Shown here one piece after another: positions 1-64,000 of a stretch of 64,000 nt of DNA. Position 1 is the stretch's first letter; the number at the start of each line of letters is the position of its first letter. The translations under genes were made by a program, and so were the position numbers. Location: assembly GCA_029959295.1 (NCBI GenBank), contig JASCOH010000002.1:186001-250000 (forward strand). Reading direction: 5' to 3'. The notes below the pieces were generated by a model that was not told the DNA's origin, did not search any database, and was given only the letters and a program-made list of their open reading frames with translations. The DNA comes from Flavobacteriaceae bacterium PS02334 (GTDB lineage: Bacteria > Bacteroidota > Bacteroidia > Flavobacteriales > Flavobacteriaceae).

Positions 1-10
1 TCGTTGCCAT
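1..10 (-). CDS. Possible start of a divergent gene, cut by the window edge
   Basis: Read on the minus strand, the first ten bases give ATG GCA ACG A, that is Met-Ala-Thr and on. A -7-like box TATTTTTG lies 22 bp upstream on the same strand (complement of 33-40), which is the usual Bacteroidota distance from promoter to start codon. Only three codons are visible, so no function can be assigned, and the reading is tentative. Confidence 0.35.
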
Positions 11-125
11 TTTTTTATTTTTAAATTTGGCGCAAAAATAGTCTTTTTTAACAGAACACGAAAATCATTATCAGTAATAAAACAATAAAATTTTTAAATT
101 TTCTTAAGGAATTCACAATAAAAAA

Positions 126-154
126 TTGCTGACGTTTTTGATTTCCTACATTTG
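126..154 (+). promoter_or_regulatory. Bacteroidota-type promoter of the RarD-like gene
   Basis: A TTG at 126-128 and TACATTTG at 147-154 are 18 bp apart and match the -33 TTTG / -7 TAnnTTTG pattern. The box lies inside the longest open frame, so translation probably begins at the ATG at 177, not at the TTG at 126. Confidence 0.6.
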
Positions 155-176
155 CATCACATTTTTTACATCTAAG

Positions 177-1082
177 ATGAGAATTTCAAAACATTATTTC
201 GCAGCGATTTCAGCTTTTATTATTTGGGGGTTTTTCAGCTTGGTTTTGAAGCCTTTGCAAGCTTATCCTTCTTTAGATATTTTGTTCTACCGCGTTTTTC
301 TCTGCGTAATTCTAATGCTTGCAATTAATGTATTTTTTAGAAATAAAATATTGAAAGAGACTAGAGATAATTTCATCAATATGCCTTTAAAAGACAAAAG
401 AAACGCTGTGTTTTTGACTTTCGGAGGTGCTATTTTGTTGACTGCAAACTGGTTTTTCTTCATTTATGTAATGAATCATGTCGGAGTCAAAACGGCTGCT
501 TTTGCTTATTTGGTGTGCCCAATTTTGACTATGGTTTTTGCTTATTTCTTTATCCAAGAAAAATTAAATAAGTGGCAATGGACGGCTGTAGGAATCAGTG
601 TTTTCAGTTGTATTTTACTAGGATTCAATCATCTTATGGATATTTTTTACAGTATAATTATTGCCGCAACTTATGCTTTGTATCTAGTTAGCCAGCGAAA
701 AAACACGGCTATTGACAAGTTTTTATTATTGACTTTGCAGTTGACGACTTCCGCAATAATCTTGCTTCCGTTTTATCCTTTTTACAGAGGCGAAATTCCT
801 ACGCAGGTTTCTTTCTATGTTTACATTGCTATAATTTCTGTGTTTTTTACAATTATTCCTTTGTTTCTGAATTTGTTTGCTTTGAAGAAAATGAGTTCTG
901 CGACTGTGGGGATTTTGCTTTACATCAATCCGCTGATTAACTTTTTTCTGGCTATTTTTTATTACAAGGAAGAAATCACGATGATTCAAATTGTAGCCTA
1001 TTCGCTAATATTTCTTTCTATCATCATTTTTAATATGCGAACTATTTTCAAGCCAAAGACAGCAACTCTTACTCAAAATTAG
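177..1082 (+). CDS. EamA/DMT family permease, RarD-like
   Basis: Integral inner-membrane protein of 301 residues with about ten hydrophobic helices in two EamA-type halves. The segment with NWFFFIYVMNH, followed by a hydrophobic stretch ending in QEKLNKWQW, resembles the RarD branch of the drug/metabolite transporter superfamily. Members export small metabolites or are uncharacterised, so the substrate is unknown. The start at 177 was chosen because a TTG-N18-TACATTTG promoter overlaps the longer frame. The frame ends 36 bp before the cysteine desulfurase gene on the same strand, so the two may be read together, although the short gap is AT-rich and could hold a second promoter. Confidence 0.8.
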   Translation: MRISKHYFAAISAFIIWGFFSLVLKPLQAYPSLDILFYRVFLCVILMLAINVFFRNKILKETRDNFINMPLKDKRNAVFLTFGGAILLTANWFFFIYVMNHVGVKTAAFAYLVCPILTMVFAYFFIQEKLNKWQWTAVGISVFSCILLGFNHLMDIFYSIIIAATYALYLVSQRKNTAIDKFLLLTLQLTTSAIILLPFYPFYRGEIPTQVSFYVYIAIISVFFTIIPLFLNLFALKKMSSATVGILLYINPLINFFLAIFYYKEEITMIQIVAYSLIFLSIIIFNMRTIFKPKTATLTQN

Positions 1083-1118
1083 GTTTTTTAAGTCACTAAA
1101 ATTCCCGACTTTTGCACT

Positions 1119-2243
1119 ATGAAAAAAGTATATCTTGATAATGCTTCCACCACTGCATTTCGTCCCGAAGTGATTCAGGAAATGACGCGCGTGATGCAGG
1201 AAGATTATGGAAATCCATCTTCAACACACAGTTTTGGAAGAACTTCTAAAAATATTTTAGAAACTTCCAGAAAATCGATTGCAAAGCAAATCAACGCAAC
1301 AGCGCAAGAATTAATTTTTACTTCTGGAGGAACAGAAGCCAATAATTGGATTTTACGTTCAGCTGTGGAAGATTTGAAAATCAAAAGAATTATCACGAGC
1401 AAAATCGAACATCACGCTGTTTTGCACACTGTTTTAGCCTTGCAATCTGATTATCAAATTCAAGTTGATTATGTGAAATTGAAATCAAATGGGGAAGTAG
1501 ATATCAATCATTTGGTAGAATTGCTTTCAGATAATCTTCCAACTTTAGTTTCCTTAATGCACGTAAACAATGAAATCGGAACGGTTTTAGATCTAGAGAA
1601 AGTAGGAAGATTGTGCAAGCAATACAAAGCGCTTTTTCATTCAGACACCGTTCAGTCCATTGGGAAAACTGAAATTGATTTGCAGAAAACAGAAGTGGAT
1701 TTTATAGTAGCTAGTGCCCACAAATTCCACGGACCAAAAGGAATCGGTTTTGCTTTTATCAGAAAAAATTCTGGATTACAGCCGTTGCTTTTTGGCGGAG
1801 AACAAGAAAAAGGACTTCGCGCTGGGACGGAATCAATTCACAATATTGCAGGAATGGCAAAGGCTTTAGAACTTTCCTATGAAAATTTAGAAGCAGAAAG
1901 AAAGCATATTTCAGATTTAAAAAATTACTTCGTAAGCCAATTGCAATCAAATTTTCCGGAGTTTAAAATAAATGGAAACCCGGATGGTTTTTATAATATA
2001 ATTAATGTTTTGCTACCTTTTTCAGAAGACAAAACTTCAATGATTCTTTTCAATTTAGATATGAAAGGAATTGCGGTTTCACGCGGAAGCGCCTGCCAAT
2101 CAGGAAGCATCAAGCCTTCGCACGTTTTATTGGAAATTTTGTCAGAAGACGAAATTAGAAAGCCGAGTTTAAGAATTTCTTTCAGCCATTTTAATACGGA
2201 AGAAGATATCGATATTTTGATTGAGGCGTTGAAAGCTATCTAA
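1119..2243 (+). CDS. Cysteine desulfurase, NifS/IscS family
   Basis: PLP-dependent class V aminotransferase fold of 374 residues that releases sulfur from cysteine as a persulfide for Fe-S clusters or thiolated cofactors. The N-terminus YLDNASTTAFRPEV, the HHAV segment, the PLP lysine in SAHKFHGPKG (K202) and the catalytic cysteine loop RGSACQSGS (C326) are all present. Length is normal for IscS/NifS-type enzymes. No isc or suf partners are nearby, so this may be a stand-alone housekeeping or tRNA-thiolation enzyme. An individual symbol such as iscS or nifS cannot be assigned from sequence alone. Confidence 0.92.
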   Translation: MKKVYLDNASTTAFRPEVIQEMTRVMQEDYGNPSSTHSFGRTSKNILETSRKSIAKQINATAQELIFTSGGTEANNWILRSAVEDLKIKRIITSKIEHHAVLHTVLALQSDYQIQVDYVKLKSNGEVDINHLVELLSDNLPTLVSLMHVNNEIGTVLDLEKVGRLCKQYKALFHSDTVQSIGKTEIDLQKTEVDFIVASAHKFHGPKGIGFAFIRKNSGLQPLLFGGEQEKGLRAGTESIHNIAGMAKALELSYENLEAERKHISDLKNYFVSQLQSNFPEFKINGNPDGFYNIINVLLPFSEDKTSMILFNLDMKGIAVSRGSACQSGSIKPSHVLLEILSEDEIRKPSLRISFSHFNTEEDIDILIEALKAI

Positions 2244-2321
2244 GAAAATTCTTTCCATAAATTTCGTTTTATACTTCTTTCTAACTATTTTATTTTTAAG
2301 TTTGCCGCTTAAATCTATAAA

Positions 2322-2954
2322 ATGAAAAAAGCAATACTTATTACAATGAGCATTTTAGGGGTAGTTTTTACTACGAATGCTCAAGAAAAAGGAAAGATTG
2401 AATTTGCTATAGGAAGCGGTCTGAATTACTCTAGTGCAGGAAACAGCCACGGAAGTTCAGATACAAACATAAGTTTTAACGTTGCCGTAGGAGCAGATTA
2501 TTATTTTTCTGATCGTTGGAGTGTAAGGGCAAAGGTCATTTATGACCGAAAAGGCTGGGACAATGGATTTTATGGTTATTATGAACCATTGATTGACGAT
2601 ATTTTTTATGCAAGAACTGATTACAATTTAAATTATCTGACTGTCCCGGTTGAAGCGAGCTGGCACTTTGGAAGAAAAAGAAACTGGTATTTGCATTTAG
2701 GACCTTACGCCGGATTCTTGCTTAATGCAGAAGCGACTGGCATAAATCAAGATGTAACAGACGATTTTGAAACTACAGATTTTGGTGTAGCTTTAGGAAT
2801 TGGCGTAAAAATTCCAGTTTCAGATAAATTGAAAATCTTTATTGAATATGACGAACAGACAGGTTTCAGCGAAATTTTCAAATATAATGAAGGTTCAAGA
2901 ATTTCAAATTCAAGAGGATCATTTAACGTAGGTTTGAATTTCCTTCTTTACTAA
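2322..2954 (+). CDS. Small outer-membrane beta-barrel protein (porin family)
   Basis: 210 residues. An N-terminal signal peptide ends near TTNAQEK. It is followed by alternating amphipathic strands rich in Tyr and Gly, for example YYFSDRWSVRAKVIYDRKG and a C-terminal NVGLNFLLY ending typical of barrel proteins. This fits the PorT/OmpW-like 'outer membrane beta-barrel' families common in Bacteroidota; the role is unknown. A -7 box TAAGTTTG at 2297-2304 lies 17 bp before the start, so it has its own promoter. A bidirectional terminator follows, shared with the convergent lpdA gene. Confidence 0.75.
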   Translation: MKKAILITMSILGVVFTTNAQEKGKIEFAIGSGLNYSSAGNSHGSSDTNISFNVAVGADYYFSDRWSVRAKVIYDRKGWDNGFYGYYEPLIDDIFYARTDYNLNYLTVPVEASWHFGRKRNWYLHLGPYAGFLLNAEATGINQDVTDDFETTDFGVALGIGVKIPVSDKLKIFIEYDEQTGFSEIFKYNEGSRISNSRGSFNVGLNFLLY

Positions 2955-2972
2955 AATAAAAAATGCAGCATA

Positions 2973-3008
2973 AAAAAATCCGTTTTGAATTAACAAAACG
3001 GATTTTTT
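2973..3008. terminator. Bidirectional terminator between barrel gene and lpdA
   Basis: Perfect hairpin AAAAATCCGTTTTG (2974-2987) against CAAAACGGATTTTT (2994-3007), with A and T runs on both sides. It lies between convergent genes and can serve both. Confidence 0.85.
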
Positions 3009-3056
3009 ATTTATAAAGATTTTATCAATCTTTTAATTCTTCAATCTTTCAATCAA

Positions 3057-4445
3057 TTATAGGTGAATCACTTCATCATAAGCCGCAGCTGCAGCTTCCA
3101 TAATTGCCTCGCTCATTGTTGGGTGAGGATGGATTGATTTGATGATTTCATGACCTGTAGTTTCTAGTTTACGAGCAACGACTGCTTCTGCAATCATATC
3201 TGTAACACCAGCTCCGATCATATGGCAGCCCAACCATTCGCCATATTTTGCATCAAAAATTACCTTAACAAAACCGTCTGGAGTTCCAGCTGCTTTTGCT
3301 TTTCCTGAAGCTGAGAACGGGAATTTTCCGATTTTCAATTCATATCCTTTTTCTCTAGCTTGCTTTTCAGTCAAACCTACAGAAGCGATTTCTGGAGTTG
3401 CGTAAGTACAACCCGGAACGTTACCATAATCAAGTGGTTCCACGTGAAGACCAGCCAATTTTTCAACGCAAAGAATTCCTTCAGCAGAAGCAACGTGTGC
3501 CAAAGCCTGACCCGGAACGATATCTCCGATGGCATAATAGCCTGGAATGTTTGTTTCGTAATATTTGTTTACCAACACTTTATCTCTGTCAGTCGCGATT
3601 CCCACTTCTTCAAGGCCGATATTTTCGATGTTAGATTTGATTCCAACAGCAGAAAGAACGATATCAGCTTCCAGAATTTCTTCTCCTTTTGCCGTTTTAA
3701 CCGTAGCTTTTACGCCGTTTCCAGAAGTATCCACTTTTTCAACAGAAGCGTTTGTCATGATAGTGATTCCCGCTTTTTTCATCGAACGCTCCATCTGTTT
3801 TGAAATATCTTCATCTTCCACAGGAACGATATTTGGCATAAATTCAACAATAGTTACTTGCGTTCCCATTGAATTGTAAAAGTGCGCAAACTCAACACCA
3901 ATTGCTCCAGAACCTACCACGATTATTGATTTAGGCTGTTCCGCCAAAGTCATTGCTTGACGGTACCCTATTACTTTTTTACCATCTTGAGGCAAGTTTG
4001 GCAATTCGCGAGAACGCGCTCCTGTTGCGATGATGATATTGTCAGCAGTATATTCAGTAACTTTTCCGTCTTTATCTGTAACGTCAACTTTTTTTCCTGG
4101 TTTTACTTTTCCAGTTCCGTCGATAACGTCAATTTTATTTTTTTTCATCAAGAATTGAACTCCTTTGCTCATTCCGTCAGCAACGCCACGAGAACGAGAA
4201 ACGACAGCGTTGAAATCTTTGTCAAATTTTTCGATGGTCAGGCCATAGTCAGAAGCATGTTTCAAATAATCAAAAACCTGTGCTGATTTTAAAAGCGCTT
4301 TTGTTGGGATACAACCCCAGTTTAAGCAGATTCCTCCAAGGTTTTCTTTCTCGATTACAGCTACTTTAAAGCCTAATTGTGAAGCTCTAATTGCAGTTAC
4401 ATATCCTCCAGGACCGCTTCCTAAAACAATAATATCGTATTTCAT
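3057..4445 (-). CDS. lpdA: Dihydrolipoyl dehydrogenase (E3)
   Basis: FAD enzyme of 462 residues that reoxidises dihydrolipoamide in 2-oxo-acid dehydrogenase complexes, passing electrons to NAD+. The FAD-binding GSGPGG motif is at residues 9-14. The redox disulfide is GGICLNWGCIPTK with C40 and C45. The NAD-binding GSGAIGVEF segment follows, and the C-terminal HPHPTMSEAI carries the active-site His of the partner subunit. Length is typical. No E1 or E2 genes lie beside it, as is common for a shared E3. Confidence 0.95.
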   Translation of the reverse strand: MKYDIIVLGSGPGGYVTAIRASQLGFKVAVIEKENLGGICLNWGCIPTKALLKSAQVFDYLKHASDYGLTIEKFDKDFNAVVSRSRGVADGMSKGVQFLMKKNKIDVIDGTGKVKPGKKVDVTDKDGKVTEYTADNIIIATGARSRELPNLPQDGKKVIGYRQAMTLAEQPKSIIVVGSGAIGVEFAHFYNSMGTQVTIVEFMPNIVPVEDEDISKQMERSMKKAGITIMTNASVEKVDTSGNGVKATVKTAKGEEILEADIVLSAVGIKSNIENIGLEEVGIATDRDKVLVNKYYETNIPGYYAIGDIVPGQALAHVASAEGILCVEKLAGLHVEPLDYGNVPGCTYATPEIASVGLTEKQAREKGYELKIGKFPFSASGKAKAAGTPDGFVKVIFDAKYGEWLGCHMIGAGVTDMIAEAVVARKLETTGHEIIKSIHPHPTMSEAIMEAAAAAYDEVIHL

Positions 4446-4586
4446 TTGATTGTATTTTTCTAGTTTATTTTGAAGCTACGAATTTAGGGATTTATTTAGG
4501 AGTTGCAAAGTTTCATTGTACCAAAGTTTTGAACCGATAATGTTCATTTCTAAAAATTTATACATTTGTATTCTTAATGAATTATT

Positions 4587-5240
4587 ATGGGTGAGTTTTC
4601 TAAATTATTGAACACAAAAATAGGCGCATTGCTGTCTTTTGCAATCGCTTTTGGATTGATTTATAATCCATTCACGAAATTTCCGTCCACATTTTGCGTC
4701 ATCATTCTTTTTGTTTTCCTGATTTCTTTTCTTCAGGATGGAAGCTTGAGGAATTTAAATTTCAAGAAAATTGGCTTGAAGCAAATCGGAATTATTCTAG
4801 CGAGCTATATAATTTTAGAAGTCATAATGGACTTTGTTTTTCAGCCTCTGGCTACAAAAATCTTCAATGAACCTGCTGATTATTCTAGCTTTGAATTTAT
4901 TAAGGGAGATACAAAAGCCTATTTTAAATGGCTTGCTTTTATGTGGATCAGCGCTGCCTTTGGCGAAGAATTACTGTTCAGGGCTTTTGCCTTTTCGCAG
5001 TTGAAGAAAATCATTGGGGGACAAAAAATTTTGATTGTTTTCATAAGTGCCGTCTTGTTTTCTCTGCCTCATTTATACCAAGGAAATTCAGGCTTGCTGA
5101 TGACTTTTTTATTCGGATTGGCTTTCGGGTTTATTTACTATAAATTTAAAAACATCTGGATCAATATAATTGTTCATGGCTTGATTGATACAATTTTCTT
5201 GACGCTAAGCTATTATGGAATGCTGGATTTTTATCAGTAG
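4587..5240 (+). CDS. CPBP family intramembrane glutamic endopeptidase
   Basis: 217-residue membrane protein with about six helices. It has the three CPBP (Abi/CAAX protease-like) motifs in order: EELLFRAF, then FSLPHLYQG, then HGLIDT. These carry the catalytic Glu, Arg and His residues of the Rce1-type fold. Bacterial members are often of unknown substrate, and some act in bacteriocin immunity. A TACATTTG -7 box at 4561-4568 precedes the ATG by 18 bp. A convergent terminator follows. Confidence 0.82.
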   Translation: MGEFSKLLNTKIGALLSFAIAFGLIYNPFTKFPSTFCVIILFVFLISFLQDGSLRNLNFKKIGLKQIGIILASYIILEVIMDFVFQPLATKIFNEPADYSSFEFIKGDTKAYFKWLAFMWISAAFGEELLFRAFAFSQLKKIIGGQKILIVFISAVLFSLPHLYQGNSGLLMTFLFGLAFGFIYYKFKNIWINIIVHGLIDTIFLTLSYYGMLDFYQ

Positions 5241-5246
5241 ATTAAA

Positions 5247-5282
5247 AAAAAAGACCTTTAAAGTGCTCTAAAGGTCTTTTTT
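5247..5282. terminator. Bidirectional terminator between CPBP gene and T9SS repeat gene
   Basis: Perfect 14-bp stem AAAAAAGACCTTTA (5247-5260) / TAAAGGTCTTTTTT (5269-5282) with an 8-base loop, between two convergent genes. Confidence 0.9.
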
Positions 5283-5296
5283 TATAAGCAATATTC

Positions 5297-6802
5297 TTAC
5301 TCTATAATTAGTTTTAAGTGGTTGACCGTTTCAGCAGTACTAATTTTTAAAATATAACCGCCTGATTTTAAATTAGAAATATTTAGTTCAGTGCCATTAA
5401 CTTCTGTAGTCTCTATTAAAGTGCCGCTTAGGCTGATCACGGCAACGGTCTTCACTTCTTTAGAAAAAACAATTTTATCTTTAGCTGGATTTGGAGAAAA
5501 ATGAAGCGAATTTCCTGTTTTAGAAGACTCTTCAACATCCAAAGGAGCAGCCGACATTTTTACAACCCACACATCACTACCGCCGCGATTTGATGTAGCA
5601 TTACCATTGCTTGATTTTGAGAAGCCAGCAATTACATAACCCCCATCAGCTGTTTTTTGTAGCTTGCTTGCACCATCATCTAAAGTACCACCAAGACAAG
5701 TTTGCCATTGCAAGACACCAAGACTGCTTATTTTTAAAAGCCAAACATCTTGCCCTCCATGGCTGTAGCCAATATTGCCACTGTAATAAGAATTGGCAAT
5801 TCCGGTAACAATATACCCGCCATCAGAAGTCTGCTCGATGCTTTTTGCAATGTCGAAAAAACCATCGCCACCATAGCTTTTATTCCATTCAATTGTGCCA
5901 ATACTGTTTACTTTTATGATTCCGAAATTATGTCCGGTTGCATTTCCAATTCTTGTCACCACATCGCCAGCCATGATATAGCCTCCGTCTGATGTCTGTT
6001 TTACGCTGAAAGCGGTATCAGTATCGCCATACCTTTTTTCCCACTGTACATTCCCAGAACTATCTAGTTTTACAAGCCAGTAGCCATAAACGTTATACTC
6101 ACCTGCGGCAATATAACCTCCGTCTGCCGTCTGCTCAATGCTGTAGAAACCATCTATTGATGTGCCTCCAAGGCATTTTTGCCATTCAATAGCGCCGGTG
6201 CTGCTGAGCTTCACGATCCAGCCGTCGATTCCTCCGTGAAAACCAGTAATATCGCCGTTTATTGGGCGAATCACGCCGTCATAAGAATAGCTGTTTCCGG
6301 CAACAATATAGCCACCATCAAGAGTCTGCTTAATCGAATAGGCAGTTTCTTTATCATCGCCGCCATATTTTTTCTGCCACAGGATAGCGCCTGTCGCATC
6401 GAGCTTTAAAATCCAATAATCTTTATCGCCTTGTGAGTTGGTAATATCGCCATCAGTAGAATAAGAATAGCCAGCCACGATATAGCCTCCATCTGTTGTC
6501 TGAACAATGCTATAAGCTTGATCGTCAGAAGTTCCTCCATAGGTTTTTTGCCATTCGACGGTGCCGGTGGCGTCAAGCTTGACAATCCAATAATCGTCGC
6601 CTCCTTTATTTAAGGTTACATCGCCGTTGGCGGAATTTGTATAGCCAGCCAAAATATAGCCTCCATCTGAAGTCTGCTGAATGCTATTTGCATTTTCGTT
6701 TCCTGTGCCTCCAAGAGATTTTTGCCATTGGATTGTAAGGTTTTGGGCATTACCATTAGTTACGCTTAGCAAAAGTGTGGCTATAAAAAATATTCTTTTC
6801 AT
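5297..6802 (-). CDS. Secreted seven-repeat beta-propeller-like protein with T9SS type A sorting domain
   Basis: About 501 residues from the Met of MKRIFFIATLLL, chosen because a signal peptide ending NGNAQN starts there; the longest frame adds seven residues. Seven repeats of about 45-65 residues share the core SIxQTxDGGYIxAGxS, then WxxKLxxxGxxxWQKxxGG. This suggests one closed seven-bladed propeller. The C-terminal 75 residues (SPNPAKDKIVF through a final LKLIIE) form a type A T9SS sorting domain, so the protein is probably exported to the cell surface or medium. Ligand and function are unknown. Upstream lies the 22-bp repeat array, with no clear promoter. Confidence 0.8.
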   Translation of the reverse strand: MKRIFFIATLLLSVTNGNAQNLTIQWQKSLGGTGNENANSIQQTSDGGYILAGYTNSANGDVTLNKGGDDYWIVKLDATGTVEWQKTYGGTSDDQAYSIVQTTDGGYIVAGYSYSTDGDITNSQGDKDYWILKLDATGAILWQKKYGGDDKETAYSIKQTLDGGYIVAGNSYSYDGVIRPINGDITGFHGGIDGWIVKLSSTGAIEWQKCLGGTSIDGFYSIEQTADGGYIAAGEYNVYGYWLVKLDSSGNVQWEKRYGDTDTAFSVKQTSDGGYIMAGDVVTRIGNATGHNFGIIKVNSIGTIEWNKSYGGDGFFDIAKSIEQTSDGGYIVTGIANSYYSGNIGYSHGGQDVWLLKISSLGVLQWQTCLGGTLDDGASKLQKTADGGYVIAGFSKSSNGNATSNRGGSDVWVVKMSAAPLDVEESSKTGNSLHFSPNPAKDKIVFSKEVKTVAVISLSGTLIETTEVNGTELNISNLKSGGYILKISTAETVNHLKLIIE

Positions 6803-7000
6803 TGGGGATGGTTTTAGTGCCATTTTTTAAAAAAATAAAGGCTTGGCTGTAATTGGCACCGAAGGTATGAAAAAAAATAACTTCTATTGAATCAGTTGTT
6901 TATGATTTGGTTAATACTGCCTTGAATGGTTTTGACAGAAACTCTAATCTGTAAAGGCGGAACTCTTAATTTACAAAAGTCCTAGCATTGACAAGGGCAA

Positions 7001-7216
7001 AACCCAACCGTTTACCCCAAGGGACCCAACCGTTTACGTCTGGTGGCCTAACCGGTTACCCTAACAGACCCAACCGGTTAGGTTACCCAACCCAACCAGT
7101 TACCCCAAGGGACCCAACCGTTTACGCCTGACAACCCAACCGGTTACCCCTAAGTACCCAACCGGTTGGGTCAAGAACCTAACCAGCTTACGTCTCTAGG
7201 GGTAAACGGTTGGGTT
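7001..7216. repeat. Array of ten 22-bp units with perfect 18-bp terminal inverted repeats
   Basis: The core AACC(G/A)GTT or a close variant recurs with its AACC starting at 7006, 7028, 7050, 7072, 7094, 7116, 7138, 7160 and 7181, and in inverted form near 7203. The period is therefore 22 bp with one 21-bp step. Two tandem 88-bp super-units, 7003-7090 and 7091-7178, are roughly 80% identical, and a third is cut short. The first unit AACCCAACCGTTTACCCC (7001-7018) is the exact inverted repeat of the last, GGGGTAAACGGTTGGGTT (7199-7216). A 16-bp perfect palindrome ACCCAACCGGTTGGGT sits at 7156-7171. The array begins 9 bp past the ABC transporter stop and is visibly richer in G and C than its surroundings. 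The rest of the gap (6803-7000) shows nothing recognisable. Confidence 0.9.
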
Positions 7217-7225
7217 ATTTTGCAT

Positions 7226-8974
7226 TTAGCTTTCCACCACAAATTGAGAGTAGTACAAATTCTTATAAAAACCTTCATCCTTGTTGATTAATTGGTAGTG
7301 TGAGCCTTGCTCGACCACGTTTCCTTTTTCCATGACAATGATTTTGTCTGCGTTGACGATGGTGGCGAGACGGTGCGCAATTACGATAGAAGTTCTTCCT
7401 TTCGTAATCGTTTCAGTAGCTCTCTGTATCAAATCTTCAGAGTAAGAATCGATCGAAGAAGTGGCTTCATCCAGAATCAAAATACTCGGATTGCTGACAA
7501 AAGCCCTCAAGAAAGCAATCAATTGGCGTTGCCCAGAAGACAGCATCACGCCGCGTTCTTTCACGTTGTAGTCATAGCCGTGAGGCAGTGTCATGATGAA
7601 GTCGTGCACGCCGATTTCTTTGGCGGCTTTGATTACTTGCTCACGAGAAATTTCTGGATTTTCAAGCGTAATATTGTTGTGGATCGTATCTGCAAACAGG
7701 AAAACGTCTTGCAAAACCACGGCAATCTGGGTTCTCAAGCTTTCCAGCGTAAAGTCTCTGATGTCAGTTTTGTCAATCAAAATTTCTCCTGAATTGATTT
7801 CATAAAAGCGGTTCAAGAGGTTGATGATCGTTGATTTTCCGGCTCCGGTTGCGCCGACAATGGCAATCGTTTCGCCTTCTTTTACGTCGATGTTGATGCC
7901 TTTTAAAACTTCTTCCTTATCAGTATAGCTGAAATGCACGTTCTTGAATTCGATGTTTCCGTGGAAGGTGTGGGCGATTTTTGTGCCTTTATTTTGGATG
8001 TGGTCTTGGGTGTCTAAAACCTCAAAAACACGGTTGGCAGCAATCATTCCCATCTGCATCTCGTTGAATTTATCCGCAATTTGGCGCAACGGATTGTAGA
8101 GCATTCCGATGAACATAGTGTAGGAAAACAAGTCTCCGAAAGTCGTAGAACCGTTTTGTGCGATGATATTCATCCCTCCATACCAAACCACCAAACCAAG
8201 CGAAACCGAGGAAACGATATCAGCAATCGGAAAGAAAATCGAGTTGTACCAAACGTTTTTGATCCACGCTTTTTTGTGCTTGTCGTTGATGACCTTGAAT
8301 TTTTCATATTCGATATCTTCCCTTGAAAAAAGCTGTACGATTTTCATCCCCGTGACTCTTTCTTGCACGAAAGTATTCAGGTTTGAAATCTGGGTTCTCA
8401 CTTCTTCAAAAGCAACTTTCATCTTCTTTTGGAAAACTCTCGTGGCGATTACCAAAATTGGCATGGCGCACATCACGATCAGGGTTAATTTCCAGTTCAT
8501 GTAGAACATAAAAAGAAGCACTACAATCATCTTTAACAAGTCGCTGATGATCATGAAAAGGCCCTGGCTGAAGATTTTTGAGATGGATTCGATATCAAAA
8601 ACAGGGCGTGTCACTAATTTTCCGACTGGCTCATTGTCAAAATATTTCATCTTGAAATTCATCAGGTGGTTGAAAAGCTTGATTCGAATGTCGCGGATGA
8701 TGTCCTGGCCCAGATAATTCGCCAGGTAGACGAAATAAAACTGCGAAACGACCTCCATGATCAAGACGCCGCCCATCAATAAAATATAATACAAAAGACC
8801 CAGCGAGTCTTTAGTTTCAATATAGCCGTCAACGGTCTGCTTCAGCAAATAAGGGCGAAGCGCCGCAAAAACCGACAATAAAACCGCAAAGATAATCACC
8901 CCATAATAGCGGGCTTTATACGGTTTTGTGTATTCCATTATTCTTTTAAATACGGATGTATCTGATGCTTTCAT
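7226..8974 (-). CDS. ABC transporter, fused permease and ATPase (MsbA/LmrA-like exporter)
   Basis: 582-residue half-transporter. Residues about 20-310 hold six membrane helices of the type I exporter domain. The ATPase has Walker A GATGAGKST near residue 373, signature LSSGQRQ near 478, Walker B ILILDEATSSID near 498 and the H-loop IVIAHRLAT near 528. It would act as a homodimer in the inner membrane; the substrate (lipid or drug) is not evident. It starts 27 bp after the truA stop on the same strand and is probably in the same operon. The unusual 22-bp array sits directly at its 3' end. Confidence 0.9.
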   Translation of the reverse strand: MKASDTSVFKRIMEYTKPYKARYYGVIIFAVLLSVFAALRPYLLKQTVDGYIETKDSLGLLYYILLMGGVLIMEVVSQFYFVYLANYLGQDIIRDIRIKLFNHLMNFKMKYFDNEPVGKLVTRPVFDIESISKIFSQGLFMIISDLLKMIVVLLFMFYMNWKLTLIVMCAMPILVIATRVFQKKMKVAFEEVRTQISNLNTFVQERVTGMKIVQLFSREDIEYEKFKVINDKHKKAWIKNVWYNSIFFPIADIVSSVSLGLVVWYGGMNIIAQNGSTTFGDLFSYTMFIGMLYNPLRQIADKFNEMQMGMIAANRVFEVLDTQDHIQNKGTKIAHTFHGNIEFKNVHFSYTDKEEVLKGINIDVKEGETIAIVGATGAGKSTIINLLNRFYEINSGEILIDKTDIRDFTLESLRTQIAVVLQDVFLFADTIHNNITLENPEISREQVIKAAKEIGVHDFIMTLPHGYDYNVKERGVMLSSGQRQLIAFLRAFVSNPSILILDEATSSIDSYSEDLIQRATETITKGRTSIVIAHRLATIVNADKIIVMEKGNVVEQGSHYQLINKDEGFYKNLYYSQFVVES

Positions 8975-9001
8975 TTGTTCTTTCTGTAGCTATTTTCTAG
9001 C

Positions 9002-9736
9002 TTAAATATATGGATATTCCACTTTTGTGAGATAGAGTCCGTGCGCTGGAACCGAAGTTCCTGCTTGGGTTCTGTCTTTACTTTCAATAATATTTTTAAA
9101 ATCTTCGAGCGCTTTTTTGCCTGAACCGATTTCGACCAGAGTTCCGACAATGGCACGCACCATGTTTCTCAAAAAACGGTCTGCGGCAATTGTAAAAATT
9201 AGTTTTTCACCTTTCTGCTGCCAATTCGCTTCGATGATTTTACAATTGTACGTTTTTACGTCAGTATTAACCTTTGAAAAACATTGGAAATCTTGGAAAT
9301 CGAAAAGCATTTTAGCCGCGCTGTTCATCTTTTCAAGATCTAAGTTTTGAAAAACATACCAGCTAGATTCGTTTTCAAAGGCATTTTTATAGGTATGAAT
9401 GTGATATTCATAGGTTCTTTTTACGGCATCAAATCGAGCATGGGCTTCTTCAGAAACTTGAATAATTCTGTAAATCACAATATCTTTTGGAAGATAAGAA
9501 TTTAATTTCGCTACTAAAAAATCGTTCTCCAGAGTTTCTTCAGTATCAAAATGCGCAAACATCTGTTTGGCGTGAACGCCTGTGTCTGTTCGGCCAGCGC
9601 CCATCAATTCAATCTCGCTTCGCAGAATAACAGAAATTGCCTTGCCCAAAGTTTCTTGAACTGAGGTGGCATTTGGCTGTGATTGCCAGCCATGGTAGTT
9701 TTTTCCGTTATATGCAAATTCGATGAAATATCTCAA
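9002..9736 (-). CDS. truA: tRNA pseudouridine(38-40) synthase
   Basis: 244 residues, normal for TruA, which converts uridines 38-40 of the tRNA anticodon arm to pseudouridine. The catalytic Asp lies in GAGRTDTGVHAKQ (D51). The conserved RFDAVKRTYEYHI and RNMVRAIVGTLVEIG segments are present. It is first in a likely two-gene operon with the ABC exporter. Its promoter may lie inside the AAGTTnCAAAG repeat upstream, where the minus strand shows TAACTTTG (complement of 9757-9764) 20 bp before the ATG. Confidence 0.95.
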   Translation of the reverse strand: MRYFIEFAYNGKNYHGWQSQPNATSVQETLGKAISVILRSEIELMGAGRTDTGVHAKQMFAHFDTEETLENDFLVAKLNSYLPKDIVIYRIIQVSEEAHARFDAVKRTYEYHIHTYKNAFENESSWYVFQNLDLEKMNSAAKMLFDFQDFQCFSKVNTDVKTYNCKIIEANWQQKGEKLIFTIAADRFLRNMVRAIVGTLVEIGSGKKALEDFKNIIESKDRTQAGTSVPAHGLYLTKVEYPYI

Positions 9737-9747
9737 TGTAGATTTTT

Positions 9748-9905
9748 GTAAAGTTGCAAAGTTACAAAGTTTCAGAGTTAGAAAGTAGCAAAGTTTTCTT
9801 AAAGGAAGTTTTTAAGTTACAAATTTACAAAGTCGCAAAGTTTTAAAGCCAATCCACTTTGCAACTTTGTAACTTAAAAAGTAACTTTACAACTTTGTAA
9901 CTTTC
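9748..9905. repeat. Intergenic AAAGTTnC repeat region with imperfect inverted repeat
   Basis: Short units of the form AAAGTTGC, AAAGTTAC and AAAGTTTC recur from about 9749. An arm around 9809-9840 (TTTTTAAGTTACAAA, then ACAAAGTCGCAAAG) pairs imperfectly with CTTTGCAACTTTGTAACTTA from 9857. A second copy of the right arm runs up to 9904, only 5 bp from the next start codon. On the minus strand the unit contains TAACTTTG, identical to a -7 promoter box. Confidence 0.8.
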
Positions 9906-9909
9906 TCCA

Positions 9910-10407
9910 ATGAAAAAAATCTTGCTTCTTTCTGATACACACAGCCACATTGACGATACTATTTTAAAATATGTAAACCAAGCTGATGAGGTTTGGCATG
10001 CGGGTGATATCGGGGATTTGGTTGTGACCGATACTATTAAAAAGCTGAAACCTCTGCGCGCGGTTTTCGGGAATATTGATGATGACAAGGCTCGAATGGA
10101 ATTTCCGCTGCACAATCGGTTTTTTTGTGAAGGCGTGGATGTTTGGATTACGCATATTGGCGGTTATCCGGGGAAATATAATCCTAATATCGTGAAGGAA
10201 ATTGCTTTGAATCCGCCGAAATTATTTATTTCTGGGCATTCGCATATTTTGAAAGTGATGATGGATAAGAAGTATAATTTTCTGCACATGAATCCGGGAG
10301 CTTGCGGCATTCATGGGTTTCATCAAGTACGGACTATGTTAAGGTTTGTGATTGACGGAGATAAGATTAAGGATTTGGAAGTTATTGAAATTGGGAAGAA
10401 GGGTTGA
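9910..10407 (+). CDS. Metallophosphoesterase, YfcE/MJ0936 family
   Basis: 165 residues. Calcineurin-like phosphoesterase motifs occur in order: LLSDTHSH near the N-terminus, HAGDIGD, FGNIDDD, ITHIGGYPG and SGHSH near residue 115. Together they form the two-metal site of small YfcE-like phosphodiesterases, which cleave model phosphodiesters; the physiological substrate is usually unknown. The start codon lies a few bases after an intergenic repeat, which therefore forms its 5' leader. It is divergent from truA. Confidence 0.88.
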   Translation: MKKILLLSDTHSHIDDTILKYVNQADEVWHAGDIGDLVVTDTIKKLKPLRAVFGNIDDDKARMEFPLHNRFFCEGVDVWITHIGGYPGKYNPNIVKEIALNPPKLFISGHSHILKVMMDKKYNFLHMNPGACGIHGFHQVRTMLRFVIDGDKIKDLEVIEIGKKG

Positions 10408-10481
10408 TTTTTTAAAATTTAAATTTTGAATAACCAACTTGGAATGTTGAATTTTGAAGTTGGTTTGCGTTTAGAAGTTTT

Positions 10482-10585
10482 AACGCAAAGTTTTTAAAGG
10501 TTTCGCAAAGTAACGCAAAGCCTTGAACACAATCTAAGTGCTTTTTCTTTTCCTTTCTTTGCGAAACCTTTGCGCTCTTTGCGTT
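10482..10585. repeat. Nested AACGCAAAG inverted repeat
   Basis: Outer arms AACGCAAAG (10482-10490) and CTTTGCGTT (10577-10585) and inner arms AAGGTTTCGCAAAG (10497-10510) and CTTTGCGAAACCTT (10557-10570) are perfect and nested. Extra CGCAAAG copies lie between. The structure is in the gap between two convergent genes. A terminator for the DUF4293 gene follows at 10633-10660; nothing else is seen in the gap. Confidence 0.88.
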
Positions 10586-10630
10586 TTAATTTTTTAGGTT
10601 TTCTGTTTTTTTAGAAAGCTTTTAAAATTA

Positions 10631-10662
10631 AAAAAAAGCGCCACTTTCGCGACGCTTTTTCA
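10631..10662 (-). terminator. Terminator of DUF4293 gene
   Basis: AAAAAGCG (10633-10640) pairs with CGCTTTTT (10653-10660). Read on the minus strand it ends in a run of T, 27 bp after the stop codon. Confidence 0.7.
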
Positions 10663-10688
10663 GCACTAAATAAACTAAGTTTATAGGT

Positions 10689-11096
10689 TTATCTCAATCG
10701 GTCCACAGATTTTACGAGATCTTCATCCTTTTTTATGGCTTTATTAGCAAGCACAAGAAAAACGATAGAAAAAATAGGTAGAAACATCCCAATACCCTTC
10801 TCAGAAGGCGCCCCCTCTCCGGATACACTTAGCGAATGATATACAAATAATCCTAATAAAATTAAATTTAATATGATGTTCAGCCTGCCGAGAACAAACT
10901 GAAGTTTTCTGTTGTTGAATAAAAAGATGGTAATCATAGAAAGTGCGGCACTTCCTAAAAATAATGCTAGGTCAACAATGTGGTCTTTTGCAAAAACTTC
11001 ACCTGCTTTTGAGGTTTCCAACGGAAAAACAAAAGGCAAGATTCCCATGATGACAAAGGCTAGCAGCAAATAAACGGTTTGTATTCTCTGGATCAT
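10689..11096 (-). CDS. DUF4293 membrane protein
   Basis: 135 residues with four predicted membrane helices. It starts with MIQRIQTVYLLLAFVIMG, characteristic of the DUF4293 family of Bacteroidota. The protein ends in a short charged tail (KKDEDLVKSVDRLR). No function is known for the family. It is divergent from rho, an arrangement I recall as common in flavobacteria; the shared 185-bp spacer would hold both promoters, although no clear -33/-7 pair was found. Confidence 0.85.
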   Translation of the reverse strand: MIQRIQTVYLLLAFVIMGILPFVFPLETSKAGEVFAKDHIVDLALFLGSAALSMITIFLFNNRKLQFVLGRLNIILNLILLGLFVYHSLSVSGEGAPSEKGIGMFLPIFSIVFLVLANKAIKKDEDLVKSVDRLR

Positions 11097-11281
11097 TATT
11101 GTTATTTTCTTCTACAAAAATATATTTTCTTTTTATAAAATGCTATTGTATGATAAAAATTTATTCGTATTATTGCATAACAAATCCGTAAGCACTTCAT
11201 TTAGCGGATTATCCAGTTCAAAAAAAATTCACACACTCTACAACTTTACAAGAGTTTCCACAATTTATTCAAATAACATTT

Positions 11282-13132
11282 ATGTTTGATATTGATGTAT
11301 TAAAAGAAATGAAGCTTTCTGAGCTTCAAGATATTGCAAAAGCAACCAAAAAGATTAAAATTAACGGCGTTAAAAAGGAAACGCTGATTTACCAGATTCT
11401 GGATTATCAGGCAGCAAATCCTGAAGTTATTGCTCCGACTGCAGCGCCTGTTGAAGCTGCTGAGAAATCAAAAAGAGCTAGGATAGTTCCGGAGAAAAAG
11501 CCGAAAATTACTAAAGAAGCGAATACAAATCCTTTTTCTGAATCAGATGCTGTTCAGGCAAAAGCTGACGCTGAGGTAAAAACCAATGCGAAACCAGTTG
11601 CTGAAACTTCGGTAGAAACACCAGAAGTTGTTGAAAATCAGGATCCAGCAGAAAAAGAAAGAAAAATTATAAAATTTAAGAAACCGCTTTTTGAAAAGGC
11701 TCAAAATCCTCAAAAAGAAGTTTCTGAAAAAATAGCTGATGCAGCGACAAGCGAGCCAGTTGCAGTTAAGGAACAAAATGCTCCGGTGGAAAAAAAGCCG
11801 ATACGTCCAAATCCTAACCAAAAACAAAATCCTAATCAGATTCAAAAAAATAACCAAAACGGAAATCAAAATCCGAATGGAAACCAGAATCCAAACCAAA
11901 ATCAGAATCCAAACCAAAACCAAAATCCTAATCAAAACAGGAATGAGGCGAATGGTAATGTAAATCCGAATTTCAAAGCAAATAAAAAGCCGAATTTCAG
12001 GGATGCCGATTTTGAATTTGACGGAATTATTGAAAGCGAAGGAGTTCTTGAAATGATGCCTGACGGATATGGTTTTTTAAGATCTTCAGATTATAATTAT
12101 TTGGCTTCACCAGATGATATTTACCTTTCGACTTCACAAATCAGATTGTTTGGATTAAAGACGGGAGATACTGTAAAAGGCGTGGTTCGCCCTCCAAAAG
12201 AAGGCGAAAAATATTTTCCATTAGTAAGGGTTTTAAAAATTAACGGACATGATCCGCAAGTGGTTCGTGATCGCGTTTCTTTTGAGCACTTGACGCCGCT
12301 TTTTCCAGAAGAAAAATTTAATTTAGCTGGCAAGCAAAGTTCTATTTCAACAAGAATTATCGATCTTTTTTCTCCAATTGGAAAAGGACAAAGAGGCATG
12401 ATCGTGGCACAGCCAAAAACTGGAAAAACCGTACTTTTAAAAGATATTGCAAATACAATTGCTGCGAATCACCCTGAAGTTTATTTGATCGTTTTGTTGA
12501 TCGACGAGCGTCCGGAAGAGGTGACCGACATGCAGAGAAGCGTTAGGGGAGAAGTGATTGCTTCGACTTTTGACGAGCCGGCAGACAGACACGTGAAAGT
12601 GGCGAATATTGTTTTGGAAAAAGCAAAAAGATTGGTAGAATGCGGTCACGACGTTGTGATTTTGCTAGATTCTATTACTCGTTTGGCAAGAGCTTATAAT
12701 ACGGTTCAACCGGCTTCTGGTAAAGTATTGAGTGGTGGTGTAGATGCAAATGCATTGCAGAAACCAAAACGTTTCTTCGGAGCTGCAAGAAATATCGAAA
12801 ATGGCGGTTCATTAAGTATTATCGCAACGGCATTGACAGAAACAGGTTCTAAAATGGACGAAGTTATCTTCGAAGAATTTAAAGGAACAGGTAACATGGA
12901 ATTGCAATTGGATAGAAAAATCGCCAACAGACGTATTTTCCCTGCAATTGACTTGACTTCTTCAAGCACAAGACGTGATGATTTGCTTTTGGATGAGGCT
13001 ACTATCCAGAGAATGTGGATCATGCGTAAGTATTTGGCAGACATGAATCCTGTAGAAGCAATGGATTTCATCAATGACCGATTCAAGAAAACTAGAAACA
13101 ATGAAGAGTTTTTGATTTCGATGAATGATTAG
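11282..13132 (+). CDS. rho: Transcription termination factor Rho with long disordered insert
   Basis: 616 residues, about 200 more than the E. coli protein. A Rho N-terminal helical domain ([21 protein letters not shown]) opens the protein. Residues about 45-245 are an insert of low complexity: Ala/Pro/Glu/Lys-rich first, then Asn/Gln/Pro-rich with NPNQNQ repeats at about 175-225. The RNA-binding cold-shock fold follows ([14 protein letters not shown] near 260), then the hexameric ATPase with P-loop AQPKTGKT near 376 and Walker [17 protein letters not shown]. It acts as a ring-shaped RNA-dependent helicase that ends transcription. Similar inserts are known in Bacteroidota Rho. Confidence 0.96.
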
Positions 13133-13156
13133 TCAATATTAAAAATCAAATACAAT

Positions 13157-13197
13157 AAAAAAACTCCAATCAGAAAATTTTTGATTGGAGTTTTTTT
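13157..13197. terminator. Terminator after rho, bidirectional
   Basis: Perfect 16-bp stem AAAAAAACTCCAATCA / TGATTGGAGTTTTTTT at 13157-13172 and 13182-13197, between rho and a convergent methyltransferase gene. Confidence 0.92.
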
Positions 13198-13211
13198 GTT
13201 TTAATCAAGTT

Positions 13212-14006
13212 TCATCGCTTCGTAGCCAAAATCGAATAAACCATCGGAATTTTATTTTCAAGATGCTTGATTCTGAATTTTTTCGGTTCAAATTCTTCCG
13301 TTTCATTAAAACAATTGTAGGGAGAATAATCATATTCATTGAAAGCATTCAATTCAAGATTATTTTTTAAAAGACTGTTTAAAAGTTCGCTCGTGCTGTG
13401 ATTCCAAGTAATTGTTTTAGAATTTATCGGAGCGTCTTTGTCAGCATAAGTTCCTTCAATAGTTTCAATAATTGGTTCTGATTTGAAATAATTATAGCCA
13501 ATTTTCTCAAAATTATCATCAAACATCCAAACCACAGGATGAAAATCAGCCATTACAAATTGACCTCCAGGCTTTAAAAATTGCGCAATTATTTTTGCCC
13601 ATTTGTCTAAATCAGGAAGCCATCCGATGGTTCCATAACTGGTGAATACAATATCAAATTGCTCATTCAAATGATTTGGAAGATCATAAATATCGCAACA
13701 AATAAAACGAGTATCGGTATTTAATTTTTGTGCAATTTCTTTCGCTTTTTCAATCGCATTATCTGACAAATCAACTCCAACAGATTTTGCTCCCAGTCTT
13801 GAAAAAGAAATGGTGTCTTGCCCAAAATGACATTGCAAGTGCAAAATACTTTTGTCTTTGACGTTTCCTAATAATTCTAGTTCAATTGGTGTCAAAGAAT
13901 TTTCTCCTTTTAAAAATTCTTCTTGGTTGTAAAAATCAGAATGGATATGAAATTCGGTTTTTACGTTCCAAGTCTTTCGATTTATTTCGATGTAATTTTC
14001 TTCCAT
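13212..14006 (-). CDS. Class I SAM-dependent methyltransferase
   Basis: 264 residues. A Rossmann methyltransferase core begins with ILHLQCHFGQDTISFSRLG (motif I, with Cys and His in place of the usual acidic-Gly pair), then SVGVDLSDNAIEKAKEIA (motif II Asp), CCDIYDL and FDIVFTSYGTIGWL (motif IV), and LKPGGQFVMADFHPV (motif VI). These mark a ubiE/Methyltransf_11-type small-molecule methyltransferase; the substrate is unknown. It is preceded on its own strand by the terminator of the endonuclease gene, so it is probably transcribed alone. Confidence 0.85.
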   Translation of the reverse strand: MEENYIEINRKTWNVKTEFHIHSDFYNQEEFLKGENSLTPIELELLGNVKDKSILHLQCHFGQDTISFSRLGAKSVGVDLSDNAIEKAKEIAQKLNTDTRFICCDIYDLPNHLNEQFDIVFTSYGTIGWLPDLDKWAKIIAQFLKPGGQFVMADFHPVVWMFDDNFEKIGYNYFKSEPIIETIEGTYADKDAPINSKTITWNHSTSELLNSLLKNNLELNAFNEYDYSPYNCFNETEEFEPKKFRIKHLENKIPMVYSILATKR

Positions 14007-14032
14007 AGTAGTTTTTTTTTGCTAAATATATA

Positions 14033-14067
14033 AAAAAAAGCCCTTCTGATTCAGAAAGGCTTTTTTG
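14033..14067 (-). terminator. Terminator of endonuclease I paralogue 1
   Basis: AAAAAAGCC with TTCTGA pairs with TCAGAA and GGCTTTTTT across one unpaired base. On the minus strand it lies just past the stop at 14089 and ends in a T run. Confidence 0.8.
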
Positions 14068-14088
14068 TTTGTAACCAAAATAGGAAAA

Positions 14089-15180
14089 TTAGTTTACGAT
14101 AACTTTCTTAGTTGTTGAGTGGTTTTCAGAAATCAATTTCAAGAAATAAAATCCTGAAGGAAGATTTTCTAAAGTATAAGTATTATTTTGAGCATTTGGA
14201 TTTTTGATGTTTTGCATCAATTGTCCGTTTACATTTATCAATTGAATTTCATCAAGAATTTGTTCTGTCTGAATATTGATTCTGTGATCATTTGCCGGAT
14301 TTGGATATACAGAAACAGTTGCAAAATTGAAATCTGGAGTCGCCAAGAATACATTTGGCCAACGATTTTGTGCCGGAGTGCCCCCCCAAATTACAGTTGC
14401 CAGATAAGGATTATCGATAAAAGGATTTCTGTTTCCTTGACCATAAGTGTTATTCGCATTTCCTAGATAATTGTTTCTTTGGTCTTCATAAGGAGAAACC
14501 GGATCTGCAGCATTCCATTCTAGCAATAAATTAATCATGTTTGTATCTGTAGAAGAAGTTGTTCCGACGGCTACATTTTTCGGAAGGCATCTGCTTCCAT
14601 AACGCAAATACATGTACATCATCATTCTTGCCACATCACCTTTCCACTCATCACCAGGATACCATCCGCCACTAACTGATCCAGAATTTCCAGAACCGGC
14701 TGCGAATTTTTGGCTACTTCTTTGTCCGTTTCTTTGAACATCAGAAGCTCTTAAATGGTGCGCATCAGCTCCCGGGCCACTTTCGCCTAGGTTTGGACTT
14801 CCCAAAGATTTTGCATAAGTATGTTCTCTGTTCCATTCACAACTTGCACCACCACCGTCACTATTTTTATTTCTTCTTCTGTGGTCATTATCGTCGCCAG
14901 TAGAAGCCGGACAGATATTATTGCTGAATCCATAAAGTAGCAATACATTGGTATTTGTAGCGTCTGTAGGATCTAAATCTACAATTCTTAGTGCGTCTTC
15001 CGCTTGCTGGTAAGACAAATTTCGAGAATGTGTTGAAGTAATTTTTGTAGCTAAATCAGCTTTCAAAGCTGTGGCACTTTGGTTGAAATTAAAGCCATTG
15101 TAATAAGCAGAAGGCTCATTTTGCTGCGCAATCCCCATTGTTGCAGAAAATGATAGAAGTAATAGGTAAATTTTTTTCAT
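14089..15180 (-). CDS. Secreted endonuclease I with T9SS type A domain (paralogue 1)
   Basis: 363 residues. A signal peptide ends near MGIAQQNEP. The endonuclease I domain (about 20-285) has CEWNREHTYAKSLG, DAHHLRASDVQRNGQRSS and GDVARMMMYMYLRYG, which carry the His/Glu/Asn metal-binding active site of the EndA/Vvn nuclease family. A type A sorting domain (SVYPNPANDHRIN to KKVIVN) ends the protein. It should be an extracellular or surface nuclease degrading DNA or RNA. A minus-strand TACATTTG box (complement of 15201-15208) lies 20 bp upstream. It is the most divergent of three tandem paralogues. Confidence 0.9.
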   Translation of the reverse strand: MKKIYLLLLSFSATMGIAQQNEPSAYYNGFNFNQSATALKADLATKITSTHSRNLSYQQAEDALRIVDLDPTDATNTNVLLLYGFSNNICPASTGDDNDHRRRNKNSDGGGASCEWNREHTYAKSLGSPNLGESGPGADAHHLRASDVQRNGQRSSQKFAAGSGNSGSVSGGWYPGDEWKGDVARMMMYMYLRYGSRCLPKNVAVGTTSSTDTNMINLLLEWNAADPVSPYEDQRNNYLGNANNTYGQGNRNPFIDNPYLATVIWGGTPAQNRWPNVFLATPDFNFATVSVYPNPANDHRINIQTEQILDEIQLINVNGQLMQNIKNPNAQNNTYTLENLPSGFYFLKLISENHSTTKKVIVN

Positions 15181-15261
15181 TTAAAATAAATTTTGGATGG
15201 CAAATGTAACTGGATTATCCATACGAATGAAAACTTTAACTTCTGTCAAACATTAAAATGA

Positions 15262-15290
15262 AAAAAGCCTGATGGTTTATCAGGCTTTTT
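15262..15290 (-). terminator. Terminator of endonuclease I paralogue 2
   Basis: Perfect stem AAAAAGCCTGAT (15262-15273) / ATCAGGCTTTTT (15279-15290) with a 5-base loop, 21 bp after the stop at 15311. Confidence 0.9.
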
Positions 15291-15310
15291 AGTATTTTCA
15301 ACTTTAGTGA

Positions 15311-16438
15311 TTAGTTTACAATTATTTTTTTAACTGTTGACTGATTTTCAGAAGCTAATTTCAAGAAATAAAATCCTGAAGGAAGATTTTCTAAAGTGTA
15401 AGTATTGTTCTGTGCATTTGGATTTTTGATTTCCTGCATCAATTGTCCGTTTATGTTAATCAATTGAATTTCACTAAGAATTTGTTCTGTTTCAATGTTG
15501 ATTCTATGATTATTTGCTGGATTTGGATATACTGAAACGTTAGCCAAAGCATCAAATGTTTGTGTAGATAATGCTGGAAGCCCCCAAATTGCCGTAACAT
15601 ATGCATTATTATCAATGTAAGGATTTCTATTTCCTTGGCGAGCATAAATTGCATTGTTTCTTTTAATTTCTTTAGCGCTAACAGGGTCTTGTTGGTTCCA
15701 GGTTAATAAGATGTTCAAGAAAGTAGGAGAAAAAACTTTATTTATAGATCCGTCAAACATAACTTTTGCAGGAACTTGAGCTAGTGTTTTTGAAGCATAA
15801 AATTCATCCATCTGGTCTTCATATCTTGTTGCAAAGTATAAAAAGCATCTTGCAACGTCACCTTTAAATTCATCAATTGGCTCAAAAACAACTGGAGTTC
15901 CAGCTCCTGCAGAATATCCGGAATTTAATAATGAACCTAATTTTGAACCATTTTGAGAAGTATATGTGGCTGTATTTACTTTTCCAAATCCATAATTATT
16001 TCTGTAGTTATTAACCTTTCCATCTGTTGGAACGATATGGTGGGCATCAGTTCGTGTGAAGCTAGTAGTCACATCTTCAAAATAAGATTGCGGCACCAAA
16101 TGCTCTCTGTTGTAACAATCGCCTTCATTAGTGTAAGTCCCACACTGATTTGTATCATAAATAAAATTATAAGGATCTGTGCCCGCTGGATTTTCTGAAT
16201 AGATATCAACAATTGAGTTATCATTTTCATAACCAATTCCCATGTCTCTGTCAGAAGTAGCGTAGGTAGTCCATAAACCCGCATAACCTCTATCGATATG
16301 TCCGGCTGTAATAATTGCCTTCAATTGTGTTTTTAAAGTGTAACCAGTTCCAGTTGCTGCATTGTAATAAGTAGCTGGCGCCTGAGAAAATCCAACTGCT
16401 GTAAAAGATAGCAAAAGGAGAGTGTAAAGTTTTTTCAT
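15311..16438 (-). CDS. Secreted endonuclease I with T9SS type A domain (paralogue 2)
   Basis: 375 residues. A signal peptide ends near VGFSQAPA. The nuclease domain begins with YYNAATGTGYTLKTQL, shared with paralogue 3, and has CYNREHLVPQSYF, DAHHIVPTDGKVNNYRNN and FKGDVARCFLYFATRYED. The C-terminal type A T9SS domain is almost the same as that of paralogue 3: at DNA level about 97 bp (15358-15454 here) differ from that gene at only one position. Each paralogue has its own terminator, so the three are separate transcription units. Predicted role: secreted nuclease for nutrient (phosphate, nitrogen) recovery from DNA. Confidence 0.9.
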   Translation of the reverse strand: MKKLYTLLLLSFTAVGFSQAPATYYNAATGTGYTLKTQLKAIITAGHIDRGYAGLWTTYATSDRDMGIGYENDNSIVDIYSENPAGTDPYNFIYDTNQCGTYTNEGDCYNREHLVPQSYFEDVTTSFTRTDAHHIVPTDGKVNNYRNNYGFGKVNTATYTSQNGSKLGSLLNSGYSAGAGTPVVFEPIDEFKGDVARCFLYFATRYEDQMDEFYASKTLAQVPAKVMFDGSINKVFSPTFLNILLTWNQQDPVSAKEIKRNNAIYARQGNRNPYIDNNAYVTAIWGLPALSTQTFDALANVSVYPNPANNHRINIETEQILSEIQLININGQLMQEIKNPNAQNNTYTLENLPSGFYFLKLASENQSTVKKIIVN

Positions 16439-16510
16439 TTAATAAAAAATTAGGGAGTAAATGTAGATAGTTTATTTATATAAAAAACTTAAATATTGAA
16501 AAATGTTATA

Positions 16511-16540
16511 AAAAAATGCCCGATAAACTTATCGGGCATT
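16511..16540 (-). terminator. Terminator of endonuclease I paralogue 3
   Basis: Perfect stem AATGCCCGATAA (16515-16526) / TTATCGGGCATT (16529-16540) with an A run before it on the plus strand, giving a T run for minus-strand transcripts. Confidence 0.85.
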
Positions 16541-16560
16541 AAATCATGTGTATTATCTGA

Positions 16561-17664
16561 TTAATTTACTAGAACTTTTTTCGTAGTAGATTGGTTATCA
16601 GAAGTCAATTTCAAGAAATAAAATCCTGAAGGAAGATTTTCTAAAGTGTAAGTATTGTTCTGTGCATTCGGATTTTTGATTTCCTGCATCAATTGTCCGT
16701 TTACATTTATTAATTTAATTTCATCAAGAATTTGTTCTGTCTGAATGTTGATTTTGTGATTGTTTGATGGATTTGGATAAACTGAAATAGAAGCAAAAAC
16801 ATCAAACTGAGCAGTTGAAAGCGCAGGTCCCCAAATTGTCAAAACATATTCTGGGTGATCAATAAACGGATTTCTATTGTGTTGCACTGCATAAATAGCA
16901 TCGTTTCTTGCAATTTCTTTGTCACTTACCGGGTCAGCGACGTGCCAAGAATAAAGCATGTCTAAAGCCCATTGCTCATACACTCGAGTATTTGTTCCGT
17001 CAAGAAACAAAGCGCCATTTGGATTGTTGTTTTTCCATCCAGCAATTAGATTTTGATAGCAAGTTGCCATATAAAAATAATTACGGGCAATGTCTCCTTT
17101 ATATTCATCAGTTGGTTCAAAAACGGTCATGCCAGCAGGAGCATTTGGCGCCACATTATTTCCTTTTTTTGTTCCGTTAGTAGAAGTATAAGTAGCAGTC
17201 CCTACAATTCCGTATGCTAAATTTCCACGTTCGCTATTTACTTTTTTATCCGTTGGCATTACGTGAAATGGATCAGAATACATTTGAGATGAAGTATTGT
17301 TAAACCAGCTTTTTGGGAAAGTGTGTTCTTTGTTAAAGAACTGGCATTCAGATGTTCCGCCACTTCCTTGATCTTGATTTCCGCCAGCTCCAGTTCCAAA
17401 AGTAAAGTTGCAGCTTGAGTAGATGTCCCAAACTTTTCCATCAGCTCTTTTGTCGCTAGTTACATATAAATTCCACAAGCCTGGACTATATGAAATCGTA
17501 GTATGCGCCTGAATAATATTATAAAGCTGCGTTTTTAAAGTGTAGCCAGTTCCAGTTGCGGCATTGTAATATCCGGTTGGAATTGCCTGTGTGCTTGTTG
17601 TTGTGTTTTGTGCAAAACCAATTGCAGCAACAAAAAGCAGTGTAATTGCGTAAATTTTCTTCAT
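16561..17664 (-). CDS. Secreted endonuclease I with T9SS type A domain (paralogue 3)
   Basis: 367 residues. A signal peptide ends near IGFAQNTT. The nuclease domain opens with YYNAATGTGYTLKTQL as in paralogue 2, and has FFNKEHTFPKSWF (Lys where the other two have Arg before the catalytic EH), DPFHVMPTDKKVNSERGN and YKGDIARNYFYMATCYQN. The C-terminal SVYPNPSNNHKIN to KKVLVN is a type A sorting domain. The stop lies 13 bp before the start region of nothing else on this strand; upstream on the minus strand, 13 bp away, is the end of the RsmB-like gene, so the two could be cotranscribed. Confidence 0.9.
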   Translation of the reverse strand: MKKIYAITLLFVAAIGFAQNTTTSTQAIPTGYYNAATGTGYTLKTQLYNIIQAHTTISYSPGLWNLYVTSDKRADGKVWDIYSSCNFTFGTGAGGNQDQGSGGTSECQFFNKEHTFPKSWFNNTSSQMYSDPFHVMPTDKKVNSERGNLAYGIVGTATYTSTNGTKKGNNVAPNAPAGMTVFEPTDEYKGDIARNYFYMATCYQNLIAGWKNNNPNGALFLDGTNTRVYEQWALDMLYSWHVADPVSDKEIARNDAIYAVQHNRNPFIDHPEYVLTIWGPALSTAQFDVFASISVYPNPSNNHKINIQTEQILDEIKLINVNGQLMQEIKNPNAQNNTYTLENLPSGFYFLKLTSDNQSTTKKVLVN

Positions 17665-17677
17665 TTTCTTTTCTTGT

Positions 17678-18892
17678 TTATTCTTTTCTCTCTAACAAAG
17701 CCATGTAAAATCCATCAAATCCTGATTCTGAAGCCAAGATTTTAGTTTCTTTGACAAAGGTAAAACTTTTTCCTATGTCGGTGGTTAAGAAACGTTTAAC
17801 TTGTTCTTGGTTTTCTGATGGCAAGATCGAGCATGTTGCATAAACCAGTTTTCCCCCTGGTTTTACAATTTTAGAATAGTTTTCTAAAACTTCTGCCTGC
17901 ACTTTTCTGATATTATCTATAAATTCGGGCTGTAATTTCCACTTGGCATCTGGATTTCTTTTCAAAACTCCCAAACCGCTACAAGGTGCGTCAATCAAGA
18001 CTCTGTCTGCTTTTTCGTGTAATTTCTTGATAACTTTAGTAGTATCAATAATTCTATATTCTATATTAAAAGCACCATTTCTTTTTGCTCTTAATTTCAA
18101 CTGCTTCAATTTGCTTTCGTATAAATCCATGGCAATCAATTGGCCTTTGTTTTCCATCAAAGAAGCCATGTGCAACGTTTTTCCGCCCGCGCCTGCGCAA
18201 GTATCAACGACTCTCATTCCTGGTTGTACGTCTAAAAATGCGGCCACTAACTGTGAACTTGCATCTTGAACTTCAAAAAATCCTTCCTTGAAAGCATCAG
18301 TCAAGAAAACATTGGCTCTTTCTCTTAAAACTAAAGCATCTGGCTGGTCTTTCAAAAAGTCAGTTTCAATGTTCAAATCCATTAAAATGGCACGTAGTTT
18401 TTCTTTCGTAGTTTTTAATGTATTTACCCTCAAGATTACCTTTGCAGGCTGATTTTGCGCCGCAATTTCTTTTGACCAAAGTTCTTCTCCAAGTTCTTGA
18501 ATTCCCACTTCGTCCATCCAATCTGGAATAGATTCTCTGTATTTTCTGATTTTAGAAAGTTCGTCAAAACGCCCTTTGATTTTACGCTCTGGAGTTCCTT
18601 CCAACTGTCTCCAATCTGGAATCGTGTAACCTCTCAAAACGGCCCAAACCGCAAAAACACGCCAAATATTATCCCTGTTAAGTGGTTCTTTAACTTCGGC
18701 AATTTCCATATATAATCGCTTCCAGCGAACGATATCGTAGATCGTTTCAGCAACAAATTTTCTGTCACTGCTTCCCCAACGTTTGTCTTTTTTCAAAGCT
18801 CTTGCCACAACCTTATCTGCATATTCCTTATCATTGAAAATTGCGTTCAATGAATCAATGGTCGTGTAAACTAAATTTCTGTGTAATCTCAT
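17678..18892 (-). CDS. RsmB/NOP family RNA cytosine-5 methyltransferase
   Basis: About 404 residues from the Met of MRLHRNLVY. The longest frame adds 28 residues but would overlap a TACCTTTG -7 box (complement of 18910-18917). An N-terminal NusB-like region precedes a SAM domain with VVDTCAGAGGKTLHM (motif I), DAPCSGLGVLKRNPDAKWKL (motif IV with catalytic-cycle Cys) and LVYATCSILPSENQEQV (motif VI with the nucleophilic Cys). These are the two cysteines of m5C RNA methyltransferases. The target is probably 16S rRNA, but tRNA is possible. Length is close to that of E. coli RsmB. Confidence 0.88.
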   Translation of the reverse strand: MRLHRNLVYTTIDSLNAIFNDKEYADKVVARALKKDKRWGSSDRKFVAETIYDIVRWKRLYMEIAEVKEPLNRDNIWRVFAVWAVLRGYTIPDWRQLEGTPERKIKGRFDELSKIRKYRESIPDWMDEVGIQELGEELWSKEIAAQNQPAKVILRVNTLKTTKEKLRAILMDLNIETDFLKDQPDALVLRERANVFLTDAFKEGFFEVQDASSQLVAAFLDVQPGMRVVDTCAGAGGKTLHMASLMENKGQLIAMDLYESKLKQLKLRAKRNGAFNIEYRIIDTTKVIKKLHEKADRVLIDAPCSGLGVLKRNPDAKWKLQPEFIDNIRKVQAEVLENYSKIVKPGGKLVYATCSILPSENQEQVKRFLTTDIGKSFTFVKETKILASESGFDGFYMALLERKE

Positions 18893-18973
18893 TTTATGTA
18901 ATTGAGGTGCAAAGGTATTATATTTTTTTGGTTGTTTGCTAATGTGTTTGCGTTGCTTTAAGATGGCCTCAAA

Positions 18974-19012
18974 CAAAAAAGACGCTTCAAAAATGAAACG
19001 CCTTTAATTTTT
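18974..19012 (-). terminator. Weak terminator of the Arg/Ser/Thr-rich protein gene
   Basis: An imperfect hairpin between AAAGACGCTTCA and TGAAACGCCTTT, with two mismatches, is flanked by A runs that become T runs on the minus strand. It lies 17 bp after the stop at 19029. Confidence 0.45.
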
Positions 19013-19028
19013 ATAGAATTCTTTGTAA

Positions 19029-20153
19029 TTATCCTCTTCTTCCTCCAGAATTTCCTCTAGATTCTCCGCCTGAACTTCTTGTCGGCTGTGATGGCGCTGG
19101 TGAAGCAGGTCTTGGCGTAGATTGCTGTGATCTGGTTGGCGATGAAACTGGTCTTGTGTTATTAATTGTGCTTTCTGCTCTTGGCGTTGAGGTTCTCACT
19201 TCTGAATTTGAATTTGTGCTTCTTACCGGATTCGTTGTATTTCTTGTTGGTGTTCTTACTTCTGAATTAGTGCTTCTTACAGAATTTGTCGTGCTTCTTG
19301 TTGGCGTTGCAGTTGAGCTGTTTCTTGTTCCTGAAGTATTTCTAACTCCTGTTTCAGTACTTCTCACGCTATTTACGTTTCTTGTTGAAGAATTGCTTCT
19401 GGCGCTTTGATTTCTTGTTTGAACTAAATCATGTCTGTTAGTTGCGTTATTATTACGTTGTGCAAAAGATCTGTTTGGATATTGTCTTGCATAACCGTCA
19501 GCACGATTTGATCTGTATAAAGATTCGGCTCTTGCACTTCTTCTTACATTCACATAATTATAGTTGTTGTTTACATTAATATGAACATGAACATTTCTTC
19601 TATAACGGTACACTGGGTAAGGATTCCAAGCCACGAAATAAGACGGATAATAGCTGTAATAATAAGGAGAATAATAAGGTCTGTAATAATTAGTCCAGAA
19701 AACATTGTAGATTACAGGTCTTTGCACATAAACTGGCTCATAAATATAATTTGAACCATACATGTAAACATCACCCACAACTTGAATCTGAACGTTGTTA
19801 TTGCTGTCTCTTTCTACTTCCACAGTCGCAATGTCTTGAAAAATATCTTTTTCTAAAACCGCTTGGATGATGATCAAGTGCGTATTATTTTCAGCGCTTT
19901 CAATTACTCTTAAATAGTCAACTTGGTTATCGCCATTCAAATCTAAATTTGAAATCTGGATTTTTGGGTCGTTCAGTCTTCTTTCAAAATCTGCTAAATC
20001 TGCTGATTCGCCAAAGATAGAAGCCACGGCTTTCAAATCTAAGTTGTCGCTGATGTCAGTATTATTTGCTCTTACAGTAGTGATATCTTGCGCTTGAATT
20101 TGACTTGCAAATAAAGAAGCGAAGAGGGCAAATATTGTAATTTTAGTTTTCAT
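19029..20153 (-). CDS. Secreted protein with Tyr-rich centre and Arg/Ser/Thr-rich tail
   Basis: About 374 residues from MKTKITIFALFASLFASQIQAQ, which is a clear signal peptide; the longest frame adds 24 residues. The N-terminal part (about 25-130) contains DLNGDNQVDYLRVIE, an EF-hand-like calcium loop. It is followed by a Tyr/Pro-rich stretch (YYRPYYSPYYYSYYPSY) and an Asn-rich HVHINVNNNYNYVNVRR. The last 140 residues are almost only Arg, Ser, Thr, Asn, Pro and Gly, strongly basic, with a 60/54-bp coding tandem repeat at 19192-19305. Function is unknown. Similar short-domain secreted proteins occur in Bacteroidota. Confidence 0.75.
   Translation of the reverse strand: MKTKITIFALFASLFASQIQAQDITTVRANNTDISDNLDLKAVASIFGESADLADFERRLNDPKIQISNLDLNGDNQVDYLRVIESAENNTHLIIIQAVLEKDIFQDIATVEVERDSNNNVQIQVVGDVYMYGSNYIYEPVYVQRPVIYNVFWTNYYRPYYSPYYYSYYPSYFVAWNPYPVYRYRRNVHVHINVNNNYNYVNVRRSARAESLYRSNRADGYARQYPNRSFAQRNNNATNRHDLVQTRNQSARSNSSTRNVNSVRSTETGVRNTSGTRNSSTATPTRSTTNSVRSTNSEVRTPTRNTTNPVRSTNSNSEVRTSTPRAESTINNTRPVSSPTRSQQSTPRPASPAPSQPTRSSGGESRGNSGGRRG
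19192..19305 (-). repeat. Coding tandem repeat in Arg/Ser/Thr-rich tail
   Basis: Two adjacent related units of 60 and 54 bp (starting 19192 and 19252 on the plus strand) encode the SEVRTPTRNTTNPVRSTNS type of repeat. The second unit lacks 6 bp. Confidence 0.7.
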
Positions 20154-20236
20154 GATTTCTAAGTTATTAAGTGTTCTGAGTTTTTTGATTGTTTCTTGTT
20201 TGTGAATAACCAATATCTGTGCCAAGATTTTAAAAC

Positions 20237-21112
20237 TTATTTATAAATCTTTAAAAACTCAGTAGGAGCAAGGCCTGAAGCCTTCTTAAATAATTTAGAG
20301 AAGTAAGCATAATCCTCATAACCTAAAGAAGTGGCGATTTCTGAAAAATTATTTTTGGTATGCAAAACCCGTCTTTTAGCTTCTAATATGATTCGGTCAG
20401 TAATTACTTCAGAAGCAGTCTTGTCGATAACCGTTTTTGTAATTCTATTCAGATGTTTTGGACTGATATTCATCATGGCAGCATATTGGGATGGTGATTT
20501 TTCCTCGATATAATTTTTTTCAAGAAGGGATTCAAATTGCTGGAATTTCTCTGAATAAGAATTGGCCTTGATGATTTTTTGGGAATTCTCTAGCAAGTAC
20601 AATCGCGACAGTGCTACATAAATAATGTCGATATAGCTCAGAATCATCTGTTGCTGAAAAGCTTCGGAACTTAAATATTCCTCAAATAATTTTTTGAAGA
20701 GCATTTCAATATCCTGCTGCTTATTTTTGTCCAAAACTAAGCAAGGCGTATTTTGTATTGAAAAAAAGAACGGAAACTGGTGTACTCTATTGTGTGAATA
20801 ATGCAAGTCATAGAAATTGGACGTATGCGAGAAAATATAGCCGTCAATATCTTCAGAAAGTTCCCAGTGGTGTGTTTGTCCTGGAGCCAAAAGAAAAATA
20901 GTTCCCGGTTTTATTTCATAAGAATTAAAGTCGATTTCATGTCTTCCTGAGCCTTTTGTGAAGAGAATCGAAAGGTAAGAGTTGTGTTTGTGCGGTTTTG
21001 TAATCTTGCTCTGGTTGTCAGAAATATGCGACGGAATTTTATTTATAAAAAAATCCTTTTGAATTTTGGTAAGCTCAAACTGCCTGATATCTAAAATACT
21101 GATCATTTCCAT
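20237..21112 (-). CDS. AraC family transcriptional regulator with cupin sensor domain
   Basis: 291 residues. The N-terminal half is a cupin-like AraC-binding domain (GSGRHEIDFNSYEIKPGTIF, then LAPGQTHHWELSEDIDGY). The C-terminal 100 residues are two helix-turn-helix motifs: SPSQYAAMMNISPKHLNRITK and FSEIATSLGYEDYAYFSKLFKK, ending KASGLAPTEFLKIYK. It follows the TonB receptor and PepSY genes on the same strand, 112 bp after the latter, and probably controls them. The ligand is unknown. Confidence 0.88.
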   Translation of the reverse strand: MEMISILDIRQFELTKIQKDFFINKIPSHISDNQSKITKPHKHNSYLSILFTKGSGRHEIDFNSYEIKPGTIFLLAPGQTHHWELSEDIDGYIFSHTSNFYDLHYSHNRVHQFPFFFSIQNTPCLVLDKNKQQDIEMLFKKLFEEYLSSEAFQQQMILSYIDIIYVALSRLYLLENSQKIIKANSYSEKFQQFESLLEKNYIEEKSPSQYAAMMNISPKHLNRITKTVIDKTASEVITDRIILEAKRRVLHTKNNFSEIATSLGYEDYAYFSKLFKKASGLAPTEFLKIYK

Positions 21113-21224
21113 TTGATAAATTTACAAATAAAATGTCCTGATACTACAAATTTTTCGCTCTTATGATGAGCTAAAGTAAATCGGATTGCCAAATTGGCGA
21201 TGCTTTCTGATTTACAGAAAAAAA

Positions 21225-22325
21225 TTATTTTTTGGATTTTTTATTTCTTCTTCCCCAGAAAATAACAAATCCGGTAACAGGCAAAGCGGCAGCTAATAAA
21301 CTTAATATAAAAGCAATTATTTTTCCTGTTAATCCAAAGAATTGTCCCGTATGCAAGCCATAATTCATTTCTTGCAATTGCATTCCGGGACTTTTATTTT
21401 CATACAAATTAGAATTCAAAAGTGTTCCTGTTTTTGGATGGAAGCTTAAGTTGGACTGATGGTCAAAAGACATCGCATCGGGATAAGAACCTGTAATTAT
21501 TGCCGATTTTTCGCCTTGATACCAAACAAAAAACATTTCATCTTTTGGCTTGGCTTTAAAAGCTTGAGAAAGCGCAATATCCACAGGATTCGCTTTTGAA
21601 GTCGCTGTTAAGGTAGAATCAATAGCAGGAGTGAAGCCGTCTTTTGGATATTCTCTTCCTAAATTTCCGACTGCGTACATCGCTTTGTGCATCCATTCAT
21701 ACGAAAAAGTCAATCCGGTCAAGGCAATAATTAAAACCAATAGCGAAATGTAAAATCCGGTTACATTGTGCCAGTCATAATTTACGCGGCGCCATTTGGC
21801 ATTCCACTTGATTTTTACTCTGTTCTTTAAATCCTTACGTTTTTTGGGCCACCATAAAATGATTCCTGAGAAAAGCATCAGTATAAAGATTATAGTAGAA
21901 ATTCCAACAATCTGTTTTCCTATTTCTTGTGGCAGAAGCAAGTGCATGTGTAGGTCTTCGACGATTTTAAAGAAGTCAGTATTTAGATTTTCCTTAAAAA
22001 TAAATTTTCCTGAATAAGGGTTGAAATAGATATAATGTGGCACTCCTTCAATTGTTCCATAAACAAGCGCGGGCCTATCTTTTCCTGAAAAAATAACCAT
22101 GTCTGCAGTCGCAGTGGGATATAATTCTTTAGTTTTTTTAATTAATAGAGAAGGAATTGCATAAGGTTTGTTCTCAATTTCAACCTTTCTATATTCTCTA
22201 GTCAAGTCTTTTATTTCGTCGTGAAAGCAATAAATACAGCCTGTGATGCTTACTATAAACACAACAAGCCCGGAAATTAATCCGAGCCATTTGTGTAAAA
22301 ACCTGATGTTTTTTTTAAAACCCAT
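21225..22325 (-). CDS. PepSY-associated TM helix protein (siderophore-linked inner-membrane protein)
   Basis: 366 residues with four long membrane helices, near 13-37, 140-162, 190-214 and 335-358. PepSY domains lie between them in the periplasm. The first helix region (RFLHKWLGLISGLVVFIVS) and the conserved KWLG, WWPKKRK and YDWHNVTG segments fit the PepSY_TM family, members of which lie beside ferric-siderophore receptors and are thought to reduce iron or process siderophores. Its ATG directly follows the TAA of the receptor gene with no gap, so the two are translationally coupled. Confidence 0.85.
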   Translation of the reverse strand: MGFKKNIRFLHKWLGLISGLVVFIVSITGCIYCFHDEIKDLTREYRKVEIENKPYAIPSLLIKKTKELYPTATADMVIFSGKDRPALVYGTIEGVPHYIYFNPYSGKFIFKENLNTDFFKIVEDLHMHLLLPQEIGKQIVGISTIIFILMLFSGIILWWPKKRKDLKNRVKIKWNAKWRRVNYDWHNVTGFYISLLVLIIALTGLTFSYEWMHKAMYAVGNLGREYPKDGFTPAIDSTLTATSKANPVDIALSQAFKAKPKDEMFFVWYQGEKSAIITGSYPDAMSFDHQSNLSFHPKTGTLLNSNLYENKSPGMQLQEMNYGLHTGQFFGLTGKIIAFILSLLAAALPVTGFVIFWGRRNKKSKK

Positions 22326-24746
22326 TTAGAATTTATACGAAACACTTCCCATGAAAGTTCTTGGAGCTTGAACGTTTGTGGTTGTGTAACCGCCATTGAA
22401 ATACAATTCGTCAGTTAAGTTGTTCACTTTTAATGAAAATCTGTATTTTGGCTGGTCATAATAAATTGCAGCATTTACAACAGAATAAGATGGCAAAGAA
22501 TACGTTTGGACATCTGCCTTATTTCCTGTAGCCAAAGGGTTTTTGTTGTAGACAATATTTTCGTCGCCATAATTTCCTCCAAATCCAAATCCTAAACCTT
22601 TAAGATTTGTGGTTTGCAAGCTATAGCTGATCCAGTAATTGATCATGTTTTCTGGTCCTGCAGTTTCTGGTCTCAAGCCATTATATCCGGCGTCGCTCAC
22701 TTTATTTAATTTGCTGTTGTTGAAAGCATATCCGATGATGAAATTTAAACCAGGAATTGGGTTTGACGTAATTTCTGCCTCAAAACCTTTGCTCGTCTGA
22801 TTTCCGTCTTGAACATTTATTCCAGGACCGCCACCGCCCGTTCTCACGATGTCTTTCACTTCAATGTTGTAATAGCTTAAAGTTGCGCTAAGGCGGTTTT
22901 GAAAACCGTTAATTTTGATTCCCGCTTCAAATTGGTTCGCCTTTTCAGGATCAAAAGAATCTGTTGCTCCAGGATTTGTGTTTAAGACATTTTTAAAGCT
23001 GTTTTGGTAATTTCCAAAAAGGGAAACCTCGTCTTTTACAACTTGATAAACGGCTCCAAATTTAGGAGATAAGGCATTTTGAGAAAAAGCGCCAGTAGTT
23101 GTATTTAAAGCTGAATTGTAAATTCCTTGGTTGTCATAATGATCAAAACGCAACGCCGCAGAAAGAATTAATCGGTCAGTCACATTGATTGCATCAGCTA
23201 CATAAGCGCTGTAGGTTGTCAAATTGGTTTGCGTCTTGTCAGCAGTTCCTTGTTGCAAAAGTGCATCAACAGCCGTTGGGTTGAAATTATTGTAAGTGGC
23301 GCTTCCGTCAGTATAATCAATAGTATCAAATGTCCAATAAGTTGGCAAATAACCGATGCCGCTTTTTGTTTCAATGCGATAAATATCACCGCCTAACAAA
23401 ACTCTGTGCTTCATTCCCAAAAGATTCAATTCTCCGTTGAAATTTTGCTGGAATTCTACGATATTGTCTCTTCCGTCAATGTTCCATACGTTTCTTTCCA
23501 TTTGATTGTTTGGAAGAAGGTAGAACCAAGTCTGAGGCCCATAAGATTGATTCGTACTTGTGCTCAAAACGGTTTGTGATTTCCAGTTTTCAGACATTTT
23601 GTAATCTGCTTTTGCAAAAACGTTAGCTGTTTTCGTGTTCATCATGAATTCGCCGCCTGTGAAAGATCTTTTCCAGTTCATATTAATATCTGAAGCGCTG
23701 TGGATTCCAAGAGTATTTGGTGTTTGTCCCCAGTGCAAGTAAATTAACGGAATAGAAGAAGCGTCTACATTTGATAATTCGGCATCGATAGAAAGCGTCA
23801 GTTTTTCATTCACTTTATAGGAGAAAGAAGGCGCAATGAAATAGCTTCTCGTGCGGCCATAATCTTGAAAAGTGTTTGTGTTGTTGTAAGCCCCATTTAT
23901 TCTTAATAAAGCCGTGTTGTCATCATTAAGCGAAGTATTTACGTCAGCCGTAATACGGTTTAAGCCATAGCTTCCGGTTTGATAAGAGATTTCTCCGCCA
24001 AAATTTTCAGTTGGTTTTTTGGTAACTCTATTGATAAGGCCTCCGTAAGAAGTCAAAAGGCTTCCGAACAAAGTTGCAGAAGGTCCTTTGATGCTTTCTA
24101 ATCGCTCTAGATTCGAAGCGTCAACATTGTTGGTGATTTTTCCTGCAATGCCGTTTCTTAGCAAGCTTTGTGTAATAAAACCGCGTGAAGCAAATAACGA
24201 ACCTCCGTCGCCCGTTCTTCCCGTTGCTGCCCAAACTTGGTAAAGACCAGGAACATTTCTCAAAGCTTCGTCCTGGCTTGTTACCAATTGATCTTTCATC
24301 AATTCTTTTGTCACAACGCTGTAAACTTGAGAATTTTCTAGATTTTTGATAGACATTCTTGAAACATATTCGCTTTCAGATTTTGTGTATTTATTAGCGT
24401 TTCCAGTTACAAATACTTCTGTAAGCTGTTCGCTGTTCGTGTTCAACGAAATGGCTGGCAAAACAGTATCTTGACTTCCCTGCACAGAAAAATTGATGTC
24501 TTTTGATTTAAAACCTACAGAATTAATTTTCAAGACATAATTGTCTGGTTTTAAATTTTTGATTTCAAATTTGCCTTGAGAATCGGTTTGAGTTCCGAAT
24601 TTTGTTCCTTTTACGGTAACGGTAATATTTTCAAGAGGCGTGCTATCTGAAGAAATAACGATTCCTGTGACGCTTCCGTTTTCTTGAGCATAAGAAAATA
24701 TGCTGAAAAATAAGCTGACAATCAGTGCAATGATGCTTTTATTCAT
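22326..24746 (-). CDS. TonB-dependent siderophore receptor
   Basis: About 806 residues from MNKSIIALIVSLFFSIFSYAQ, a signal peptide; the longest frame adds 20 residues and overlaps a promoter. Residues about 25-110 are a carboxypeptidase-like regulatory domain typical of Bacteroidota receptors (GSVTGIVISSDSTPLENITVT). A plug domain with KELMKDQLVTSQDEALRNVPGL and LESIKGPSATLFGSL follows, and then a 22-strand barrel ending in a terminal aromatic residue (FMGSVSYKF). The plug and barrel resemble FhuA/FecA-type siderophore receptors. It imports a ferric chelate across the outer membrane with TonB-ExbBD energy. The adjacent PepSY and AraC genes support iron uptake; no Fur box was identified. Confidence 0.9.
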   Translation of the reverse strand: MNKSIIALIVSLFFSIFSYAQENGSVTGIVISSDSTPLENITVTVKGTKFGTQTDSQGKFEIKNLKPDNYVLKINSVGFKSKDINFSVQGSQDTVLPAISLNTNSEQLTEVFVTGNANKYTKSESEYVSRMSIKNLENSQVYSVVTKELMKDQLVTSQDEALRNVPGLYQVWAATGRTGDGGSLFASRGFITQSLLRNGIAGKITNNVDASNLERLESIKGPSATLFGSLLTSYGGLINRVTKKPTENFGGEISYQTGSYGLNRITADVNTSLNDDNTALLRINGAYNNTNTFQDYGRTRSYFIAPSFSYKVNEKLTLSIDAELSNVDASSIPLIYLHWGQTPNTLGIHSASDINMNWKRSFTGGEFMMNTKTANVFAKADYKMSENWKSQTVLSTSTNQSYGPQTWFYLLPNNQMERNVWNIDGRDNIVEFQQNFNGELNLLGMKHRVLLGGDIYRIETKSGIGYLPTYWTFDTIDYTDGSATYNNFNPTAVDALLQQGTADKTQTNLTTYSAYVADAINVTDRLILSAALRFDHYDNQGIYNSALNTTTGAFSQNALSPKFGAVYQVVKDEVSLFGNYQNSFKNVLNTNPGATDSFDPEKANQFEAGIKINGFQNRLSATLSYYNIEVKDIVRTGGGGPGINVQDGNQTSKGFEAEITSNPIPGLNFIIGYAFNNSKLNKVSDAGYNGLRPETAGPENMINYWISYSLQTTNLKGLGFGFGGNYGDENIVYNKNPLATGNKADVQTYSLPSYSVVNAAIYYDQPKYRFSLKVNNLTDELYFNGGYTTTNVQAPRTFMGSVSYKF

Positions 24747-24775
24747 CGTGAATAATTTTAGTTGTTTATTGGCTG

Positions 24776-24806
24776 CAAAATTAAGTGCGGAAAAACTTTC
24801 TGGCAA
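24776..24806 (-). promoter_or_regulatory. Promoter of TonB-dependent receptor operon
   Basis: On the minus strand, TTG (complement of 24804-24806) and TAATTTTG (complement of 24776-24783) are 20 bp apart, matching the Bacteroidota promoter. It lies 29 bp upstream of the chosen ATG. The rest of the 328-bp gap to the next gene shows nothing else clear. Confidence 0.6.
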
Positions 24807-25074
24807 GAATTATTTAGATTAAATATAAATAAAAATTAAGATTTGTTATAAATGCCGGTAAGTCTATTATATTTTACGACTTTAATTTTTTAATTCTTAA
24901 TTATTTATAAATCCACAATGATAATCCTTTTAACTGTTGCGATTAAAATTTAATTGCTAATTGTGAATTTTCTTTCAAAAGTGCATTTCGACGATTTTTT
25001 CTGCTTTATAAGGAGGTATTGTTATATTTTAAAATGAGTTTTGTTTATTTGTAAAGCCCAAATACATTAAACCT

Positions 25075-26133
25075 ATGAAAAAACATTTATTTTTTGCGTC
25101 TTATTGTTTATTGCTGCTTGCTTGCAAGCAAGTAAATCTTGTCAATACGAATGACGATTATTTTAAAAAAGTAAAAATTGAGACTTTAGTTGAAGATGAT
25201 TTTAGCATTCGAGCAATAACTATTGACAACAATAAAATTTGGTATGCCGCAGATAAAGGAAAATATGGCTATTATGATTTAGTTTCTCAAGAAAAATTTC
25301 AATCTTTTATAAAAAAAGATACTTTATTGCCAGAATTTAGGTCAATTGCCAAAACAGGAAAATCAATTTTCTTGCTTTCTGTCGGAAATCCCGCATTGCT
25401 TTATAAAATTTCAAAAGACGGTTCAGAAAAAAAAATAGTTTACCAAGAAAATCACAAAAAGGTTTTTTATGATTCGATGCAATTTTGGAATGAAAAGGAA
25501 GGAATTGCCATGGGAGATCCTACGGATGAATGCCTTTCGGTAATTGTGACAAGAGATTCGGGAGAAACTTGGCAGAAAATACCTTGCGGAAAACTTCCAA
25601 AAGCAAATTTAGGAGAAGCCGCTTTCGCTGCAAGCAATACGAACTTAATTGTGCACGGAAATTTTACATGGATGGTTTCTGGCGGAAAAAGTGCAAGAAT
25701 CTTTTTTTCCCCGGATAAAGGAGAATCTTGGGAAGTCTATAAAACGCCGATCATTCAAGGAAAAGACATGACCGGAATTTTCTCAGCAGATTTCTATGAC
25801 GAAAATATCGGATTTATAACAGGAGGCGATTATGAAAATCTAGAAAAGAATTCAGGAAATAAAGCGCTGACAATAAATGGAGGAAAAACTTGGACGCTGA
25901 TTTCAGAAAATAGCGGTTTCGGATATGCTTCCTGCGTGCAGTTTGTTCCAAATTCAGGAGGAAAACAATTGGTGACTTTGGGAAATTCGGGACTAAATTA
26001 TTCGTCAGATAATGGCACAACTTGGAAACAATTGTCAAACGACAAGGACCTTCACACCATCCGTTTTATTGACAATTCAACAGCAATTGCCGCTGGAAAA
26101 AACAAGATTGTGAAAGTCCTTTTCATTAAGTGA
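25075..26133 (+). CDS. BNR/Ycf48-like repeat lipoprotein
   Basis: 352 residues. A short lipoprotein signal peptide ends LLLLACKQ, with Cys17 as the lipidation site. The body contains BNR/sialidase-type repeats with the Asp-box-like signatures TRDSGETWQKIP, SPDKGESWEVYK, TINGGKTWTLIS and SSDNGTTWKQLS, so a beta-propeller is likely. Homologues are often called 'oxidoreductase' or Ycf48-like photosystem assembly factors; neither label is convincing here. It would be anchored in a membrane and face the periplasm or the surface. It is convergent with the sigma factor operon, with only 1 bp between stop codons and no evident terminator. Confidence 0.8.
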   Translation: MKKHLFFASYCLLLLACKQVNLVNTNDDYFKKVKIETLVEDDFSIRAITIDNNKIWYAADKGKYGYYDLVSQEKFQSFIKKDTLLPEFRSIAKTGKSIFLLSVGNPALLYKISKDGSEKKIVYQENHKKVFYDSMQFWNEKEGIAMGDPTDECLSVIVTRDSGETWQKIPCGKLPKANLGEAAFAASNTNLIVHGNFTWMVSGGKSARIFFSPDKGESWEVYKTPIIQGKDMTGIFSADFYDENIGFITGGDYENLEKNSGNKALTINGGKTWTLISENSGFGYASCVQFVPNSGGKQLVTLGNSGLNYSSDNGTTWKQLSNDKDLHTIRFIDNSTAIAAGKNKIVKVLFIK

Positions 26134-26134
26134 T

Positions 26135-26584
26135 TTAGCCTTTTGGGCCTTTGCCTTTGTATTGTTTCAGTAACGTTCGGTTGAAATCATCTTCGGCTTT
26201 TTTAAGCTTCAATATTTTAACCGGACTTATAATTGATTTCAAATTGCTTACCAATTTCTTGCGATTTTCAAGCAATTCTTCGTCATAATCTTCCATCTGG
26301 TTTAAGACTGCCAACGCTTCTTTGTCGCTCATCGTGTCGATCGAATTCTTCAGTTTGTTTGCCAAAGATTTCATTTTATTATGGCGAAGCTCAAATTGTT
26401 TGTCGTCAAAAGCATTATAAATGGGCCAAAATTTCGCTGATTCTTCTGAATTTAGAGACAATTCTGTCGTAATAAAAGCAGTTTTTAGTGCCTTGATTTT
26501 ATCTCTCTTTTCGTCAATTTGGGCATGAAAAGTAAAAGTGACAGCTAATAAAATTACGGTTAACAAGTTTTTCATCTTCATCAT
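26135..26584 (-). CDS. Periplasmic sensor-like protein of an ECF sigma operon
   Basis: 149 residues. A signal peptide (MKNLLTVILLAVTFTFHAQ) precedes a highly charged helical protein of Lys, Glu, Asp and Leu. It resembles the 'sensor of ECF-type sigma factor' proteins annotated in flavobacteria, and Spy/CpxP-like LTxxQ helical proteins in general outline. The ATG shares one base with the stop codon of the upstream gene (TAATG), so translation is coupled. Inferred role: periplasmic input to the sigma/anti-sigma pair; this is not proven by any motif. Confidence 0.7.
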   Translation of the reverse strand: MMKMKNLLTVILLAVTFTFHAQIDEKRDKIKALKTAFITTELSLNSEESAKFWPIYNAFDDKQFELRHNKMKSLANKLKNSIDTMSDKEALAVLNQMEDYDEELLENRKKLVSNLKSIISPVKILKLKKAEDDFNRTLLKQYKGKGPKG

Positions 26585-26997
26585 TATTCTGTTATGTAGT
26601 TTTCTAAATAATTGTTTCCAGAAAGAGCGCTTTCAACAGTCGCATCGTCTAGATTTAAATCAGTTTCTATGGCTTCAATATCTTTTTCATCTAGTAAAGA
26701 AACCAATTCTTCGGGACTGATGGTAGTTTGGTAAGCCAAGTAATTTTCTAAGGAAGCACTGTCTAAACTTTGGCTTTCGCTCGAATTTTTATTCAAAAAC
26801 GGAATCATAATTCCGAGAATTAAGATGGCGGCAACTGCCATAAACCATTTCTTTTTTCTGGCAAAAATAGAAATTACTGGCTTTTCTTCCTTTGGAATAG
26901 CTAACAATAATTTTTCAGAAAATTGCTCAAAATAGCCTTCCGGTGTGGTAAATCCAGATTTTATTTTCGGATTATTTTCTAAATTAAATGGTTCCAT
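26584..26997 (-). CDS. Putative anti-sigma factor, single-pass membrane protein
   Basis: 137 residues. A cytoplasmic N-terminal region (about 1-48) with FTTPEGYFEQFSEKLLLAIP is followed by one membrane helix (WFMAVAAILILGIMIPFL) and an acidic C-terminal part of about 70 residues. The position directly downstream of an ECF sigma gene, 30 bp away, suggests an anti-sigma factor. It lacks the zinc-binding HxxxCxxC motif of ZAS anti-sigma factors, so the assignment rests on gene order and topology. Confidence 0.65.
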   Translation of the reverse strand: MEPFNLENNPKIKSGFTTPEGYFEQFSEKLLLAIPKEEKPVISIFARKKKWFMAVAAILILGIMIPFLNKNSSESQSLDSASLENYLAYQTTISPEELVSLLDEKDIEAIETDLNLDDATVESALSGNNYLENYITE

Positions 26998-27027
26998 ATT
27001 CGTTTGACATTATTTCTTTTAAATAGT

Positions 27028-27570
27028 TTAATTTTTAGTCATGTATTCCTCAATTTTTTTCACCGCATGATGGTAAGAGGCTTTTAATGCTCCGACAGAA
27101 GTGCCTAAAATTTCAGAAAGGTCTTCATATTTTATTTCCTCAAAATAGCGCATCTTGAAAACTAATTGCTGTTTTTCAGGCAAAAGTGCGATTGCTTTTT
27201 GCAATTTTAATTGAATTTCATCGCCTTCGAAATAAGAATCGGCAGTTAAATTTTCAATTTGCTTTTGCTGGAAATCTTCGCTCGTCATTCCGTTTCGCTT
27301 GGCTTTTGCATTTAAAAAAGTAATAGCTTCGTTGGTCGCAATTCGATAAAGCCATGAAAAAAGCTTGCTTTCGCCCTTAAAGTTTTTCAAATGCTGGAAA
27401 ACTTTTATGAATGTATTTTGTAAAACATCGTCTGCATCGTCGTGGTTTAAAACAATATTTCTGATGTGATTGTAAATTGGCTTTTGATAGCTAGACAACA
27501 GCACTTGAAACGCTTTATTCTGCGTTTTTGGATCAAGTAATTCGTGTATGAAAGCTTGTTCGTCGAGCAA
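27028..27570 (-). CDS. ECF-family RNA polymerase sigma factor
   Basis: 180 residues. Sigma region 2 includes DDADDVLQNTFIKVFQHLKNF and the promoter-melting FSWLYRIATNEAITFLNAK. Region 4 has LPEKQQLVFKMRYFEEIKYEDLSEILG and GALKASYHHAVKKIEEYM. This is an extracytoplasmic-function sigma factor of the RpoE-like group. The apparent start is TTG, with no nearby in-frame ATG; a TATCTTTA sequence about 20 bp upstream could be its -7 box. It heads the three-gene sigma, membrane and periplasmic protein operon. Confidence 0.9.
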   Translation of the reverse strand: MLDEQAFIHELLDPKTQNKAFQVLLSSYQKPIYNHIRNIVLNHDDADDVLQNTFIKVFQHLKNFKGESKLFSWLYRIATNEAITFLNAKAKRNGMTSEDFQQKQIENLTADSYFEGDEIQLKLQKAIALLPEKQQLVFKMRYFEEIKYEDLSEILGTSVGALKASYHHAVKKIEEYMTKN

Positions 27571-27694
27571 ATTTTTCTTTTTAAGTAAGACTAAAGATAA
27601 GCTAAAAGGTTTAATCGACTTATGTTAAAACATCCAAAACAAAAATCTGACCAAAATTACAATTCCCTAAATTTGTAAAACAACACTCCTTATT

Positions 27695-28432
27695 ATGAAA
27701 GATAATTTTTCCAATCAAGCTTCAGAATATTCAAAATTTCGTCCAACTTATCCGCCAGAATTAATTGAACATATTGTTTCTTTTACTGAAAAACGTGAAA
27801 CTGCGCTTGACGTCGCGACAGGAAATGGACAAGTCGCTCAAAAGCTTTCAGAATATTTCCAGACGGTTTATGCGACTGACATCAGTGAAAATCAATTGCT
27901 TCACGCCAAGCAGATTTTGAATGTGATTTATAGAAAACTTCCAGCGGAGATTACTGATTTCGACGATAAACAATTCGATTTGATTACAGTTGCGCAAGCC
28001 GTTCACTGGTTTGATTTTGATAGATTCTATCCAGAAATTTATCGAATTCTGAAGCCAAACGGAATCTTCACAATAATCGGCTACGGACTTTTCAAAACGA
28101 ATCCAAATTCGGATAAAATTCTAGAAGATTTCTACTATAATATAGTAGGTCCGTTTTGGGATGCGGAACGAAAATATCTAGATGAGAATTACCAAACGAT
28201 TCCTTTTCCTTTCGAAGAATTGGAGACTTTGAATTTTGAAAATAAATTCACTTGGACGTATGAACAATTGATTGGTTATCTAGAAACTTGGTCGGCTGTC
28301 GAACATTACAAAGCGCACAACAACCAGAATCCGATAGATTTAATTAGGGAAAATTTAAAAACGTCTTGGGAAACTAGCGAAAGAGAAGTGACTTTTCCGA
28401 TGCTTTTGAGATTGGGGAAATTAAAAGTGTAA
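27695..28432 (+). CDS. Class I SAM-dependent methyltransferase
   Basis: 245 residues. The N-terminus FSNQASEYSKFRPTYPPELI and the core ALDVATGNGQVAQKLSEYF, VYATDISENQLLHAK, DLITVAQAVHWFDFDRF and LKPNGIFTIIGYG are typical of the Methyltransf_11 type, whose QAVHWF relatives include fungal and bacterial small-molecule enzymes such as trans-aconitate methyltransferase-like proteins. The substrate is unknown. A -7 box TAAATTTG at 27668-27675 lies 19 bp before the ATG. RuvX follows 44 bp later, probably with its own -7 box. Confidence 0.85.
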   Translation: MKDNFSNQASEYSKFRPTYPPELIEHIVSFTEKRETALDVATGNGQVAQKLSEYFQTVYATDISENQLLHAKQILNVIYRKLPAEITDFDDKQFDLITVAQAVHWFDFDRFYPEIYRILKPNGIFTIIGYGLFKTNPNSDKILEDFYYNIVGPFWDAERKYLDENYQTIPFPFEELETLNFENKFTWTYEQLIGYLETWSAVEHYKAHNNQNPIDLIRENLKTSWETSEREVTFPMLLRLGKLKV

Positions 28433-28476
28433 TTATCTCTATTTAAAATATCTTAACTTTGGAAAAAAATAAAATA

Positions 28477-28893
28477 ATGCCAAGAATTCTAGCCATTGAT
28501 TACGGACAAAAACGCACAGGAATTGCAATTACAGACGAAATGCAAATTATTGCTTCTGGTTTGACTACAATTCCGTCAGAAACTGCTATTGCTTTTTTGA
28601 AAGATTATTTTTCCAAAGAAAAGGTTGAAAGGATTTTAATCGGCGAACCAAAGCAAATGGATTATACGCCTTCCGAAAGCACTCAAATCATAGAAGCTTT
28701 TATAGAAAAATTCAAAAAATCTTTTCCTGACCTGCCAATTGAAAGGGTTGATGAGCGATTTACATCAAAAATGGCGTTCCAAACTATGATTGATAGTGGG
28801 TTGAAAAAGAAACAAAGACAAAATAAGGCACTCATTGATGAAATTTCGGCAACAATAATGCTACAAGATTATTTATCTAGAAAAAAATACTAG
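28477..28893 (+). CDS. ruvX: Pre-16S rRNA nuclease / Holliday junction resolvase-like protein
   Basis: 138 residues from the Met of MPRILAIDYGQKRTGIA. The longer frame starts at a TTG inside the -7 box TAACTTTG (28454-28461), so the ATG at 28477 is preferred. The RNase H-like fold motifs are present: AIDYGQKRTGIAI (catalytic Asp), RILIGEPK, and the C-terminal DERFTSKMA and LIDEISATIMLQDYL. YqgF/RuvX proteins trim the 16S rRNA 5' end and were earlier proposed as resolvases. It is followed 105 bp later by mqo with its own promoter. Confidence 0.92.
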   Translation: MPRILAIDYGQKRTGIAITDEMQIIASGLTTIPSETAIAFLKDYFSKEKVERILIGEPKQMDYTPSESTQIIEAFIEKFKKSFPDLPIERVDERFTSKMAFQTMIDSGLKKKQRQNKALIDEISATIMLQDYLSRKKY

Positions 28894-28998
28894 GTTTTAC
28901 TTTCATTTCTTCAAAAATGTGAAAAGTAATTTAAATTTGATATAAATAATCTATTTTTTGCATCTTTCAAAGTATCTTTGCACCACAAAAATTTTGTG

Positions 28999-30498
28999 AT
29001 GGCAACTACGACTTTACGAACTGAAACCGATGTGGTTTTAATTGGCGCTGGAATCATGAGCGCAACTTTAGGCTTACTGCTTAAAGAACTCAATCCCAAT
29101 ATTAAAATTGAAATATACGAAAGACTTGATGTCGCTGCCGCTGAAAGCTCTGATGCTTGGAATAATGCGGGAACGGGACATTCAGCTTTTTGCGAATTAA
29201 ATTATACGCCACAACTTCCGAATGGTGAAATTGAGACTAAAAAGGCAGTCAAAATTGCGGAATCTTTTGAGGTTTCAAAACAATTTTGGGCTTATTTGGT
29301 AGAGAAAAATCTGATTTCAAATCCAGAGAATTTTATCAAGAGCATTCCGCACATGAGTTTTGTCTGGGGTGAAGAGAATGTCGATTTCTTGAAAAAGAGA
29401 TATGACGCCTTACAGCAATATGGGCTTTTCAAGGGAATGGAATATTCTGAAGATAAGGACCAAATTAAGTCTTGGATGCCTTTGGTTATGGAAGGTAGAA
29501 GAGAAAGCCAGACTTTTGCGGCAACTTCTATGAAAATTGGAACGGACGTGAATTTTGGAGAATTGACCCGCGATATTTTTGATTACCTGAAAACTTTGGA
29601 AGGCGTAAACATGCACTTCCACCACGAAGTGAAAAGCCTGAAAAAGCAAGACGACGGAAGCTGGAAATTGAAAATCAAAAATCTTGAGACTGGAGATAAA
29701 ACCAAAGTGTCTACAAATTTCGTATTTATTGGAGCAGGAGGCGGTTCATTGCCATTATTAGAAAAAGCAGGAATTCCTGAAGGAAATGGTTTTGGAGGAT
29801 TTCCGGTAAGCGGGCAATGGCTGAAATGTGTGAATGAGGAAATTATTGAAAAACACAATGCAAAAGTATACGGGAAAGCTTCTGTCGGCGCACCGCCAAT
29901 GTCGGTTCCGCATATTGATTCTAGAATGATTGAAGGCAAAAAAGCGTTGTTATTTGGGCCTTATGCAGGTTTTTCTACGAAGTTCTTGAAAAATGGATCT
30001 TATTTAGATTTGCCACTTTCGATAAAGATGAATAACATGATTCCGATGCTTTCTGCAGGATTTCATAATTTGCCTTTGACAAAATATTTGATTGACCAAG
30101 TGCGCCAATCGCCAGAAGACAGATTGCAAGCCTTGAAAGAATACCTTCCGGATGCAAAAATGGAAGACTGGGTTTTGGAAACTGCTGGGCAAAGAGTTCA
30201 AGTGATCAAAAAAGGGGAGAATGGAGGAGGAGTTTTAGAATTTGGAACTGAAGTTGTAACCGCTGGCGACGGATCGTTGGCTGTTTTATTAGGAGCTTCT
30301 CCAGGAGCTTCAACGGCCGTTTCGATCATGCTTGATTTGCTTCAAAGATGTTTCAAGGAAGAAGAAAAAACGCCTGAATGGCAAGCAAAATTAAAAGAAA
30401 TGATTCCTTCATATGGAGTTTCTTTAAATGATAACGAGGATTTGCTTACAGAAGTTAGAGCACATTCTGCAAAAGTTTTGAAATTACAAACTTTATAA
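28999..30498 (+). CDS. mqo: Malate:quinone oxidoreductase
   Basis: About 499 residues from MATTTLRTETDVVLIGAGIM. The longer frame (seven more residues) overlaps the -7 box TATCTTTG at 28973-28980, which marks a promoter 18 bp upstream of the chosen ATG. The FAD-binding GAGIMSATLGLLL motif, SSDAWNNAGTGHSAFCELNYTP, and the long C-terminal VLEFGTEVVTAGDGSLAVLLGASPGAS segment match the Mqo family (DadA-like FAD oxidases). It oxidises malate to oxaloacetate and passes electrons to quinone at the inner membrane. Terminator at 30527-30557. Confidence 0.93.
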   Translation: MATTTLRTETDVVLIGAGIMSATLGLLLKELNPNIKIEIYERLDVAAAESSDAWNNAGTGHSAFCELNYTPQLPNGEIETKKAVKIAESFEVSKQFWAYLVEKNLISNPENFIKSIPHMSFVWGEENVDFLKKRYDALQQYGLFKGMEYSEDKDQIKSWMPLVMEGRRESQTFAATSMKIGTDVNFGELTRDIFDYLKTLEGVNMHFHHEVKSLKKQDDGSWKLKIKNLETGDKTKVSTNFVFIGAGGGSLPLLEKAGIPEGNGFGGFPVSGQWLKCVNEEIIEKHNAKVYGKASVGAPPMSVPHIDSRMIEGKKALLFGPYAGFSTKFLKNGSYLDLPLSIKMNNMIPMLSAGFHNLPLTKYLIDQVRQSPEDRLQALKEYLPDAKMEDWVLETAGQRVQVIKKGENGGGVLEFGTEVVTAGDGSLAVLLGASPGASTAVSIMLDLLQRCFKEEEKTPEWQAKLKEMIPSYGVSLNDNEDLLTEVRAHSAKVLKLQTL

Positions 30499-30526
30499 TA
30501 GCAGTAATTGCGCAATATTTTAAAAT

Positions 30527-30557
30527 AAAAGCCTCATTCATAGGGGCTTTTGTTTTT
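30527..30557 (+). terminator. Terminator of mqo
   Basis: AAAAGCCTC (30527-30535) pairs with GGGGCTTTT (30543-30551), with one G-T pair, followed by GTTTTTT. The T run also forms the -33 box of the next gene. Confidence 0.75.
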
Positions 30558-30581
30558 TAGATTAAAAAACAATTATATTTG
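30548..30581 (+). promoter_or_regulatory. Promoter of metalloprotease 1
   Basis: TTTTG (30548-30552) and TATATTTG (30574-30581) are 21 bp apart and match -33/-7 boxes. The start codon lies 19 bp downstream. Confidence 0.6.
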
Positions 30582-30600
30582 ACACAATAAATTTACCTGT

Positions 30601-32775
30601 ATGAAAAAACTATTACTATTGCTTCTTTTCACGAGCGCTATGTTTGCGCAAGAATTGAAACAAGTTCCGAAGCAGATTCTTTCGCTTCAGTCTCAAAATA
30701 AGAAATTTACTAAAGTTTCTTTGTTCGCAGTAAATGCAAATTATGATCATAAAAAATTTGATAAGGAAGTTGAAAATGCAACCGTTGCATCGCTCGATCA
30801 AAATGCGTTGAATGCTGTAGTATCCCAAAAACCGGATTATCTTCAGTTTTCACTGCCTTACAATAGCAAATTAATAGATATTGTTCTTTATAAAGTTCAA
30901 ATCGGAGCGTCTGATTTTAGAATTGATACTGACAAACAAAAAAATGTAATCGTAGAAAAAGGCGTGCATTACAGAGGAATTATCAATGGAGATGTAAACT
31001 CAATCGTATCTTTTAATTTCTTTAAGGATGACGTAAACGGTATAGTTTCTGGAAGTGAATTTAATAACTTAAATGTAGGCAAGTTAACGGTTTCTGGTAA
31101 TGTAAAAGACTATATTATCTATTCAGATTTAAGTTTAAGACAGCCATTTACTTTTACTTGTGACGTGAAAGAATCTGCAGAAATAAATCCTTCAGATGAA
31201 GGAAGAAGTATTCAAGGCACGACTTCTACAAAATGTGTAGCGATTTATTTCGAATTAGATTACAATAATTATGTAGCTCGAGGACAAAGTATTACGGCAA
31301 CTACAAGTTGGTTTACTTCAGTTTTTAATAATATACAAACGCTTTATGCTAATGACGGAATCACGACTTCAATAAAATCATTATTTATTTGGACAACACC
31401 TGATCCTTATATTGGAGGATCGACTTCAAGAGATTTTCTTAATGCTTTTGTAAATAACAGGCCGGTTTTTAATGGAGATATTGCACAATTGATTTGTCTT
31501 AACGCAGGTAATTTAGGAGGCGTAGCTTATCTAAACGGATTGTGCGGAGCTAGCAAACATGGTTTCTCTGATATCCAAAATAATTTTTCTACAGTTCCTG
31601 TATTTTCTTGGACTGTTGAGGTTGTAACTCACGAGCTTGGACATCAAATGGGGTCGCAACATACGCACGCATGTGCCTGGAATGGAAATAATACAGCAAT
31701 TGACGGTTGTGCGCCAACTGCTAATGCGAATTATGCAGAAGGTAGCTGTGCAATAGGCCCAATTCCATCATCAACAGTTAAGGGAACTATTATGAGCTAT
31801 TGTCACCTGCTTGGAAATGTGGGAATCAATTTTGCAAACGGATTTGGTCCACAGCCGGCCGCTAGAATTTTAGCCAAAGTAAATGCTGCAGCCTGCTTGA
31901 GCACAGATTGCATTAATACTTGCATCAATACTGTATCTGCGATAAATATTCAAAATATCAGCGAAACAAGTGCTGTGATGACTTGGACAGATGCTGATAA
32001 TACGGCATCAAGCTGGCAAATAGCCGCAGTTTCTTATCCTTATACTTCACCGACTTGGGTAACTGTAAACAATACGCCTTCTTATACTTTCAATACGCTT
32101 CAAGCCAATACATACTATAAATTTATGGTAAAACCAGTCTGTAATGCACCGCTTGTAGCAGATTCACAATTTAAATTTGAAGCTACTAAAGCTACGAATG
32201 TATGTTCTGCCACTTTTACAGATACGGGACTTTTAGGCGCTAACTATACAGACAAAGAAAACTGGGTAAGAACGTTTACGCCTCCAACAGGTTCTGTTGC
32301 TAAAGTTACTTTTGCTTCTGTCAACTTAGAATTGGATTATGACTATCTATATATTTATGATGGTGCAGATACAAGCGCGCCATTATTAGCAACATTAACT
32401 GGTTCTCTTTCAAATCAAGTTTTTGAAGCTACAAATGCTACAGGCAAATTGACTTTTAATTTTATATCTGATGAAGCTGTAAATGAAGCCGGCTGGAATG
32501 CTACAATAAACTGCAAGACTTTAGGAATTGATAGTTTTAATAACAATACATTCTCTTATTATCCTAATCCGGTGACGAATGAGCTTAGTTTGAATTCTAA
32601 AGCAGAAATTGAAAAAATTCAGATTTTCAGCATTGACGGAAGACTTATTTTTGAGCAAAAAGCAAATATTTATGATGCAAAAATAAATACAGGTTCTTAT
32701 GCAAAAGGAACTTATATTGTAAAAATAGCCTTTACGGAAGGAAGCAATGAAGCTTTTAAAATTATAAAGCAATAA
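30601..32775 (+). CDS. Secreted zinc metalloprotease with FnIII, CUB and T9SS type A domains (paralogue 1)
   Basis: 724 residues. Signal peptide MKKLLLLLLFTSAMFAQ. An N-terminal prodomain (about 20-200) precedes the reprolysin-like M12B-type catalytic domain with zinc motif HELGHQMGSQHTH (H344, H348, H354, catalytic Glu345) and the downstream MSYCHL Met-turn. A fibronectin type III domain (SAINIQNISETSAVMTW), a CUB-like domain with DYDYLYIYDGADTSAP, and a C-terminal T9SS type A domain (SYYPNPVTNELSLN to FKIIKQ) follow. It should be secreted and activated outside the cell. It is the upstream member of a tandem pair. Confidence 0.9.
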   Translation: MKKLLLLLLFTSAMFAQELKQVPKQILSLQSQNKKFTKVSLFAVNANYDHKKFDKEVENATVASLDQNALNAVVSQKPDYLQFSLPYNSKLIDIVLYKVQIGASDFRIDTDKQKNVIVEKGVHYRGIINGDVNSIVSFNFFKDDVNGIVSGSEFNNLNVGKLTVSGNVKDYIIYSDLSLRQPFTFTCDVKESAEINPSDEGRSIQGTTSTKCVAIYFELDYNNYVARGQSITATTSWFTSVFNNIQTLYANDGITTSIKSLFIWTTPDPYIGGSTSRDFLNAFVNNRPVFNGDIAQLICLNAGNLGGVAYLNGLCGASKHGFSDIQNNFSTVPVFSWTVEVVTHELGHQMGSQHTHACAWNGNNTAIDGCAPTANANYAEGSCAIGPIPSSTVKGTIMSYCHLLGNVGINFANGFGPQPAARILAKVNAAACLSTDCINTCINTVSAINIQNISETSAVMTWTDADNTASSWQIAAVSYPYTSPTWVTVNNTPSYTFNTLQANTYYKFMVKPVCNAPLVADSQFKFEATKATNVCSATFTDTGLLGANYTDKENWVRTFTPPTGSVAKVTFASVNLELDYDYLYIYDGADTSAPLLATLTGSLSNQVFEATNATGKLTFNFISDEAVNEAGWNATINCKTLGIDSFNNNTFSYYPNPVTNELSLNSKAEIEKIQIFSIDGRLIFEQKANIYDAKINTGSYAKGTYIVKIAFTEGSNEAFKIIKQ

Positions 32776-32877
32776 CTAAATAAGTCGAAAGTTTTAAAGC
32801 CGTAATAGTAATTAAAATCAGCAGGTTGCATAATTTTATAATATAACATTAACAGTGTCTGTTGCTTAATTCGGATT

Positions 32878-32922
32878 TTAAAAAAGCCCAAATTTTTAAT
32901 TAAATTTGGGCTTTTTTTTTTT
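32878..32922 (+). terminator. Terminator of metalloprotease 1
   Basis: AAAAAGCCCAAATTT (32881-32895) pairs with AAATTTGGGCTTTTT (32902-32916), followed by a long T run. The same GCCCAAATTT core is in the terminator of the second metalloprotease. Confidence 0.92.
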
Positions 32923-33019
32923 TGTTATTATGTAATTTTTTAAAAAAAATAGCCAAAAGTTAGAAAAAAAGATAAAATAAATTTTGTAACAAAAAAAATC
33001 ATTATTTTGCATGTTTTTG

Positions 33020-33048
33020 TTTGTTTATTAATTTTTTTTATATATTTG
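33020..33048 (+). promoter_or_regulatory. Promoter of metalloprotease 2
   Basis: TTTG (33020-33023) and TATATTTG (33041-33048) are 17 bp apart. The ATG is 19 bp downstream. TTTTTG ending at 33019 would be an alternative -33 box. Confidence 0.65.
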
Positions 33049-33067
33049 TGGCTTAATAAACGCACTT

Positions 33068-35206
33068 ATGAAAAAAATTATACTCCTTTTGCTTTTCTCA
33101 GGCACCATGTTTGCCCAACAACTAAAACAAGTTCCAAAACACATTCTAGAGATTCAGTCTCAAAAAAAGGAATTTACTAAAATTTCTTTGTTTGCAGTCA
33201 ATGCAAATTATGATCACAAAAAATTTGATAAAGAAGTTGACGGTGCAACCGTAGTGACGCTAAATCAAAATACCTTGAACACTATCATTGCTGAAAAACC
33301 AGAACTTCTTCAGTTTTCAGTTCCTTACAACAATAAACAGCTTGAAATTGTTCTTTATAAAGTTCAAATTCAGACCAATGATTTTCAAGTGGATACTGAT
33401 AAAGCTAAAAATGTAACCGTTCAAAAAGGTGTCCATTACCGAGGAATCATTAATGGAAATGTCAATTCAATTGTATCTTTCAACTTTTTTAAGGATGATG
33501 TGAACGGCATTATTTCGGCCAATGAGCTTCATAACTTAAATATAGGAAAACTGGCTGTCGCTGGAAATATAAATGACTATATTGTTTACTCAGACACCAA
33601 ATTAAAAAAGCCATTTAATTTTACTTGTGACTTAAAAAGTGCTAAAGCAAGCCATTCTAGTGTAAATCACAAAGACACACAAAGTCCAAATTCTGCAAAA
33701 TGTGTTGCTATTTATTTTGAATTAGACTATAATTCTTATACTTCTCATGGAAGCGATTTAACCACGACGTTAAACTGGTTTTCCTCTATTTTTAACAATA
33801 TCCAGACTTTATATGCCAATGATGGAATTAGCACTGCTATAAAATCAGTATTTGTTTGGACAAGCTTAGATCCTTATGCCGTAAATGAAAGTTCAGGAGC
33901 CTACCTTAATAACTTTTTAGTATACCGCCCCATTTTTAATGGTGATCTTGGACACTTAGTTATCTATGATGCAGGTGGTTTTGGCGGAGTGGCTTACATG
34001 AATGGATTGTGCAACACTGAAACTACATTTTCAACCGTACCTCAATATTCTTGGACAGTGGAAGTAATTACCCATGAATTAGGCCATCAGATGGGTTCTG
34101 ATCATACCCATGCGTGCGTTTGGAATGGCAACAATACTTCCATTGACGGCTGTGGAACATTAGCAGGAATTCCAGAAGGAGATTGTGCTGAAGGACCGAT
34201 TCCTACTCAGGAAGTAGGAGGAACGATCATGAGTTATTGCCATCTTCTTGGCGATGAGGTTGGAATTAATTTTGCAAACGGTTTTGGTCCCCAGCCTACG
34301 ACATTGATTCTTGACATAATTGCTTCTTCACAATGTTTAAGCACTGATTGTATCACTACGTGTATTAACAATGTGAGCAATGTTGTGGTGCAAAACGTGA
34401 ATGAAACAACTGCTGACATTACTTGGACAGATAGCACGACCACAACATGGCAGGTTGCCGCAGTTTCTTATCCTTATACTTCGCCGGTTTGGGTCACTGC
34501 AACTACTAATTCGCATTCTTTTGCACAGCTTACACCTAACACTTATTACAAATTTATGGTAAGGCCATTTTGTAATGCGCCTCAGGAAGCGGCAGTTACC
34601 TTTAAAATTGAAGCTACTAAATCTGATTTTGTTTGTTCAGGTGTTCCTTTTACGGATACAGGTCTTTTAACTTCTAATTATTTAGATTTAGAGAACTGGA
34701 CTCGAACATTTATGCCACCTGCGGGCTCGGCAGCCAAAGTTGTTTTTAACGCTGTTAATCTAGAGGATGGTTATGACGTTTTATATGTTTATGATGGTCC
34801 TGATGCAACTTTTCCTCTGCTTGGAAACGTTACTGGTGCGCAATCAAATGTTACTTTTGAGGCTACAAATCCAACCGGAGCATTGACTTTTAAGTTTGAG
34901 TCTGACAGCAACACTAATGAAGCTGGATGGGATGCTACACTTACCTGCATTGCTTTGGGCAGAAATGATTTTGTAAAAGCTGGGTTCTCTTATTATCCAA
35001 ATCCGGTGAAAGATGAATTGGTTTTAAATTCAAAAACTGAAGTTGGGAAAGTACAAATTTACAGCATCGACGGAAAATTGATTTTTGAGAAAAAAAGCGC
35101 TTTTATCGAAGCTAAAATTAATACTTCTTCTTTTGCCAAAGGTACTTATATAGTAAAAATAGCTTTTGTTGAAGGAGGCAGTGGCGTCTTTAAAATTGTG
35201 AAGTAA
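33068..35206 (+). CDS. Secreted zinc metalloprotease with FnIII, CUB and T9SS type A domains (paralogue 2)
   Basis: 712 residues, the same architecture as the preceding gene: signal peptide, prodomain, HELGHQMGSDHTH (H336, H340, H346), MSYCHL Met-turn, FnIII-like VVVQNVNETTADITW, a CUB-like segment (DGYDVLYVYDGPDATFP) and a type A T9SS domain (SYYPNPVKDELVLN to FKIVK). Prodomain and catalytic segments are highly similar to paralogue 1, so the pair arose by tandem duplication. Small differences include Gln/Asp before the third zinc His and a shorter loop before the catalytic motif. It has its own promoter and terminator, so the copies can be controlled separately. Confidence 0.9.
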   Translation: MKKIILLLLFSGTMFAQQLKQVPKHILEIQSQKKEFTKISLFAVNANYDHKKFDKEVDGATVVTLNQNTLNTIIAEKPELLQFSVPYNNKQLEIVLYKVQIQTNDFQVDTDKAKNVTVQKGVHYRGIINGNVNSIVSFNFFKDDVNGIISANELHNLNIGKLAVAGNINDYIVYSDTKLKKPFNFTCDLKSAKASHSSVNHKDTQSPNSAKCVAIYFELDYNSYTSHGSDLTTTLNWFSSIFNNIQTLYANDGISTAIKSVFVWTSLDPYAVNESSGAYLNNFLVYRPIFNGDLGHLVIYDAGGFGGVAYMNGLCNTETTFSTVPQYSWTVEVITHELGHQMGSDHTHACVWNGNNTSIDGCGTLAGIPEGDCAEGPIPTQEVGGTIMSYCHLLGDEVGINFANGFGPQPTTLILDIIASSQCLSTDCITTCINNVSNVVVQNVNETTADITWTDSTTTTWQVAAVSYPYTSPVWVTATTNSHSFAQLTPNTYYKFMVRPFCNAPQEAAVTFKIEATKSDFVCSGVPFTDTGLLTSNYLDLENWTRTFMPPAGSAAKVVFNAVNLEDGYDVLYVYDGPDATFPLLGNVTGAQSNVTFEATNPTGALTFKFESDSNTNEAGWDATLTCIALGRNDFVKAGFSYYPNPVKDELVLNSKTEVGKVQIYSIDGKLIFEKKSAFIEAKINTSSFAKGTYIVKIAFVEGGSGVFKIVK

Positions 35207-35220
35207 TATTTTAATCTTAT

Positions 35221-35261
35221 AAAAAAAGGCTCAAATTTTTAATGAATTTGGGCCTTTTTTG
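35221..35261 (+). terminator. Terminator of metalloprotease 2
   Basis: AAAAAGGCTCAAATTT pairs with AAATTTGGGCCTTTTT with one mismatch, then a T run; 15 bp after the stop. Confidence 0.9.
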
Positions 35262-35306
35262 TGTTGATGTGAAAGTTTAAAAGAAGCCTGAAAGATTGAA
35301 ATTTTA

Positions 35307-35380
35307 ACCCTGATGGTTGCGACTATCCTTTTATTCAGTTTTTCACTGGATAAAAGATAGTGCATCCAGCAGGAACATGG
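35307..35380 (+). ncRNA. Candidate structured RNA element (copy 1)
   Basis: ACCCTGAT at the left edge, a hairpin CTATCCTTTTATTCAGT against ACTGGATAAAAGATAG with a short T-rich loop, and CCAGCAGGAACA at the right. A related element lies on the minus strand at 42959-43049. Both are downstream of genes and read in the same direction. I recall such CCCTGAT...ATCCTTTT...AAAAGAT...AGCAGGAA elements from flavobacterial genomes, possibly the Flavo-1 RNA motif, but cannot verify this here. Confidence 0.5.
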
Positions 35381-35415
35381 TTTAAAAAAATGCTTTGTTT
35401 TTGGTTCAAAAAAAG

Positions 35416-37641
35416 CTACTTTGTCTGGCTCAATTGTTTGGAAGCTTTTACAATACTTTCAGATAAATTTGTCAGCCAAACCAACTGCTCGATAACCAAT
35501 TGCGCTTCCTGCATTTTCAGCTGAAATTCTTCATCATCGGTTAAATGCGCTTCCTTTAATTCTTTGGCGCGGATGTTTTTTAATTCGGTAAAGCGCATTG
35601 CCAAATCCTCATTGTTGTCAGCACTTGCCATTTGTTCAGAAACTTCCAGATTGGCAAAAGTGATGGCAAAATTCAAATTTTTTATTACGGTTTGGACTAC
35701 GACATTAAAAGCTTCTGAAGCTTTGTAGGTTTTATGCGTTTGTACGTAAGTTCCAAGCGAAGCCAATGAAGACAGTAAAGTATGGTTCAAAACGGCCAAT
35801 TTGTAAACTTGCTGTACTTGTTTTTGCTTTGATTTCGGTTCTTGCGTCATCCTTTGAAAAGAAGCCATCAGATTCCCGATTTCGATGAAAGCATTTTTTC
35901 TCGCTAATCTATAAGAAGAAGTCGTTTCACCTTTATTATTATAGAAAATTGAAATTTCGTTCAAATAATCTCGGTTGGCTTCAATTGATTTTTTGATATA
36001 AATCGGCTGGCTCATAAATTCCCAAGAAGGCCAGAAAAAATAGTTTGCCAAGAAAGCTAATCCTGCGCCAACAAGCGTATCTAAAATTCGATATTGGATG
36101 ACGTCGTTGATATTTGGCGTCACTATTCCGTAGACAAAAACCACATAGATCGTCACAAAAGTAGCTCCGATTTTATAATTTATGGATGTAAACGTAAATC
36201 CTAAAACCATGCAGGTAATCGCCAAAGCACCAATAATAATGTTGTCCTGCACAAATAATAAAATTGCAAAAGCAATCAAACCTCCGGCGACGGTGCCGAT
36301 AATTCTATGAAAAGAACGTTCTTTCGTCAAGCCATAACCAGGGCGCATGATTACGACTATAGTCAGTAAAATCCAATAGACTTTGTCAAACGGAAAAATG
36401 TTTCCAATAATAAACGCAATGACTATTGTACAAGTCAGTCGAAGCGAATGCCTGAAAATAGTGGACGAAAAACTTAAATTTTCTCGAAAAGTACTCCAAG
36501 GATAATATTGCGAAGTCATCAATTTATCCAAGCTTCTGTCGCGTAGTTTAAATTCGTTGCTATTGAAATTTGGCATGAAAGCGCGCTCGATAATCTTAAT
36601 TTTCTCAATCTGTTTTTCAGCATAATGGAGCATGTTGGAAAGCATCCAAACACCTTCAGAAGCCTGTTCTTTTCCGAGTTCAGCTTCGTATTCGTTTATG
36701 GCATTCTCTAAAGTTTCCAAATCTTTCAGCAACGAGTGTTTTGGAACATATTTTTTATGGTTTTCAATGCTTTTGTAAATAGCTTTCAAGGATGAAGCCA
36801 GATTGTAAGCTAAATTTTGATAGGTTTTTAAAACTTTTGGATGGTTTTCAAATTTCTGTTGCAATTTATTATGGTCAAAAGAAGTGGAAAGCGCCAATTC
36901 TAAAATTTCCAAAAGCGAGATAAAAACCAAAGTCATTTTTCTAGTTTGGTCAGAAGTTCCGCTGGTATTTGTTCTGTGTCGGATTAACATTTCACGTAGA
37001 TTTTCATGAATTGTATTCAGTTCTACTTGAAGAATCAATTGCTTTTCAATGATTTTTTCTCTTGGCGAATCGACATTCCATAAATCGCCACGAAGTTTCA
37101 TATATTTTGCCGTTAATTTTAAACAGCTCGCAATCTGAAGTTCAACATAGCGGTGCGGTCTTACGTAAGTGAAAATTAAAGAAATAAGCAGGTAAAATAA
37201 TCCTCCAACAAGCATTAATCCTGAATATTGCAACATCATTCCAAAATCTTCCTGAATGTGGCCAAATGACAAGCAAATGGACAATAAAGCCGAAAAAGAA
37301 ACAAATGTCGCGCGTTGTCCGTAAACTGAAATCATCGAGAAAAAGAAAATCAGCCCTGCGATAGCAGGATAAAAAATCCAAGGAAAAGGATGTAAGATAT
37401 TCACAAATAAGTTACAGCCGGCAACAATGAAGGAAGCGACTAAAAGTCCGTTGATCTTATGCTTTAAATTGCTCGGAATATCACTCGGATAAGTCAAAAA
37501 TGCGCCTAGGGCAATATTAAATCCGATTAAAAAATTTCCTTGAAAGGAAAAAAATAACGCTGGAATTACTGCCGCTAAAGTTACTTTTAGCGCGTTTGAA
37601 AAATTGGTTGAATCGGTAAAATTGCGGACTTTCTGAATCAT
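35416..37641 (-). CDS. FUSC family (YccS/YhfK-like) membrane protein
   Basis: 741 residues in two halves: a membrane cluster at about 20-165, a helical cytoplasmic middle (165-390), a second membrane cluster at about 395-530 with RPGYGLTKERSFHRIIGTVAGGLIAF, then a long helical tail. This duplicated FUSC arrangement is that of YccS/YhfK proteins, related to aromatic-acid efflux AaeB and fusaric-acid resistance proteins, but substrates are unproven. A minus-strand -7 box TATCTTTG (complement of 37659-37666) lies 17 bp upstream of the ATG. It is divergent from def. Confidence 0.87.
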   Translation of the reverse strand: MIQKVRNFTDSTNFSNALKVTLAAVIPALFFSFQGNFLIGFNIALGAFLTYPSDIPSNLKHKINGLLVASFIVAGCNLFVNILHPFPWIFYPAIAGLIFFFSMISVYGQRATFVSFSALLSICLSFGHIQEDFGMMLQYSGLMLVGGLFYLLISLIFTYVRPHRYVELQIASCLKLTAKYMKLRGDLWNVDSPREKIIEKQLILQVELNTIHENLREMLIRHRTNTSGTSDQTRKMTLVFISLLEILELALSTSFDHNKLQQKFENHPKVLKTYQNLAYNLASSLKAIYKSIENHKKYVPKHSLLKDLETLENAINEYEAELGKEQASEGVWMLSNMLHYAEKQIEKIKIIERAFMPNFNSNEFKLRDRSLDKLMTSQYYPWSTFRENLSFSSTIFRHSLRLTCTIVIAFIIGNIFPFDKVYWILLTIVVIMRPGYGLTKERSFHRIIGTVAGGLIAFAILLFVQDNIIIGALAITCMVLGFTFTSINYKIGATFVTIYVVFVYGIVTPNINDVIQYRILDTLVGAGLAFLANYFFWPSWEFMSQPIYIKKSIEANRDYLNEISIFYNNKGETTSSYRLARKNAFIEIGNLMASFQRMTQEPKSKQKQVQQVYKLAVLNHTLLSSLASLGTYVQTHKTYKASEAFNVVVQTVIKNLNFAITFANLEVSEQMASADNNEDLAMRFTELKNIRAKELKEAHLTDDEEFQLKMQEAQLVIEQLVWLTNLSESIVKASKQLSQTK

Positions 37642-37817
37642 TGTTTAACGGTTACTAGCAAAGATAACAATTGGCAAACATTTTTTGAATTAAAAAAATA
37701 AAGAATTAACGCTTTCTATGTTATTAAAAGGTTGTTATAGTTTATGTTTTTTCACTATTTTTGCCCTCTGAATTTGGCGAAAGCATTGCTAATTCAGTAT
37801 AATTCAATACAAAGAAA

Positions 37818-38408
37818 ATGATTTTACCGATTATAGGATACGGGGATCCGATTTTGAGAAAAATAGCAGAAGAGATTCCACAAGATTATCCGAACCTGAA
37901 AGAAGTGATTGCCAACATGTATGACACGATGTATAATGCTTATGGCGTTGGTTTGGCAGCACCGCAAGTAGGATTCAGCCTGCGTCTTTTTATTGTTGAT
38001 ACCTCACCTTTTGGAGATGATGAAGATTTGGAAAAAGAAGAACAAGATCTTTTGAAAGATTTTAAAAGAACGTTCATCAATCCAAAAATGCTGAAGGAAG
38101 AAGGAGAAGAATGGGGATTTAATGAAGGCTGCTTGAGTATTCCTGAAGTTCGTGAAGACGTTTACAGAAACGAAAAAATCACGATTGAATATTTCGACGA
38201 AGATTTTAATAAAAAAACAGAAGTATTTGATGGCTTGATTGCCAGAGTAATACAGCACGAATATGATCACATCGAAGGAATTTTATTTACGGATAAAATA
38301 TCTTCATTGAAAAAACAGTTAATAAAGAAAAAACTTCAAAATATCATGGATGGAAAAACGCGTCCGGATTATAAAATGAAGTTTATTGCGCCTAAAAAAG
38401 GCAGATAG
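37818..38408 (+). CDS. def: Peptide deformylase
   Basis: 196 residues. It removes the formyl group from nascent N-terminal methionine. The three motifs are GVGLAAPQVG (residues 43-52), EGCLSIPE with metal ligand C105, and QHEYDHIEG with H147, E148 and H151. An acidic loop of about 20 residues (DDEDLEKEEQDLLKDF) between motifs 1 and 2 lengthens the protein relative to E. coli Def. A TATTTTTG -7 box is at 37756-37763, with TTG 21 bp further upstream. It begins a plus-strand set with DUF5606 and mazG genes. Confidence 0.95.
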   Translation: MILPIIGYGDPILRKIAEEIPQDYPNLKEVIANMYDTMYNAYGVGLAAPQVGFSLRLFIVDTSPFGDDEDLEKEEQDLLKDFKRTFINPKMLKEEGEEWGFNEGCLSIPEVREDVYRNEKITIEYFDEDFNKKTEVFDGLIARVIQHEYDHIEGILFTDKISSLKKQLIKKKLQNIMDGKTRPDYKMKFIAPKKGR

Positions 38409-38449
38409 TCAAAAAATAAATTAATTTCAAATTATAAAATATCATTAAA

Positions 38450-38884
38450 ATGAATTTAGAAAAAATATTAGCCATTTCGGGCAAGCCGGGTTTATATGCT
38501 TTGAAAATCCAAACTCGTTCAGGTTTTGTAGCAGAATCTTTATTAGACGGAAAAAAAATCACTGTCGGATTGAGAAGCAACGTGAGCCTTTTGTCTGAAA
38601 TTTCAATCTACACAAACGATAAAGAAAAACCGTTAGTAGAAGTAATGCGCGCTATTGCTGAAAAAGAAGACAACGGACCAGCAATTTCTCACAAAGAAGA
38701 CAATGCTAAATTAGTTGCTTATTTTGCTGAAATCTTGCCTGATTATGATCAAGAAAGAGTGTATGCTTCGGATATCAAAAAAGTTTTAAACTGGTATAAT
38801 ATGCTTCAAGCTAGAGGATTAGTTTCGAAAGAAGTTCCCACAGCGCCAGCTAAAGAAGAAGTTGCTGAAGAAGAAACAAAATAA
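38450..38884 (+). CDS. DUF5606 protein
   Basis: 144 residues with an N-terminal segment MNLEKILAISGKPGLYALKIQTR, a beta-rich region with VGLRSNVSLLSEISIYTN, and a mixed helical part including ALAEKED-like acidic stretches and YASDIKKVLNWYN. The tail is Glu/Ala-rich and probably disordered. The family is confined to Bacteroidota and I recall it beside def and mazG in flavobacteria; the function is unknown. It lies 41 bp after def and 72 bp before mazG, so an operon is likely. Confidence 0.82.
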   Translation: MNLEKILAISGKPGLYALKIQTRSGFVAESLLDGKKITVGLRSNVSLLSEISIYTNDKEKPLVEVMRAIAEKEDNGPAISHKEDNAKLVAYFAEILPDYDQERVYASDIKKVLNWYNMLQARGLVSKEVPTAPAKEEVAEEETK

Positions 38885-38956
38885 TTAGATTTCGATTTAA
38901 GAAAATAAAATCCTGTGGCAACGCAGGATTTTTTATTTTTACATAAAACCAATCCT

Positions 38957-39730
38957 ATGAATTCAAGACAGCAGAAACTCGACGCATTTGGCAGATTATT
39001 AGATATTATGGATGATTTGCGAGAAAAATGTCCTTGGGATAAAAAGCAGACTTTGCAGACGTTGCGCCATTTGACGATTGAAGAAACCTATGAATTAGGC
39101 GATGCGATTTTAGACAATGACCTGCAGGAAATCAAGAAAGAATTAGGCGATGTTTTGCTTCATATTGTTTTCTATTCTAAAATAGGAAGTGAAACTGACG
39201 ATTTTGATATCGCAGATGTCTGCAATGAAATTTGTGAGAAATTGATTCATCGTCATCCGCATATTTATGGCGATGTTGTGGTTGAAAATGAAGAGGAAGT
39301 TAAGCAAAATTGGGAAAAATTAAAGCTCAAAGAAGGAAAGAAATCGGTTTTAGAAGGCGTTCCAAAAAGTCTTCCAGCATTGGTAAAAGCATCTCGAATT
39401 CAAGATAAAGTAAAAGGCGTGGGTTTTGATTGGGAAGAAGCGCACCAAGTCTGGGATAAAGTGGAAGAAGAAATTCAAGAATTCAAAGACGAAATTAAAA
39501 ACGGCGATCAAGATAAAATCGAAGCGGAGTTTGGCGATGTTTTGTTTTCTATGATCAATTACGCCAGATTTGTAAATGTAAATCCAGAAGACGCTTTAGA
39601 AAGAACCAATAAAAAGTTCATTAAAAGATTTCAATATTTAGAAAGCAAAGCTGGAGAATTAGGAAAACAATTGTCAGATATGACACTCGCAGAAATGGAT
39701 GTTTTCTGGAATGAAGCCAAAAAACTTTAA
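38957..39730 (+). CDS. mazG: Nucleoside triphosphate pyrophosphohydrolase MazG
   Basis: About 257 residues from MNSRQQKLDAFGRLLDIMD; the longest frame adds 14 residues that look unrelated to the family. It has two MazG domains: KCPWDKKQTLQTLRHLTIEETYELGDAI with KKELGDVLLHIVFYSKI, then a second copy ending AEFGDVLFSMINYARF. These bear the EExxE and ExxD metal-binding residues. It hydrolyses NTPs to NMP and pyrophosphate, removing non-canonical or excess nucleotides. It is last in the def cluster. Confidence 0.92.
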   Translation: MNSRQQKLDAFGRLLDIMDDLREKCPWDKKQTLQTLRHLTIEETYELGDAILDNDLQEIKKELGDVLLHIVFYSKIGSETDDFDIADVCNEICEKLIHRHPHIYGDVVVENEEEVKQNWEKLKLKEGKKSVLEGVPKSLPALVKASRIQDKVKGVGFDWEEAHQVWDKVEEEIQEFKDEIKNGDQDKIEAEFGDVLFSMINYARFVNVNPEDALERTNKKFIKRFQYLESKAGELGKQLSDMTLAEMDVFWNEAKKL

Positions 39731-39732
39731 AT

Positions 39733-39755
39733 AAAAAGAGGCTCAAACGAGCCTC
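39733..39755 (-). terminator. Terminator of 153-aa membrane-anchored protein gene
   Basis: GAGGCTC (39738-39744) / GAGCCTC (39749-39755) with a 4-base loop. On the minus strand it is followed by TTTTTAT. It may also weakly serve mazG on the plus strand, but the T run is short there. Confidence 0.65.
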
Positions 39756-39788
39756 CTTAAATGAATTAATAAAATAACAGATAATAAT

Positions 39789-40250
39789 TTAGATACTATC
39801 TTGAATGGTGCCTTCCCATTTTCTGGCAAATTCCTCATTTTCTTGCCAATAGGCTTTTCCTAATTTATCAGTTTTCAAATCATAAAGCACGACTTCTGAA
39901 TTCGGCTTTTCTGATTTATATTTGAACTGCAGTGTGATTTTAGAATCATCATTTCCAACAGTAATTTCTTCATATTTACAAGAGCTTACATCGTTTAAAT
40001 CTACAAATGACGCTCTGTCTTTTTCTTTATTTAAATCTATAAAAAGAAATCCTTTATTGGTTTTGTCCAAAGCATAAATCTTTTTATAATGTGTTTCGCG
40101 TTCTGAAAAATTATATTTTCCTTGACTAAAACTGTTGAATATTTCTTTGATTTTTTTTCTGTTTTTCGCTTGATTGTTAGCGATGTAGATAATAGGCAGG
40201 GCGCAAATTAATGTCAGCACAAGCCCTATGATTAGAGATGCGTTATCCAT
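39789..40250 (-). CDS. Hypothetical membrane-anchored protein
   Basis: 153 residues. One N-terminal membrane helix (SLIIGLVLTLICALPIIYIA) is followed by a basic NNQAKNRKKIKE and a soluble domain rich in beta strands, with FLFIDLNKEKDRASFVDLNDVSS and ITLQFKYKSEKPNSEVVLYD. It is convergent with mazG. I do not recognise the family. The topology suggests an inner-membrane protein with a cytoplasmic domain, which remains inference. Confidence 0.6.
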   Translation of the reverse strand: MDNASLIIGLVLTLICALPIIYIANNQAKNRKKIKEIFNSFSQGKYNFSERETHYKKIYALDKTNKGFLFIDLNKEKDRASFVDLNDVSSCKYEEITVGNDDSKITLQFKYKSEKPNSEVVLYDLKTDKLGKAYWQENEEFARKWEGTIQDSI

Positions 40251-40331
40251 TTTGAATTTTTAAATTTTATAAATAATTGATTTTGACTACTATTAAAATA
40301 ACAGTCTGAGCAGTTTCAAAAATTTATAAAA

Positions 40332-40679
40332 TCACCAAAAAATGTGAAAGGGAAAAAGTAAGATCGAGACGTTCAGGCATCGATTGATGTCTTGTCTCGC
40401 AAAAATCGCAGTGGCTTTAAAGAAGCTTAAATCTGAAAAGCTTATGTTGTAAAAAGATTCAAACCATTTGACATAAATCGGCAAATCGGCTCGAGAACTG
40501 GCAACAGTATTTTGAGTGATTTCTGGATTTACAAAAGCCGAAGCTTTTAAGAAATCAATTCTTTCAATGGATTTTTTTGTAGCATAATCAATCGTGAACG
40601 TTTTCTTATCTTCTTTTCCGAAGACTAAAAAAACGGTCATCAAAACCGAAATCAGCGCTATGTTTTTAATCCATTTCAT
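40332..40679 (-). CDS. Hypothetical protein with N-terminal signal anchor
   Basis: About 115 residues from MKWIKNIALISVLMTVFLVFG. The longest frame adds 26 residues, but a minus-strand TATATTTG box (complement of 40685-40692) lies 5 bp upstream of the chosen ATG, so either the leader is very short or another promoter is used. The body has EDKKTFTIDYATKKSIERID and a final hydrophobic LNVSILLFPFHIFW, and two Cys-free acidic regions. It resembles nothing I recognise. It lies downstream of the DUF349 gene, with a hairpin between. Confidence 0.5.
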   Translation of the reverse strand: MKWIKNIALISVLMTVFLVFGKEDKKTFTIDYATKKSIERIDFLKASAFVNPEITQNTVASSRADLPIYVKWFESFYNISFSDLSFFKATAIFARQDINRCLNVSILLFPFHIFW

Positions 40680-40746
40680 TTTTGCAAATATAGCCTTTAT
40701 AAAAGGTTTTAAAAAATGGAATCCAAATAAAAGCGATTTTAAACAA

Positions 40747-40772
40747 GAAAGCCCCACGATTGTGAGGCTTTC
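40747..40772 (-). terminator. Terminator of DUF349 gene
   Basis: GAAAGCC / GGCTTTC (40748-40754 and 40765-40771) with inner CAC/GTG pairing and one mismatch. On the minus strand it follows the stop at 40791 by 19 bp. Confidence 0.6.
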
Positions 40773-40790
40773 AATATAATTTTTTAAAAC

Positions 40791-42815
40791 TTATTCGCTT
40801 TTCAAATTACGAATCTGTTTTAATTTGTCTTTCCAAACTTGTAGGCTTTCCTTATGTTTTTCAATGTTTTTCTTCACTTCTAAAACCATAGGATTGTCTT
40901 TTTTTGCATTTGCAAAAAACTGAATATTATTCTCTAATTGAAAAATCTCTTGCTGTACTTCCTCAATCTTGCGAATCAAGAAAATCTTTTCATTTTCTAA
41001 TTTTCTAGTATCATCTGAACCTGAAAGCTGGTCAATTCGGCTGTTGAATCTCGCCATTTCAGAATCCTTTTTGCTCAAGCTCAATTTGTCAAACAAGGCA
41101 TCCAAGACTTTATTGAATTTACCTTCGATGTGGCGTCTTGCATGAGGCACTTTTCCGAAACCTTTCCAGTTTTCAATATGTACTTTTATCGCATCTAAAT
41201 CAGCTTTGTGTTCGCCAGTTAAAGCGAAATCTTTCAATGATTCTAAGTAGTCTTTCTTTTTCTCAAAAGCCTCTAGTTCCTCAGAATTCACTTCATTTCT
41301 TTGGGCATGAAGTTTATCGAAATAGTGGTTGCAAGCCTCCTTGAAATCCTTCCAAATACTGTCAGAATATTTTCTCGGTACGTGCCCAACTTGTTTCCAT
41401 TCTTCCTGAATCTGTTTCATGATTGGAGTTGTAGCAGCAAAATCGTCGCTGTCTTTCAATGCTTTCGCTCTTTCCACCAAAGCCAATTTTTTGTTCAAAT
41501 TGTCTTGTTGGTCTTTTTTAATGTCTTTATAAAATGAATTTTTCAAAGAATTAAAATCTCGAACCGCGTTTTTGAAAGCCGACCAAGTTTCTTCATTAAC
41601 ATCCGAAGGAACTTTTCCTGTCGAAAAAAACTCATTTCTCAAAGCTTCCACTTTGTCAATTTGTCCTTGCCATAAAGAATGCGCTTCCACTTTTTCAGTC
41701 GCCAAAGTTTGTATTTTAGAAATAATTTCTTGCTTTTTAGCTAAGTTTTCTGTCTCAGTTCCTCTTTGTTTTTCAAAAATCAACTCTCTTTTGTCGTGGA
41801 TTTTTTTAGTCAAAGCACTGAAATTGTTCCAAATTTCCTCACGGTGTTCTCTCGAAACCGGTCCGATATCTTCTTTCCAGATTTTATGCAAGTCTTGCAA
41901 TTCTCTGAACGCTTTATTTACGTCAGCATCTTCTGCCAATTCTTCAACGCGAGCGATAATTTTCAACTTCAAATCTAAATTATGCTTGAAATCCAAATCT
42001 CTAGCTTCCCTGTCTAAATGCAGGTAATCATAGAAATTTTCCACATGGAAATGATAATTATTCCAAACGTGGTTGTACTTATCTCTCGGAATCGGTCCCG
42101 CATTTTTCCATCTTTCACGCAATTCATTAAAATGTTTCAGCGTGTCTTTGATGTTTTCCTGCGGATTTATAAGTTCTTTCAACTCTTCAACAATCGCCAA
42201 ACGAACATCAAGATTTGATTTCAGATTGTTCTGAAGGCTCTTGAAATGTACGTTTCTCTTGTCTCTGAATTGATTATATAAAGTATCAAATTTTAATTTT
42301 AAAGGCAAATGATAGTGGAATTCTTCTGTGGTTTCCGGATTTTCAGCGTGGAATTCGTCTTTTTTCTCCTCAATAAAGTGATTATATTTAGATAAAAAAG
42401 CCGTTTTTACTTCCTCAACATGATCTTTAACCGACATTACTTTTTCTACGGAAACCAATTTTTCAAGCTCAGAAACCAAGGCATCCATTTCTAAAGCCTC
42501 ATAATCTAGCTTTGGAATTTCATGTCTTTCCTTTAAAGTTTCATCTTCACTTTCTTCAGCATTTGATTCTGAAATTGCATCAAGCGCATCTTGGTTTTCG
42601 CTCACAGTCGCTGTTTCCTCAAGTTCTTCCGGTGAAATCGTAGTTGTTGAAACTTCTTCCGGAGTCAATTCAGCCTCCACGACAGGTTCAGCTTCTACAG
42701 CATTTTCACTAGTTGGCGCAACTTCCTGCGTTTCATTTTGAGAAACAGTTTGAGATTCATTCCCTTGGTTTCCATCTGCTTCTTGCAGGCTATCATTCTT
42801 TTCTTCTAACATCAT
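40791..42815 (-). CDS. DUF349 repeat protein
   Basis: 674 residues. The first 120 residues are acidic, rich in Glu, Ala, Thr and Ser, and probably disordered. The rest is long, charged alpha-helix with five DUF349 repeats, marked by W-x(5-7)-G-x-(I/V)-(P/S) cores: RWKNAGPIPR, IWKEDIGPVS, EFFSTGKVPS, EWKQVGHVPR and NWKGFGKVPH. The function of the family is unclear; yeast-like coiled-coil scaffolds are a loose comparison. It is downstream of aroE and the RusA-like gene on the same strand. Confidence 0.87.
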   Translation of the reverse strand: MMLEEKNDSLQEADGNQGNESQTVSQNETQEVAPTSENAVEAEPVVEAELTPEEVSTTTISPEELEETATVSENQDALDAISESNAEESEDETLKERHEIPKLDYEALEMDALVSELEKLVSVEKVMSVKDHVEEVKTAFLSKYNHFIEEKKDEFHAENPETTEEFHYHLPLKLKFDTLYNQFRDKRNVHFKSLQNNLKSNLDVRLAIVEELKELINPQENIKDTLKHFNELRERWKNAGPIPRDKYNHVWNNYHFHVENFYDYLHLDREARDLDFKHNLDLKLKIIARVEELAEDADVNKAFRELQDLHKIWKEDIGPVSREHREEIWNNFSALTKKIHDKRELIFEKQRGTETENLAKKQEIISKIQTLATEKVEAHSLWQGQIDKVEALRNEFFSTGKVPSDVNEETWSAFKNAVRDFNSLKNSFYKDIKKDQQDNLNKKLALVERAKALKDSDDFAATTPIMKQIQEEWKQVGHVPRKYSDSIWKDFKEACNHYFDKLHAQRNEVNSEELEAFEKKKDYLESLKDFALTGEHKADLDAIKVHIENWKGFGKVPHARRHIEGKFNKVLDALFDKLSLSKKDSEMARFNSRIDQLSGSDDTRKLENEKIFLIRKIEEVQQEIFQLENNIQFFANAKKDNPMVLEVKKNIEKHKESLQVWKDKLKQIRNLKSE

Positions 42816-42958
42816 AAAATGTTTAAGGTTCTTAATTCTTTAGATTCGAAAGATAGTAAAGGCGAATGAAAATTCAAAGAAAAAGCAACATTTAAAGTCA
42901 TTTTTCTAAGATAATCCTATTTTTTAGAAGCGAATAGTCGTTTCTTTTTCAGGAAAAG

Positions 42959-43049
42959 TAGTTCCTGCTTTCCGTTCCAATCTTTTGTGGTGAAGAATCC
43001 CGAAGCTTCGGGACACCACAAAAGGATTTCCGCTGCAATCAGGGCTAGA
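42959..43049 (-). ncRNA. Candidate structured RNA element (copy 2)
   Basis: Read on the minus strand: GCCCTGATTGCAGCGGAA, then ATCCTTTTGTGGTG pairing with CACCACAAAAGAT around an inner 16-bp perfect palindrome TCCCGAAGCTTCGGGA (42998-43013), then GGAAAGCAGGAACTA. It matches copy 1 at 35307-35380 in order and in the outer boxes (CCCTGAT, ATCCTTTT, AAAAGAT, AGCAGGAAC). It lies about 60 bp downstream of the RusA-like gene and in its direction. The remaining 293-bp gap shows nothing else. Confidence 0.55.
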
Positions 43050-43108
43050 GAGCCGTTCATTTTTTTTCAAGATTGTCGAGTTGCTTGTGTGTAAACTTTT
43101 CGAAATAT

Positions 43109-43564
43109 CTAGATTTGATAAGTCTTAAGAATTTTAATTATTTTTAGTTCTATATATGAGAATGAACTTTTACTATCATAAAACCTCTTTATGGATAAAT
43201 CATCGACTTGTTTGTCGTCTAACCAAACTTTTTTTGTGAAAGTTATTGCATCGAGTATAGCTTTGCAATAATTGTCTAGATCACCGCTTCCTAATTTATC
43301 ATTGGCTTTAAAAACTTGTATTTCTACTTTATATTTTTCTTTTTCGCTATAATAATTTTCAATTGAATTAAATGCAAATTCGAAAATGTAATTGCAGTCA
43401 ATTTGCAAATTTGTTTGTTTTGAAGTTTTTCTTGGTAATCTTGGATTACGTATGCCGTCATTATAAGTAATAGGAATTATTTTGAAAAATAAGCTGTCAT
43501 CTTGATTAATAACTACGGGAAAGCTTTCTTTTAAATTAATGAAATTTGTATCAAATCTTGTCAT
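43109..43564 (-). CDS. RusA-like Holliday junction resolvase
   Basis: 151 residues, typical of RusA. The catalytic motif GSGDLDNYCKAILDA carries D95, D97 and K101, followed by WLDDKQVDDL with D116/D117, matching the RusA D70/D72/K76/D91 set. The enzyme cuts Holliday junctions as a homodimer. RusA genes usually belong to prophages, yet no phage genes are present here. The start is 12 bp after the aroE stop, so it is probably cotranscribed. The AT content is visibly higher than that of its neighbours, which suggests acquisition. Confidence 0.82.
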   Translation of the reverse strand: MTRFDTNFINLKESFPVVINQDDSLFFKIIPITYNDGIRNPRLPRKTSKQTNLQIDCNYIFEFAFNSIENYYSEKEKYKVEIQVFKANDKLGSGDLDNYCKAILDAITFTKKVWLDDKQVDDLSIKRFYDSKSSFSYIELKIIKILKTYQI

Positions 43565-43576
43565 TGTTTTATTTTT

Positions 43577-44320
43577 TTACTTATTCCAAATTTTCCAAGC
43601 TTTCTCCGCCTGAAAAACCAGCATTTCATATCCATTTTTAATCTTAGCCCCGCGTTTTCCTGCTTTCTTTAAAAAAACAGTTTCCTCAGGATTATAAATC
43701 AAATCATAAGCAATATGCTTAGAAGTGAAAAATTCATAAGGAATAGGAGGAAAGGCCTGCACATTCGGCGAAGTTCCCAATGGCGTGGAATTGATAATGA
43801 TTTGGTGGTTGTCAAAAGTCGTTACGTTTACCAAACCATAGCCAATGCTAAATTCCGTCGGTTCTCGGGAAACAAAAGTGTAGCCAATTCCGAGTTCTTC
43901 CAAAGCAAAAGCAATTCCCTTTGAAGCGCCGCCAGTTCCCAGAATCAGCGCTTTTTTATGATGCGGTTCTAATAAGGGCTGCAATGATTTTTTTAGTCCG
44001 TAATAATCGGTATTATAACCTTTGAGCTTTCCTTTCTTTGTAAATTTAATGGTGTTGACAGCGCCAATTCGTTCGGCCTTTTTAGACAATTTATCCAAAA
44101 ACGGAATTACGGCTTCCTTGTAAGGAATAGTCACATTCATTCCTTTTAAATTCGGATTGTCCTTAATTATAGCCGGAAATTCTTCAATCGTCGGAATATC
44201 AAAATTCACATAATCGTAATCTTCCAAATGCAAAGACTTAAATTTTTCGGCAAAATAGCCCACGGAAAAAGAATATCCGATGTTTTTTCCCAGTAGCCCG
44301 AAGAGGTTGTTTATTTTCAT
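43577..44320 (-). CDS. aroE: Shikimate dehydrogenase
   Basis: 247 residues. The shikimate-binding GYSFSVGYF, MNVTIPYKEAVIPFLD (with catalytic Lys), AVNTIKFTKKGKLKGYNTD and the NADP-binding GTGGASKGIAFAL motifs are in order, and the C-terminal NGYEMLVFQAEKAW is the family signature. It reduces 3-dehydroshikimate to shikimate in aromatic amino-acid synthesis. It lies 60 bp after the TPR gene and is separated from it by a hairpin terminator. Confidence 0.94.
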   Translation of the reverse strand: MKINNLFGLLGKNIGYSFSVGYFAEKFKSLHLEDYDYVNFDIPTIEEFPAIIKDNPNLKGMNVTIPYKEAVIPFLDKLSKKAERIGAVNTIKFTKKGKLKGYNTDYYGLKKSLQPLLEPHHKKALILGTGGASKGIAFALEELGIGYTFVSREPTEFSIGYGLVNVTTFDNHQIIINSTPLGTSPNVQAFPPIPYEFFTSKHIAYDLIYNPEETVFLKKAGKRGAKIKNGYEMLVFQAEKAWKIWNK

Positions 44321-44330
44321 CCTTAAATAA

Positions 44331-44362
44331 AAAAGCCTGACAGTTTTGAATCCATCAGGCTT
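44331..44362 (-). terminator. Terminator between TPR gene and aroE
   Basis: AAGCCTGA (44333-44340) / TCAGGCTT (44355-44362). On the minus strand it follows the TPR stop by 19 bp and ends TTTTTTAT. Confidence 0.75.
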
Positions 44363-44380
44363 ATAAAATTTATAAAATAC

Positions 44381-45775
44381 TTATTTTTTATACTTTTCAA
44401 TTTCGTCCTGCACCAATTGGTCTTCCCAAACGGTCGGGAACAAAGTTTCAATCAGAATGTGGTTTTCAAAGCTCAAACGTAATCCGTTATTCAAATGGAA
44501 TTTTCCTTTTTCAATATCGTCAAGCATCAAATATAAACCTGCCATTCTATATTCAATTTGAAATTCTTCTGGAAAATATTCTGTCGCGCGAAGCAAATTG
44601 TGAATCGCCCCTTCAAATTCTCCTAAAAATTGCAAAGTGTCAATCCAAAATAACCAAGTGTTCAGTTCATAATCACCGAATTCAACTGCTTTTCTATACC
44701 CGATTTCTGCTTCTTCAAAAAAGCTCAAAGCTCTGTTAATCGTTGCATAACGTTTCCAGTACAATCTGTTTTCGTTGTCAATTCCGATGGCTTTATTTAC
44801 ATAAAACAAGGCTTTTTGGTAATTTTTCTGTCTTACGTAAAAATCAGTAATCGCAATCCAACCTTTATCCAAAAGCGGATCTTCATGAACCGTTTTATGA
44901 AAAAACTTCAAGGCTTGCGGTTTGTTTCCTAATTTCTCATAACATTTACCAATTCGAAGCAAGGCATACGAAGTCGGATCGTCTAATTCAATCGTCTGGT
45001 TGTAGCTTTCAATTGCTTCTTCATAACGTTTCAATTTCTCTAACGACTTGGCTTTTTCCATGAAAGCGCCCATAAATTCGTCGTCAATCATCGAAGCGTA
45101 ATCAAAAGCACGAAGCGCATTTTCATAATCTTCTAATCCATAATACAATCTTCCGGTCTGGTGCCAGGCGATTTCACTGTATGGATTTTTGTCAATATAT
45201 TTCTCCAAGAAAAGAATCGCTTCTTTATTTTGGTCTAAAAATTCAAAGCAATATACCACATTATAAAGTGCGGCTTGATCTTCCACATCTTCTTCAAGAC
45301 ATTTTATAAAATTCTCTTTTGCCAATTCTAAACTGTCCATAAAAAGATATTCCATCCCGATTAAATTATAGACATCGGCATAATCATCGGTTAATTCTAG
45401 GGCTTCCTTTAAAAGTTCGACCGCCTTTTCGTGATCATCTCTTTTGGAATAAATATTGGCTTTTTGGATAAAAATTTCTTCGTTTTGTGGTTCGATAGCA
45501 TAAAGTTCATTCAATAGCTTTTCGGCTATTTCAAGCTTGTCATCATAGACCAACATTTCTACTTGTACTAATTTTAAGCCTGTAGAACGAGGGTGTTGCT
45601 CAAGCGCTAATTTTAAGGCTTTCTTTGCCAGTGACGCCTTACCCATATCCAGGTAATGAAGAATGATTTCTTCAAATTCTTCCGAATCAAAGAAGAGAAC
45701 TTTATTGGTTTTCAACATAGATTCGAACTTGGACAAGGATAAATTGTAATCTTCTTCATCGTGACTCAAATGCAT
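44381..45775 (-). CDS. Tetratricopeptide repeat protein
   Basis: 464 residues of about eleven TPR-like helix pairs, with the usual small-residue and Tyr/Ala pattern, for example AQ-type ADVYNLIGMEYLFMDSLELA, ALYNVVYCFEFLDQNKEAIL and SYALLRIGKCYEKLGNKPQA. There is no signal peptide, so it is probably cytoplasmic and mediates protein interactions. It lies between the class III aminotransferase and aroE genes on the same strand. A TACCCTTG sequence about 60 bp upstream may be a weak -7 box. The partner is unknown. Confidence 0.85.
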   Translation of the reverse strand: MHLSHDEEDYNLSLSKFESMLKTNKVLFFDSEEFEEIILHYLDMGKASLAKKALKLALEQHPRSTGLKLVQVEMLVYDDKLEIAEKLLNELYAIEPQNEEIFIQKANIYSKRDDHEKAVELLKEALELTDDYADVYNLIGMEYLFMDSLELAKENFIKCLEEDVEDQAALYNVVYCFEFLDQNKEAILFLEKYIDKNPYSEIAWHQTGRLYYGLEDYENALRAFDYASMIDDEFMGAFMEKAKSLEKLKRYEEAIESYNQTIELDDPTSYALLRIGKCYEKLGNKPQALKFFHKTVHEDPLLDKGWIAITDFYVRQKNYQKALFYVNKAIGIDNENRLYWKRYATINRALSFFEEAEIGYRKAVEFGDYELNTWLFWIDTLQFLGEFEGAIHNLLRATEYFPEEFQIEYRMAGLYLMLDDIEKGKFHLNNGLRLSFENHILIETLFPTVWEDQLVQDEIEKYKK

Positions 45776-45908
45776 AGGCTGTGTTTTAAAATTATCCTTA
45801 ATAAAATTAGGGAACGTAATTGTTTTTGGGAGGCAAGGGTAAAATTGTTGTGAACAATTTAATTAACAGTTTCGTTTGTATTAAGTTAGCCAATTATAAT
45901 GAAAAATC

Positions 45909-47102
45909 CTATCTATTTAAGGAAGCTTTTACTTCATCCATAACTTCCAGCATAATCGCGCAACCTTCTCTGATTTCTTCTTCAGAAATGTTCAGCGGGG
46001 GTGTTATTCTTATCGCCTTTCCTTCGAATAATAACCAGAATAAAATCAGTCCTTTATCTTGGCATTTTAAAATTACTTGGTTCGTAATTTCGGCATCTTC
46101 AGTCATTGCGGCAAGCATCAATCCTCGTCCTCGTACTTCTTGTATCAAAGGATGTACCAAAAGCGAACGGAACAGTTTTTCTTTTTCTAAAGTCTGCGGC
46201 ATCAGGTCAGTTTCAGTGATTTCCTGCAAAGTTGCTAAACATGCTGCTGCTATGACAGGATGTCCGCCAAAAGTCGTGATATGCCCTAATTTCGGATTGT
46301 CGCTTAACAGATCCATCATTGCAGACGAAGCGGTAAAAGCTCCGACTGGCATGCCGCTTCCCATTCCTTTTCCTAATATAATTACGTCAGGAACGGCATC
46401 ATAGTTTTCAAAACCGAATAATTTTCCGGTTCTTCCAAAGCCAGGCTGAATTTCATCGACAATCATCAAGGCACCGACTTCTGTACATCTTTCTCTGACT
46501 TTTTTCAGGAAACCATTTTCAGGCTGGATAAATCCGGCACCACCTTGAATGCTTTCTAAAATAATTCCGGCTGTTTTGGTCGTAATTTTCTGTAAATCTT
46601 CCTCGTTATTAAACGTAATAAAATCTACATCTGGTATAAGCGGACGAAAAATACTTTTTCTTTCTTCAAAACCCATCACGCTCAACGAACCCATCGTGTT
46701 TCCGTGATACGCATTGTTGCAGGAAATCAATTGGCTTCTTCCGGTGACTCTTCGGGCTAATTTCAAAGCGCCTTCTGTGGCTTCCGTTCCTGAATTTACC
46801 AAATACGTTTTATCCAAAGGTTCTGGCAAAAGTGAAGCTAATAATTTACAAAATTCAACCGCCGGACTTTGCGCATATTCGCCATAAACCATGACATGCG
46901 AATATTTGTTCAACTGGCTTTTTATAGCATCATTGACCCTTTTATTTTGGTGTCCCAAAGTGCAAGCGGAAACTCCGGCTACAAAATCAAGGTATTTTTT
47001 GTTATTTGTGTCGTAAATATAAGAACCGATAGCGTGTGAAACTTCCATGCCGAGTGGGTAAGGAGAAGTTTGTGCTTGGTATTTATGGAAATCTTTAATC
47101 AT
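45909..47102 (-). CDS. Class III aminotransferase (PLP-dependent)
   Basis: 397 residues. A fold type I class III signature is seen: FVAGVSACTLGHQNKRV, NSGTEATEGALKLARRVTG, then VDEIQPGFGRTGKLFGFENY with the PLP-binding Asp, and the PLP lysine in IILGKGMGSGMPVGAF. The family includes acetylornithine, ornithine and 4-aminobutyrate aminotransferases; the exact substrate cannot be told from sequence. The start overlaps the end of the preceding small gene by 8 bp. It is in the conserved minus-strand block. Confidence 0.87.
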   Translation of the reverse strand: MIKDFHKYQAQTSPYPLGMEVSHAIGSYIYDTNNKKYLDFVAGVSACTLGHQNKRVNDAIKSQLNKYSHVMVYGEYAQSPAVEFCKLLASLLPEPLDKTYLVNSGTEATEGALKLARRVTGRSQLISCNNAYHGNTMGSLSVMGFEERKSIFRPLIPDVDFITFNNEEDLQKITTKTAGIILESIQGGAGFIQPENGFLKKVRERCTEVGALMIVDEIQPGFGRTGKLFGFENYDAVPDVIILGKGMGSGMPVGAFTASSAMMDLLSDNPKLGHITTFGGHPVIAAACLATLQEITETDLMPQTLEKEKLFRSLLVHPLIQEVRGRGLMLAAMTEDAEITNQVILKCQDKGLILFWLLFEGKAIRITPPLNISEEEIREGCAIMLEVMDEVKASLNR

Positions 47103-47652
47103 TTGTATTGGTAATCTTTATGGTATCAAATTCTTTTTCAAAAGGAATGAGGACTTGGTTTTTTAAGTCAATTCTATATTTTTTTGTAAAGTGATATTCT
47201 GTTTCTTCGCTTAAATTTTCTTTTGATAGAATTAATGAATCTTTTTTAATTTCATATTCTCCTTTAAAATAACAGCTCCATTCTATTTCTTTAATTTCTA
47301 TTTTAAAGGTTTTGTTTTTGTATAATTCTATGTGTTTATCACGATAGTCTTCTTTTTGTATAATTCCTTTGAGATATATGCTCTTTGAAAATACAGATTC
47401 AAATATGGTTAACGAACCTATATTTAGAGCAACCACAATTGTAAAAATAATTACAACATATTTATCAAATTTCTTTCTGTAAATATCAATTATGAAATAA
47501 ATTATTACAAACAATAAAAACAGAAAGGAAAATAAAATCCATGCTAAACCATCGGGCATTCCTGTGCAATAATCGCCAAAATGAATGTGTCTTTTGATTG
47601 TCAATAATCCAAGAAATACCAATATGCAATATTTTATTGTTTTGTAATTCAT
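47095..47652 (-). CDS. Hypothetical inner-membrane protein, overlapping the aminotransferase
   Basis: 185 residues. Three hydrophobic segments occur in the first 100 residues (CILVFLGLL, WILFSFLFLLFVIIYFIIDIY and YVVIIFTIVVALNIGSLTIF). The second half is soluble, Lys/Glu/Ile-rich, with FKIEIKEIEWSCYFKGEYEIKKD. No known domain is recognised. It starts 15 bp after the OstA-like stop and its last 8 bp overlap the aminotransferase start, so it is tightly packed and likely cotranscribed. High AT and lack of family look like a recent insert. Confidence 0.6.
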   Translation of the reverse strand: MNYKTIKYCILVFLGLLTIKRHIHFGDYCTGMPDGLAWILFSFLFLLFVIIYFIIDIYRKKFDKYVVIIFTIVVALNIGSLTIFESVFSKSIYLKGIIQKEDYRDKHIELYKNKTFKIEIKEIEWSCYFKGEYEIKKDSLILSKENLSEETEYHFTKKYRIDLKNQVLIPFEKEFDTIKITNTND

Positions 47653-47667
47653 ATTGACATATGTTTT

Positions 47668-49314
47668 CTACTGACCTTTAGGCTTCTTCTCAGGATTATT
47701 TTTATCATAATCCAAAGTCTCTTTTCGAACTTCCATCGGAACATTTTCTTTTGCCTTTTCAGCCTTTGTTCGTTTCAAAATCTTCTCATGAAGGTCTTTT
47801 TCGTCCTGTGGAAAAATATCATCTTTTGTCTTTATGATTTCATCGCCACGCCAAATAAATCCTCTAAGTTTCCGCGCATTTTCTGGAAAATCTTTTTCTG
47901 GATAACTTTCGCTTTCCGTATTTTTAAAAGCGGTTACGGTAGTGATTTTATTGTCTTCTAATTCCAAGTGAATCGAACTGCTGATGCCTTTGTCAATTGC
48001 GGTTAATTGCCCTTTATCATACGCATAATAAATCTTTTCAGTGTTTTTGACCAGATCGACTTCATACAATTTATTGTCTTTGAACTTTCCATATAAATTG
48101 ACGCCCTTGACCTGATTATAGCCTTTTCCGAGCGTATCTTTTGAGGCTATAAAAGCATCCGTTAAAACCTTAAGCGAATCTAATTTTTCAGTTTCCGTAT
48201 TCGAAATTAGGTGAATTATTTTTCCTGTCAATTGATTTTCGCCGTTCCAAACTACTGGTTTTCCTATCAATTGCGTCAATCCGTTTTTTTCGTTGGAATG
48301 CAAGGAATCACATTTTCCAGACATGTCAATTTTGTAAAAGCGAACATTGTTGAAAGCACGAATTATCCTGTTTTCAGGCTTTCCGGTAATCATCAATTTT
48401 TTTCCATGAACATATAAAGTGTCTTTTTCGATCAATGTTGCTGCCACGGCATGTTTTGTCATTACCAAAGAATCTTGATTTCGATATACTTCGGCATAAT
48501 GTCCGCGTGCGATTCCTTTATTGATAGAATCTGTTACTTTTACATTATTCGTTGCAGAAGCAAATTCTCGATTTCGGTCATAATATAAGCTGTCGCCTTC
48601 AATCAATCGGTTGTTATATTTTATATAGGAATTTTTTACGAAATGAGCAAAGTTTTTCTTGGTGTCATAAAATCCTTTTTCCGTATAAATAAAATTTTCC
48701 TTACTGGTAATCGTCGAAGGCCCAAATAAATAGGAGTGACCCGAATTTGAATAATAATCCAAATGGTTCGATTTAATCACATATTTCGGATTCGTAATGG
48801 TAACCGCAGTCAAAAACTGAAACTTTTTATCATTCAAAAAATACCGCCCAGATTTACTCTTTAGCGTATTTTCTTGGTCTTTAATTGTTCCGTAAGTTGT
48901 GTAATAAGCTTGCTGAATTCTTCTGTCAAAGTTAATCGTGTCGGTTGTCAAAGTCATCTTCGGATCGCGCATCACGACATTTCCTGTAGCAAAGGCAAAC
49001 TTCGTATTTCCTCTATATTCGGCATATTTACTGTCCATAAAAACAGTATCGCCTTGGTTCATTTTTACGTCTCCGAAAGCTTTTACGTAGTTTTCTTTAT
49101 TAAAAAGATAAGCTACATTGCAAGCCATTCGAACGCCGTCGTGAATCAATCGCACATTTCCGCGATAAACTACAGCACCCGGAACTTCGGTTTGCTGAAT
49201 ATCAACCATATCAGAATTTTCAACTACGATTTTTTTAGGAGGTGCCTGCGCCAAAAGGGTATTGAAACTCAATAAGATAAAAAGGCCTGCAAGAAATAAA
49301 AAGTGCTTCTTCAA
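47668..49314 (-). CDS. OstA-like protein (LPS export-related periplasmic/outer-membrane)
   Basis: 548 residues. A signal peptide ends near LLAQAPPKK. The next 150 residues are the OstA/LptA-type beta-jellyroll: VVYRGNVRLIHDGVRMACNVAYLF, AFGDVKMNQGDTVFMDSKYAEYRGN and FATGNVVMRDPKMTLTTDTINFD. This is the OstA-like family involved in carrying lipopolysaccharide across the periplasm. The C-terminus is highly charged and rich in Lys/Glu (KKPKGQ). It is separated from purA by a terminator and an intergenic repeat. A minus-strand TAAATTTG (complement of 49332-49339) lies 18 bp upstream. Confidence 0.82.
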   Translation of the reverse strand: MKKHFLFLAGLFILLSFNTLLAQAPPKKIVVENSDMVDIQQTEVPGAVVYRGNVRLIHDGVRMACNVAYLFNKENYVKAFGDVKMNQGDTVFMDSKYAEYRGNTKFAFATGNVVMRDPKMTLTTDTINFDRRIQQAYYTTYGTIKDQENTLKSKSGRYFLNDKKFQFLTAVTITNPKYVIKSNHLDYYSNSGHSYLFGPSTITSKENFIYTEKGFYDTKKNFAHFVKNSYIKYNNRLIEGDSLYYDRNREFASATNNVKVTDSINKGIARGHYAEVYRNQDSLVMTKHAVAATLIEKDTLYVHGKKLMITGKPENRIIRAFNNVRFYKIDMSGKCDSLHSNEKNGLTQLIGKPVVWNGENQLTGKIIHLISNTETEKLDSLKVLTDAFIASKDTLGKGYNQVKGVNLYGKFKDNKLYEVDLVKNTEKIYYAYDKGQLTAIDKGISSSIHLELEDNKITTVTAFKNTESESYPEKDFPENARKLRGFIWRGDEIIKTKDDIFPQDEKDLHEKILKRTKAEKAKENVPMEVRKETLDYDKNNPEKKPKGQ

Positions 49315-49392
49315 TGGATATTATTTTGGGTCAAATTTAAGTAAAATCTCCAAATTTGATTTTTAATTAAGAATTATTTGTGTAAACTCTTT

Positions 49393-49499
49393 ACCGCAGA
49401 TTCGCAGATTAAAAAATTGTACAAATTTCAACACAGATTTCTCAGATTAAAAGTATTTCAAAGAGAGAGAATCCGTGAAAATCTGTGAAATCTGTGTTT
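49393..49499. repeat. Intergenic ACAGATT inverted repeat
   Basis: Repeated words GCAGATT (49396-49410 region), AACACAGATTTCTCAGATT (49430-49448) and, in inverted form, AATCTGTGAAATCTGTGTT (49479-49497). The second and third form a nearly perfect hairpin. They lie just beyond the purA terminator. Similar ACAGATTTCACAGATT repeats are common in Bacteroidota genomes as far as I recall. Confidence 0.8.
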
Positions 49500-49500
49500 A

Positions 49501-49531
49501 AAAAAACGCCTTGATTTTGTCAAGGCGTTTC
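49501..49531 (-). terminator. Terminator of purA
   Basis: Perfect stem AAACGCCTTGA (49505-49515) / TCAAGGCGTTT (49521-49531), 3 bp past the stop at 49535, with a T run on the minus strand. Confidence 0.9.
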
Positions 49532-49534
49532 CAA

Positions 49535-50806
49535 TTATTTATTAATAGTCTGAGTCCTATCTGGACCAACTGAAATCACCTTGATCGGAACTTCAACAAA
49601 CTTTTCGATAAATTCCACATATTCTTTTAGTTCTGAAGGAAGCTCGTCATACGAAGTCATTCCTGTCAAATCTGCTTTCCAGCCTTTTTTCTCTACATAA
49701 ATTGGAGAAACATTTTCAGGCTCAATATTATACGGCAAATGGTCGATTTTTTCTCCTTTGTAATTGTATTCCGTACAAACTTTCAAAGTCTCGAAACCAG
49801 AAAGAACGTCGCCTTTCATCATATACAAAGCCGTAACGCCGTTTACTTGAATCGCATATTTCAAAGCAACCAAGTCCAACCAACCGCAACGTCTTGCACG
49901 ACCAGTCACAGAACCGAATTCGTTACCAACACTTGCCATTGTTTCGCCGTCTTTGTCAAAAAGTTCCGTAGGAAAAGGGCCGCTACCAACTCTTGTCGTA
50001 TAAGCTTTGAAAATTCCGAAAACTTCTTTCACTTTATTTGGAGCAATTCCCAAACCAGTACAAGCGCCTGCAGCTGTTGTGTTTGAAGAAGTCACAAAAG
50101 GATACGTTCCAAAATCAATATCAAGCAAAGAACCTTGCGCTCCTTCAGCCAAAATCGACTTTCCTTCTTTCATTGCTTTGTTCAAATATTCTTCACTGTC
50201 AATGAACTGCAACGTTTTTAAAACCTCGATAGCTTCAAAAAATTCTTGTTCCAATTCCTTCAAATCATATTCCAAATCAACGTTGTAAAACGCAATCATC
50301 GCTTCGTGCTTATCAGCCAAAGCTCTGTATCTGTCTTTGAAATCTTCCAATTCAATATCACCCACACGAAGACCGTTTCTTCCCGTTTTGTCCATATAAG
50401 TTGGCCCAATTCCTTTTAAAGTAGAACCAATTTTTGCCTTACCTTTTGAAGCTTCAGAAGCCGCATCTAAAAGTCTGTGCGTTGGCAAAATAAGGTGCGC
50501 TTTTCTAGAAATGATCAATCTTGACTGGATGTCGATATCAAATTTTGCCAGTCCTTCTAATTCTTTTTGGAAAACCACTGGGTCAATCACGACACCGTTT
50601 CCAATAATATTAATTGATTTCTTGTGAAAAATCCCAGAAGGAATCGTTCTCAAAACGTGTTTGATTCCGTCAAATTCTAGCGTATGTCCAGCATTTGGGC
50701 CGCCTTGAAAACGAGCAATAATATCGTACTTTGAAGTGAGAACGTCAACAATTTTTCCTTTGCCTTCGTCGCCCCACTGCAATCCGAGTAGTAAATCTAC
50801 GGTCAT
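49535..50806 (-). CDS. purA: Adenylosuccinate synthetase
   Basis: 423 residues. GTP-dependent ligase that joins IMP and aspartate in AMP synthesis. The P-loop-like GLQWGDEGKGKIVD opens the protein, followed by FQGGPNAGHTLEFDG, STLKGIGPTYMDK, TRVGSGPFPTELFD and SVTGRARRCGWLDLVALKYA. Length matches the bacterial family. It lies 22 bp after the fur stop and is likely in the same operon. Confidence 0.95.
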   Translation of the reverse strand: MTVDLLLGLQWGDEGKGKIVDVLTSKYDIIARFQGGPNAGHTLEFDGIKHVLRTIPSGIFHKKSINIIGNGVVIDPVVFQKELEGLAKFDIDIQSRLIISRKAHLILPTHRLLDAASEASKGKAKIGSTLKGIGPTYMDKTGRNGLRVGDIELEDFKDRYRALADKHEAMIAFYNVDLEYDLKELEQEFFEAIEVLKTLQFIDSEEYLNKAMKEGKSILAEGAQGSLLDIDFGTYPFVTSSNTTAAGACTGLGIAPNKVKEVFGIFKAYTTRVGSGPFPTELFDKDGETMASVGNEFGSVTGRARRCGWLDLVALKYAIQVNGVTALYMMKGDVLSGFETLKVCTEYNYKGEKIDHLPYNIEPENVSPIYVEKKGWKADLTGMTSYDELPSELKEYVEFIEKFVEVPIKVISVGPDRTQTINK

Positions 50807-50828
50807 TTTAGTTGTGTTTGTTGTTTAT

Positions 50829-51293
50829 TTATTCTTTAGGTGTAGTCTTTTTGTTTCCGTAAAGGTAAAGCGAATGGTTGTGAATTTCGATATCAAAAAT
50901 CTCCTCAATCGTCTTTTTGATGCTCTGGATTCGTGGATCGCAAAATTCGATAACTTCCCCAGAATCAGTCATGATAATGTGGTCGTGCTGTTTATCAAAA
51001 TACGATTTTTCATAATGTGCTTGGTTTTGCCCAAACTGGTGTTTTCGCACCAAAGCGCAGTCCAATAGCAATTCAATCGTGTTGTAAAGCGTGGCTCTAC
51101 TGACGCGATAATTCTTGTTTTTCATCTTGATATAAAGAGATTCTATGTCAAAATGCTCCTCATTATCATAAATTTCCTGAAGTATAGCATAGCGTTCAGG
51201 AGTTTTGCGATGTCCTTTGTTCTCAAGATATTTTGTAAAAACATTTTTTACAATCTCTTGATTCTTATTGTTATCTACAGAAATTAGTGTCAT
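50829..51293 (-). CDS. fur: Fur family metal-dependent regulator
   Basis: About 154 residues from [16 protein letters not shown]; the alternative Met, three residues earlier, lies within the -7 box. A winged-helix domain ([45 protein letters not shown]) is followed by the dimer domain with metal ligands HQFG...HYEK and [17 protein letters not shown]. The paired structural cysteines of Zn-Fur are missing: only one Cys occurs (FCDP) after the HDH motif. It may be an iron (Fur), zinc (Zur) or peroxide (PerR) sensor; sequence alone does not decide. The -7 box ends only 6 nt before the ATG, so the mRNA is probably leaderless. Confidence 0.85.
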
Positions 51294-51299
51294 ATCCTG

Positions 51300-51329
51300 C
51301 AAAGATAATTTATTTTATTCAAGTACCAA
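51300..51329 (-). promoter_or_regulatory. Promoter of fur
   Basis: On the minus strand, TTG (complement of 51327-51329), 19 bp, then TATCTTTG (complement of 51300-51307): a consensus Bacteroidota promoter. The ATG at 51293 starts 6 nt after the box. Confidence 0.7.
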
Positions 51330-51488
51330 GTTTCTCGTTTATTGAATTTTGTAGGTTTAACAAAACTATTAATGATTAGGTTATTATGGGAGGAAAATGT
51401 TTATATTTTCTTCTGGAATTCTAATGATGGAATAAAAAAGAAGAATATTTATTTCAAAATCATAATATGAGCATACACTTATAATTTT

Positions 51489-51902
51489 TTATCTAATTAT
51501 TTTTCTATTATAATTTCCCCAGTTTTGACTTATTTCATAATTTTCAAGTTCGGATTCAGGATACTCAAATCCATTGAAATTAAATATTTCTATTGATTCA
51601 ATAATTCCATCCTCAATACGAATTGTTGCACTTGCTTCTATATTCAAATCTTTATTTTCAATTATAATTCCATTCAGTATAGTTAACCTATTTTCATTTG
51701 CGAAATCATCATTTGTAAAATTCAAATATGCTCTATATTTATAAATTTCTTCATTGCTTTCAAACGTTATAAATACTCCAAATCCACTATATTCAATTTC
51801 TGAAATTGTTAAATGATTAATTTGCGTTTTAAAAAATTCAGCATCTTGTTCTCCATCGAAAAATAAATCTAAAATATCAAGTACTAATGTTGATTTTATC
51901 AT
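51489..51902 (-). CDS. Hypothetical small protein between spoT and fur
   Basis: 137 residues, acidic (many Asp/Glu), without signal peptide or membrane helix. Its pattern of strands and turns (LTISEIEYSGFGVFITFESNEEIYK, then ATIRIEDGIIESIEIFNFNGF) suggests a small globular alpha/beta fold. The start is 10 bp after the spoT stop, so it is probably cotranscribed with it. No family is recognised. Small acidic proteins of this kind include immunity proteins to contact toxins, but nothing here proves that. Confidence 0.6.
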   Translation of the reverse strand: MIKSTLVLDILDLFFDGEQDAEFFKTQINHLTISEIEYSGFGVFITFESNEEIYKYRAYLNFTNDDFANENRLTILNGIIIENKDLNIEASATIRIEDGIIESIEIFNFNGFEYPESELENYEISQNWGNYNRKIIR

Positions 51903-51912
51903 CTGCTATTCA

Positions 51913-54132
51913 TTAATTCTTATTAATCCTCGTAACCTTATCAATCCCATCAATCTTCTTAATATTCTCAATCAATTTCTTCAAAATCGTATTATTCTGA
52001 ACGACAACCACAACTTGACCGTTAAAAATTCCAGCATCACCGCTCAACGAAATACTCTGAATATTCACGTGCATATTGTTGGAAATCACTTTCGTAAGTT
52101 CATTTGTCAAACCAAGCGTATCCATTCCTGTAATATTTAAAGTCGCCTTAAATTCCTGCTGTGTCGAGTCAATCCATTTTGCTTGGATGATTCGGTAAGC
52201 ATAATTAGACTGTAAGCTTATCGCATTCGGACAGTCTTTTTTATGCACTTTAATTCCTTCGTTAATCGTCACAAATCCAAAAACATCATCACCAGGAATC
52301 GGGTTGCAGCAAGTTGCCAATTTATAATCTAATTTGTCCTGTTCCTTCCCAAAAACAAGCATGTCATAATTGTTGCTCAATTCGGGCTTGTTGATTATTT
52401 CGGGCGAAGAAGTATGCGTGCGCTTGATTTTGTTCTTGAAAAAATTCATGAACGTGTTGCTTTTCTGCGCAGCGTAGTCTTTTAATTGCTGATTGTCGAT
52501 GGCGCCAATTCCAACGCGGTAAAATAAATCCAAACTGGTTTTAAGCTTGAAGAAGTTGACCAATTCATTGACAGAAGCTTCATTTAAAGTAATTTTCAAA
52601 TGGCGCAATTTTCTAGTCAACAGTTCTTTTCCGTCTTCGGCAGTTTTCTTCGTATTTTCGTTTAAGACGTTTTTAATTTTTGTTTTTGCTCGAGAAGTCG
52701 TAACATAATCCAGCCAATGCGAAGTCGGCTTTTGATTCGGAGACGTAATAATTTCAATCTGGTCGCCGCTATTCAAAACATGATTCAGCGGCACTAATTT
52801 CCCATTGACTCTTGTTCCTCTGGTTTTAATTCCGATTTCTGAGTGAATGCTGAAGGCAAAATCCAACGAAGTCGCACCTTTCGGCAACGATTTGATTTCT
52901 CCTTTCGGCGTAAAGACATAAATTTCTTTCGAATACAAATTCAATTTAAAGTCTTCAACAAAATCTACGGCGTTCGTTGACGCATTTTCCAAAGCTTCTT
53001 TCAAAAGATTCAGCCAAGTGTCCAAACCGTGTTCTTCACTGCCGCCTTGCTTGTATTTGTAATGCGCAGCATATCCTTTTTCCGCGATTTCATCCATACG
53101 CTCGCTTCGAACCTGAATTTCAACCCAACGACCTTTTGGTCCCATAACCGTAATGTGAAGCGCTTCATAACCAGTAGATTTTGGTGAAGAAATCCAGTCA
53201 CGCAAACGGCTCGGGCTCGGACGATAATGGTCTGTCACTATCGAATATATTTTCCAAGCAAAGAATTTTTCCTCGCTCGGTTCTGCTTTATAGATAATTC
53301 TTAAGGCAAATTTGTCATAAACTTCGTCAAAAGTCACGCCCTGCGCCAGCATTTTCTTTCTGATAGAAAATATGGATTTTGGTCTTCCCTTAATCGTATA
53401 TTCCACGCCTTCAGCATCTAAAGAAGATTTTAAGACATCAGAAATCGATTTGATATATTCGTCCTGCTGTTCTTTGGTTTCCTTTATTTTGCTGACAATG
53501 TCATTGTAAACATTTGGTTCTGTATATTTTAAACCTAAATCTTCAAGCTGGTTTTTGATATTGTAAAGTCCCAAGCGGTGTGCGAGGGGCGCATAAATAT
53601 ATAAAGTTTCTGAAGCTATTTTTGCCTGTTTATAATCCACCATCGATTCCATCGTCTGCATGTTGTGCAAACGGTCGGCGATTTTGATCAAGATTACGCG
53701 AACGTCGTCATTTAAAGTCAACAGCATCTTACGGAAATTTTCCGCCTGCATTGAAATCTCATTATCCGTTTTTACCTGTGCGATTTTAGTCAAACCTTCG
53801 ACGATTTTGGCAATCTTTGGGTTGAACATTCTTTCGATATCTTCTACCGTAATGTCTGTATCTTCAACAACATCGTGCATCAAAGCCGCCGCAATGGAAG
53901 TCGCGCCCAGACCAATTTCTGAAGCTACAATTTTTGCCACAGCAATGGGATGGAAAATATAAGCTTCGCCCGATTTTCTGCGCTGATCTTTGTGGGCATC
54001 AACAGCTACGTCAAAAGCCTTTCGAATTAATTTTTTATCTTCTTCAGTAAGCGTTTGGTAACTGATGCGCAAAAGTTCTTTGTATTCTCTTGCGATTGCT
54101 TTGTTTTCCTGTTCAATATCAATCTCGATCAT
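51913..54132 (-). CDS. spoT: Bifunctional (p)ppGpp synthetase/hydrolase (RelA/SpoT)
   Basis: 739 residues. Domains in order: the HD hydrolase with HPIAVAKIVASEIG, AALMHDVVEDT and KIADRLHNMQTM (residues 60-160); the synthetase with KRPKS-like GRPKSIFSIRKKM, STGYEALHITVMGPKGRWVEIQVRSERM and AEKGYAAHYKYK; TGS (EIYVFTPKGEIKSLPKGATSLDFAFSIHS); a zinc-finger/helical linker with CCNPIPGDDVFGFVT; and a C-terminal ACT domain. Both the hydrolase and synthetase motifs are intact, so it should both make and degrade the alarmone. It opens the minus-strand block. Confidence 0.94.
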   Translation of the reverse strand: MIEIDIEQENKAIAREYKELLRISYQTLTEEDKKLIRKAFDVAVDAHKDQRRKSGEAYIFHPIAVAKIVASEIGLGATSIAAALMHDVVEDTDITVEDIERMFNPKIAKIVEGLTKIAQVKTDNEISMQAENFRKMLLTLNDDVRVILIKIADRLHNMQTMESMVDYKQAKIASETLYIYAPLAHRLGLYNIKNQLEDLGLKYTEPNVYNDIVSKIKETKEQQDEYIKSISDVLKSSLDAEGVEYTIKGRPKSIFSIRKKMLAQGVTFDEVYDKFALRIIYKAEPSEEKFFAWKIYSIVTDHYRPSPSRLRDWISSPKSTGYEALHITVMGPKGRWVEIQVRSERMDEIAEKGYAAHYKYKQGGSEEHGLDTWLNLLKEALENASTNAVDFVEDFKLNLYSKEIYVFTPKGEIKSLPKGATSLDFAFSIHSEIGIKTRGTRVNGKLVPLNHVLNSGDQIEIITSPNQKPTSHWLDYVTTSRAKTKIKNVLNENTKKTAEDGKELLTRKLRHLKITLNEASVNELVNFFKLKTSLDLFYRVGIGAIDNQQLKDYAAQKSNTFMNFFKNKIKRTHTSSPEIINKPELSNNYDMLVFGKEQDKLDYKLATCCNPIPGDDVFGFVTINEGIKVHKKDCPNAISLQSNYAYRIIQAKWIDSTQQEFKATLNITGMDTLGLTNELTKVISNNMHVNIQSISLSGDAGIFNGQVVVVVQNNTILKKLIENIKKIDGIDKVTRINKN

Positions 54133-54216
54133 GGCGTTTGAAGTGTTTGTTAGCTATTGCCTAAAGTAAAATAAAGTTTTGGATTGTGCAATATTTATGT
54201 TAAAATCTATAAAAGC

Positions 54217-54246
54217 AAAAACCGCTCCAAATTGGGCGGTTTTTTG
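54217..54246. terminator. Terminator of the SprB-like repeat gene
   Basis: AAAAACCGC / GCGGTTTTT (54217-54225 and 54237-54245) with a GC-containing inner part. It lies 22 bp past the minus-strand stop at 54268, with A and T runs on both sides. Confidence 0.85.
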
Positions 54247-54267
54247 TTCCAAAATTATAGGTTTAGT

Positions 54268-57200
54268 TTATCGTTTCAGCGAAAAATGACCTCTATGTTC
54301 TTTTCCATTTGCTCTGGTTACTACGAACCAATAATCTGTAGAAGGTAGTGGGATTCCATTCAAAGTTCCGTCCCAACCAGCATCATTGTGCGACAATTCT
54401 TTGATAAATTTTCCAAAGCGATCGAAGATTTTTATGGAAAGGCCTGGTTCAAGTGTAGAGAATTTTATTTTCCAGTAATCGTTAATTCCGTCGCTGTTTG
54501 GCGTGAAGAATTTTGGATGAGTCAGCAAATAAAAATCATCTACGGTAATTCCACAGCCGTTTTTATCGCGAATGTATATTTTGTAAATTCCGTTATCTAA
54601 ATTTGTAAAAGTATTGCTGTCCTGATAATTAGATCCGTCTAATGAATATTCATAATTACCTACGCTAGAATTTGTTATGACTACAGTTATAGTATTTTCA
54701 TTAGAAGACCAATCTATTGTTTTTATTTCAGAAATCGTAGCAGGATTCGAAAGCACGACAGTCATATTTGTAATAGTTGAACATATAATATCTCCATGTT
54801 TTTCAGTAACTGTAACGGAATAATTTCCTGGAGAATAAACTCTGATAGACTGCGTAATTTGTCCTGATGACCATTTGTAAGTATAAAATCCAGGTTTTGC
54901 GGTTAAATCTACGCTTTTGTTTTCGCATAGAATTGCAATAGGTTTCATGTCATTGTAAGGTGACGGAATAAGAGTCAGTTTTAGTTCTGCCACTCTATAA
55001 CAGCCATTCGCAGCAACTACTCTCACAAATATTATTTTCTCTCCTATGGTAAGATTGTAGCTTGTTTCACTAAATATTTTTGCTGATGAAATGGCTTCTT
55101 CTGCGCCTAAAAAAGAAGTGTAAAAAGAAAAAGTATGGTTTTCTGGATCAATTATTATTTCTGAATTGTAGTCATTCAGATTTACATTTTCATTGCCGTT
55201 ATTTAAATTATCGCAAACCAGCGTTTCATAATTCTTTACAGGAATATTATAGCTAATTACAGCTACTGTTACTCGAAGCCTGTCTTGACTTTCACATGCA
55301 TTTAAACCAGTTTGTGTTGCAAAATAAGTCATTCCATCAATTAACGGAGTTGATAAATCTAAAGGAATAGTGCTTGTCAGTGAAGAATACCATTTGATAT
55401 TTTCGCCTTGTGCTACTAAAAATTTAACCGTAGGATTATTAAAAACGCAAAAAAGCTGGTTTGTATTTCCTGTGGGTGCCGGTGGAATTCCGCTTGGCGA
55501 ATTTATATAAACATATTGCGAACTTGATTCACATCCAATAGTATTCTTTGTCTTAATGACATAAGGTCCGTAAGGTAGGGAAGGACTGATATTTGATGTC
55601 TGATAAGTCATGCCGCCATCAAAACTATAGCTATAATCTGAAACTGGATCTATTGTAATTATTCCAGTTGTTTCTCTACAAAAAGGGTGTACAATGCTAT
55701 AAGAAGGCGTTGGCAAATAAGGCTCATACAAATAAGCATAATTCGATTGCGACGTACATCCTGCGCCATTTTTGATTTTTATTCTGTAATAGCCAGCCGA
55801 TAAATTGTCTAATAAATTTGTAGTTCCCCAAGTTACGCCATCATCAAAACTATATTCTGTGGCAGTTGTTGTTATCGTAATGCTTCCTTTTGCTTCACAA
55901 GTTGGCTGTACGATTACATAAGCTGGAGAATCCAAAAATACTTCATACAAATAAATATAACTTGAATAGGAAAGGCACCCCAAAGCATTTTTTATTTTAA
56001 TTTGAACCATGCTTCCTGGTGCCAAGCTTGGTGAAGTTGCATTGCTGCTCCAAGTTACGCCGTTGTCAAAACTATATTGATCTGCAATAGTTGTAATTGT
56101 AACTGTACCGCCATTTCCGCAAGAAGGCTGGATGACTGTATATTCAGGATAGGGAAGGTAAAAATCATATAAATAGACATAACTGGTACTAGATATGCAA
56201 CCTAGATTGTTTTTCATCTGGATTCTATAACTTCCTGAAGCTAGGTTTGTTAATGTCGGATCAGTAGTCCAAGTAGCTCCTCCATCAAAGCTATATTGGT
56301 CTGCAGTTGAAGTAATTGTAATGCTTCCGCCGGTTCCGCAAGCTGGTTGCATCGTCGTGTATTCTGGGTAGCTTCTCTTAAAATCAGTAATATAAACATA
56401 CATATTTGAGGAAGTACAGCCCAAATTATTTTTAATTATGACCATATAATTTCCTGAAACAATATCGGTTAAAACATTGCTCGTTCCCCAAGTTGTTCCT
56501 CCGTCAAAACTATATTCTGTTGCCGGAGTTGTAATCGTAATACTTCCTCCGATGTCACAAACTGGAGGTATAACTGTGTAAGTCGGATTCTCTAAAAATT
56601 CTCCAGTAAGCACGACGCTGTTGAAATTTGAAATACATCCAAATTCATTTTTAGTCCTAATTTTATATGTTCCTGAAGGAAGGTCGTTTAAAGTATTAGA
56701 AGTGCTCCAAGTCACGCCGTCATCAAAACTATAAGCTGAAGCAACAGTAATAATTTTAATGCTTCCTGTGCCGCCACAACTTGTTGGCTGAACCGTAGAA
56801 TAATTTGGGAAAGGCATATAAAACGGATGAATAGTTACATTTGTAGCATAAGAAGTACATCCGGAAGCAGTTTGTATTTTGATAGAATAATTTCCAACAT
56901 CTAAATCTGACTTTGTAGGGGAAGTTCCCCAAGTAACTCCTCCGTCAAAACTAATAAGTGAAGCCGCAGAAGTAATTGTTATGGTTCCTTTTGTTACAAA
57001 ACAATTGGGCTGAATGGTTTCTATAGTTGGCTGAACGGCCATTTGATTTGCCAATATTGTTACTGAAGCTGTGGCGATACATCCAGAAGCATCGGTTACA
57101 TTTACGGAATAAGTTCCTGCAGAATTTACTGTTACTTTTTTTGTCAGATCTCCGGTTGACCAAACATAAGATTCTCCAGTTGAAGCTGTAAGGTCTGTGC

Positions 57201-58776
57201 TTCCAGAACATACATTTAAAATTCCAGAAATCGTTGCCGAAGGATTCTTTACAATTAAATTGACAGCGATAATTTTATAACAAGTCGCGCTTTTAGAAAC
57301 TCTTATAAAAATAGCACTTGAAGAAGTTTCATATCTGGTATAATTCGTTATAGGTGCCGTATTATTTGTAGCGTCTGTTACATTCTTGAAATAAGAAAAT
57401 GTAAGTCCGTTTTGAGTGCCTGCAACTTGAGTATTTGCAACACTTAAATCAAAAAATTCCTTTCCGTTTTTATCATTATCACATTGCGAAATCGAGCCTG
57501 GTTGCATGGAAATATCGCAATTCGTGCAATTCAAGAAAAAAATATCCCAACCCGGATTTGCATCATTGTCGCTTGCACTTGCAAAGGAAGTTCCAGAACA
57601 ATTTGTTTGAGAAATTGCATAATTGATTTTAACGCCAACATTATAATTTCCTGTAGTACTATTCGGGAGATTTTCTGCAGCAAGGCTAAAACAAAAACGC
57701 TTGTTTGCCGTGTCGTGAGAAGATGTTGTGGTTGTAGTATATACTGGTGTTGGATTTGTGCCTTCGTAAACATTCAATGTAATTGAAGAAACAGTTGCTG
57801 TCACGCCACCCGAATTTGGGACTGTGTAATTGCCGCAGACAGAAATTGGCAAAGCTGGGCAAATTTTGTAAAGAGGATCTAATTCTATGCTTCCTTGAAT
57901 ATTTTCATCTGAATGAACAATACAAAGATCATCAATATAAGTATATCCAAAATGTCCCATCAAGCCGCATCGAGCTGTTGTGAATTCAATAGTGAATTCT
58001 TCATTGTTTGGTATGCTCGAAATATCTAGAATTCCGGTTTGCCAATTTTTGGTATAAAGCACAATTTCGCCACCTTCAAGATAGGGCGCTTTTGTGAAAA
58101 TACAATTATTTTGATCTCCAATTAAGCAAAATTCGCTAACCGGAATGCCATTCTTATTTAAAATTCTTGCTTTGAAAAAAGGCTGATTGTTTTCATGTCC
58201 AGAATCACTGTGGATATTTTGCAATACCGTTTTATAGTTGAACCGAAGAACTTCTTCATTATCTGTTTTCATTCGCTTTGACTGAACAACAGAAAGAATT
58301 TCTGGAGAATCTTTGAAGTTTGTTTTTAAAGCATATTGATCAAAAGCGCTAATATTTCCAATATATTCGTCTATAAAATTTGACGGCACAGTTGTGGCCA
58401 TGGCATTAGTTATAGAAGGATTGTATTGTTCAATTCCTGTCATTGCGCTGACATTTACTGAAGCACATTGCGATGGATTTGAAACGCCAGTGTAAGTATA
58501 ATTGAAGTATTTTAAATAATTTTTGCTTCCTATGGTTTCAAATTCTTCAAAAGTTCCGTTAGAACATAGATAAACTGGCGAAAGATTCTGGTTTCGAGTA
58601 AGAATATCAGGATTTTTCGGAGCTTGATATTTAATCTTCTTTAAATAATTTTCTCTTTCAAGATTATTAGAGATAGAAATTAATGGCTTTTCAATTGGTG
58701 TCGAATGGGAATTAGTATTTTTTTGCCCAAATACAAAAATCGTAAAGAGCAAAAAACTAACAATATAATACTTCAT
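54268..58776 (-). CDS. Giant secreted SprB-like repeat protein with T9SS type B sorting domain
   Basis: 1502 residues. A signal peptide ends near FGQKNTNS. Residues 1-300 are unique. The next part contains Ig-like segments with VCSGSTDLTAS and CIATASVTILA. Residues about 589-1092 hold seven tandem repeats of about 75 residues, each with a QPxC start, GxITITTxAxxYSFDGGxTW core, a L(x)SGxYxIxxKNxxGC segment and a second Cys. These resemble SprB repeats of flavobacterial adhesins. An eighth degenerate copy precedes the type B sorting domain (FFTPNSDGINDYWKI to GHFSLKR, about 1420-1502). It should be on the cell surface, possibly an adhesin linked to gliding or attachment. A TACCTTTG box lies 17 bp upstream (complement of 58794-58801). 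Confidence 0.88.
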   Translation of the reverse strand: MKYYIVSFLLFTIFVFGQKNTNSHSTPIEKPLISISNNLERENYLKKIKYQAPKNPDILTRNQNLSPVYLCSNGTFEEFETIGSKNYLKYFNYTYTGVSNPSQCASVNVSAMTGIEQYNPSITNAMATTVPSNFIDEYIGNISAFDQYALKTNFKDSPEILSVVQSKRMKTDNEEVLRFNYKTVLQNIHSDSGHENNQPFFKARILNKNGIPVSEFCLIGDQNNCIFTKAPYLEGGEIVLYTKNWQTGILDISSIPNNEEFTIEFTTARCGLMGHFGYTYIDDLCIVHSDENIQGSIELDPLYKICPALPISVCGNYTVPNSGGVTATVSSITLNVYEGTNPTPVYTTTTTSSHDTANKRFCFSLAAENLPNSTTGNYNVGVKINYAISQTNCSGTSFASASDNDANPGWDIFFLNCTNCDISMQPGSISQCDNDKNGKEFFDLSVANTQVAGTQNGLTFSYFKNVTDATNNTAPITNYTRYETSSSAIFIRVSKSATCYKIIAVNLIVKNPSATISGILNVCSGSTDLTASTGESYVWSTGDLTKKVTVNSAGTYSVNVTDASGCIATASVTILANQMAVQPTIETIQPNCFVTKGTITITSAASLISFDGGVTWGTSPTKSDLDVGNYSIKIQTASGCTSYATNVTIHPFYMPFPNYSTVQPTSCGGTGSIKIITVASAYSFDDGVTWSTSNTLNDLPSGTYKIRTKNEFGCISNFNSVVLTGEFLENPTYTVIPPVCDIGGSITITTPATEYSFDGGTTWGTSNVLTDIVSGNYMVIIKNNLGCTSSNMYVYITDFKRSYPEYTTMQPACGTGGSITITSTADQYSFDGGATWTTDPTLTNLASGSYRIQMKNNLGCISSTSYVYLYDFYLPYPEYTVIQPSCGNGGTVTITTIADQYSFDNGVTWSSNATSPSLAPGSMVQIKIKNALGCLSYSSYIYLYEVFLDSPAYVIVQPTCEAKGSITITTTATEYSFDDGVTWGTTNLLDNLSAGYYRIKIKNGAGCTSQSNYAYLYEPYLPTPSYSIVHPFCRETTGIITIDPVSDYSYSFDGGMTYQTSNISPSLPYGPYVIKTKNTIGCESSSQYVYINSPSGIPPAPTGNTNQLFCVFNNPTVKFLVAQGENIKWYSSLTSTIPLDLSTPLIDGMTYFATQTGLNACESQDRLRVTVAVISYNIPVKNYETLVCDNLNNGNENVNLNDYNSEIIIDPENHTFSFYTSFLGAEEAISSAKIFSETSYNLTIGEKIIFVRVVAANGCYRVAELKLTLIPSPYNDMKPIAILCENKSVDLTAKPGFYTYKWSSGQITQSIRVYSPGNYSVTVTEKHGDIICSTITNMTVVLSNPATISEIKTIDWSSNENTITVVITNSSVGNYEYSLDGSNYQDSNTFTNLDNGIYKIYIRDKNGCGITVDDFYLLTHPKFFTPNSDGINDYWKIKFSTLEPGLSIKIFDRFGKFIKELSHNDAGWDGTLNGIPLPSTDYWFVVTRANGKEHRGHFSLKR

Positions 58777-58956
58777 AGTGATTTATAAGACGACAAAGGT
58801 ATTCAATCTAAAAATACATTAACTTTTTTTTATAAGAAATTTAGGTTATTTTTTCTGTTTCTAAATGGTGAAATATTGAAAAATAATAGTTCAAAATAGA
58901 TTAAACCCACAATTCTAAAAAATATGGACTAATTTTGCACCCACTATTTTTTTACA

Positions 58957-61149
58957 ATGACAAAAGCCCTTCTCATCACGCCACCTTTTACACAGCTCAA
59001 CACGCCTTATCCGGCCACGGCTTACATAAAAGGATTTTTGAATACCAAAAACGTCTCGTCTTTTCAGGCGGACCTTGGTATTGAAGTGATCTTGAAACTT
59101 TTCTCAAAGCAGGGATTGATAAATTTATTCACTGAAGCGGAAAATAATCCAGCAGAAAAATCAGAAAATGCACAAAGAATTATTGCTTTAAAAGAAGAAT
59201 ATATTAAAGTAATTGACTCTGTAATTTTATTTCTCCAAGGAAAAAATCCAACGCTCTCGCATTTAATCTGTCAAGAAGATTTCCTTCCAGAAGCTTCTCG
59301 TTTCGCACAATTAGAAGAACTAGACTGGGCTTTTGGAACCATGGGAACTCAAGACAAAGCGAAACATTTAGCGACTTTGTACCTCGAAGATATTTCAGAT
59401 TTGATCATAGAATGCGTCGATGAAAACTTTGGTTTCAGCAGATATGCCGAAAGAATGGGACGTTCGGCAAATTCTTTCGATGATTTGTATGCGATGCTTC
59501 ACAAAGATTTTACTTATATCGATAAAATTTTATTGGAGAATCTAAACGAAAAGATGTCTGACTTGCAACCCGATTTGGTTTGTTTTTCAGTCCCTTTTCC
59601 AGGAAATTTATACAGCGCATTCAGAAGTGCGCAATTTATCAAAAAGCATTTTCCTAAGGCTAAAATTGCCATGGGAGGCGGTTTCCCAAACACAGAATTG
59701 CGTTCTCTAGCCGATATCCGCGTAATGGAATTCTTTGATTTCATAACCCTTGACGATGGAGAAGCCCCTCTGGAAGAACTTATAAATAATATCCAAAACC
59801 GCGAGCATAATTCCTATAAAAGAACTTTCGTTTTAGAAAACGGAAAAATTGCTTATAAAAATAATTCCACTTTAAGAGATTACAAGCAGTCAGAAGTAGG
59901 AACTCCAGATTATTCAGATTTGCTTTTGGACAAATACATTTCAGTTATAGAAATAGTAAATCCAATGCACAGAATGTGGAGCGACGGACGATGGAACAAG
60001 CTCACGATGGCGCATGGATGCTATTGGGGAAAATGTACTTTCTGCGATATTTCTTTAGATTATATAAAAGTATATGAACCTGTCGCCGCCAAATTATTGT
60101 GCGATAGGATGGAAGAGCTCATTCAACAAACTGGCCAAAACGGATTCCATTTTGTAGATGAAGCGGCGCCACCGGCTTTGATGAGAGCTCTGGCTTTAGA
60201 GATTTTACGAAGAAAATTAACGGTCACTTGGTGGACAAACATCCGCTTTGAAAAAAGCTTTACCAGAGATTTGTGTCTGTTGTTGAAAGCTTCGGGATGT
60301 ATTGCCATTTCTGGAGGTTTGGAAGTAGCTTCCGATCGGTTGTTGCAATTAATCGACAAAGGCGTGACGGTTGCCCAAGTTGCAAAAGTGACTAGAAATC
60401 TCACAGAAGCAGGAATCATGGTGCACGCTTATTTAATGTATGGTTTCCCGACGCAAACTGCTCAAGAAACTATTGATTCGCTTGAAATGGTGCGCCAATT
60501 ATTCGAAATCGGAATTCTACAGTCTGGTTTTTGGCACCAATTTGCCATGACAGCGCACAGTCCGGTCGGAATGTATCCTGAAAAGTTCGGCGTCTTGAAA
60601 GAAACCGAAGCCATCGGAACTTTTGCCAACAACGACATCATCCACATCGATAAAACCGGAACCGACCATGATAAATTCAGCTTCGGATTAAAGAAATCGC
60701 TTTTCAATTTTATGCACGGAATCTGCTTTGATTTCCAGTTGCAAGATTGGTTTGATTTTAAAATTCCGAGAACAAAAATTCCAAGTGATTTTATTTACAG
60801 TGCGATTCAAGAAGAAGACGGAATGGCAATCAAGCCGTCAGCAAAAGTAGTCTGGACAGGAAATAGTCCTACAGTAAGTTTCTTCACAAAATCAAAAAAA
60901 GGAAATTCTTGGGAAATGGCTTCACTAACTTTTCACAGCAAAAAGGATAGCTTTGAAATTCAAACAAGCAAAGAACAAGGAATCTGGTTGCAAGAATTGC
61001 TGTCTAAAATTTCAGTGAGCAATTCAAAAATTCATACCTATCAAGAAGTAAAATCAGATTATGAAAAATCAGATTTGGAAGATTTTGAATTATTTTGGTT
61101 CAGCAAGCCCATGAAAACGCTTAAAGAATCTGGATTATTGGTTCTGTAA
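58957..61149 (+). CDS. B12-binding-like radical SAM protein with CX4CX2C motif
   Basis: 730 residues. The N-terminal part (residues 1-290) has a cobalamin-binding-like fold with DLVCFSVPFPGN and KIAMGGGFPNTE, but the DxHxxG base-off His motif is missing. The radical SAM domain has HGCYWGKCTFCDIS with C355, C360 and C363, a CX4CX2C spacing not the usual CX3CX2C. A C-terminal region of about 150 residues is unlike known domains. It should use a 4Fe-4S cluster and SAM for a radical reaction; substrate unknown. A TAATTTTG box (58930-58937) lies 19 bp upstream. Confidence 0.83.
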   Translation: MTKALLITPPFTQLNTPYPATAYIKGFLNTKNVSSFQADLGIEVILKLFSKQGLINLFTEAENNPAEKSENAQRIIALKEEYIKVIDSVILFLQGKNPTLSHLICQEDFLPEASRFAQLEELDWAFGTMGTQDKAKHLATLYLEDISDLIIECVDENFGFSRYAERMGRSANSFDDLYAMLHKDFTYIDKILLENLNEKMSDLQPDLVCFSVPFPGNLYSAFRSAQFIKKHFPKAKIAMGGGFPNTELRSLADIRVMEFFDFITLDDGEAPLEELINNIQNREHNSYKRTFVLENGKIAYKNNSTLRDYKQSEVGTPDYSDLLLDKYISVIEIVNPMHRMWSDGRWNKLTMAHGCYWGKCTFCDISLDYIKVYEPVAAKLLCDRMEELIQQTGQNGFHFVDEAAPPALMRALALEILRRKLTVTWWTNIRFEKSFTRDLCLLLKASGCIAISGGLEVASDRLLQLIDKGVTVAQVAKVTRNLTEAGIMVHAYLMYGFPTQTAQETIDSLEMVRQLFEIGILQSGFWHQFAMTAHSPVGMYPEKFGVLKETEAIGTFANNDIIHIDKTGTDHDKFSFGLKKSLFNFMHGICFDFQLQDWFDFKIPRTKIPSDFIYSAIQEEDGMAIKPSAKVVWTGNSPTVSFFTKSKKGNSWEMASLTFHSKKDSFEIQTSKEQGIWLQELLSKISVSNSKIHTYQEVKSDYEKSDLEDFELFWFSKPMKTLKESGLLVL

Positions 61150-61150
61150 A

Positions 61151-61576
61151 TTAATTTCTGAGCGCTTTTTTCTCGCGTTCTTCTTTCATTTTTAAATATT
61201 TTTCAGTCTGCTCTTTAGAAAGAAGTTTTAAGATGTCATTATCAATTTTGTCATTGATAACCATTATTTTATCTCTTTTTTCGGCATAAGAAATATCCAT
61301 TGCGGTAACTTCTTCAATACTTCCTTTATTGTCGTTGATTATCGTTCTTATTGCTGCTTGTTGTAAACCGTCCAATTTCAATTCTTTATTGAGGTAATCG
61401 ACAATTGTCTCAGCATAATCTTTAGGCTCATTCCTTTTAGAAGGCTTGTTTTGTCTTACACTCGACCCAATAGATCTGTCAACTCCGTTTATATTGTTGC
61501 TTCCATATTGAGAATAAGCTTCATTAGAAAATAAAGCAACAAAAATTAGCGAAATAAAAATAAGCTTGGTTTTCAT
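61151..61576 (-). CDS. Small secreted helical protein
   Basis: About 141 residues from MKTKLIFISLIFVALFSNEAYSQ, a signal peptide; the longest frame adds seven residues and overlaps a -7 box TAAATTTG (complement of 61595-61602). The body is basic and helical, with VDYLNKELKLDGLQQAAIRTIINDN and DISYAEKRDKIMVINDKIDNDI, ending in KEEREKKALRN. It resembles in outline the LTxxQ/Spy-like sensor protein at 26135 but is not clearly homologous. It is convergent with the radical SAM gene: stop codons are 1 bp apart and no terminator is evident. Confidence 0.7.
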   Translation of the reverse strand: MKTKLIFISLIFVALFSNEAYSQYGSNNINGVDRSIGSSVRQNKPSKRNEPKDYAETIVDYLNKELKLDGLQQAAIRTIINDNKGSIEEVTAMDISYAEKRDKIMVINDKIDNDILKLLSKEQTEKYLKMKEEREKKALRN

Positions 61577-61665
61577 GATAAAGATTTTAAAAACCAAATT
61601 TACTCAATTTTTGTTCCAAATTTAATACGATCGTTTAAAAAAGAAATAAAGCTAGAACTTATGCT

Positions 61666-62289
61666 TTATTTTTTTCTCCCAACGAAACGAATTACCGAAC
61701 CTTTTCCATTATGAAACTGGCCTTCGCTCAATTCGATTTCTTTTTCCTCAAGCAAGATAATCTCATAATCAATAAAGTCAGCTTTTAGTTCTTCAATAGA
61801 AAACAGCATGTCTATTTCTTTTGGTCCGCCGACTTTTTCATTTCTTGCGATATAATCGAGATGGTTTTTGCTGAATGCCTCAAAAATAACAATTCCATCT
61901 TTACGCAAATAAGTGCCTAGCATTTTATGATACAGCGACTTGATTTCTGCAGGAAAGTGTGCGTAAATCAACGCAACTGCGTCAAATTGTTGTGGTTGGA
62001 AGCCTAATTTTTGCAATTCTCTAACTTGATAATCAATTATTACATTATTGTTTTTAGCAAGTCGCAGGGCTTTATTTTTTCCTTCAACGCTTATGTCAAA
62101 AGCAGTAACTTTCCAGCCAATTTTCGCAGCGAAAACAGCATTTCGTCCTTCGCCTTCGGCTGCAAAAAGTATGCTTCCCGGATTTAGATTTTCTAATTGT
62201 TCTTTTAGGAAATTATTCGGCTGTTCGCCATAGGCAAATTCTTCGTTGCTGTATCGATCATTCCATCTTTCGGTCCAAGTGTCGTTCAT
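61666..62289 (-). CDS. SAM-dependent methyltransferase, TehB-like
   Basis: 207 residues. The N-terminus [24 protein letters not shown] is typical of TehB/thiopurine methyltransferase-like proteins. The core has [17 protein letters not shown] (motif I), [18 protein letters not shown] (motif II), and [15 protein letters not shown] (motif IV). Some members methylate tellurite or thiopurines; the substrate here is unknown. It is separate from the AraC gene upstream by 60 bp, without a clear promoter. Confidence 0.85.
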
Positions 62290-62349
62290 GTTTTGATTAA
62301 ATTAAATTCTTACAGCTTATAAATTTAGTAAAATTAATTTCGCTTTTGA

Positions 62350-63264
62350 TTAATTAAAAGACTGTCGAAATTCCAATGGAGAAATATTGATTTTGCTCTT
62401 AAATAATTTGCTGAAAGACTGTGAATGCTCAAAGCCTAATTCATATGCAATTTCACTTATGGATAAATTTGTCGTCGTTAATTTCTCTTTTGCCTTCTCT
62501 ATTAATTTATCGTGAATGTGCTGTTGCGTGCTTTGTCCAGTCAGTACTTTCAATAAACTGCTTAAATAATTAGGAGAAATATTCAAGGTTTCAGCAATAT
62601 ATTGAACTGTAGGCAGGCCTTTTTTAGATAAAGCATCACTATTGAAATAATCATTGAGAATGTCTTCTAAACGGTCAAGAATTTTGTGATTCGTGATTTT
62701 TCTGGTAAGGAATTGGCGGTGGTAAAATCGTTCGCAATAATTCAATAAAACTTCCAGTTGCGCAATGATAATATCTTGACTGAAATGATCAATATTTGAA
62801 CGATATTCTTGATCTATATTTTTCGCAATTCCGGTAACGATATTTTCTTCCTTATCAGAAAGAAGCAGCGCTTCATGGACAGAATAATCGAAATATTCGT
62901 ATTTTTTAATAGTTTTTGCCAAAGGCGTATTCCATAAAAAATCAGGATGGACGAGCAAAGACCATCCTGAATGTTGTAATTGTGCATTGGCATGAATCGA
63001 AAAAACCTGTCCTGGAGAAATGAAAATCATCACGCCGTCGTCAAAATCATATTCCTGCTGGCCATATTTCATCTTTGCGTTCACATTTCTTTTTAACGCA
63101 ATTGAATAAAAATCAAGCATTAAACTTTTTGGTTCGTCTTCATGCAAGCTCTTAAGATCTTCAAAATTATAGACGCTAATTAACGGATGTTCGGGCTTTG
63201 GCAAATTCCTAAATTGGTGAAATTCACTGATAGTTTTGATTCGATAAGGTTGCTGATTTGCCAT
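62350..63264 (-). CDS. AraC family transcriptional regulator
   Basis: 304 residues. The N-terminal two thirds are a cupin-type sensor (ALKRNVNAKMKYGQQEYDFDD, then MIFISPGQVFSIHAN). The C-terminal two helix-turn-helix motifs are VQYIAETLNISPNYLSSLLKV and ISEIAYELGFEHSQSFSKLFKS, ending NISPLEFRQSFN. It starts 12 bp past the end of the NmrA-like gene, so the two are probably one unit, and it may control it. The inducer is unknown. Confidence 0.88.
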   Translation of the reverse strand: MANQQPYRIKTISEFHQFRNLPKPEHPLISVYNFEDLKSLHEDEPKSLMLDFYSIALKRNVNAKMKYGQQEYDFDDGVMIFISPGQVFSIHANAQLQHSGWSLLVHPDFLWNTPLAKTIKKYEYFDYSVHEALLLSDKEENIVTGIAKNIDQEYRSNIDHFSQDIIIAQLEVLLNYCERFYHRQFLTRKITNHKILDRLEDILNDYFNSDALSKKGLPTVQYIAETLNISPNYLSSLLKVLTGQSTQQHIHDKLIEKAKEKLTTTNLSISEIAYELGFEHSQSFSKLFKSKINISPLEFRQSFN

Positions 63265-63276
63265 ATCACAAGGTAC

Positions 63277-64000
63277 TTAATTTTGGTTAAAGACAATTGC
63301 AAATTCTTTTGCAAAATCAGCAAGTTTTACTTTCCCCATGACTTCGGGTTTGTTTTTGTAATAATCTTCTGCTAATAATCCACTGTGCAAAGCGCCATAC
63401 ATTTCAACTAAGCCTGCCGCTATTTTCGGATTCATTCCCGCTGCTGTTAATCCGTTCAAAGCTTTTTCGTCTGAAATTATTTTCCATTCCAAATCAGGAA
63501 TTCCGATTGCTTCACCTAAAATTTTTGCAGTTTCGCTTCCTGAAACCTCTTCGCTTGCTACATATCGTACTTTTCTTCCGACAAAAGATTCTGTTATTTC
63601 TTCGGAAATTGTAGCAGCGATATCGATAGGAGAAACCCAAGGAATAATATCGTCTTCACCATAATTTGCAGCAATAAAACCTTGAGATTTGATCATCGGC
63701 AGATAAGTAAATAAATTGTAGAAGAAAGAAGTGGGGCGGATGTGTACAATATTTACATCTGACGGCAATTCGTTTAAGATTTTTTCTACGTTGTTGGCGC
63801 CAATTAAAATTCCGTTTCCTTTGTCTAAATTTGCTCCGATACTGCTTAGATTTACTAAATTCTTTACGCCAGATTTTTGAATTGCTTCTGCATAATTGAT
63901 TCCCAGGCTTCGATAATATTCCAATAAATCTAAGCTTTGGTCAAAATAGAAATTCGGAGGAACCATTGAATAAACAGTATCTGCGCCGGTAAAAGTTGCT
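63277..64000 (-). CDS. NmrA-like NAD(P)-binding protein, truncated by window end
   Basis: At least 240 residues are visible. The frame continues through the window end: upstream of the Met at 63966 in-frame codons read ATFTGADTVYS, which belongs to the family's conserved GADxVxSMVPPN segment. The core NLVNLSSIGANLDKG, VHIRPTSFFYNLF and PWVSPIDIAATISEEI match the NmrA/NAD-dependent epimerase-type short-chain dehydrogenases. The N-terminal dinucleotide-binding motif is outside the window. Its substrate is unknown; members include redox sensors and quinone reductases. Confidence 0.85.
   Translation of the reverse strand, partial: ATFTGADTVYSMVPPNFYFDQSLDLLEYYRSLGINYAEAIQKSGVKNLVNLSSIGANLDKGNGILIGANNVEKILNELPSDVNIVHIRPTSFFYNLFTYLPMIKSQGFIAANYGEDDIIPWVSPIDIAATISEEITESFVGRKVRYVASEEVSGSETAKILGEAIGIPDLEWKIISDEKALNGLTAAGMNPKIAAGLVEMYGALHSGLLAEDYYKNKPEVMGKVKLADFAKEFAIVFNQN

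Follow-up and report, generated by a model that had tools for sequence, protein, structure and literature searches.

A regular array of ten dyad cores in a Flavobacteriaceae genome and kindred arrays in a second species

Introduction

A 64,000-nucleotide stretch of the genome of Flavobacteriaceae bacterium PS02334 (hereafter the window; the genome is called G000) holds a regular array of ten dyad cores at positions 7001–7216, and the reality of this array is confirmed. We consider that it is best explained as a dispersed, fixed-length and phased protein-binding DNA element that is copied whole, a reading to which we give a probability of roughly one half. On this best explanation the element is non-coding, about 190–216 bp long and composed of nine or ten dyad sites with the consensus AC[CG][CT]AA-N4-TT[AG][CG]GT, which lie 21–22 bp apart and on about one face of the helix. 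Three observations carry this reading. Whole arrays have been copied, with unit order and spacers common to the copies; the copies are intergenic, have unrelated neighbours and occur in two species, whose centres are of CCGG type and of AATT type; and the cores change more slowly than the spacers. That the cores change slowly between fast spacers points to the core as the part that is recognised, and we infer a binding protein from this; a mechanism that copies the element is likewise presumed. Each dyad is a putative site of a dimeric DNA-binding protein that would load cooperatively along the array, and the two-turn step would place the dyads on one face. The array would then act at the DNA level, either in nucleoid folding or as the feature that the copying enzyme recognises, and it would not be an operator of the next gene.

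Structure of the array

The whole array (7001–7216, no strand assigned) was delimited from the sequence, repeat analysis and core offsets. It is bounded by two 18-bp terminal inverted repeats, at 7001–7018 (plus strand, holding unit 1) and 7199–7216 (minus strand, holding unit 10 in inverted orientation); both reading and repeat analysis place them, and by reading they are exact, as an earlier note on this DNA had stated. The arms of the inverted repeat run on imperfectly to 57 nt at 72%. Units 1–8, with 16-bp cores, follow one another on the plus strand in strict 22-bp steps (7002–7171; starts at 7002, 7024, 7046, 7068, 7090, 7112, 7134 and 7156). Unit 9 (7177–7192, plus) has one base inserted between its half-sites, and unit 10 (7200–7215, minus) is unit 1 in inverted copy, both by reading and core offsets. 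The core offsets of 3, 25, 47, 69, 91, 113, 135, 157, 178 and 201 correspond to seven steps of 22, one of 21 and one of 23; by reading, the 21 and the following 23 around unit 9 are due to its one extra base. The earlier count of ten cores is thus retained, while the earlier list of steps, all of 22 with one of 21, has to be amended by the 23. Similarly the cores are dyads throughout, but the full AACCGGTT that had been named as their type is present in only some of them. The 22-bp step is close to two helical turns, as was said, and not exactly so, two turns being 21.0 bp at 10.5 bp per turn.

Tandem Repeats Finder reports periods of 22, 44 and 88 for the array, with the best score (249) for 88. 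When periodicity was scanned across the 64-kb window in 216-base windows every 20 bases at lags of 10–59, the array ranked first with an autocorrelation of 0.66 at lag 44 and 0.60 at lag 22, against at most 0.56 elsewhere. Its GC content of 0.546 against 0.356 for the window agrees with the description of it as GC-rich for the region. Every one of the six frames is interrupted by stop codons, and a unit of 22 bp does not divide into whole codons; the array is therefore non-coding, as had been supposed, and a coding repeat at this place is ruled out by the stops.

Further copies in the same genome

G000 comprises 4.59 Mb in 69 contigs, and two further copies of the array were found in it. The first, C11a (L014:8175-8375), has nine units and is 75% identical to the window array over 171 aligned bases; the second, C11b (L013:8223-8420, minus strand), also has nine units and is 81% identical to it over 145 aligned bases. 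The three arrays align unit by unit and by reading all of them have terminal inverted units, weaker in C11a and C11b. Spacers of the same index resemble each other more than spacers of other index: 0.76 vs 0.36 between C11a and C11b (0 of 5000 permutations), 0.53 vs 0.36 between the window array and C11b (permutation p 0.028), and 0.51 vs 0.37 between the window array and C11a, which is borderline (p 0.062). Since same-index spacers are the most alike, we conclude that the whole arrays have a common ancestry.

The differences between the copies are concentrated outside the cores. When the core columns were defined by the window array alone, C11a and C11b disagreed at 6 of 108 positions inside the cores and at 18 of 90 outside them (Fisher p 0.002). 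When C11a and C11b defined the columns, the window array departed from C11a at 1 of 56 positions inside the cores and 47 of 120 outside; against C11b the figures were 1 of 56 and 46 of 120. The flanks of C11a and C11b are also alike (86% over 283 bp), and one of these two may therefore be a plain segmental duplication, whereas the window array has only the array itself in common with them.

The left flank of both C11a and C11b is a terminator-like hairpin, which has two more matches on contig C66 with no dyad array following. All four places of this hairpin (L177:3241-3323, L177:3864-3928 and the two left flanks) lie near genes for VGIGT-type secreted proteins, and the two on C66 have a 21-bp array (L177:3420-3626) between them. 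Beside C11b there are three tandem paralogous genes of 581–595 aa (L013:2596-7870), and the one of them that was scanned has TPR and AraC-type HTH domains.

Kindred arrays in a related genome

A blastn search with the window array gave no match in the other 149 genomes searched. The pair pattern CCYAACC..TT had 20 matches in G000 and isolated matches in 12 of 397 other genomes of the genus, and a three-unit pattern scanned over 395 genomes of the phylum was found in G000 and eight others, where it fell in isolated matches, simple repeats or 22-bp tandem repeats of another sequence (G659 and G725). An autocorrelation scan that uses no motif, run over twenty 20-kb stretches of eight relatives, revealed an array of 43-bp period in the genome G010, and when read, this array (L198:16715-16902) turned out to be built of the same dyad, its centres being AATT. 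Both blastn and the pair pattern had covered G010 and missed it because of these centres. The case in which the array would be found only here, named in the earlier note as one that would speak against its proposal, is thus not what this sequence-blind scan turned up.

Twenty extra stretches of G010 gave three more, making four dyad arrays in 460 kb. Those at L198:16715-16902, L289:9283-9470 and L296:865-1052 have nine units each in alternating steps of 21 and 22, and the one at L299:6476-6750 has 13; nine is thus the unit number of five arrays, next to 10 in the window. The three nine-unit copies have common borders, and their spacers agree at 0.56–0.82 for the same index vs 0.26–0.28 for other indices. 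The stretch of L296 also has one run of three units, at the level of the controls. Runs of at least three dyad units were absent from 60 stretches of G000 (the known arrays lie outside these) and from 17 stretches of seven other relatives.

The dyad consensus used for scanning G010 and the ABC exporter loci described below was drawn up after L198 had been seen. Sequences reversed as a control gave three-unit runs and also one ten-unit run, in an ordinary 21-bp tandem array (L276), and for this reason a run alone is not proof of kinship. The kinship of the G010 arrays therefore rests on a shared 16-mer, on the unit number and on mixed units. The 16-mer ACCTAAAATTTTACCC is common to unit 6 of C11a and C11b, which is an AATT unit, and to unit 4 of L198. 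By eye, the spacers CAAGG, TAACA and CACATG recur in both species. In a set of 35 units, which left out units 9 and 10 of the window array and all units of L289, L296 and L299, AA-N4-TT is present in 35 of 35, the G010 units having been placed by a score that favours AA-N4-TT; the centres are CCGG-like in G000 and AATT-like in G010. Of these 35 units, 27 have complementary bases at the central pair 8-9, vs 17.0 expected from column shuffling. This excess rests on few events, because it is lost on shuffling within arrays (p 0.13 for pair 8-9 and 0.18 for both central pairs).

No viral contig had the dyad consensus at a 22- or 21-bp step. An origin from plasmid or phage was also considered and set aside: there was no blastn match, and the one pattern match in each of two viral contigs was read as chance.

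Alternative explanations

The dispersal of the array also suits a MITE or foldback-type transposon, in which the dyads would be sites of a transposase encoded elsewhere. MITEs are short, non-coding and dispersed and have inverted ends. The array is likewise short, non-coding and dispersed with terminal inverted repeats, and to this may be added the inverted terminal units, seen by reading, of all three arrays of G000, the common borders in G010 and an element of the same build, with four 22-bp units and TTATTGTACC-type ends, that recurs throughout the rumen MAG Tb.RUG.90. Its two ends, however, vary independently of one another from copy to copy, which does not favour such a transposon. Unlike in MITEs, no target-site duplication was seen by eye at seven arrays (the borders of those in G000 being uncertain), in line with the earlier note, and neither a binding protein nor a mobilising enzyme was found for the arrays. 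What holds of the non-autonomous mobile element originally suggested is therefore the dispersal of whole arrays, but neither duplication nor enzyme was seen to go with it, and we regard a transposon of this kind as possible but doubtful.

A plain satellite, that is a tandem repeat of constant length (20–23 nt) which grew in place by slippage or unequal exchange and whose palindrome has no role, appears unlikely, although G000 is rich in repeats that could be so described. Sixty 20-kb stretches of it (1.2 Mb) contained 11 arrays of 21/42-bp period outside long ORFs, among which L184 fills an ORF of 101 aa and L235 is weak, and two further clusters of this period inside a long ORF. Their units are unrelated to one another in sequence. 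Eleven arrays (with L143 and L177 and without L251 and L252) were searched by blast and had no match elsewhere in 0.92 Mb. A first control of 20 stretches from eight genomes of relatives had no array of 20–22 or 42 bp, but in later stretches of G010 three were seen at a looser threshold, two of them clear and one weak (L292, L301 and L304), so that G000 is rich in two-turn arrays but not unique. Several of the 21-bp arrays may be decayed coding heptads: one frame each of L190, L218, L231 and L177 translates into coiled-coil-like heptads interrupted by stops, and with a 21-bp period some frame stays open by chance.

A 2020 paper by Subirana and Messeguer reportedly treats a class of 22/44-nt repeats. 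The nearest published kind of sequence is the bacterial tandem repeat of constant length, 20–23 nt, together with short interspersed repeats. PMC8161180 (Subirana and Messeguer) describes repeats of constant 20–21 nt (20–23 in many groups) or 52 nt, in several families per genome, whose sequence is species-specific with short conserved sequences; in the 52-nt repeats the reverse of the conserved sequences is often found in the same repeat. The paper gives the function of these repeats as not known and proposes proteins that polymerise on DNA, or transcribed RNAs; an earlier survey of bacterial tandem repeats is PMC6749651. The present array resembles these satellites in having at least four units, a constant unit length, no coding capacity and a conserved short core with variable bases, and in the several families of equal unit length in G000. 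It is unlike them in its dyad core, its inverted last unit, its apparently almost fixed unit number and its dispersal as a whole element with borders. Nine units in C11a, C11b and three G010 copies, with common borders and collinear spacers, point to block copying and not to growth in place. Moreover, 33 arrays including that of the window together show no consensus dyad symmetry beyond chance (4.03 vs 4.04), and no motif common to their consensus units exceeds the shuffled maximum (CTGCAA in 5 of 33 vs 0.2 expected; shuffled maximum 4.9).

It is rather improbable that the array acts as RNA, folding after transcription into a long stem that serves as a terminator, a sponge or a processed RNA. 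On either strand, seven Flavobacterium-type arrays do fold much more strongly than their shuffled versions (z from -3.6 to -12.0), but palindromic repeats fold by themselves. The spacers show no general mirror complementarity (the best uncorrected p per array is 0.025 for C11b and 0.08–0.28 for the other five), covariation is not above shuffles (3 vs 2.6 pairs, in only 3 sequences), and no Rfam model matches at the array at gathering scores.

Genomic context

The window array lies between two genes on the minus strand. An ABC exporter of MsbA type (7226–8974), with Pfam ABC domains above cut-off and its best NCBIfam model below that model's own cut-off, has its stop 10 bp from the array; a 508-aa protein (5297–6823), whose T9SS sorting domain scores above cut-off and whose delta-60/SBBP-like repeats score below it, has its start 178 bp away. 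These genes are context and lie outside the element. Elsewhere in the window there are two Flavo-1 RNA genes (Rfam RF01705), at 42957–43050 (minus) and 35302–35380 (plus).

It had been suggested that the array is a special 3' UTR of the ABC exporter, and this we reject. At 29 ABC loci of relatives, taken with some 1500 flanking bases wherever the contig was long enough, there was no dyad run of at least four units; two loci (L121 and L123) have three-unit runs, which is the level of most reversed-sequence controls, and the kindred arrays adjoin other genes. An operator or enhancer array of an adjacent gene, either the 508-aa T9SS protein or the ABC exporter, is very improbable. The window array, C11a and C11b all sit between co-directional genes and upstream of a co-directional gene, but this orientation says little because only 41 of 312 gaps in G000 are convergent, and the lack of arrays in its convergent gaps is not significant. 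With ORFs called by script, two of the four G010 arrays (L198 and L289) lie between convergent genes and two (L296 and L299) between co-directional genes. The neighbouring genes differ from site to site, and this, together with the two copies between convergent genes, makes an operator or a 3' UTR of the adjacent gene unlikely. Of the operator array for a DNA-binding protein that was first proposed, protein binding survives as the best inference from slow cores and fast spacers, while the regulation of a neighbour does not.

Protein families beside 21-bp arrays

Two of the 21-bp arrays in G000 begin no more than about 30 bp beyond the stop codons of paralogous genes of 245 aa, which belong to a family with a 'GHAKN' N-terminus for which no Pfam model reaches cut-off. 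Loci of this family with a 21/42-bp array just downstream of the stop include L190:6804-7750 and L231:10290-11281, and the loci L258–L287 belong to the same survey. A search of 150 genomes gave 29 matches in 19 genomes. Among the loci of relatives, counted without the partial matches L275, L276, L282 and L283, 20 of 22 have an array that starts at most 500 bp from the stop, with a period of 21 in 19 and of 20 in one; five of the 20 are weak (L260, L261, L266, L279 and L281; 0.58–0.61), and the remaining two of the 22 have a 14-bp array (L263) or none (L267). Three of the 22 (L266, L279 and L281) carry a stop inside the match, and in the partial matches L276 and L283 a 21-bp array lies on the other side. 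An array is also present at all three loci of G000 and at the single relative's locus that comes from an IMG/VR contig (L287). The arrays of these loci are unrelated in sequence. Other genes served as controls at the same score thresholds: in relatives 264 were covered and two had an array, both lying next to the L198 dyad array, and in G000 it was 5 of 812. The linkage compared with the 264 control genes has a Fisher p of about 2e-26, shared ancestry not being corrected for. Ten of the 29 control ABC loci have some array, one of them of 21-bp and one of 44-bp period.

A second family (300–311 aa) has a 21-bp array 114–235 bp upstream of the start in all three copies seen in the DNA fetched (L184:11263-12665, L230:7051-8290 and L218:18890-19997); L184 has a CarboxypepD_reg C-terminus, L230 no Pfam match, and L218 is cut by the end of the stretch. 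A third family (173 aa), for which no Pfam model reaches cut-off, has its start at a distance of 87 bp from C11a. None of the three families adjoins the window array, and the tie of the dyad element to them, which comes from C11a, may be chance. One may imagine that Bacteroidota possess a family of two-turn (21–22 bp) arrays which function together with unnamed proteins of their own. The 245-aa family would then have its array immediately 3' of the gene, families 2 and 3 would have one immediately 5', and the free dyad elements would be scattered members of this machinery. The step would be fixed and the sequence free; if true, the proteins would sense the helical phase of an array and not its base sequence. 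We think this wider scheme rather unlikely.

Bacterial satellites of 20–23 nt are without known function, and the present case offers three handles on them. The dispersed element has common borders and a defined dyad, and its core could serve as bait in a hunt for its protein; the difference in centres, CCGG in one species and AATT in the other, allows the two to be compared; and a protein family that is physically tied to 21-bp arrays of unrelated sequence would make array function directly testable.

Comparison with other repeat systems

CRISPR arrays have repeats of about 24–47 bp and unique spacers; here the total period is 22 bp and spacers are kept between loci, and CRISPR is excluded. 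TIGR-Tas systems have a Tas protein with a Nop domain, and since PF01798 was not found in G000 this candidate was dropped as well. Iteron origins and transposon-end arrays such as those of R6K gamma and Tn7 consist of tandem protein sites of about 22 bp. The array resembles them in its tandem, here putative, sites of about 22 bp and differs in its near-palindromic sites and chromosomal copies, and no gene of such a system was noticed beside the arrays. REP and BIME sequences are intergenic, dispersed and palindromic short interspersed repeats. The array is likewise intergenic, dispersed and palindromic, but unlike them it has nine or ten dyads per element in strict helical phase (see also the RepRanger paper, PMC12306157). 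In titles and abstract beginnings among the papers listed on palindromic, tandem and interspersed repeats of Flavobacterium and Bacteroidetes no description of the element was noticed, and such silence is not proof of absence.

Look-alikes in Tb.RUG.90, Treponema Po218, Hymenobacter and Algicola were rejected as kin. Only a likeness of build is claimed for them, because the pattern scan had selected for the 22-bp step and for the searched letters. Tb.RUG.90 and its rumen kin (L040–L073) have an element of about 95 bp with four 22-bp dyad units, whose TTATTGTACC- or TTATCTCC-type ends combine independently; there are 94 pattern matches in Tb.RUG.90, and 22 distinct copies were printed, a few of them from other MAGs. 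In Treponema Po218_bin6 (L056, L136 and L137) long 22-bp arrays of the unit types ACCAACCAGTTACTCC and AGTTAGGACA lie near contig ends.
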